A stretch of DNA of 26,624 nt. It comes from a virus. Location: positions 1-26,624 of IMG/VR virus record IMGVR_UViG_3300032245_000142; one strand, given 5' to 3'. The notes under the pieces were generated by a model. The model was not told the origin of the DNA, made no database searches, and was given only the letters and a program-made list of their open reading frames with translations. Shown here piece after piece: positions 1 through 26,624 of the stretch; the first letter of the stretch is position 1, and each line of letters starts with the position of its first letter. The translations under genes were made by a program, and so were the position numbers.

Positions 1-394
1 CACCAGTGTTTCCAGCAATATAAAGTCCAGCTCCACTAGCACCTATTAATACACGACCTGCTCCATAAGCCACCCATGTACCAAACCCAAATAAAGTTCC
101 AGGATTAGTTGAAGATGTAGATGAATAAATAGATCCTATAGGATGTAAAAGAGCAAGTGCTGCTTGAACAAAAGCTGTAGTAGAAAGTTGTGTTGTACTA
201 GTTCCTGATGACGCAGTTGGAGCTGTAGGAACACCTGTAAGAGCAGGTGAAGCTAAGTCAGCTTTAGTATTTACAGATACTTGTAAAGCATTAAATTCAG
301 TATCAAATTCTGATCCCTTAATAATCTTTCCCGAATCATTTTCAGGTAAAGAATCTTTAGCAAGAAAGTTAGTGGTTTTGGTATAGTTAGACAT
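1..394 (-). CDS. tail fibre-like protein, 3' part cut by the window edge
   Basis: The reading frame opens with ATG at 394 and runs off the left edge without a stop; about 131 residues are visible. The first 45 or so residues look like a phage fibre start (FLAKDSLPENDSGKIIKGSEF). A Thr/Ala/Ser-rich stretch follows, then HPIGSIYSSTSSTNPGTLFG and GTWVAYGAGRVLIGAS, which resemble the C-terminal domain shared by many phage short tail fibres and collar proteins. The start codon overlaps the stop of the upstream tail gene (TAATG), so the two are translationally coupled. The likely role is a receptor-binding or tail-tip part; the family call rests on recognised motifs, not on a search. Confidence 0.65.
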   Translation of the reverse strand, partial: MSNYTKTTNFLAKDSLPENDSGKIIKGSEFDTEFNALQVSVNTKADLASPALTGVPTAPTASSGTSTTQLSTTAFVQAALALLHPIGSIYSSTSSTNPGTLFGFGTWVAYGAGRVLIGASGAGLYIAGNTG

Positions 395-2445
395 TATAAA
401 ATTTTCCCTGTTTTAAGATAGACATCTATTTTTTGTATTGATATTGAATTATTATTTACTGTAGTTTCAACTCCAAATTGTATTACTTTACCTGATCCTG
501 ATAATGGCATAGAAACTGAATTAACACCAATACCAGCTGAAGCATATTTACTAATATTATATTTTGCTGTAGTATTATATTTAGAATAAGACGCTGACCC
601 TAAATTTTGAAGTACATTTACAGATTGAAAGTTTAATGTATAGTCATATCCATACTTAAATGAAAAGTCTTGGTCTCCACTACCAATAACAACTAAATTA
701 GCCTTTTTAAGCATCTTACCTTGTGTTGGTGATCCTAAATCAGAATTAGATGTATAATAGGTCATTGTGTATGAAGAAGTATTGTCTAAGTAACCAGTAT
801 ACTCTGCCATTCCATTTGCTACACCTAAAAGAAGTTTTCTATCCTCTGTAGAACAGAAAGCTTTATAAGTGATACCAGCATTATTATTCCAAATAGTAGC
901 TCTTGCTGCACCATTAGGAAGAATATTTCTAAGGTCAAAGTAAACCATTGTCTTAGAACCTGGGAAAGTAATTAAGTAAAAAGCATCTCTTTCAAAATAA
1001 GCACTTTTAACATTAGTTAATGTTTCTACAGTAAGATAACTAACTAAATCATCTCTAATGTTAAGTGATAGTTCTCTTAATGGCATAGAGTTCTCTTGAA
1101 CTGTTCTATTGAAACTTCTAACACCACTCTTAGATAAGAATATTAAGTCATTACCTGTATTCTGTACTGAATCTCTAGCAATACATCCAACACCTTTAAT
1201 AGTGTCAGCTAATGTCATTGTTGTAGGGTCATTAGCACCTTGGTAAACTACAATGTTATTCTTACAAAATATTACTAAGTATTTATTATGTTGTGCTAAA
1301 GCCACAACCTCATCATTATTACCAACTACAGAAGCAATATCAATAAGTCCTGAACCAGTTCCTGAGAATTGAGCAGGATCAACAAGTCTGCTATAATATA
1401 TAGTTGATTTATTACTTGTTAAATTAGCAACCCAAATTCTACCAAAAGCAGAGATAATACAATCAGGATCAAATGTTGTAACTCCAGTTGGTCTATTACC
1501 ATACCCAGTAGTTTGGTCTACTTTTTGTAGAACAAAGTCACCAGTATGTGGGTCTACTGTTCCTTTTCTTCTCCATACTAATAAAGGATTTCCTAATTGT
1601 GCAGCAAAACCATAAGAGTTTGCATCAGGACCCGTTCCTTCAGGAAGGGCAGCCCACTGCCATCTATTACCTGTAAATGTAGGTTGAGGTGATAAATCTG
1701 TTGATGGATTTCCACCTGAACTTTTAATAGTCTCTAATTTTAAAGTACTAGATCCACTGTAAATATTTAAGTTACCTGAAGATAAATAAGTTATGTTTCC
1801 AGCAACATCTTTAAACTCAAATAAAGACTCTAAATAGTTATCTGTGCCTAAAGAATTAGATGCAGTAGTTGGTCTATATATTGTTACATTACCACTAGTA
1901 GTTCCACTAGTTCCATGAGTAACTGTAAATGTATTTGTAGTAACTGCTGTGATAGCAAATGCACCATCTGTAGCAGTACCTGATGTAAAGTCTAAATAAA
2001 CTGTATCACCTACTGCTAAACCATGAGCACTTGCAGTTACTGTTACAGTTGTTAATGCTCTAGCATATGTACCTGATATACCATTTCTTGTTTGTGAAGT
2101 ACTAATAGTATATGTACCAGTACCACCAGTACCAGTGCCTAGGGCAGTAATTGTAGTCCCTGCAGTAATACCAGTACCTGACAATATAGTACCAACAGAT
2201 AGTGTACCTGAGGTAACTGAATAAACAGTCATTGTAGTTGTAGAAATAGAAGCTGTAAATACAGCATTAATTGGGTCTGTTAAAAGATCCCAACCTTTTC
2301 TAGCACCAAGTCTACCATATTTGTCAATAATACAGTTGTTAGCTACAGTAGCATAACCACTCTCAAGAGTAACACCTGAATCTTGGGTATTTAAACCCAT
2401 GAATCCAGGAGCTGTTATACTAGTGGTTTTTAATGGTCCAGCCAT
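394..2445 (-). CDS. large tail protein (stabilization/nozzle-type) with inserted beta-rich modules
   Basis: A 683-residue protein. Its N-terminus ([20 protein letters not shown], then [15 protein letters not shown] near residue 40) and mid part ([27 protein letters not shown]) match the style of podophage tail proteins annotated as stabilization protein, or T7 gp12-like nozzle, placed next to a gp11-like connector. Residues about 62-195 form a low-complexity Gly/Thr/Ser segment with two beta-rich units, the second including [14 protein letters not shown]. Such units are commonly inserted in phage tail proteins and are probably accessory domains. The gene overlaps the upstream connector gene by one base and the downstream fibre gene by one base. 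The structural role is likely; the exact position in the tail is inferred from order. Confidence 0.7.
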
Positions 2446-3086
2446 TATCTAGGATACCACACTGTTTCTTCAGGTCTTTGTCCAGCTTCAATAGCTATGT
2501 AATCTGCAAGAGTATTTCTAAAGCGTTGTTCTTGTTCTTGGAACCCACCATCTTCTCCTCGTTCAGAGATAGCTCTAGCTATTGTTCCTTCAACAACTAA
2601 AGGTGCAGGAATAAGAATAACATCTGTAGAAACTGAAAGGTCATCTTGTGGGATAGCCATGTTAAATCTAAGATTATAAACACCATTAGGTATAGGGAAT
2701 ACATCTACTTGTGTATCTCCAGTAGAAGTAACTCCATTAAAATTATAAGATACAGGAGAACCTTTAGAAAAGTCACCTACTAAGAACTGAGCATTATATT
2801 CTCTAGTTGTAGCAGGACGCATAATGACATTAGATGTATCATTAATAACATCAATAAGTCTAAAGCGTGTACCTGAGCCTGTTAATGTGTAGTTATAAAG
2901 ATCAGCTGCAGTGTTTACAGTGATAGTTTGTCTGAGAGCACTCCAATTCCAAGCATTCTCAACATCTCTTTTAACTTCATTAACTAAGTCAGCAATAAGA
3001 GTAGAATAAGTATTAGCAGTAAGAGATTCAACCTCTTGCTCCCTAAGTCTTCTTAAAACTCTATTGACAATTTCTAAATAAGTCAT
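2445..3086 (-). CDS. tail tubular / head-tail connector-like protein
   Basis: A 213-residue protein beginning [20 protein letters not shown], with [20 protein letters not shown] near residues 36-55 and a C-terminal alpha-helical segment. This is the typical look of T7 gp11-like (tail tubular A) or P22 gp4-like adaptor proteins in environmental podophages, where it sits just before the large tail protein as here. It is the first gene after the promoter at 3104-3141, with a leader of about 20 bases and a weak ribosome site (GGGA). Its likely job is joining the portal to the tail tube. The assignment rests on family appearance and gene order. Confidence 0.7.
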
Positions 3087-3103
3087 ATTTTATTTTCCCA
3101 GTG

Positions 3104-3141
3104 TATATAACAATTATACCATAAGAATGGCTATTTGTCAA
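3104..3141 (-). promoter_or_regulatory. sigma70 promoter with palindromic -10 box (copy 1 of 3)
   Basis: Read on the minus strand: -35 TTGACA at 3141-3136, a spacer of 17, -10 TATAAT at 3118-3113, then TGTTATATA. TATAATTGTTATA is an inverted repeat (TATAA/TTATA around TTG). It lies directly upstream of the connector/tail genes. The same 15-base box recurs at 10955-10992 and 15537-15574. Confidence 0.85.
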
Positions 3142-3149
3142 CTAATTTC

Positions 3150-3419
3150 TTACCATTTAACCTTATCAGCCCAATATGCCGCTGACATCTTACCTTTAGC
3201 TATATTCTTAGCATGACGAGCTTTAAATGACTTCTGCCTAGCCTTCTCTGCATCTGTTTTAGGGTGTGCACCAGCACCACTAACCCCTTGTTGACCAAAC
3301 CTAATTAACTTCTCTGTTTCTCCTACTTTAGCCACAACTGCATGGCTCTTTGTAGGATGACTAGGAGTCTTCTTAGGTTTGTTATAACCAGCAAAAGTTT
3401 CTTTACCTTTTTTTATCAT
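3150..3419 (-). CDS. small basic conserved phage protein
   Basis: An 89-residue, Lys/Arg-rich protein with ETFAGYNKPKKTPSHPTKSH near the N-terminus and a strongly basic C-terminus (ARHAKNIAKGKMSAAYWADK). I recognise the pattern from many environmental podophage and myophage genomes, but no function is known to me. No cysteine pairs or membrane segments are seen. The start ATG overlaps the TGA of the preceding small gene (ATGA), and two more short basic proteins lie directly upstream, so the three form a translationally coupled set between the endolysin and the connector promoter. The charge would suit DNA contact or packaging in the virion, which is inference. Confidence 0.7.
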   Translation of the reverse strand: MIKKGKETFAGYNKPKKTPSHPTKSHAVVAKVGETEKLIRFGQQGVSGAGAHPKTDAEKARQKSFKARHAKNIAKGKMSAAYWADKVKW

Positions 3420-3568
3420 TTCTTTTTCGCAGTCTTAGCACTCTGTTTAAACGCTTTTGCAGTAGGAGCACCTTTCGTTCCCACTTTACGCATCTTCTCA
3501 CCTGAACCAGCTTTAATTCTTGCTCTTTTAGCATTGATATTAGCGTATAGACCTGGTTTAGTAGCCAC
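3416..3568 (-). CDS. 50-residue basic phage protein with GTG start
   Basis: A short ORF starting with GTG at 3568. It reads as a 50-residue, Lys/Ala-rich protein with KPGLYANINAKRARIKAGSG followed by EKMRKVGTKGAPT. This motif is familiar from many phage genomes as a tiny basic protein next to virion genes; its function is unknown. It overlaps the preceding gene by 11 bases and ends in ATGA, sharing 4 bases with the next start, so both ends support it as a real coupled gene. AUG is absent in this frame nearby, hence the GTG choice. Confidence 0.75.
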   Translation of the reverse strand: MATKPGLYANINAKRARIKAGSGEKMRKVGTKGAPTAKAFKQSAKTAKKK

Positions 3569-3770
3569 TTTTCATAGCTTTCTTTGTAGATTTTTTAGGC
3601 ATCTTTTTAGACATACCTGCTTGTGAAAGAGCAATAGCAACAGCTTGTTTCTTAGAAGTAACAACAGGACCTTTTTTAGAACCAGTATTTAATGTACCAG
3701 CTTTATACTCACCCATTACTTTTGCTATTTTCTTTTGTTTACCCATTTTTGTAGTTGGAACTTTTTTCAT
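3558..3770 (-). CDS. small basic protein, DUF6496-like
   Basis: A 70-residue, Lys-rich protein containing KIAKVMGEYKAGTLNTGSKK and VVTSKKQAVAIALSQAG. The pattern of VMxEYKxGxLxxGS followed by a TSxKQAxAIALSxA helix resembles proteins I know as DUF6496, found in both phages and bacteria, with unknown function. The start overlaps the 3' end of the endolysin gene by 4 bases. It belongs to the same coupled set of three basic proteins. The family name is from memory and should be treated as probable. Confidence 0.7.
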   Translation of the reverse strand: MKKVPTTKMGKQKKIAKVMGEYKAGTLNTGSKKGPVVTSKKQAVAIALSQAGMSKKMPKKSTKKAMKSGY

Positions 3771-4201
3771 TTATATTCTCTCTTTCCATTATTATCTATA
3801 ATTAAAGCTTGCTTCCTTGGAATACTACCTTTAACAGTTGGAACAGATATGTGTACCCAACTATCAAATTCTAATATAACCTGATCGTAAGGGATATTAG
3901 CATCGACAATGGCTCTGACCACAGCATTAGGAGACATTCCTTTGACATTAAAGTCAGCTGCACATCCCTCACAATGTTGTGATGTTTTACTTCCACCCAC
4001 TGATTCATTGACTTCTCTCGATCTATATCCTGAACTAATCAGGAATGGTTTATTAAACACTTTACGAACTTGCTCTAAAAAGAAAGCAAGTCGTTCTAAA
4101 TTATCTTTTACTTTATCAGAAGGAGTATTATCTATACTTCTTCTTGATGCCACTTGACTGAAAGTAAGTTCTTCTAAACTAAAGTTAGGACTTAACTTCA
4201 T
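3767..4201 (-). CDS. endolysin, M15-type peptidase
   Basis: A 144-residue protein with the zinc-peptidase signature of the M15 family: SSGYRS near residue 57, TSQHCEGCAADF with His76 and Asp83, and WVHIS with His117. These are the expected zinc ligands of L-alanyl-D-glutamate or D-Ala-D-Ala type peptidases that cut cell-wall peptide stems. The N-terminus (SLEELTFS) is also typical. No signal peptide is seen, so release would need the holin-like protein encoded just upstream, whose gene overlaps by 4 bases. The family is clear; the exact bond cut is not. Confidence 0.9.
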   Translation of the reverse strand: MKLSPNFSLEELTFSQVASRRSIDNTPSDKVKDNLERLAFFLEQVRKVFNKPFLISSGYRSREVNESVGGSKTSQHCEGCAADFNVKGMSPNAVVRAIVDANIPYDQVILEFDSWVHISVPTVKGSIPRKQALIIDNNGKREYK

Positions 4202-4563
4202 TTCTTCTTAATATAGAACAAACTGCGTTCTCCAAAGAGATAAAATCCAACTGCACTAGCAAAGTTATTAACTTCTTCACTAGGGTGTCCACTAACTATG
4301 GTATATACCCATGTAGAAAGCACAAGGACCCCTATTACAGGTCTCATTAACCTAACTATAGACTCTACCCATGGATAAGATGGATTACCTGCCCCAACCT
4401 CATTCATTACCTTAAAGAATTCTAAGTCAATAGACTTCATTTGAGTATATTGTTCTATAGTAGCTGGTTTAAATACATCAGGTGCTACAAATCTACTAAT
4501 AAGTGACTTACCTAAATCCATAGCTACAGGTAAGAATGCTGATAATATTGTTATTGGATCCAT
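4198..4563 (-). CDS. holin-like protein (3-TM GTA-type)
   Basis: A 121-residue protein with a hydrophobic N-terminal segment (residues about 3-25), a central hydrophobic segment (RPVIGVLVLSTWVYTIV, about 74-90) and a third near the C-terminus (FASAVGFYLFG). YPWVESIVRLMRPVIG resembles the holin of three TMs family found in gene transfer agents and phages. It sits directly before the endolysin with a 4-base overlap, the classic lysis arrangement. The role as a membrane pore former is likely, supported by context and membrane segments rather than a search. Confidence 0.75.
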   Translation of the reverse strand: MDPITILSAFLPVAMDLGKSLISRFVAPDVFKPATIEQYTQMKSIDLEFFKVMNEVGAGNPSYPWVESIVRLMRPVIGVLVLSTWVYTIVSGHPSEEVNNFASAVGFYLFGERSLFYIKKK

Positions 4564-4847
4564 TATTTAATCTCCACTGGGTAAAATCTATCTACAGGAA
4601 ACTCACTAAAGTCCCCACCTTCCCATTGTATATGTATTTTATTCTCATTAGTTGACCAACAAGCTTTCATTACTTGTTTATCTAGTCGTTGAGCTACTGC
4701 CTTAAATCCTGCTGAATCACACTTTTCTTTAGAAAGAACTATACGGACATTCTCATTATATTGCATAACCATATATTCAGAAGCTTCTACATGATGAATA
4801 TAAAAAAGAGTTATTAAAATAAGTACTAAATATACTAAATGTTTCAT
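4563..4847 (-). CDS. secreted or periplasmic small protein of the lysis cluster
   Basis: A 94-residue protein starting with a clear signal peptide: MKHLVYLVLILITLFYIHHV, then a VEA-S cleavage-type site near residue 23. The mature part has two cysteines (KEKCDSAG and MKACWSTN) that could form a disulfide, and ends in an acidic and aromatic stretch. I do not recognise a family. It lies between the metallopeptidase-like gene and the holin-like gene, with one-base overlaps on both sides, which suggests a role at the envelope during lysis. A spanin-like role is possible, but the sequence lacks the usual lipobox or coiled coil. Confidence 0.65.
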   Translation of the reverse strand: MKHLVYLVLILITLFYIHHVEASEYMVMQYNENVRIVLSKEKCDSAGFKAVAQRLDKQVMKACWSTNENKIHIQWEGGDFSEFPVDRFYPVEIK

Positions 4848-5194
4848 TAGAATGTTTTCCTATTAAACTTATAAAGTTTACAAATTTCCCCTGCTAACTG
4901 TTCAAAGTCACCATCATGGTCAGCATATTTATTAGTGTACATATTTCTTTTATAAAGGAGTACATGGATCATCTCATGTAAAACTACTTCAGACATCTTC
5001 TTAAAACTGTCTTGCCTTGTTTCTATATGAATAGTCATATTACTTGGTGTAAACAATCCATCACAGTCATCTGAATCCATTACTTCAAACCTCATTTTAA
5101 GAGGAGATGGCATTGGGTATCTATTGAATGGAGGAAGTCTTACAAATGCACTATATAAATGTCTTAATGTTTTTTTATTTAATAGACCAGCCAT
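4847..5194 (-). CDS. SprT-like zinc metallopeptidase
   Basis: A 115-residue protein with the HExxH zinc motif (VVLHEMIHVLL, His73, Glu74, His77) and a downstream HDGDF (His93) that can supply the third ligand. This layout fits the compact SprT-like family of putative zinc peptidases, common as short proteins in phages. Substrate and role are unknown; it may act on virion or DNA-bound proteins or on the envelope. The start ATG at 5194 lies inside the 3' end of the preceding membrane protein gene. No strong ribosome site is seen, so coupling is likely. Confidence 0.7.
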   Translation of the reverse strand: MAGLLNKKTLRHLYSAFVRLPPFNRYPMPSPLKMRFEVMDSDDCDGLFTPSNMTIHIETRQDSFKKMSEVVLHEMIHVLLYKRNMYTNKYADHDGDFEQLAGEICKLYKFNRKTF

Positions 5195-5339
5195 GCGACA
5201 TAGCCCATAAATATACGAGTCCAGCTAGTGCAAAAGCTACTAGTCCCTTCAAAGACCACTTACCAAAAGCAGTAAATTGCTTATCAAGCCATTCTTCTAA
5301 AGCCTCTTTAATCGCTTGTTTTTGTTGTTCAGGGGTCAT
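5175..5339 (-). CDS. 54-residue single-span membrane protein
   Basis: A short ORF. The protein starts MTPEQQKQAIKEALEEWLDK, an amphipathic charged helix, followed by one membrane helix (GLVAFALAGLVYLWAM) and a short tail. This type is common in phage lysis or tail regions and has no established function known to me. Two in-frame ATGs exist, at 5345 and 5339. AAGGA lies 7 bases before the second and only 1 base before the first, so 5339 is chosen. It overlaps the metallopeptidase gene by 20 bases. It could modulate the holin, which is inference. Confidence 0.75.
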   Translation of the reverse strand: MTPEQQKQAIKEALEEWLDKQFTAFGKWSLKGLVAFALAGLVYLWAMSHGWSIK

Positions 5340-5349
5340 GTCCATTTCC

Positions 5350-5514
5350 TTAGTCTTCTTTAGCAGTTTCAGTAGGTTTTTCTACTTGTACTTCCGCTTG
5401 TTGTTTAATTTTTACTACTAGATTCCATGCACCAGTTTTAGTAGGAAGTTCACCCAATACATTTAGTAATGCGTTCACTTCTTCTATTGTTAAAACTAAG
5501 TTAATTTCTTGCAT
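5350..5514 (-). CDS. 54-residue phage protein (MQEI type)
   Basis: A short ORF with a good ribosome site (CAGGAG, spacing about 6). The protein reads MQEINLVLTIEEVNALLNVL, then a Gly/Pro turn, NLVVKIKQQA and a charged tail rich in Glu and Lys. This beta-helix-helix pattern is seen in many small phage proteins lying downstream of tail fibre genes; its function is unknown. Only 10 bases separate its stop from the next start. It is probably expressed with the fibre transcript. Confidence 0.75.
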   Translation of the reverse strand: MQEINLVLTIEEVNALLNVLGELPTKTGAWNLVVKIKQQAEVQVEKPTETAKED

Positions 5515-5526
5515 AACTACTCCTGA

Positions 5527-5844
5527 TTAAAATGGTAAAGGTGGGTTGGCTACAGTTGGGTTTTTAAGAGCTTCTAACTGACCATTTACACCATCTTCGT
5601 ATTCTGCTACTTGTTCCTCACCTAGTGCATCCTTTAACCATTCTACCACAATTTCTTCTGTTAAGCTGTCATAGTCTGTAAAAGGACTTCCTGCTTCGTA
5701 AGTAACTCCTTGAGAGCCATATACTGAAGTTGCATAGTCACCATCTACACCATTAAGTCTCCAGTGGATAGTTTCTACTACATTAGTTTTACCATCAAAA
5801 GATGGTTTGCAGTTTAATGTTTCTATTTTCCATGTTAATGCCAT
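5527..5844 (-). CDS. conserved phage protein after tail fibre (DUF7936-like)
   Basis: The frame is open further upstream, but the natural start is the internal ATG at 5844, giving MALTWKIETLNCKPSFDGKT. AAGGA stands 8 bases before it, while the upstream option lies inside the fibre gene without a ribosome site. The product has 105 residues. Its beginning, with ETIHWRLNGVDGDYATSVYG after it, matches a family I know from many phages near tail genes (a short beta-sandwich-like protein). The C-terminal part (EEIVVEWLKDALG) is helical. Function is unknown; a fibre-associated or assembly role is inferred from position. Confidence 0.7.
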   Translation of the reverse strand: MALTWKIETLNCKPSFDGKTNVVETIHWRLNGVDGDYATSVYGSQGVTYEAGSPFTDYDSLTEEIVVEWLKDALGEEQVAEYEDGVNGQLEALKNPTVANPPLPF

Positions 5845-5855
5845 TTTATTTATCC

Positions 5856-8051
5856 TTAAACTGAAGTAATTGTTTGCCAAGCAGAGCCACTATAAACGCA
5901 AAGTTTAGCAAGAGTTGTGTCAAATACCATTAATCCAGCAGCAGGACTTGCAATAGCATTCTTTTGTGTAGTGGTCATATTAGGCATACGAACACCTTTT
6001 GTGGTGCTTTGTGCGTCTAATATTGCTGAAGCACTAGGACTACTTGTTCCTATACCTACATTACCTGCAGAGTCTATACGCATTTTTTCTGTTGCTGTTG
6101 TTGAACCAGAAGGTGAAGTAGAAAATGTTAATGCAGAACTTATGTCAGTATCTGATGTATATGTTTCTACAAGACCAAGAATATTAGCAAGGTTTCTGTT
6201 ATTTGTTCCACCATACCCTTGAAAAATTAATTGTCCAAGTTGGTCAGCAGAAGCAACAGCAGTAGGAGAAGCTAATGTTCCCCTGCCTTTTCTTATTGTT
6301 ATAGCTGCTGAACCAGCATTAGTAGAATATCTAGCAGAAATAATATTAGCGATTGTCCCATCAGTAGTAACCTGCAATGTTGCTGTTGAAGCACCATAAA
6401 TACTTAATGGAGATGTTGGCGTTGCTGTACCAATCCCTAATCTATTATTAGTATCATCCCAGAAGAAGTTAGCATTGTCTTGTGTGTATGTGCCTGAAGA
6501 ACCTGCAAATACAACTGAACCTGTAGTGAAAGCTGTAGATGTTCCTGTACCACCATTAGCAACTGGGAGTGTTCCTGTTACACCTGTAGTAAGTGGAAGT
6601 CCTGTAGTATTTGTTAAAACTCCTGAAGCTGGTGTACCCAATGCAGGGGTAGTTAATATTGGAGATGTAAGAGTTTTATTAGTAAGTGTTTGAGTATCTG
6701 ATGTACCTACAACTGTACCAGCAGGAGCAGCTACTGTGGCAATAGTGCCTAAACCTAATGTTGTTCTTTGTGCAGAAGAATCTACATCATCTAATAATGC
6801 TTTACCAGCTGTTGTTAAATCATAGGTTCCAGCAGTGCCAGCACCAGTAAATTGAATACCTTTATCAGCAGCGGAAGTTAATCCAGCAATAGCAACTAAA
6901 TCCACATCATAAGCTTGTACTGTTGTACCAATTGCTGCTGGTGCTAATGGAGTGTATGTTAAAGCAGTTGTAACATCACTTGATGTTAGTGTAATAGCAC
7001 CTGTACGAGTATTAAATGAAGTTACATTACCAGCACTACTAAATGCTGCAGGAAGCCAACTACTTCCATCCCATACATATAAAGAGTTTACAGCAGTATT
7101 CCAATAGATAGCTCCTGTTAAAAGGGCATTACCATCATTATCTACTGTGGGTGCAGAGGATTTAGCACCTAAATATCTGTCATCAAAAGCATCATAACTT
7201 GCTGCTGCATTCGTTGCAGATGTTGCAGCATTAGAAGCTTGTGTTGTAGCTATTCCTGCCTGTGTAGTTGCTGTAGAGGCACTTCCTGAGGCAGATGATG
7301 CACTTGAAGCTGCATTAGTAGCAGATGTAGAAGCATTACTAGCCTGAGTAGTAGCGGTTGAGGCTGAAGTTGATGCTGAAGTAGCCGAATTAGACGAATT
7401 AGTTGCTGAAGTACTAGCAGCAGTAGCTGAATTTGCAGCGTTAGTAGCTTGTGTAGAAGCAGTTGTAGCACTATTAGATGAGTTTGTAGCTGAGGTTGCT
7501 GCATTTGATGCACTAGTTGCTGCCGCATTTTGACTTGCTAGAGCAGCAGCTGCACTTGTAGCTGCGTTAGTAGATGTTGTAGTATTAGAAACAGTAGTCC
7601 ATAGACTTCCTGTCCATACAAACATATCATTAGTAGTACTATTAAAATATAAAGCACCTGTTTGTAATGTGTTTCCATCATTATCAACAGCAGGAGAGGT
7701 AGTCTTAACTCCTAGATAACGATCATCAAAGTTATCGTATAAAGTGGCTGTATTTGATGCAGATAAGGCAGCAGCGGTAGCTGATGCAGTGGCTGAGGAA
7801 GCAGAAGCACTAGCTGCACTTGCACTTGTGGCAGCATTACCAGCAGAAGTGGCAGCTGCAGTTTCAGAGTTAGCTCCATTAGTAGCAGCATTCTGAGCTG
7901 TACCAGCGTCAGTACCTGCACTAGAAGCACTAGAAGCAGCAGCAGTAGCACTAGCCGCAGCGTTAGCTGCAGCAGTTGAAGCTATACTGGCATCGCTACC
8001 TGGGGTAGCAGCAGAATCTCCAGTACCTCCTGGTCCACGAAAGATTGCCAT
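5856..8051 (-). CDS. tail fibre protein with Ala/Ser/Thr repeats
   Basis: A 731-residue fibre. Residues about 15-105 and 155-285 are nearly all Ala, Ser, Thr and Asn in heptad-like runs ([11 protein letters not shown]), as expected of a long trimeric shaft. Two 50-residue modules ([10 protein letters not shown] and [10 protein letters not shown]) interrupt them. The second half has the typical beta-prism phrases of phage fibres, with [20 protein letters not shown] near residue 500, [13 protein letters not shown], and [13 protein letters not shown] near the end. The final 65 residues ([20 protein letters not shown]) resemble a tip domain seen in phage and bacterial fibres. The ribosome site AAGGA is well placed before ATG 8051. 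The likely role is host receptor recognition. Confidence 0.85.
7047..7196 (-). repeat. tail fibre module, copy 2
   Basis: Encodes 50 residues beginning [10 protein letters not shown] and ending [10 protein letters not shown]. It is the partner of copy 1, with the same length and the same conserved VDNDGN turn, and points to an internal duplication of shaft plus module. Confidence 0.8.
7590..7739 (-). repeat. tail fibre module, copy 1
   Basis: Encodes 50 residues beginning [10 protein letters not shown] and ending in a Trp-rich strand ([11 protein letters not shown]). By hand alignment 29 of 50 residues equal copy 2, with no gap. Both copies sit between Ala/Ser/Thr shaft runs. Confidence 0.8.
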
Positions 8052-8059
8052 GCTATTCC

Positions 8060-8251
8060 TTATTTAAAGAGTTTGTTTAAAAAACTTTCTTTTTTCTCTT
8101 TAGTAGCTTTTGGCTTTTCTGCTTCTTCTTTTTTAGGAGATTTAGCAGTTTCCTCTACAGCTTCCCATGCTTGAGATGCTTCGTATGATTTTATTTCATC
8201 TTTTGTTAAAGCTGAATGGATTTCACCTGATGTTTTATTGATAAATTGCAT
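8060..8251 (-). CDS. 63-residue charged protein before the fibre gene
   Basis: A small protein with a folded-looking N-terminus ([20 protein letters not shown]), then a Lys/Glu/Ala-rich low-complexity linker and a basic-hydrophobic end (ESFLNKLFK). I do not recognise it. A strong ribosome site (TAGGAGACCACA) precedes the ATG. It starts 44 bases after the capsid terminator and ends 8 bases before the fibre start. No convincing promoter is visible in the gap, so read-through from the capsid unit may express it. Confidence 0.6.
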
Positions 8252-8294
8252 TGTGGTCTCCTAAGTTATATTTATGGATACTAATTAATACCCA

Positions 8295-8322
8295 TAAAAA
8301 TAGCCCCTCTTGCGAAGGGCTA
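8295..8322 (-). terminator. intrinsic terminator after the capsid gene
   Basis: On the minus strand TAGCCCTTC, loop GCAA, GAGGGGCTA (one G-U pair), then TTTTT. It begins 8 bases past the capsid stop, so it separates the capsid unit from the fibre/lysis genes and may lower downstream expression. Confidence 0.9.
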
Positions 8323-8329
8323 AGTTGCA

Positions 8330-9241
8330 TTACGCAGGAACTGCTAATGGAATACAAGCACCATCTCTAAGTTCTTTAACACCATAGAGAGTATCTGCAG
8401 TGTATAAAGTACCTAAATATTCTTGCTTATATTGTGTTTGTGAACGAACACCTACTTGTTCAACTAACACAGCAGCGTCTTTATGACCCATAAGGGCAAT
8501 ACGAGCACCACCAGTTGCAGTATCAACATTTGAAGATACAAATACTGGGATACCATAAAGATTACCAATTTCACCATTACGGATTGTGTTACCAGCACCA
8601 ACTTCACCTACGAAGGATTGTGCTACATATTCACTAATACCCATTAATGTGTTTCTTGCTGAAGGAGGAATCAAGAAGAAACGACCTTCCATTGGAACAT
8701 CATTGTCATCTAAGCGTTGTACAGTTCTACGGATACCAGCAGATGTCAATGCAGAAGCATTTGATGAACCTGATGTGTATGCAGTAGTACCATCACCACC
8801 GATGTATGCGTTACCATAAGTTACAGCTGTTCCACCATTAAATCCACGACCTAATTGGATTAGTGATGTGTCAACTTGTTTAGCTAAAGCATAACCAGCG
8901 TCATCTGTATAGAAACGACGGAGTGATGATAGAGCTTGTACTTCAACCATGTCTTCAATCATTCTTGAATATTCATAGTGTTTGTCAATCAATACAGCAA
9001 TATCTGTTTCAGTAGCTGCTTGAAGAGTTACTTGTGTATTTGCTGCTTTAATAGCTGCAACACCTCGTGCTGGTACAGGGATACGAACTGTATCACCCTT
9101 TTTACCAACGAAAGACATTTTTTTAAATAAATTTGCTGCTACTAAGTTCTTTTTGTACGCAGCTACAATCTCGTCACTCCAAATTTCAGGAATGAAGGTT
9201 GCTGCTGTGGTAATGGTTACTTGATCGGTACCTAAAGCCAT
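8330..9241 (-). CDS. major capsid protein
   Basis: A 303-residue protein starting MALGTDQVTITTAATFIPEI, with VGKKGDTVRIPVPARGVAAI near residue 46, IDKHYEYSRMIEDMVEVQAL near 86 and RRFYTDDAGYALAKQVDTSL near 108. This set is characteristic of a group of environmental podophage major capsid proteins thought to adopt the HK97-type shell fold. The scaffold gene lies directly upstream and a strong terminator directly downstream, the usual layout for the most abundant virion protein. The ribosome site AAAAGGA is well placed. Length fits the group. Confidence 0.92.
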   Translation of the reverse strand: MALGTDQVTITTAATFIPEIWSDEIVAAYKKNLVAANLFKKMSFVGKKGDTVRIPVPARGVAAIKAANTQVTLQAATETDIAVLIDKHYEYSRMIEDMVEVQALSSLRRFYTDDAGYALAKQVDTSLIQLGRGFNGGTAVTYGNAYIGGDGTTAYTSGSSNASALTSAGIRRTVQRLDDNDVPMEGRFFLIPPSARNTLMGISEYVAQSFVGEVGAGNTIRNGEIGNLYGIPVFVSSNVDTATGGARIALMGHKDAAVLVEQVGVRSQTQYKQEYLGTLYTADTLYGVKELRDGACIPLAVPA

Positions 9242-9264
9242 GATAAAAATCCTTTTCTAAAAAG

Positions 9265-10062
9265 TTAAATTACACGACCCTCTCGGTATGCTGCCATAAT
9301 CTCTTCAGACATAGCATCATATTTATCAGGATCGGACTGCATGAGTTTAATAATATCGCTTCGACGATATTTCTTCTTTGCAACAGATTCAGTAGCTCCT
9401 TGGCTTCCAATATCAGCAGCTTTTAATTGCTGGTCTCGGTCAACCTTAGATGTTTGTGCTACTTTTTTAGTGATAGACTGTTTATCATTCCATGTAGAGA
9501 GAAGTTCTTTAGCAGAATCATAGTCAAACTGTGTCTCTGCTCTAGCAAATAGCTCTGTACGGACTCTTGACCCTTTAATCCACTCAGCAAACTCAGGAGA
9601 TTGAACAACTTCACCTACATTAGGAAATTCAGATTTAAGCTGAGAAAGAGTTTGTTCTCTTTTCATCATTAATGCTTGATTCTGTGCTTCTTTAATTGCA
9701 GGGTGATTATCAATTGCCCTTTTTACTGCGGTTTTAGGTTCAATGAAAAAATCATCATCACTTTCTGTTACTTCTTGTGTCTTGGATTCCTTAGTTGTTT
9801 GAGTCTTAATAAAGTTGTCCACTACTTGTCGCAGTTCACCAACTTCACTGCCTTGACGACCTATAAGCCTTTCAGCTTCTTGGTGCATACCGACAATATC
9901 TTTTAGTGATTTACCACGATATTTTTCAGGGACATCATCTACTGGTTTAGTTTCTACTTTCTCTTCAACTTTGGGTTCTTCGACTTGTAAGTCTTGAGCC
10001 TTGTCTGTGAGACTAGAAGCTTCCATATCATTTACTAACACTTCATCTATTAATCCTGCCAT
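9265..10062 (-). CDS. capsid scaffolding protein
   Basis: A 265-residue, strongly charged, predicted mostly helical protein. Its acidic N-terminal half is rich in Glu, Val and Lys (QDLQVEEPKVEEKVETKPVD). KYRGKSLKDIVGMHQEAERL near residue 48 is typical of podophage scaffolds. The C-terminus is basic-helical (KKKYRRSDIIKLMQSDPDKY, from about 227), as expected of the part that binds capsid subunits. Position directly before the capsid gene supports the role of guiding procapsid assembly and then leaving. The ribosome site AGGAG is good. Confidence 0.85.
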   Translation of the reverse strand: MAGLIDEVLVNDMEASSLTDKAQDLQVEEPKVEEKVETKPVDDVPEKYRGKSLKDIVGMHQEAERLIGRQGSEVGELRQVVDNFIKTQTTKESKTQEVTESDDDFFIEPKTAVKRAIDNHPAIKEAQNQALMMKREQTLSQLKSEFPNVGEVVQSPEFAEWIKGSRVRTELFARAETQFDYDSAKELLSTWNDKQSITKKVAQTSKVDRDQQLKAADIGSQGATESVAKKKYRRSDIIKLMQSDPDKYDAMSEEIMAAYREGRVI

Positions 10063-10101
10063 ATTATTTCTCCTGTGCGTTTAGCATTTTAGGAAAGAAT
10101 T

Positions 10102-10335
10102 TCAAGCGGCATTCTGCTTTCGTTCTTCAGCCAATTTTTGTTTACGCTTTTTATCCCAAGCATCAGCTGCACCTGGAAAGCTTCCTGACCAACCCTCTAA
10201 ACTAACTCTAGGTGCACTGATAATTTTATCAGCGTTAGAATTGCATTTAGGGCATGGAAAAGTTTGTGTGTACTCCGTTAATTCCTCAAAGTGATTATCA
10301 CAAGTGGAACAATGGAACTCAAACAACTTCTTCAT
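10102..10335 (-). CDS. FmdB-type zinc ribbon protein
   Basis: A 77-residue protein with two CxxC knuckles: FHCSTCDNHFEEL and FPCPKCNSNADKI. This is the FmdB/putative regulatory zinc ribbon fold, common as a short gene between portal and scaffold in many tailed phages. The C-terminus is Lys-rich. The ATG overlaps the 3' end of the preceding gene by 17 bases, indicating coupled translation. The role is unknown; zinc binding is well supported by the four cysteines. Confidence 0.8.
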   Translation of the reverse strand: MKKLFEFHCSTCDNHFEELTEYTQTFPCPKCNSNADKIISAPRVSLEGWSGSFPGAADAWDKKRKQKLAEERKQNAA

Positions 10336-10561
10336 TCTTTAACTCCTCGTAGGCTTGCTCTGAAGCACCTTTAAGCGACAGAATCCATTGAAGTATATCT
10401 ATTTGACCTTTTCGTTTATGAAACTCTTCAAACGAATCAGCCGTATTAATTTTATTATATGTATCAAATAGGTTTTGAGTGTCTTCTATGAAGTCTTCCC
10501 AACCTTTTGTAGCCATAGTGCTAAATCTATTTTCATAGTAATCTTGTAATTCTCGTTCCAT
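10319..10561 (-). CDS. conserved helical protein of the head cluster
   Basis: An 80-residue, acidic, predicted helical protein (NRFSTMATKGWEDFIEDTQN, then HKRKGQIDILQWILSLKG). Similar short proteins stand between portal and scaffold in other podophages; their function is not known to me. The ribosome site AAAGG lies before the ATG at 10561. No cysteines or membrane segments are seen. The KGQIDILQWIL phrase resembles a helix found in several phage head-cluster proteins, but I cannot tie it to a role. Confidence 0.65.
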   Translation of the reverse strand: MERELQDYYENRFSTMATKGWEDFIEDTQNLFDTYNKINTADSFEEFHKRKGQIDILQWILSLKGASEQAYEELKNEEVV

Positions 10562-10586
10562 CTATTGCCTTTTTAATAAAAGTAGA

Positions 10587-10952
10587 TTATTGATGCTTTT
10601 CTAAATATTTCATAGCTTCTAATAAAAGATTAGGATCATCATTAAACATTCCTAAGCCCATATTACATTTACTACAGAGCAATTGTCTAACTTTACCAGT
10701 TTCATGACAATGATCTACAGCAAGAAGTCTTGAATTATCTTTATTCCTTTTTCTGCATATAGCACAAACACCTAATTGATCTATTAGTAAGTCTTCATAC
10801 TCTTCTAAAGTAATACTATAGTATCTTTGTAAATCTTTTCTTTTTCTAGCATCTTTTCTGCAAACTTCACAAGTTTGATGCCTAGGGTCAGATTTATAGA
10901 TCCTTGGTTTAAGTTTTTCTTGACAATATTTACATTTTCTGATATTAATCAT
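10587..10952 (-). CDS. endonuclease VII / HNH-type nuclease
   Basis: A 121-residue nuclease. It has an N-terminal CxxC pair set (Cys7/10, Cys28/31) and the endonuclease VII-like core: LGVCAICRKRN, LLAVDHCHETGKVRQLLCSK and CNMGLGMF, with DHCH around residues 80-83 and zinc pairs at 63/66 and 93/96. The family cuts branched or unusual DNA and also includes stand-alone homing-type nucleases. I start at ATG 10952 (MINIRKCKYC), although the frame is open up to a TTG at 10964 inside the -10 box. It has its own promoter, so a mobile origin or a packaging role (junction resolution) are both possible. Confidence 0.85.
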   Translation of the reverse strand: MINIRKCKYCQEKLKPRIYKSDPRHQTCEVCRKDARKRKDLQRYYSITLEEYEDLLIDQLGVCAICRKRNKDNSRLLAVDHCHETGKVRQLLCSKCNMGLGMFNDDPNLLLEAMKYLEKHQ

Positions 10953-10954
10953 CT

Positions 10955-10992
10955 TATATAACAATTATAGCATAGAAATCTTACTTTGTCAA
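10955..10992 (-). promoter_or_regulatory. sigma70 promoter with palindromic -10 box (copy 2 of 3)
   Basis: Minus strand: -35 TTGACA at 10992-10987, a spacer of 17, -10 TATAAT at 10969-10964, then TGTTATATA. The -35 lies in the last codons of the portal gene. The expected transcription start (about 10957) is only some 4 bases before the nuclease ATG, so that mRNA would be nearly leaderless; downstream head genes are probably transcribed from here too. Confidence 0.85.
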
Positions 10993-12936
10993 GGGTTTAT
11001 TACTTGAACTCATTTGTTGCTTGACAATCTCTAAGTTTTGATCCATATCAGCTTCTTTAAGCATTAATTCAGCTATTTTAACCCTTCTATCAAACTCAGC
11101 AGCGATTTTATCGTCTTGGTTTGGTAGGTTTGTAGAGATAGCAGTCATAAGTTTAGCTTGCGTTTCTTGTGGTTTAGTCTGTATATCAACCACATTTTTA
11201 GCTGCAATAGTCTTATTAACCTGTACTTCTGACATAGTTTTCTCAACTTTAGACTGTGCATCTTGCATTTGAAGTTGAATTGCCATTTGTTGCATTTGTT
11301 GTTGTTGTGGATTAGGAGCAGTTGCTTGAGCAATTTGCTGTAGCAATCCATTCTTATTAGGAAGACTTGAGTTAGCAATCACACCTTGGATAAGGATTGG
11401 TGTAATTGGATTATCTGAGCCTAATGTTTTAAGTAGGTTAATGATTTGAAGTTGTTCTACTTCTCTTGCTAACATACCTAATGTTGAAGATGGAATAAAC
11501 TTCCAGTCTTTAACTGGAAACTCTTCAGGATTAAATTGCATAAATCTCCAAGCTGCCTTCTCAATAAATGGAATGAGGAATTGGTCTTGGAAATTTACTA
11601 ATGTGCGTTTATTTTTCTTGAGGATGCTAGAAAGCGTTACAGATAGTTCACCGCCAGCAGGTTGTGACTGCATAGATGCTGAATCTAATGTACCTGTAGC
11701 TTGTAATAGCATTGTTTCGAATGCTTGTGCAGTCTGTATGTTTCCACCATCTGTTTGACCAAACTTAAATGGCATAAGAATCTCAGATGGATTACCATTA
11801 GTAAGCACACTCTTACCAGGACGAATTTCAAACTTAGATCCTCTAGGTAAACGAGTTGCATCCATACCCATCATAGGTACAGTTGTAAGTGCTAGTGAGT
11901 CAAGATGGCTACGAAGTTGAGCATCAATAGCTTTTTGCATATTGTAGCCCTTCTCTGCAACACCCCTGCCCCAAAATCTATTAGGCACTGTATCATCTTG
12001 GTAAGCGATAACTGGACGATCCTTCATCATGTAAGGACTGCGTTCAGCTTTTAATAGTTTGCTATCATTACCAATAACAATAATGGCTTCTACTAAATCA
12101 CCATACTCTTCCATAAGGTCAGACTTCTCATCTTCACCTGTGCCTAAGATGTCAACGATCTCATCTTCTTTAGCGTCAAGTAAAGTTGCAGGTACTAAAC
12201 CATAGTAACGAATAAGTTTAATCTTATCGTCATTGTATTCTTCATCTAAGAAGGAAGCTTCTAAGTCAGGATCAGGTATTGAATCATCTTCAATATCAGT
12301 GTCTCTATAAACTCCTGATTTAACTCCCTCAGCTACTTTGTGTGCTGATACAAATTCTTCAATAGCTACACCAAGGGCATCATCAATAGATGTTGCTGTT
12401 GGATCAATAAGAAAGTTTTGTGGAGAGATTGGTTTTAATGATACAACTACAGATTCTTTTTCTTCAACACCAACTGCTACTGCATCTACTTCAGGCATCT
12501 GTCTAGTTGCAGGAACAAGTTCTTTAATTTTCTTAGTAGTGATCTCACCAATACCAGTACCATAGATAGAAGCTAAAAGAGTAATATCTCCAACTGCTTT
12601 ACGGATCTTATTCTTTTTAAATTTCTCTTTCATGTAGGCTTTAAGATACTCTACATCACGAGGATCTTTATCCATCATGTCATCATCAATATCAAATAGA
12701 TGATCGCCTTGACCAAAGATGGCTTCTTCAATGTCAGCTGTATGGTTTTCAATAGCTTGTTGTAAAGCTGGGGATGTAATACGGCTTCGTTCTGTATCTC
12801 TTAGACGATCTTCAGCAGCCCACTCACCTCTCCAAAGTCTTTCGAACTCTTTCCAATCTTCAAGATAATTAGTATCCCTGTGGAGTCTCCAATCCTCAAC
12901 ATATTCCATTACCCAATCAACTAATTTATTCGCCAT
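10981..12936 (-). CDS. portal protein
   Basis: A 651-residue protein with the start typical of podophage portals (VMEYVEDWRLHRDTNYLEDW). The sequence WKEFERLWRGEW and SRITSPALQQAIENHTADIE follow near residues 27-70. Central phrases such as PISPQNFLIDPTATSIDDA, PVIAYQDDTVPNRFWGRGVA (near 310) and a Gln/Met-rich C-terminal helical region (QQQQMQQMAIQLQMQD) fit the family. The portal forms the dodecameric ring for DNA entry and tail attachment. The ribosome site GAGGA is clear; the start overlaps the upstream gene by 11 bases. Its 3' end contains the promoter of the nuclease gene. Confidence 0.9.
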   Translation of the reverse strand: MANKLVDWVMEYVEDWRLHRDTNYLEDWKEFERLWRGEWAAEDRLRDTERSRITSPALQQAIENHTADIEEAIFGQGDHLFDIDDDMMDKDPRDVEYLKAYMKEKFKKNKIRKAVGDITLLASIYGTGIGEITTKKIKELVPATRQMPEVDAVAVGVEEKESVVVSLKPISPQNFLIDPTATSIDDALGVAIEEFVSAHKVAEGVKSGVYRDTDIEDDSIPDPDLEASFLDEEYNDDKIKLIRYYGLVPATLLDAKEDEIVDILGTGEDEKSDLMEEYGDLVEAIIVIGNDSKLLKAERSPYMMKDRPVIAYQDDTVPNRFWGRGVAEKGYNMQKAIDAQLRSHLDSLALTTVPMMGMDATRLPRGSKFEIRPGKSVLTNGNPSEILMPFKFGQTDGGNIQTAQAFETMLLQATGTLDSASMQSQPAGGELSVTLSSILKKNKRTLVNFQDQFLIPFIEKAAWRFMQFNPEEFPVKDWKFIPSSTLGMLAREVEQLQIINLLKTLGSDNPITPILIQGVIANSSLPNKNGLLQQIAQATAPNPQQQQMQQMAIQLQMQDAQSKVEKTMSEVQVNKTIAAKNVVDIQTKPQETQAKLMTAISTNLPNQDDKIAAEFDRRVKIAELMLKEADMDQNLEIVKQQMSSSNKPLTK

Positions 12937-13405
12937 TATTAAGTTCCTCTTTATCGTCGGTTAAAATATTTTTATACTGAGGGAGTTGCATTTTCTCATC
13001 ATCTATTGGACCACCCATAAGTTGATGGTCACAAGTTCTAACTGGAGAACAAGTAATATCAAGGAGTGTGCAATAGGCTTGTGGAGTTGACTCAATATCT
13101 TTCCATTTAGGAGTTAATGGAAGTCCTGATGCTTTTAAATCTTTAGCTGGAAGGTTTGCTATACAGTTTTTAATTACTTCGGCATTTACATAGAAACGAC
13201 AATTGTTACAAAGTCTTCCTCTAGCATCGCCAATAGGTACATTCCATTTAGTAGCTTTGTCTTGCCAAAATTCATCATTGGGTACTGTAGGATTGCCTGG
13301 TCCAAGTCCATCATACTCAATTGCTTTTAAGTGGTTCTTAATATTTAAAGAATTACTTTGAAGCGGTAAGGGACAGATGTCTAGTTCTGAAAATATTTTT
13401 GCCAT
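12926..13405 (-). CDS. Cys-rich protein between terminase and portal
   Basis: A 159-residue protein with a cysteine-rich middle: RGRLCNNCRFYVNAEVIKNC near residues 63-83, then YCTLLDITCSPVRTCDH near 111-127. Cysteines in CxxC and spaced pairs suggest a zinc or iron-sulfur site. The ALxGPGNPTVPNDEFW-like N-terminal part is also seen in related phages, where the gene always stands between terminase and portal as far as I recall. Function unknown. It starts directly at the terminase stop (TAA-ATG) with AGGA 7 bases upstream, and is coupled to the portal gene. Confidence 0.65.
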   Translation of the reverse strand: MAKIFSELDICPLPLQSNSLNIKNHLKAIEYDGLGPGNPTVPNDEFWQDKATKWNVPIGDARGRLCNNCRFYVNAEVIKNCIANLPAKDLKASGLPLTPKWKDIESTPQAYCTLLDITCSPVRTCDHQLMGGPIDDEKMQLPQYKNILTDDKEELNNGE

Positions 13406-14662
13406 TTAGTATCCTGATATAAGGTCAATTACTTGGTACTCTTCTTCTTCATAATCCTGGAAGTACTCTACTATTTGAATCTGATCTATGTATGCTAAAG
13501 CATCCACCAAGTCATCATGAAGCAAATGATTAGGAAAATTAACAAGCTGATCGATAAACTCATTGTTCCAATCTCCCATGTTAAGTGTAACTTTTCCATG
13601 TTCAAATCTTCCCTGTAAAGCCCATACGATACGATCTGTTTTCTTTTGGTTTCCATGAGTGACATCATCTATTCTAAAATAGTGATTATTCCTTCTCATT
13701 AAATCTAATAGGTAAGGAAGTGCAGCATTCTTTAAGCTACCCTTTTCAATACCAACAGCAACTGGTTCATACTTTATCACTGTCTTAATAATTTGTTCGC
13801 AGGTTTCTTTAATATCCCAGCGACCATGAATAATATCTGCTACCCACCATCCACCTTCGTGAACTTTAACTACCGCTATAGCTGTTTCATCCAGTTTACT
13901 ATTCTTGTTGCCTGACTCTTTATCGACATTAATAAAACCAGCCAAGTCAACTGTGATAAAATAACGACCATCATCAGGTTCTTCTTCATCAATCTTTATC
14001 CAATCTTCTTTAAAAATATCTCTGCTGGCAGCTTCAAATGATGCTAGAAACTCTTGCCTAAAAGCAAAGCTGGACATTGATTGTTTAGCAGCTTCAATTT
14101 CTTTTGCAGGGATTAAGGGGTTATCATAAGATGAGTAATGGAATCCTTTCCACTCTACATCTTTACCACTCTCTGCATATTTATATAATTCATAAAAGTG
14201 ATTACGACCTTTAGGAGTTCCTATGAACATAGCTCCACCTTGTACATCAGCTAGAGCTGGTCGAAGGATTTGTTCCCAAACATTTGGTTTAATGTCTGCG
14301 TACTCATCAATCACTACGAATGCTAGTCCAACACCACGAAGGGTATCAGGTCTATCTGCACCTTTTAAGAAAATCTTTCTTCCGTTTACCAATGTAAGGA
14401 TGGAAGTGTTTTCATGTGCAGCAGCAATTACTTCATGTCCTAGTTCCTTTAGTAACCCCCAAAGAATATCTTTAGCTTGTTGGTAGGTTGGAGCAACATA
14501 GAACACATCTTTACTTTTACTCTTTAAGGCTTCAATGAGAAGCATCCATGCAGCTAATCGACTCTTACCAAATCGTCGCCCTGCAGCTACAACTTTAAAT
14601 CTTGTCTTGTCATTAAAAACTTCTAGCTGCTTATCATGCAGCTTTACCTGTAAATTAGCCAA
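13406..14662 (-). CDS. terL: terminase large subunit
   Basis: A 418-residue DNA-packaging motor. The ATPase domain has Walker A (VVAAGRRFGKS, residues 24-34) and Walker B (FVVIDE, 115-120), and a coupling-motif-like FIGTPKGRNHFYE near 146. The nuclease domain begins about residue 230 with YFITVDLAGFINVD and continues with VGIEKGSLKNAALPY and a C-terminal LLHDDLVDALAYIDQIQ, supplying the acidic metal ligands. It starts with TTG at 14662, directly after the stop of the upstream gene and without a clear ribosome site, so coupling and weak initiation are likely. No ATG lies before Walker A, which supports TTG. Confidence 0.93.
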   Translation of the reverse strand: MANLQVKLHDKQLEVFNDKTRFKVVAAGRRFGKSRLAAWMLLIEALKSKSKDVFYVAPTYQQAKDILWGLLKELGHEVIAAAHENTSILTLVNGRKIFLKGADRPDTLRGVGLAFVVIDEYADIKPNVWEQILRPALADVQGGAMFIGTPKGRNHFYELYKYAESGKDVEWKGFHYSSYDNPLIPAKEIEAAKQSMSSFAFRQEFLASFEAASRDIFKEDWIKIDEEEPDDGRYFITVDLAGFINVDKESGNKNSKLDETAIAVVKVHEGGWWVADIIHGRWDIKETCEQIIKTVIKYEPVAVGIEKGSLKNAALPYLLDLMRRNNHYFRIDDVTHGNQKKTDRIVWALQGRFEHGKVTLNMGDWNNEFIDQLVNFPNHLLHDDLVDALAYIDQIQIVEYFQDYEEEEYQVIDLISGY

Positions 14663-14998
14663 TTAGAATTGTTTAATATAATTTAACATCAAAGATTTTT
14701 GTTCAGGAGACAATTGTTCAAACTTAGCTTGGAAAGTATTTGGACCTGAGGAATAAGAAGCGTCAATACCAGTGGCTTTAAAATCTCCCATACCTTGCTT
14801 AGGCATATAGTACCCTTGACCAGAGACTCCAACATTAAGATTGGCATTATCCATAGGAATGTCTATTCCCACTCTTCCGCCAGCCCCCATGCCTAACGAC
14901 CCACCTCCACCACCCATAGACAAATCAAGTCTAGGTTTAGGAATGATAGCGTAAGGGGTAAACTTATCTTCTATGCTCATGTCTTCGTTATTGTCCAT
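14663..14998 (-). CDS. glycine-rich conserved phage protein
   Basis: The frame is open from 15043, but I choose ATG 14998, which overlaps the small terminase stop by 11 bases and gives MDNNEDMSIEDKFTPYAI, 111 residues. It contains a Gly stretch (LSMGGGGGSLGMGAGGRVGI), then beta-like sequence (NANLNVGVSGQGYYMP) and a helical C-terminus. I recognise the layout from other podophages, where it lies between the two terminase genes; its function is unknown. The upstream GAGGA is somewhat far (11 bases), so coupled translation is likely. Confidence 0.65.
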   Translation of the reverse strand: MDNNEDMSIEDKFTPYAIIPKPRLDLSMGGGGGSLGMGAGGRVGIDIPMDNANLNVGVSGQGYYMPKQGMGDFKATGIDASYSSGPNTFQAKFEQLSPEQKSLMLNYIKQF

Positions 14999-15506
14999 CT
15001 TGTTCGATTTCCTCGTAGTCGGCTTCTTGAATTTCTTCTTCACTAGAATGTATCACTGTCTCACCCACGCCCATAATCTGAATGCTAATGTGATTGTTCT
15101 TACCTTTTACTTTTTCTAAATAGTCAGCTGGAAGGATACGATCCATCACAATCTTTAAGCAAGCCATCTGATCGTCATCTGTATCATCGAGTGCTTTGAA
15201 CAGGACTTTCTCAACAATATACTTACTTTCTCTTCCTAGCATCTCTGCTAAGATCTCTTGTGCCCTTGCTTTTTTAGAAACTGGGAGAATGGCATCACTC
15301 TTCCGTTTCTTAATGATTTTATTCTTTTTGTATTCGATGGGTTCTAAACCCTGTTCCATTCGTTCTTTGTTCAAACGAACTAAGGCTGGTCGTCCAGCAC
15401 CTGGTCTTCTACCACCTCTCTTCTTTTCAGGAGGAGTTTCTTGAGGCGAAGCCGAAACTTCTGCTACGACAATCTCTATGTCAACTGGTTTGTACTCTTC
15501 TGTCAT
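14988..15506 (-). CDS. terS: terminase small subunit (probable)
   Basis: A 172-residue protein placed one gene before the large terminase. It has a basic, AT-hook-like patch (KKRGGRRPGAGRPALVRLNK, residues about 28-47), a Lys-rich segment, a helical region (ARAQEILAEMLGRESKYIVE) and an acidic tail. The GGRRPGAGRP phrase followed by helices is common in phage small terminases, which recognise the packaging site and load the motor. It is the first gene after the late-type promoter at 15537-15574, with AAGGAG before the ATG. The call relies on position and this pattern. Confidence 0.75.
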   Translation of the reverse strand: MTEEYKPVDIEIVVAEVSASPQETPPEKKRGGRRPGAGRPALVRLNKERMEQGLEPIEYKKNKIIKKRKSDAILPVSKKARAQEILAEMLGRESKYIVEKVLFKALDDTDDDQMACLKIVMDRILPADYLEKVKGKNNHISIQIMGVGETVIHSSEEEIQEADYEEIEQDGQ

Positions 15507-15536
15507 CTTTATCCTTTAAGGAGACAATATTGCATC

Positions 15537-15574
15537 TATATAACAATTATATCATAAGAATAATAGAAAGTCAA
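15537..15574 (-). promoter_or_regulatory. sigma70 promoter with palindromic -10 box (copy 3 of 3)
   Basis: Minus strand: -35 TTGACT at 15574-15569, a spacer of 17, -10 TATAAT at 15551-15546, then TGTTATATA. It drives the packaging and head genes starting with the small terminase. It carries the same box as at 3104 and 10955. Confidence 0.88.
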
Positions 15575-15640
15575 GTACTTTATGAAGAATGTTACATCGA
15601 CGACACTATGTGGAGGAGTTTAAGAATAGTTTAGAAACTA

Positions 15641-15669
15641 CTTGACAAACAGAATCTCTTCTGTTATAA
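15641..15669 (+). promoter_or_regulatory. consensus sigma70 promoter, plus strand
   Basis: TTGACA at 15641-15646, a spacer of 17, TATAAT at 15664-15669: a perfect match. It lacks the palindromic box of the three minus-strand sites. The first plus-strand gene starts 1 kb away, so its transcript would first run through the A/T tract and antisense to pqqA. It probably feeds the early block. Confidence 0.8.
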
Positions 15670-15675
15670 TAAGAT

Positions 15676-15778
15676 CTTTAATATATATATATATATAATA
15701 ATATATATTAATATATATAATATAATATATTAATAATAATATATATAAATATAATAATATATAATATAATATAAATAA
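15676..15778. repeat. 103-base tract of A and T only
   Basis: Every base from 15676 to 15778 is A or T, mostly TA and AATAT steps. No frame with a ribosome site is seen. Such tracts melt easily; in the divergent region of a phage this could be an origin unwinding element, but nothing else proves it. Confidence 0.75.
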
Positions 15779-15802
15779 CAAAGCCAGCTTTAAGGGCTGG
15801 CT
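15771..15802 (-). terminator. intrinsic terminator of the pqqA unit
   Basis: Minus strand: AGCCAGC, loop CCTTAAA, GCTGGCT, then TTGTTATTTAT. The 7-base stem is perfect and the T-run is moderate. It stands 26 bases past the pqqA stop. Confidence 0.75.
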
Positions 15803-15828
15803 ATGTATTTGTACTTTGTATGTTTGAA

Positions 15829-15900
15829 CTATTTGTTCATAACATACATTGTAACTTCAAATCCAAAACGCATTTCAGTAGCAGCTGGTTTTGTCCACAT
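15829..15900 (-). CDS. pqqA: PqqA, PQQ precursor peptide
   Basis: A 23-codon gene. The peptide begins [14 protein letters not shown] and goes on EVTMYVMNK. Length, the MWxKP start, the RxGxEVTxY core and the basic end equal bacterial PqqA. Glu15 and Tyr19, the two residues that PqqE (with the chaperone PqqD) links and that become the PQQ carbon skeleton, are in place. GAGGAG stands 7 bases before the ATG. The gene has its own promoter (15949-15977) and terminator (15771-15802). No pqqB-F is visible, so host enzymes would process it. It is expected to raise PQQ supply for host quinoprotein dehydrogenases (for example methanol or glucose dehydrogenase) during infection; that effect is inference. 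Confidence 0.93.
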
Positions 15901-15948
15901 GGTTATTCTCCTCGTTAAGTTAATATAAACTTTTCAGTCTATAATATT

Positions 15949-15977
15949 ATTATACTCCCTTTCTTAAGATTTGTCCT
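15949..15977 (-). promoter_or_regulatory. probable promoter of pqqA
   Basis: Minus strand: -10 TATAAT at 15954-15949, a 17-base spacer, and -35 AGGACA at 15977-15972 (4 of 6). The -10 is part of a perfect inverted repeat, TATAATA-A-TATTATA, which recalls the palindromic box of the late promoters. Confidence 0.6.
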
Positions 15978-15988
15978 CAGTAAAACCA

Positions 15989-16040
15989 TGAATCTAGTAA
16001 GCGAGGATTCGGTCTCATTTTACCGATCCGAGCTCATTCA
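15989..16040. other. 52-base imperfect hairpin upstream of pqqA
   Basis: Ends TGAAT/ATTCA pair; then a 5-base one-sided bulge, a 4-base stem, a symmetric GA/GA internal loop, stem GGAT/ATCC, one bulged base, stem CGGT/ACCG and an 8-base loop. It lies just upstream of the pqqA -35, so it is outside that mRNA unless transcription starts further up. It could be a protein-binding site, a small RNA part or a leader structure. Confidence 0.5.
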
Positions 16041-16054
16041 AGCACCCTTACCAT

Positions 16055-16086
16055 TAAAAATAAAAGAAAAGGGCTTCTAGCCCCTT
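16055..16086 (-). terminator. intrinsic terminator without an obvious gene
   Basis: Minus strand: AAGGGGCT, loop AGA, AGCCCTTT (one G-U pair), then TCTTTTATTTTT. It should stop leftward transcripts arriving from beyond 16090, yet no leftward gene is visible there. In the plus direction the T-run is poor. Confidence 0.7.
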
Positions 16087-16623
16087 TAAAACTTGTTTAA
16101 ACTATATGTTTGGTCTCTGAAGAGAATGCAATATTATTCCTTTTTTTAAATTTAGATTGGCATATTGATAAAGGTCCCTTTTTTACTTCTGATATATTTG
16201 GTGTGTACCTATAAAAATATTCCAGTAGCCAACTAACACCCCCCCCCTATACTTTACATCTGATTAAAAAGTAATCAGTTGTTAATTAACATGTGATTAA
16301 ACTTTAAGCACTCATTAAAGCTCTTATGATTGAGTCCATGTATGTGGTCACAATAGTTGAGTAATTATGTCGGGTAATTTGGAGATTTTTTAAGTTGAGT
16401 GAGTGAATGTCTTTTTACTGGTACACATAGCACCATGATAAGCACCACTTATCACATCATAAGAACTGATATATAAAACATATAAGACATTGAGACCATT
16501 AAGAATATGCACAAAAATTGAGCACAAAAAGAAAATTTGAATAATTCAAAGCATTGGCACGATTATTGCTTTGACTTTGAAATATATTTGATTGAAAATG
16601 TACTTTTATTGATTGTTTTGAAA
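16087..16623. other. 537-base non-coding stretch with inverted repeats
   Basis: I see no gene here on either strand; the longest ATG frames have about 23 codons and no ribosome site. It contains two perfect 7-base inverted repeats, CTGATTA/TAATCAG at 16260-16278 and TGATAAG/CTTATCA at 16436-16454, the palindrome GTTAATTAAC, and a run of nine C at 16249-16257. Together with the A/T tract it is the best candidate area for an origin or a control region of the divergent blocks. Confidence 0.5.
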
Positions 16624-16649
16624 TATAATCAGGGAGTGCAATTTCGCAC
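16624..16649 (+). promoter_or_regulatory. -10 box and 5' hairpin before the first rightward gene
   Basis: TATAAT at 16624-16629 without a clear -35. The predicted start (about 16636) coincides with a small hairpin, GTGC-AATTTC-GCAC. The next gene starts at 16672 after AAGGTGG. Confidence 0.4.
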
Positions 16650-16671
16650 AGTCATATAAGGTGGACTTAAA

Positions 16672-16836
16672 ATGATATATCTCAGTGTTATTGCGACCTC
16701 TGTGGTCGGGTTATTTATCTACTTTTTACAGACAGACCCACAATTTAAAAGACCTATAGGCTACGCCCTTTTAACATTTTGGTGGGTGGTCTTATCAATT
16801 CAATTACTATGCACATTTTCTGTGCTCACAAAATAA
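16672..16836 (+). CDS. 54-residue two-span membrane protein
   Basis: A short ORF. The protein begins MIYLSVIATSVVGLFIYFLQ (first membrane helix), has a polar turn (TDPQFKRP), and a second helix (ALLTFWWVVLSIQLLC). AAGGTGG stands 8-9 bases before the ATG. No family is recognised. It is the first gene of the rightward block and is followed 11 bases later by a large gene. An inner-membrane role early in infection, such as exclusion or lysis control, is possible but not shown. Confidence 0.65.
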   Translation: MIYLSVIATSVVGLFIYFLQTDPQFKRPIGYALLTFWWVVLSIQLLCTFSVLTK

Positions 16837-16847
16837 GGGGACACATC

Positions 16848-18401
16848 ATGCACGGACTTATTAAACTTAACGGACTCTACGGGGTCAGTCGAATTGACTT
16901 AAAAGATTTTATCTACACCAATTTGAGACCATTCAATTTCAGAGTCAGGACTCACTCATTACAAGAGCTGAAAATTGCTACTCTTAAAAGTGGTCGAAAG
17001 TTGTCAAAGTATGTCGCATCAATAAAGCGAAATAACACACCGACAGAGGTCGTCTGTGACTATTTAAAGCACCTCAGAAGTAATGTCATAGCACCGACAG
17101 TCAATAAAATTGAGCCCTGTATTTTTAGAGTTGAGAGACTTTGGACTGACAATGGGTGGGAGTACATTGACCCGATAAAACTTGGTATGTCTGAAAATTC
17201 AAATAAACTTTTTGGACATTTTCAACCTCTGCACAATCTACACAGGTCAGTCACAGAGCCGTCAATGGTCGCATATTATCCGAGTTTAAGACACATGAGA
17301 GAGAGTCGGGAGGTCAAAACTCGACTCGGTAAGTACCTCACCACTTATAAAAATGAATTCAATCTCTCTGAGAGTGACATTAAAACAGTGGTCGAGGGCT
17401 TCAACGGATTTTTAAATTCACAATCAGGGTGGGTAGTTTCATTCATTTCGCATGATGATGAGCAAGGGTGGATTGACGCCTACTCAGATGGCAGTGTGAT
17501 AAGGTCTTGTATGACGGGTGAAAAGGCTGTCAGGGTATATGCACATAATAAGTCAGTCTTAAAACTTGCTATCTTAAAAAATGCTGAGGGCTCTATTATT
17601 GCTCGGTCTATTGTCAGAGATGATGACAGAAAAGGTTATTTAAGAGTTTACCCAGCACCCGACAATGCACCTGAGGGCAGATTTTTAAGAGACCACTTAT
17701 GTGCTGTAGGCTATAAGAATGAAATTGACCTCGACGGGTGTCTCTTACAGGCTATTGAGTCAGGTCATGGGGGATATGTAGCACCATATATTGACTCGGG
17801 TCGGACTGGTACTCAAAAAGGTGAGCTCATTACCATTGACGGGGTGTCTTATATTGAGGTGGGGTCAGGTTATCTCGACTTAGCTATGACGGGAGGTCAC
17901 ACAGATGAGATGAGTACCTGTGCTGATTGTGGTGAGGGCATGGCAGATGATGACTCCACTTATATTGAGTACTGCGACCACTCTGTATGTCAGAGCTGTC
18001 TCGACGATAATTATACATATGCCTATACTCGACACGGACAAAATGACATACCAAGTGACAGGGCTGTAAGATGTCAGACTGACTCTGAGTACTATGACAT
18101 TGATTATCTCTCTGAGTATGAAATTTATCAGTGTGACCATGATGATCTTTTCTATCATATTGATGAGTTGATTAATTGTGACGGGGGTATGTACTATGTC
18201 GGGCACTGTGTACGCCTCGACCATGAGCATGAGGACGACAATTATTGTTTTAATGAGTTCGCACATACCTTGTCAGACGGGTCAATATGTCACAGTGATG
18301 ACGCTGAGACACTTCAAAATGAGCTTAATGACTCTTATGAGGCTGAGAGCCCTGACCATAACCCACAATTAAACAATGAAAGTGAGACAGAAAATGAATA
18401 A
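16848..18401 (+). CDS. large protein of unknown function with C-terminal Cys-rich domain
   Basis: The frame is open from 16779, but AAGGGG lies 7 bases before ATG 16848, giving MHGLIKLNGLYGVSRIDLKD and 517 residues. Residues about 195-260 (SGWVVSFISHDDEQGWIDAY, then AVRVYAHNKSVLKLAILKN) form a domain I have seen in other phage hypothetical proteins. From about residue 358 there is a zinc-type region: STCADCGEGM and YCDHSVCQSCLDD, followed by more Cys/His pairs (YQCDHDDLFYH, GHCVRLDHEHEDD). It may bind zinc and nucleic acid or protein; I cannot name it. Codon choice (GTC, CTC, GAC, GGG) differs from the flanking replication genes. Confidence 0.7.
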   Translation: MHGLIKLNGLYGVSRIDLKDFIYTNLRPFNFRVRTHSLQELKIATLKSGRKLSKYVASIKRNNTPTEVVCDYLKHLRSNVIAPTVNKIEPCIFRVERLWTDNGWEYIDPIKLGMSENSNKLFGHFQPLHNLHRSVTEPSMVAYYPSLRHMRESREVKTRLGKYLTTYKNEFNLSESDIKTVVEGFNGFLNSQSGWVVSFISHDDEQGWIDAYSDGSVIRSCMTGEKAVRVYAHNKSVLKLAILKNAEGSIIARSIVRDDDRKGYLRVYPAPDNAPEGRFLRDHLCAVGYKNEIDLDGCLLQAIESGHGGYVAPYIDSGRTGTQKGELITIDGVSYIEVGSGYLDLAMTGGHTDEMSTCADCGEGMADDDSTYIEYCDHSVCQSCLDDNYTYAYTRHGQNDIPSDRAVRCQTDSEYYDIDYLSEYEIYQCDHDDLFYHIDELINCDGGMYYVGHCVRLDHEHEDDNYCFNEFAHTLSDGSICHSDDAETLQNELNDSYEAESPDHNPQLNNESETENE

Positions 18402-19368
18402 GAAAAGACTGCTCGACATTTTGACATACAGACGAGGACATAATTCAAAGGGTGAAAGTGCTTTCATTAAAAAGTATATGAGCAATTTTGACCCTCTCAA
18501 AAATGACAAAGGTGAAGTCCTCGCTTATGTGTATGACAATCACAATGACAAAAAAGGTCATAAGGTTATGTGGTCGAGTCACATTGACACCATGCACAAA
18601 AAAGACCCTCACAAAATAAAGCAGGAAGTATTTTTGGACACCTTTGACACAGCCTTTGTCGGTGATGAGTCAGACTGTCTCGGTGCTGATAATGGTGCAG
18701 GGGTCGCACTTATGCTCGATATGATTGACGCTGACATTGAGGGTGTGTATGTATTTCACAGGGGTGAGGAAATTGGACTGTGGGGGTCGTCTCAGATTGT
18801 CGAGACTCACCTCGATTTTATCAAGTCATTCACACACTCGATAGCCTTTGACAGACGAGCTGAGACCTCTGTTATCACTCACCAATCGGGTAGGCAGGGC
18901 ATAAGTGAGTCATTCACAGCTCAGCTCTGTGACCTATTGTCACTCGGTTATATTGCTGACCCTACGGGTGCTTACACTGACACATACACCTATTTTGACT
19001 ATGTATCCGAGTGCACCAATGTCAGCATAGGATACATGTCAGAGCACTCAAAAAGTGAGACCCTAAATGTGTCTCATGTCGAAAAGTTGTCAGATAGATT
19101 GTGCTCGATTGATTGGAGTGCTATTGACCTCATACATGAGAGAGTGGCAGAGCCCGAGACCTTTTATAAGGGGTCTTATTATGGGTCTTATTATGATGTC
19201 CCTATGATTGATGAGCTCATGTCTTATGACACCCGAGCTCTGACAGCATGGGTCAAAAATGCTGAGCTCTCTGACATTGTGACACTCATTCAAAACCTGA
19301 CAGATGAGGTCGCTTATTCTTATGAGTCAGACTTACTCCCACATCTCCACTCGAGGGCATACACTTAG
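18394..19368 (+). CDS. zinc peptidase, clan MH (M20/M28/M42-like)
   Basis: A 324-residue co-catalytic two-zinc peptidase. Expected ligands appear in order: WSSHIDTMH (His-x-Asp), DCLGADNGAGVALMLDM (bridging Asp), FHRGEEIGLWGS (catalytic Glu-Glu), SIAFDRRAE (Asp) and YMSEHSKSETLN (His). This order is that of aminopeptidases and carboxypeptidases or deacylases of families M20, M28 and M42. Substrate unknown; it could free amino acids from peptides or remove acyl groups from metabolites. I choose ATG 18394, which overlaps the previous stop; a 6-codon longer start at 18376 lacks a ribosome site. A strong terminator follows 22 bases later. Confidence 0.82.
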   Translation: MNKKRLLDILTYRRGHNSKGESAFIKKYMSNFDPLKNDKGEVLAYVYDNHNDKKGHKVMWSSHIDTMHKKDPHKIKQEVFLDTFDTAFVGDESDCLGADNGAGVALMLDMIDADIEGVYVFHRGEEIGLWGSSQIVETHLDFIKSFTHSIAFDRRAETSVITHQSGRQGISESFTAQLCDLLSLGYIADPTGAYTDTYTYFDYVSECTNVSIGYMSEHSKSETLNVSHVEKLSDRLCSIDWSAIDLIHERVAEPETFYKGSYYGSYYDVPMIDELMSYDTRALTAWVKNAELSDIVTLIQNLTDEVAYSYESDLLPHLHSRAYT

Positions 19369-19390
19369 AAAAATCTTTTAAGTGCTCATA

Positions 19391-19418
19391 AGCCCTCACT
19401 TTCGAGGGCTTTTTTTTT
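19391..19418 (+). terminator. strong intrinsic terminator
   Basis: AGCCCTC, loop ACTTTC, GAGGGCT, then eight T. It ends the unit with the membrane protein, the Cys-rich protein and the peptidase. Confidence 0.95.
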
Positions 19419-19726
19419 GTCGGTGAGTGTTTAAAAGACTTTTCTTAATTGTGGTCTCAATGACTCACAAAAAGTCTCATTAAGGGCATTTTTAAGCTCT
19501 TAAATAAACTTTTTTTATTTGATAGGGGGTAAGTATAGGGGACACAAAAATAATGCGACATAGCTCGATTGTGTAGCTCATTCTTTTATAATTTCAGTCA
19601 AAAAGCCTGATTTTATAGGGTGTGAGAGGTATTTTTTAAAATCACGGATACTCTGTGAGGGTCGAGTCTTGTCTGAAAAAATAGAAATATGATACAAACT
19701 GTTACAAAGTTTTTGTTAAAAACATC
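19419..19726. other. non-coding stretch between two rightward units
   Basis: No gene is seen here. A second hairpin at 19480-19503 (TTAAGGGC, 8-base loop, GCTCTTAA with one G-U) is followed after six bases by TTTTTTT and may be a back-up terminator. The base style (GTCTC, GACTC, GAGTC words) matches the genes to the left rather than those to the right, so the compositional island seems to reach to about 19680. Confidence 0.5.
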
Positions 19727-19755
19727 TTGACAAAAACCAATTTTACATGGAAAAT
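19727..19755 (+). promoter_or_regulatory. promoter of the early/replication unit
   Basis: TTGACA at 19727-19732, a 17-base spacer, and GAAAAT at 19750-19755 (4 of 6). The first gene starts at 19795 after AAAGGAGAAATAA. Confidence 0.6.
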
Positions 19756-19794
19756 TTTAAACAAATGGGATTTCCATTTTTAAAGGAGAAATAA

Positions 19795-19944
19795 ATGAAA
19801 TATACTTTTTATAAAGTGTTATATAATGATGGTGCTATTGCAGGATATGTTTTTGGAAAAGATTATGAAGATGCTTTACAAAAAGCAAAAACTCTTTATA
19901 ATAATTTTATTATTTTAGAAATTATAGAAGATGGAGATTTATAA
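19795..19944 (+). CDS. 49-residue early protein
   Basis: A short ORF with an excellent ribosome site (AAAGGAG, spacing about 6). The protein begins MKYTFYKVLYNDGAIAGYVF and continues with a helical part (DYEDALQKAKTLYNN) and an acidic end. The beta-beta-alpha-beta pattern is common in tiny phage early proteins that bind host factors, but I recognise no family. The stop overlaps the next start by one base (TAATG). It is the first gene of its unit, a position often taken by host-takeover proteins; that is inference. Confidence 0.7.
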   Translation: MKYTFYKVLYNDGAIAGYVFGKDYEDALQKAKTLYNNFIILEIIEDGDL

Positions 19945-20342
19945 TGATATTAGATATAGACCAGGCTAACGCAGACCTTAATTGTATAGCGATAGCAATC
20001 TACGCAGAAGCACACACGCAAAGTACAGAAGCAAAGCATGGAGTAGCACAAGTTATCTTAAATCGTTTTAGAAATGGACATTATGGGGATTCAATTTGCG
20101 AGGTAGTACTAAAAAAAGGACAATTTCACGGAGTTTGGGACATAATGTCAGGGAAACACGACTATCCAACACAAGAGGACTTATTAAAAGAAAAGCTAGT
20201 AGCTCATGAAGTATATTTTCACAAAGTGCCAAACCTCATTGGAAATACGACATATTATTTTCATGATGATTCAATAGGAAAACCTCATTCATGGGGCATT
20301 AAAACAAAGAAAACAAAGCTTGACAATTTATTATTTTATTAG
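19944..20342 (+). CDS. SleB-like cell wall hydrolase
   Basis: A 132-residue protein with the Hydrolase_2 (SleB) pattern: AIAIYAEAHTQSTEAKHGVA, then QVILNRFRNGHYGDSICEVV, and GQFHGVWD. Glu22 in YAEA is the expected catalytic acid of these lytic transglycosylase-like enzymes that cut the peptidoglycan sugar chain. No signal peptide is seen. It stands in the early block far from the holin and M15 endolysin, so it is a second wall-active enzyme with different timing. It might act in wall remodelling or in lysis with delayed export. Confidence 0.82.
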   Translation: MILDIDQANADLNCIAIAIYAEAHTQSTEAKHGVAQVILNRFRNGHYGDSICEVVLKKGQFHGVWDIMSGKHDYPTQEDLLKEKLVAHEVYFHKVPNLIGNTTYYFHDDSIGKPHSWGIKTKKTKLDNLLFY

Positions 20343-20351
20343 GAGAAAAAA

Positions 20352-20450
20352 ATGCTTTTTGCTATTATAGTTTTTGTGATAGGATTCATATTCGGTTATG
20401 TATTAGGTAATCGAGAAAAGAACAACGAAACATATTTTGGAGATTATTAA
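20352..20450 (+). CDS. 32-residue membrane peptide
   Basis: A tiny ORF with AGGAG 6-7 bases before its ATG. The product is one membrane helix (MLFAIIVFVIGFIFGYVLG) followed by a charged tail (NREKNNETYFGDY). Its stop is directly followed by the next ATG. Position right after the SleB-like hydrolase suggests it could help localise that enzyme or affect the membrane, which is inference. Confidence 0.65.
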   Translation: MLFAIIVFVIGFIFGYVLGNREKNNETYFGDY

Positions 20451-20762
20451 ATGAAAACTTTTAAAGTTTACGCAGAAGCAATCGTTCCGTATTACAAAGT
20501 TATTGAAGCAGAGAACAAAACAGAAGCATATTTAAAAGCAGTTAAAATACCTAAAGAAGAGTTTAATTATGCTTATGAAATGAAGCATGAGGAATGGCAT
20601 ACCAACATTAATGACATGGTTGAAATTATGGACTTTCCAACATGGATAATGGAACATCATTCTAAGAGATTTAGTGCTGATTTAACAGACGCTATGGAAG
20701 ACACTGATTTACAAGATGATTATATTAATTTTTATGGACTAACTGAAAAGGATATGTTATAA
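20451..20762 (+). CDS. 103-residue acidic hypothetical protein
   Basis: The protein starts MKTFKVYAEAIVPYYKVIEA, a beta-alpha pattern seen in many short phage proteins (a strand followed by ENKTEAYLKA helix), and ends in a Glu/Asp-rich part. I recognise no catalytic motif. It follows the membrane peptide with no gap, and its TAA overlaps the next ATG (TAATG). The function is unknown. Placement in a chain of overlapping small genes suggests one transcript from the promoter at 19727. Confidence 0.65.
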   Translation: MKTFKVYAEAIVPYYKVIEAENKTEAYLKAVKIPKEEFNYAYEMKHEEWHTNINDMVEIMDFPTWIMEHHSKRFSADLTDAMEDTDLQDDYINFYGLTEKDML

Positions 20763-20851
20763 TGTTAAGAGATACCATGCTTTATTATAGAACAGCAAAA
20801 CAATATCTAAAACTTTTGGAGAAACAAAATGATAACAAAAAACTTTGGTGA
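20762..20851 (+). CDS. 29-residue small ORF, probably translated
   Basis: Starts with ATG overlapping the upstream TAA by one base and ends inside the next gene. The peptide is MLRDTMLYYRTAKQYLKLLE plus a Lys/Asn-rich end, a likely amphipathic helix. Evidence is only the overlap pattern shared with its neighbours; there is no ribosome site of its own. Confidence 0.45.
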   Translation: MLRDTMLYYRTAKQYLKLLEKQNDNKKLW

Positions 20852-21023
20852 GTATAAAATTATTTACTTAACTAAAAATACTTTTAATTTCTTTTGGGGA
20901 TTTGGTTGGGATTCACAGGCGAAGTTTAAACGAGATGGAAAAAGTTTTACATTACTTCAACGACCAACACGAAGTTTACCAAGAGATGTTAATGAGATAC
21001 TTTCTAAAATGATTGGAGTATGA
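20829..21023 (+). CDS. 64-residue hypothetical protein
   Basis: GGAG precedes the ATG by about 8 bases. The protein (MITKNFGEYKIIYLTKNTFN, then FFWGFGWDSQAKFKRDGK) is rich in aromatic residues and ends in a basic helix (RSLPRDVNEILSKMIGV). No known family comes to mind. It could be a small beta protein. The next gene's ribosome site lies within its last codons, which is consistent with tight packing. Confidence 0.6.
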   Translation: MITKNFGEYKIIYLTKNTFNFFWGFGWDSQAKFKRDGKSFTLLQRPTRSLPRDVNEILSKMIGV

Positions 21024-21024
21024 A

Positions 21025-21231
21025 ATGAGATGTGTCGCCTGTAATGCTTTATTATCAGATTATGAATCAACACGAAAAAGCCAAACCACAGGGGAATATT
21101 TAGATTTATGTAATTACTGTTTAAATGACATTAAAAATGATTTACTTTACATGGAACGAGAAGACCTAGCTACAAAAGAAACACCCTCAGATGAAGAACA
21201 CCATGACTTTTTAGAATGGAAAGACCTATGA
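21025..21231 (+). CDS. small zinc-finger protein next to primase
   Basis: The frame is open from a TTG at 21013, but GGAG lies 6 bases before ATG 21025, giving MRCVACNALLSDYESTRKSQ and 68 residues. Two CxxC pairs (CVAC and CNYC, about 25 residues apart) make a zinc-ribbon-like fold, followed by an acidic helix. This type (RCxACNxxLxxxESTRK) is common near replication genes in T7-like and T4-like phages, with unknown role. Its TGA overlaps the next ATG. Confidence 0.72.
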   Translation: MRCVACNALLSDYESTRKSQTTGEYLDLCNYCLNDIKNDLLYMEREDLATKETPSDEEHHDFLEWKDL

Positions 21232-21458
21232 AAAAACCTGACGCATGGCTTTATGAAGAGTTTGACACCAATGGGGATTTACGATCTAGTCAAATATGGA
21301 CTTTCTTACCCTCTGATTTAAAACAAACTATTAAACTTAAAGATGTTCATCATGTAGAACTTACACCGATGTATAAAGACATCAATGAAAAGCAAGTGTA
21401 TAATAAAGAAAACAAGTTTGATTCTAAAAAACTAATAGAGGCATATTGTGGTCTATGA
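21228..21458 (+). CDS. 76-residue protein preceding primase
   Basis: The start ATG 21228 overlaps the upstream TGA (ATGA), giving MKKPDAWLYEEFDTNGDLRS. The upstream in-frame ATG at 21216 is less likely because it would overlap more. The pattern PDAWLYEEFDxxG resembles short phage proteins seen in several replication clusters; function unknown. The C-terminal half (PMYKDINEKQVYNKENKFDS) is charged. It ends with another ATGA overlap onto the primase, so the three genes are coupled. Confidence 0.62.
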   Translation: MKKPDAWLYEEFDTNGDLRSSQIWTFLPSDLKQTIKLKDVHHVELTPMYKDINEKQVYNKENKFDSKKLIEAYCGL

Positions 21459-22177
21459 GTCATTTTCTATACAATGAGAGATGCCCTAAATGCAGTGCCA
21501 ATGGTGCTGATAAGAGTGGAAACAATCTTGCAGTCTATTCTGATACTCATAAATACTGTTTTGCATGTGGATTTCATGATAGAGGGGACATTGTAGAGAA
21601 ATACAAAGATCGTTTAAACACAGTAGTAGAAAAGAAATCTTTTATGTCATTCAACAAAGCTCAGTTTATGGACGCTAAGGGAATGACCTACCTTAAAAAA
21701 TATGGACTAACAAACGATGAAATCAATAAAAATTATTTTTGGGATAGTGATGGTTATTTGGTCTTTGATGGTGGTAATTATCAAAACGCTAGAAACTTCA
21801 CAGGATTAGGTGCTAAATATATGACTAGGGGAGTTATTCGTAATAATGAGCCAATTATGCAGAATACGCAAAATGACAGTGTAATTATTGTAGAAGATGC
21901 AATTTCTGCTATAAAAGTTAGTAGAGTGCTACCAAGTGTTCCTATACATAACTCAATTATACCCCTAGAACTCATTTTAAGGCTCTCTAAACGCTTTAAA
22001 AAACTTTTTGTATGGCTAGACAAGGATAAAAGTTTATCGGCTCTTAAACAGGCAGGAAATGCGAAATTACTTTTTGATGAAGTAAGAACAATTTGGACTG
22101 ATCTCGATCCAAAATGTTATTCTGAAACAGAGATAAAGAAATATTTAAATGTTGTTGACATGGAGAAACAAGTATGA
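21455..22177 (+). CDS. DNA primase (T7 gp4 primase-like)
   Basis: A 240-residue primase. An N-terminal zinc finger (ERCPKCSANGADKSG and YCFACGFHDRG, Cys10/13/35/38) would read the template. The Toprim-type catalytic part shows VIIVEDAISAIKVS (acidic residue after a strand) and LFVWLDKDKS (DxD). It matches the primase half of T7 gp4-like proteins, but the helicase is encoded separately, directly downstream with a 4-base overlap. The start 21455 is set by the ATGA overlap with the previous gene. It should make RNA primers for lagging-strand synthesis. Confidence 0.88.
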   Translation: MSHFLYNERCPKCSANGADKSGNNLAVYSDTHKYCFACGFHDRGDIVEKYKDRLNTVVEKKSFMSFNKAQFMDAKGMTYLKKYGLTNDEINKNYFWDSDGYLVFDGGNYQNARNFTGLGAKYMTRGVIRNNEPIMQNTQNDSVIIVEDAISAIKVSRVLPSVPIHNSIIPLELILRLSKRFKKLFVWLDKDKSLSALKQAGNAKLLFDEVRTIWTDLDPKCYSETEIKKYLNVVDMEKQV

Positions 22178-23394
22178 TAGAATTAATTATTATTAAATAT
22201 ATATTAAATAATATAATATATAATAAATATATAAATAATATTATAATAACAAATAAAGAACTTGTCAAGCTTCTTTATTGTGTTAAATCTTTACAGGAAT
22301 CAACTGATAAAGAACAATATACCATTGACGACCTATAACTAAAATTCTTCTCAGATTATCCATTCTTGAAAGATGTTGAAAAGGAAATGTTCAATACAAT
22401 CTTCGATAAGCTTCGTGGATTGGAAGTTGATGACACTCGCATTGAGGAATATCTCGACAAACAACGATCTGCTGTTATGGCTCGTGAGGTTGCAGAGATG
22501 GCTCTCGAAGTCACTGAGGGTAGAAAAGACTTTAACGAGATTCTTGACAAAATCTCTAAGATGGAGATTGATAGACCTAACGAGGAAGAGATTACATTCG
22601 TCACTGATGACCTAGAGGAACTCTACGAGTCTCAAGTAACTACCAAGGGACTTAGATGGCGTTTAAACTGTCTCAATCATTCTTTGGGTAGTCTTAGAAA
22701 AGGGGACTTTGGTTTCTTATTTGCTAGACCTGAAACAGGGAAGACAACATTCTTGGCTAGTGAAGTCACACATATGGCTACACAAGCTGAGGGGAATATT
22801 CTTTGGTTCAACAACGAGGAGCAAGGTAGCAAGGTTATGATGAGATGTATTCAAGCTTCACTTGGCTTATCTCTACCTGAACTCTATCGAGACATCAAGG
22901 CTAACAAAGATAAATTCATTGAGAAGACGCAACACAAGATTAAAATTTTTGACCAAGCTTCCATAAGCTACAAAGATGTCAATAAGATTTGTGAGCAGAT
23001 TAAACCTAGCTTAATTATATTCGACCAGATAGACAAGATTAAAGGGTTCGAGCAAGACAGGAATGATTTGATGCTAGGGTCTATTTACCAATGGGCTAGA
23101 GAACTTGCTAAAGACTTCGCCCCTGTGATTGCAGTGTGTCAAGCTGACGGATCAGGTGAAGGAGTTAAGTGGCTTAACATGGGTAATGTTGCTAATGCTA
23201 AAACATCTAAACAAGCGGAAGCAGACTGGATACTAGGCATTGGTAAGACGAATGACGAGGGCTTGGAGTATATGCGTCACTTCTGTATCTCTAAGAACAA
23301 ACTCGTGGGCGATAATGACTCAATCCCTGACATGAGACATGGTAAATTTGATTGTGTCATTAAACCTGATGTTGCAAGATATGTAGATGTGTGA
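22174..23394 (+). CDS. DnaB-like replicative helicase, interrupted by in-frame TAA
   Basis: One frame of 407 codons runs from ATG 22174 (overlapping the primase stop) to TGA 23392-23394, broken by a single TAA at 22336-22338 (codon 55). Before it, a DnaB-type N-terminus is recognisable (ITNKELVKLLYCVKSLQEST, then YTIDDL). After it, FFSDYPFLKDVEKEMF continues as families expect, and a Tyr would fit at the stop. The ATPase core is intact: Walker A ARPETGKTTF (about residue 184), NNEEQ, and Walker B LIIFDQIDKI. A restart at TTG 22366 or ATG 22384 has poor ribosome sites. Codons 4-26 lie in a nearly pure A/T stretch. It is broken, misread, or bypassed. Confidence 0.8.
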
Positions 23395-23406
23395 TAGAAT
23401 ATAGAT

Positions 23407-24564
23407 ATGAACACAATAATCTTAGATGTAGAAACAACAATCCATGCTAATGGAAACCCATTCTCTGAAAGGAATAAACTTTGCTATGTCGGACTTCATC
23501 ATAATAATGTTTCTAGTGTATTTGACATTGAATTTAGTGGAAATCCGTACAGGGAGAAACTTGACGCTATACAGAATGTGCTTGACAATGACGCTATTCT
23601 TGTTGGCTTTAACATTAAGTTTGACTTGCATTGGATAAGAAAATATGGAATTAGTTTTGTGGATAAGCGTATTTGGGATTGTCAGTTGGTACATTTTATT
23701 CTCACTAACCAACAGAATCCCTATCCGTCACTTAATGGTGTCGCTGAGTACTATGGTTTGGGTAGTAAGCTTGATGTTGTTGCTACTGAGTATTGGGGGA
23801 ATGGGATAGACACACCTGATGTTCCTAAAGACATTCTTGAGGATTATTTGAAACAAGACTTACTTCTAACAGAGGCAGTGTTTAAACGGCAGTATGAGGA
23901 AGTAATGGCTCTTCCACAAGAACGACAACGATTGATTAGCTTACACAATCAGGACTTGCTTGTTTTAGAAGAGATGGAATATAATGGAATTTTATTTGAT
24001 GAGGATAGGAGCTTAGAACTTGGTGCGGAACTGGAAAAGGAAGTCGGATTATTGGACGAAGAATTGGCTAAGACTTTTAATATTATTGGTTTTAACTTTA
24101 ATAGCAAAGATCATCTTAGTTGTTTGTTGTATGGTGGAAGGATTACTATACCCAAAAAAGAAGTTATCGGAACTTATAAAACTGGTGAACGAAAAGGTCA
24201 AGTCAAAGAAGGGTGGATAGATTACACTCATGATATGCCTAGACTAATTGAACCTCTAAAAGGAAGTGAGCTAAAGAAAGATGGGTACTATAGCACAGAT
24301 GAACAGACGCTTAGAAGCCTTAGGGGCACAGGAGTTTCTAAAGGAATTATTCAACTTATCCTTAAAAGGAGTGGACTTGAAAAGCGTAGAGGGACTTACT
24401 ATTCAGGACTCCCTGAACTCAGAGAGAATCAAGGTTGGAGTAAAGGTACGCTACATGGACAACTCAACCAGTGCGTTGCTAGAACTGGTCGCCTTAGTTC
24501 CTCAAAGCCGAATCTACAGAATTTTGATGGAGAAATAAAAGAGTTATTTTACTCAAGATATTAA
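23407..24564 (+). CDS. DNA polymerase family A, N-terminal chain (exonuclease and thumb)
   Basis: A 385-residue protein. The 3'-5' proofreading domain shows TIILDVETT (Asp-x-Glu), VGFNIKFDLHWI and YLKQDLLLT. It continues into a family A polymerase with LVLEEMEYNGILFDEDR, TDEQTLRSLRG and ARTGRLSSSKPNLQNF near residue 365. It then stops at KELFYSRY with TAA. In intact relatives this phrase leads within a few residues into motif A, which here begins the next-but-one gene. So this chain holds the exonuclease and the region before the palm. No strong ribosome site is seen before ATG 23407. Confidence 0.9.
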   Translation: MNTIILDVETTIHANGNPFSERNKLCYVGLHHNNVSSVFDIEFSGNPYREKLDAIQNVLDNDAILVGFNIKFDLHWIRKYGISFVDKRIWDCQLVHFILTNQQNPYPSLNGVAEYYGLGSKLDVVATEYWGNGIDTPDVPKDILEDYLKQDLLLTEAVFKRQYEEVMALPQERQRLISLHNQDLLVLEEMEYNGILFDEDRSLELGAELEKEVGLLDEELAKTFNIIGFNFNSKDHLSCLLYGGRITIPKKEVIGTYKTGERKGQVKEGWIDYTHDMPRLIEPLKGSELKKDGYYSTDEQTLRSLRGTGVSKGIIQLILKRSGLEKRRGTYYSGLPELRENQGWSKGTLHGQLNQCVARTGRLSSSKPNLQNFDGEIKELFYSRY

Positions 24565-24575
24565 AGGAGAAACTT

Positions 24576-24755
24576 ATGAATGACGATTATGATTATGATG
24601 TACCTGATATGAACCCTTCAGAAGATGAAGCATACTTCTATCACACTCTTGGAGACTTTGAGAGCTATGTTAAAGACTTAGGTGCTAAGTATGTTTTAAC
24701 AGAGATGAATGAGGATACTCGAAAGCTTTTAGAAGCAGCATTTAAACAATGCTAA
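24576..24755 (+). CDS. 59-residue acidic protein between the polymerase chains
   Basis: A short ORF with a strong ribosome site (AAAGGAG, about 7 bases before ATG). It reads MNDDYDYDVPDMNPSEDEAY, then FYHTLGDFESYVKDLGAKYV and a helical end. It is very acidic at the N-terminus and has no family I can name. It lies exactly in the split of the DNA polymerase and overlaps the start of the C-terminal chain by 7 bases, so translation of the second chain probably depends on it. It might contact the polymerase, which is inference. Confidence 0.75.
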   Translation: MNDDYDYDVPDMNPSEDEAYFYHTLGDFESYVKDLGAKYVLTEMNEDTRKLLEAAFKQC

Positions 24756-25468
24756 TCCAGGGAGATGCCTCTGCACTTGAGTGGCGATGTGCTGCCTTCC
24801 TAAGTAAAGATAAAGTAGCTTATGAAGAGATTTGGAACAATGTAGATCAACACACTGACAACCAAACTCGCTTTGGTTTGCCTAGTCGTCTTATTGCTAA
24901 AACATTTGTATTTAGACTTATCTATGGAGGAAGTGCTTACTCCTACGCCAATGATCCAAACTTCGCTGAGGTAAGTAAAAGTGAGAAGTTTTGGCAAAAG
25001 ATTATAGACGAGTTCTATAACAAGTATAAGGGACTTCATAAATGGCACATTAAACTTATGCAAGAAGCTACAACGACTAAGATGGTTAAACTTCCTACTG
25101 GTAGAATCTATCAGTTTGAACCTGAATTAAGACGAGGGGAGAAAGTGTTCCCTCGCACCACAATTCTTAACTACCCTGTGCAAGGACTTGGGGCAGATTT
25201 GATGACACTGGCACGAGTATCTTTATATAACCGAATGAGGAAATTAAACTATGAAAAGGCGAGACTTGTTAATACAGTTCATGATTCCATTATTATTGAT
25301 TGTGATAGCAGCTTTACTAATACTTTAGCTAAGACAATGTTAGATGTATTTGAAGATGTTCCTAAGAACTTTCAGAAGATGTTTGGGACTGAATTTGATC
25401 TCCCAATGAAGGCAGAAGTACAGGTTGGAAATAATTGGAAAGATATGGAAATTTGGGTTGACAAGTAA
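24749..25468 (+). CDS. DNA polymerase family A, C-terminal chain (palm and fingers)
   Basis: A 239-residue protein beginning MLIQGDASALEWRCAAFLSK, which is motif A at its very N-terminus. Motif B is RLIAKTFVFRLIYGGSAYSY (Arg, Lys, Phe, Tyr-Gly), and motif C is NTVHDSIIIDC with the catalytic His-Asp. All residues for nucleotide transfer are present, while the exonuclease and thumb are on the separate upstream chain. No ribosome site stands before ATG 24749; coupling to the 59-codon gene is likely. Its last codons contain the -35 of the next promoter. Confidence 0.9.
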   Translation: MLIQGDASALEWRCAAFLSKDKVAYEEIWNNVDQHTDNQTRFGLPSRLIAKTFVFRLIYGGSAYSYANDPNFAEVSKSEKFWQKIIDEFYNKYKGLHKWHIKLMQEATTTKMVKLPTGRIYQFEPELRRGEKVFPRTTILNYPVQGLGADLMTLARVSLYNRMRKLNYEKARLVNTVHDSIIIDCDSSFTNTLAKTMLDVFEDVPKNFQKMFGTEFDLPMKAEVQVGNNWKDMEIWVDK

Positions 25469-25510
25469 TATAGGTGTGGTATAATATATGTATAGTCTTA
25501 GTAAAAGACT
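25458..25510 (+). promoter_or_regulatory. strong promoter with 5' hairpin before the ssDNA-binding gene
   Basis: TTGACA at 25458-25463, a 16-base spacer, and TATAAT at 25480-25485. The expected RNA start (about 25492) is followed at once by the hairpin AGTCTT-AGTAA-AAGACT (25494-25510), which may protect the 5' end of the mRNA. AAAGGAG and the ATG follow. Confidence 0.85.
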
Positions 25511-25528
25511 AATTTTAAAGGAGTATTT

Positions 25529-26023
25529 ATGATTATAGAAATTATTGATGTAGGTTCACCTGAGTCAGTGAAGACTGGTAAAGGACAATATCAGACATTA
25601 CAAGTGAGTTTCAAGAATGAACAAGGGCAAGTACAAGGTAAGAAGCTTATGTCATTCAGTAACCCTACTGTATTCAAGGATATTCAAGGATATGCTAAGG
25701 GCGATAGAGTAGATGTTCTTACTGTTAAAGAGGGTGATTACTGGCAGTGGAAAGCTATTGACAAAGAAGGTGAAGCTCCTCCAAGAGCAGAAGCCCCTAA
25801 GTCAACTGGTGGCGGTGGTAAGGTCATTGGTAGCAACTATGAGACAGCAGAAGAAAGAGCTAGACGACAAGTGTACATCATTCGTCAATCTTCTCTCGGC
25901 ACTGCGGTGGAATTGTTAGGTCAAGGTGCATCAGTAAATGATGTAGTTAAGACTGCAAAACAGTTCGAGGCTTATGTCTTCTCTAAAGAAGCTGAACTAG
26001 CAACGGAAGAATCACCAGCATAG
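25529..26023 (+). CDS. ssDNA-binding-like protein
   Basis: A 164-residue protein. The N-terminal 90 residues look like an OB-type beta barrel (KGQYQTLQVSFKNEQGQVQG, then YAKGDRVDVLTVKEGDYWQW). A Pro/Gly linker follows (KSTGGGGKVIGS), and then a helical part, ETAEERARRQVYIIRQSSLG. Proteins of this build are annotated as ssDNA-binding in podophages with a T7-like replication set, where they stand between polymerase and exonuclease as here. The C-terminus is acidic (EELATEE type), as usual for SSB partners. It has its own strong promoter, fitting a protein needed in high amount. Confidence 0.75.
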   Translation: MIIEIIDVGSPESVKTGKGQYQTLQVSFKNEQGQVQGKKLMSFSNPTVFKDIQGYAKGDRVDVLTVKEGDYWQWKAIDKEGEAPPRAEAPKSTGGGGKVIGSNYETAEERARRQVYIIRQSSLGTAVELLGQGASVNDVVKTAKQFEAYVFSKEAELATEESPA

Positions 26024-26624
26024 TGGAAGCTTTAATGGATGGCGATATCTACGCATTTAGAGTAGCTTGTACTACCGAGAATGATAACGAAGCTATCGCT
26101 GTCTATCGTGTCAATGAGATGATTGAGAATACTTTAGCTGAGGTGGAAGCATCAGAGTATAAATTATTCTTGACATCCCCTGACAATTTCAGGAAGCACA
26201 TCTATCCTGAATACAAGGCTAATCGTACTGCAACCAAACCTAAGCACCTACAATTCCTTAGAGACTATCTTGTTGAGAGTTGGCAAGGAACAGTTGCTGA
26301 GAAGATGGAAGCAGACGATTATCTTGGTATCAATCAACATGAATCTAGCATCATCTGTTCTATAGATAAAGACTTGTTGCAAGTGCCTGGAAAGCACTAC
26401 AACTTTGTTAAAAAAGAATTCTATGAAGTAGATGTTGAAACTGGGTCTAGAAACTTCTACACACAACTTCTCACAGGTGATACTTCTGATAACATAAAAG
26501 GTATAGCAGGTATTGGACCAGTTAAGGCTAAGAAAGCTTTAGCTGATGCAACTAATGAATATGAAATGTTTTGTATAGTTAGAGATATGTATAAGAACGA
26601 CGAATGGATGATAATGAATGGAAG
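26023..26624 (+). CDS. 5'-3' exonuclease (FEN type), 3' end cut by the window
   Basis: About 200 residues are visible. They begin VEALMDGDIYAFR (first acidic motif), then RKHIYPEYKANRTATKPKHL, EKMEADDYLG (Ala-Asp-Asp), CSIDKDLLQVPG, and LTGDTSDNIKGIAGIGPVKA, the helix-three-turn-helix DNA clamp. This is the FEN/T7 gp6-like family that removes RNA primers and degrades host DNA. I start at GTG 26023, which overlaps the previous TAG and keeps the first beta strand; ATG 26035 is the other option. The frame is open to the window edge. Confidence 0.88.
   Translation, partial: MEALMDGDIYAFRVACTTENDNEAIAVYRVNEMIENTLAEVEASEYKLFLTSPDNFRKHIYPEYKANRTATKPKHLQFLRDYLVESWQGTVAEKMEADDYLGINQHESSIICSIDKDLLQVPGKHYNFVKKEFYEVDVETGSRNFYTQLLTGDTSDNIKGIAGIGPVKAKKALADATNEYEMFCIVRDMYKNDEWMIMNG

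Follow-up and report, generated by a model that had tools for sequence, protein, structure and literature searches.

The viral pqqA gene and its setting

The window (the whole stretch of DNA analysed) is a virus record of 26,624 bases whose genome is of a podophage-like type. Its left arm, on the minus strand, carries the tail, major head, portal and terminase genes, and its right arm, on the plus strand, carries genes for a primase, a DnaB-like helicase and a DNA polymerase. At the junction of the two arms, about 1.2 kb upstream of terL, lies a short minus-strand open reading frame (ORF) that encodes PqqA, the precursor peptide of the cofactor PQQ. The features of this locus are the following:

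15782..15802 (-): intrinsic terminator-like hairpin AGCCAGCCCTTAAAGCTGGCT with a T-rich tail, closing the pqqA unit (from the sequence)
15829..15900 (-): pqqA, PQQ precursor peptide, 23 codons/72 bp (from the translation and matches to PF08042 and TIGR02107)
15844..15846 (-): codon of Tyr19, cross-link partner (from the translation; invariant in viral copies)
15856..15858 (-): codon of Glu15, cross-link partner (from the translation; invariant in viral copies)
15908..15913 (-): Shine-Dalgarno sequence GAGGAG, 7 nt before the ATG of pqqA
15949..15977 (-): sigma-70-like promoter AGGACA-17-TATAAT (sequence match; conserved in TerL relatives)
13406..14662 (-): terminase large subunit (TerL), the marker for finding relatives (phrog_2, E 2.7e-45)

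Judged by its sequence, the identity of the ORF as PqqA is firm. The sole match of the peptide in Pfam is PqqA PF08042 (E 6.4e-11; 42.4 bits at a cut-off of 21.1; model positions 1-19 of 19), and the sole match in NCBIfam is TIGR02107 (E 1.8e-10; 40.4 bits at a cut-off of 20; positions 1-21 of 21); with these E-values, the identity is not due to chance. No PHROGs family matches the peptide. The original prediction, which had read a minus-strand frame of 23 codons as PqqA with Glu15 and Tyr19 at the exact spacing, is thus borne out by the translation and by scores above both curated cut-offs; the two residues stand in the sequence E-V-T-M-Y, the E-x-x-x-Y spacing known for cross-linking by PqqE. 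The short-peptide search against PqqA and phage genomes that it had proposed returned both the PqqA profiles and further phage copies. Its remark that such a gene is too short for usual gene calling also proved apt: among the seven phage records viewed, pqqA is covered by no annotated feature in five and by nothing but an opposite-strand hypothetical ORF in two, and it is annotated as pqqA in none.

The DNA polymerase gene of the window is present as two plus-strand ORFs (23407-24564 and 24749-25468, together spanning 23407-25468), and these correspond to successive stretches of phrog_17. The split may be due to a frameshift, an inserted element or an assembly error.

Expression signals

A ribosome-binding site, a promoter and a terminator of its own had been predicted for the gene. 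The GAGGAG is present 7 nt 5' of the ATG, and of the 177 viral pqqA genes examined for a Shine-Dalgarno sequence, 175 have one, where about 14 are expected. The predicted terminator is likewise found as the hairpin at 15802-15782 (-), which is identical in two relatives (loci L299 and L306) and present as variants in four others (L297, L301, L303, L320); terminators lie 3' of 74 of the 173 viral pqqA genes assessed, as against 3 in shuffled sequences. The promoter stands as a match that is conserved in the TerL relatives, 15 of 26 of which match it in at least 10 of 12 positions (1.3 expected), but the single match is weaker evidence than had been stated, as matches of this kind are common by chance in the AT-rich DNA of the window (9 versus 6.1 in shuffles). 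Upstream of pqqA in the whole viral set, 90 sigma-70-like matches were counted versus 66 by chance; since this excess is modest, promoter conservation is claimed for the TerL relatives only.

A perfect (12/12) sigma-70 promoter with an extended -10 element (TTGACA-17-TATAAT) is located at 15642-15670 on the plus strand. Facing right, it leads into a (TA)-rich tract (about 15680-15780) that is followed by the bidirectional hairpin at 15782-15802, with no ORF directly after it. This promoter may serve a short RNA or an antisense reading of pqqA.

Distribution of pqqA among viral genomes

In a set of 50,697 phage records, none matches the TerL protein of the window at 60% identity or more, but 370 of its relatives are found in IMG/VR. 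Of the 44 relatives that either possess pqqA or extend upstream for 1.8 kb or more, 32 carry pqqA upstream of terL. Two of the remaining 12 have the gene elsewhere in the record, one ends just short of the place that pqqA occupies in a 100%-identical relative, and nine, mostly short fragments, remain without pqqA. A search with the PqqA HMM at the expected place in the TerL relatives uncovered no divergent copies. Hence, pqqA is a usual, although not a fixed, component of the phage group to which the window belongs.

Degenerate DNA patterns were used to find viral pqqA genes across IMG/VR. The core pattern is present in at least 120 contigs, and all 120 of the matches listed encode a complete PqqA. 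A pattern for a second class of PqqA, ending in MYI.NR, is also present in at least 120 contigs, and 114 of the 120 listed have a PqqA-like start; the sequences of this second class (loci L382-L495) suggest that some phages infect PQQ-making bacteria outside the Methylophilaceae. Alphaproteobacterial-type PqqA is rare in IMG/VR (4 contigs). Clustering of the pqqA loci by gene content yields 16 groups when two shared proteins are demanded and one large component when one suffices; as the result shifts with this threshold, we do not claim a number of phage lineages.

pqqA in cultured phages

A tblastn search detected pqqA in nine records of Methylophilales phage isolates (Venkman, P19250A, MEP301, MEP401/402 and four Melnitz records) and in one further, unrelated carrier, a podovirus from Manatee Spring. 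The cultured carriers differ widely, comprising Melnitz of the Kyanoviridae, MEP401/402 of the Zobellviridae, Venkman/P19250A and MEP301. Like the window, the Methylophilales isolates encode a PqqA of 23-24 amino acids without an annotation as pqqA; unlike it, they have unrelated genomes and other gene neighbours around pqqA. Queries with PqqA of the gamma-, Klebsiella- and alphaproteobacterial types found no further cultured phages. All other tblastn matches were to records labelled 'Acinetobacter phage'; the one viewed, MD-2021a (CAKLQF020000010.1; locus L009), was rejected as phage evidence, being a stretch of bacterial chromosome with a pqqABCDE operon, ppk and fur.

No pqq gene is mentioned in the main texts of the Melnitz, MEP-type OM43 phage and Venkman papers. 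Phage P19250A was said to encode none of the auxiliary metabolic genes reported in PMC7678222; the unannotated pqqA gene at positions 28085-28153 of KX815270.1 (5001-5072 of locus L004) corrects this statement. Among the open papers searched, there is no report of pqqA in cultured methylophages, but others could already say so. If phages of these hosts routinely carry the gene, its length of only 72 bp would explain why published genomes and gene surveys missed it.

Selection, age and mobility

The two residues that PqqE would cross-link were assessed with an N-terminal pattern that fixed nothing beyond residue 13 of the peptide and left both of them free; Glu15 and Tyr19 are each present in 120 of the 120 viral copies listed for it. 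In the 26 copies chosen by TerL, W2, P5, E9, R11-T17, Y19 and N22 are invariant; because W..P and GxExTxY were obligatory in the pattern by which these copies were read, invariance at those residues leans on the finding that the HMM uncovered no divergent copies. For these 26 copies, synonymous divergence is close to saturation and dN/dS equals 0.053; for the wider viral set, the ratio is 0.084 overall and 0.145 outside the core. By these measures of sequence divergence, viral pqqA is under purifying selection, i.e., it is maintained in phages.

The exact peptide of the window is encoded at 26 viral loci by 25 different coding sequences and at 24 cellular loci by 20 different sequences, and no coding sequence is common to the two groups. 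One peptide encoded by so many different viral sequences, none of them shared with hosts, argues that pqqA is old in phages and does not represent contamination. Together with the selection, the Shine-Dalgarno sequences and the terminators, this diversity gives pqqA the hallmarks of a translated and functional gene of long standing in phages. When a 10-kb stretch of Venkman is compared with the Manatee Spring podovirus at the megablast level, the only block in common is one of 85 nt, and this is the pqqA gene; its confinement to pqqA indicates that the gene moves between phages as a gene-sized piece.

Probable host and pathway partners

In a scan of bacteria and archaea, with 84,980 species represented by one genome each, a 12-residue PqqA motif was recorded in Methylotenera, Methylophilus, Methylobacillus, Methylovorus, OM43 and related proteobacterial assemblies. 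Judged from the peptide alone, the host of the window phage is most likely a methylotroph of the Methylophilaceae (OM43/Methylopumilus/Methylotenera group), and the earlier hint at a methylotrophic host gains support from these Methylophilaceae-type cellular records. All 120 sampled Methylophilaceae genomes possess pqqA, in 1-12 copies (median 4), and 113 of them have at least two. Twelve scattered copies are present in Methylotenera mobilis 13 (genome G008 of locus L223).

None of the 363 viral loci has pqqB-E near pqqA, while the same test was positive in 23 of 120 short host-type loci, and no pqqE above the cut-off was found in 50 whole pqqA-bearing viral records. These data support the earlier proposal that the phage would make use of the PqqB-F proteins of its host.

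No methanol dehydrogenase gene was seen in the small podophage-like genome of the window. The 72-kb viral contig IMGVR_UViG_3300025120_009955 (L500) encodes PqqA together with a methanol dehydrogenase (TIGR03075, 608 bits), a formate dehydrogenase alpha subunit (885 bits) and a quinoprotein-dehydrogenase-associated SoxYZ-like carrier (197.5 bits) whose gene lies about 110 nt from pqqA, all within about 9 kb (5989-14789). Further genes of this contig are those for a ribonucleotide reductase and GroEL, with curli-type genes (CsgG, CsgA/B-like) adjoining. From its gene content it looks like a large T4-type phage, with no capsid gene identified in the record.

A proposed role in PQQ supply

Methanol dehydrogenase, the enzyme through which methylotrophy is entered in the abundant marine OM43 and freshwater Methylopumilus bacteria, has PQQ as its cofactor, and every PQQ molecule formed uses up one PqqA. 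Since the peptide is destroyed in this way and the enzymes remain, a phage would need to bring along only the 72-bp consumable. The gene of the window is a homologue of a host metabolic gene with phage genes on both sides, and its peptide is identical to that of Methylophilaceae-type genomes. We consider it likely, with good confidence, that this is a genuine phage pqqA that acts as an auxiliary metabolic gene, supplying the consumable substrate of PQQ synthesis, leaving the chemistry to the host PqqB-F proteins and sustaining the PQQ of methanol dehydrogenase. In the envisioned sequence of events, the RNA polymerase of the host would transcribe the phage gene from its host-type promoter, PqqD would bind the peptide, PqqE would cross-link Glu15 and Tyr19, and a host protease would trim the cross-linked peptide before PqqB and PqqC complete PQQ. 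One more orphan pqqA, provided by the phage, would allow PQQ synthesis to go on after takeover, and methanol dehydrogenase would be kept supplied and the cell energised during infection.

Hosts raise the supply of the PQQ precursor through pqqA copy number: PMC9851590, in which the cross-linking by PqqE is also cited, describes a methylotroph whose five pqqA genes include three orphans. Higher PQQ levels upon overexpression of pqqA in Gluconobacter are cited in PMC7936290. A raised PQQ supply from phage pqqA is plausible by inference and backed by these published gene-dosage data; PqqA may nevertheless not be limiting, given the several pqqA copies of the host.

Among the alternatives, a decoy is improbable but the best of them: the phage peptide would flood PqqD/PqqE or the protease, lower or redirect PQQ, and so slow host respiration or starve rivals. 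It would indeed bind the same host proteins, and its effect might go in either direction, yet a decoy need not keep both side chains that are invariant in the 120 listed viral copies, and the pairing of pqqA with methanol and formate dehydrogenases in one large phage points to promotion. Slightly less probable still is a different modified peptide, a signal or a superinfection factor made by host radical-SAM enzymes. PqqA is a precursor of the RiPP type, and a RiPP family annotated as PqqA is co-expressed with defence systems (PMC11118758); against this, no modifying enzyme was identified near pqqA, and the sequence is that of the cofactor precursor made by the host, with many viral peptides matching the host one in every residue.

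A piece of host DNA picked up through recombination and useless to the phage would suit a small gene at module junctions that is missing in some relatives, placed elsewhere in others and common to unrelated phages. This reading is very unlikely and largely refuted, as a neutral gene would gather stops and amino-acid changes, whereas pqqA shows strong purifying selection at near-saturated synonymous divergence, conserved Shine-Dalgarno, promoter and terminator sequences, and presence in unrelated cultured phages. Host contamination or a chance ORF, for which only the public 'Acinetobacter phage' match that is a bacterial chromosome piece could be invoked, is refuted by the terminase, portal, major head, tail and replication genes flanking pqqA, by the lack of pqqB-E in all 363 viral loci and by HMM E-values near 1e-10.

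Returning to the supply of PQQ precursor as the preferred role, we favour, with less assurance, the broader view that pqqA is a near-core signature of methylotroph phages, passed among unrelated phages as a gene-sized cassette, with supply of the precursor generally limiting infection in hosts that depend on PQQ and the enzymes left to the host. If methylotroph phages routinely carry pqqA, viral infection would directly affect methanol oxidation in water bodies. The gene also provides a sequence marker by which phages can be linked to hosts that make PQQ, and the cultured phage-host pairs Venkman/H5P1 and MEP301/FZCC2181 are available for testing.

Comparison with known systems

A phage pqqA as such is already known: it was reported in 2020, together with methanol dehydrogenase, for the Lake Baikal phage population VP_266 (PMC7678222), and pqqA is listed among viral genes from reservoir sediment (PMC13188868). 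Like the window, VP_266 is a predicted Methylophilaceae phage with a PqqA for which support of methanol dehydrogenase was proposed; it differs in being a T4-like metagenomic contig with a methanol dehydrogenase of its own, whereas the window is a small podophage-like genome. New are the breadth of pqqA across unrelated methylophages, its orphan state, the selection upon it and its mobility from phage to phage.

The peptide of the window shares its length, the WTxP start and the EVTMY core with the bacterial PqqA (PF08042/TIGR02107) of Methylophilaceae and is identical to it at 24 cellular loci; the window gene differs from its Methylophilaceae counterparts as an orphan in a phage, with a promoter and terminator of its own and no coding sequence in common with them. 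Cyanophage psbA, which encodes the short-lived D1 protein, is an auxiliary metabolic gene of comparable logic, as in both cases the phage would supply a fast-consumed part of the energy machinery of its host. D1, however, is a protein subunit and is replaced once damaged, whereas PqqA is a peptide that is destroyed in order to yield a cofactor.
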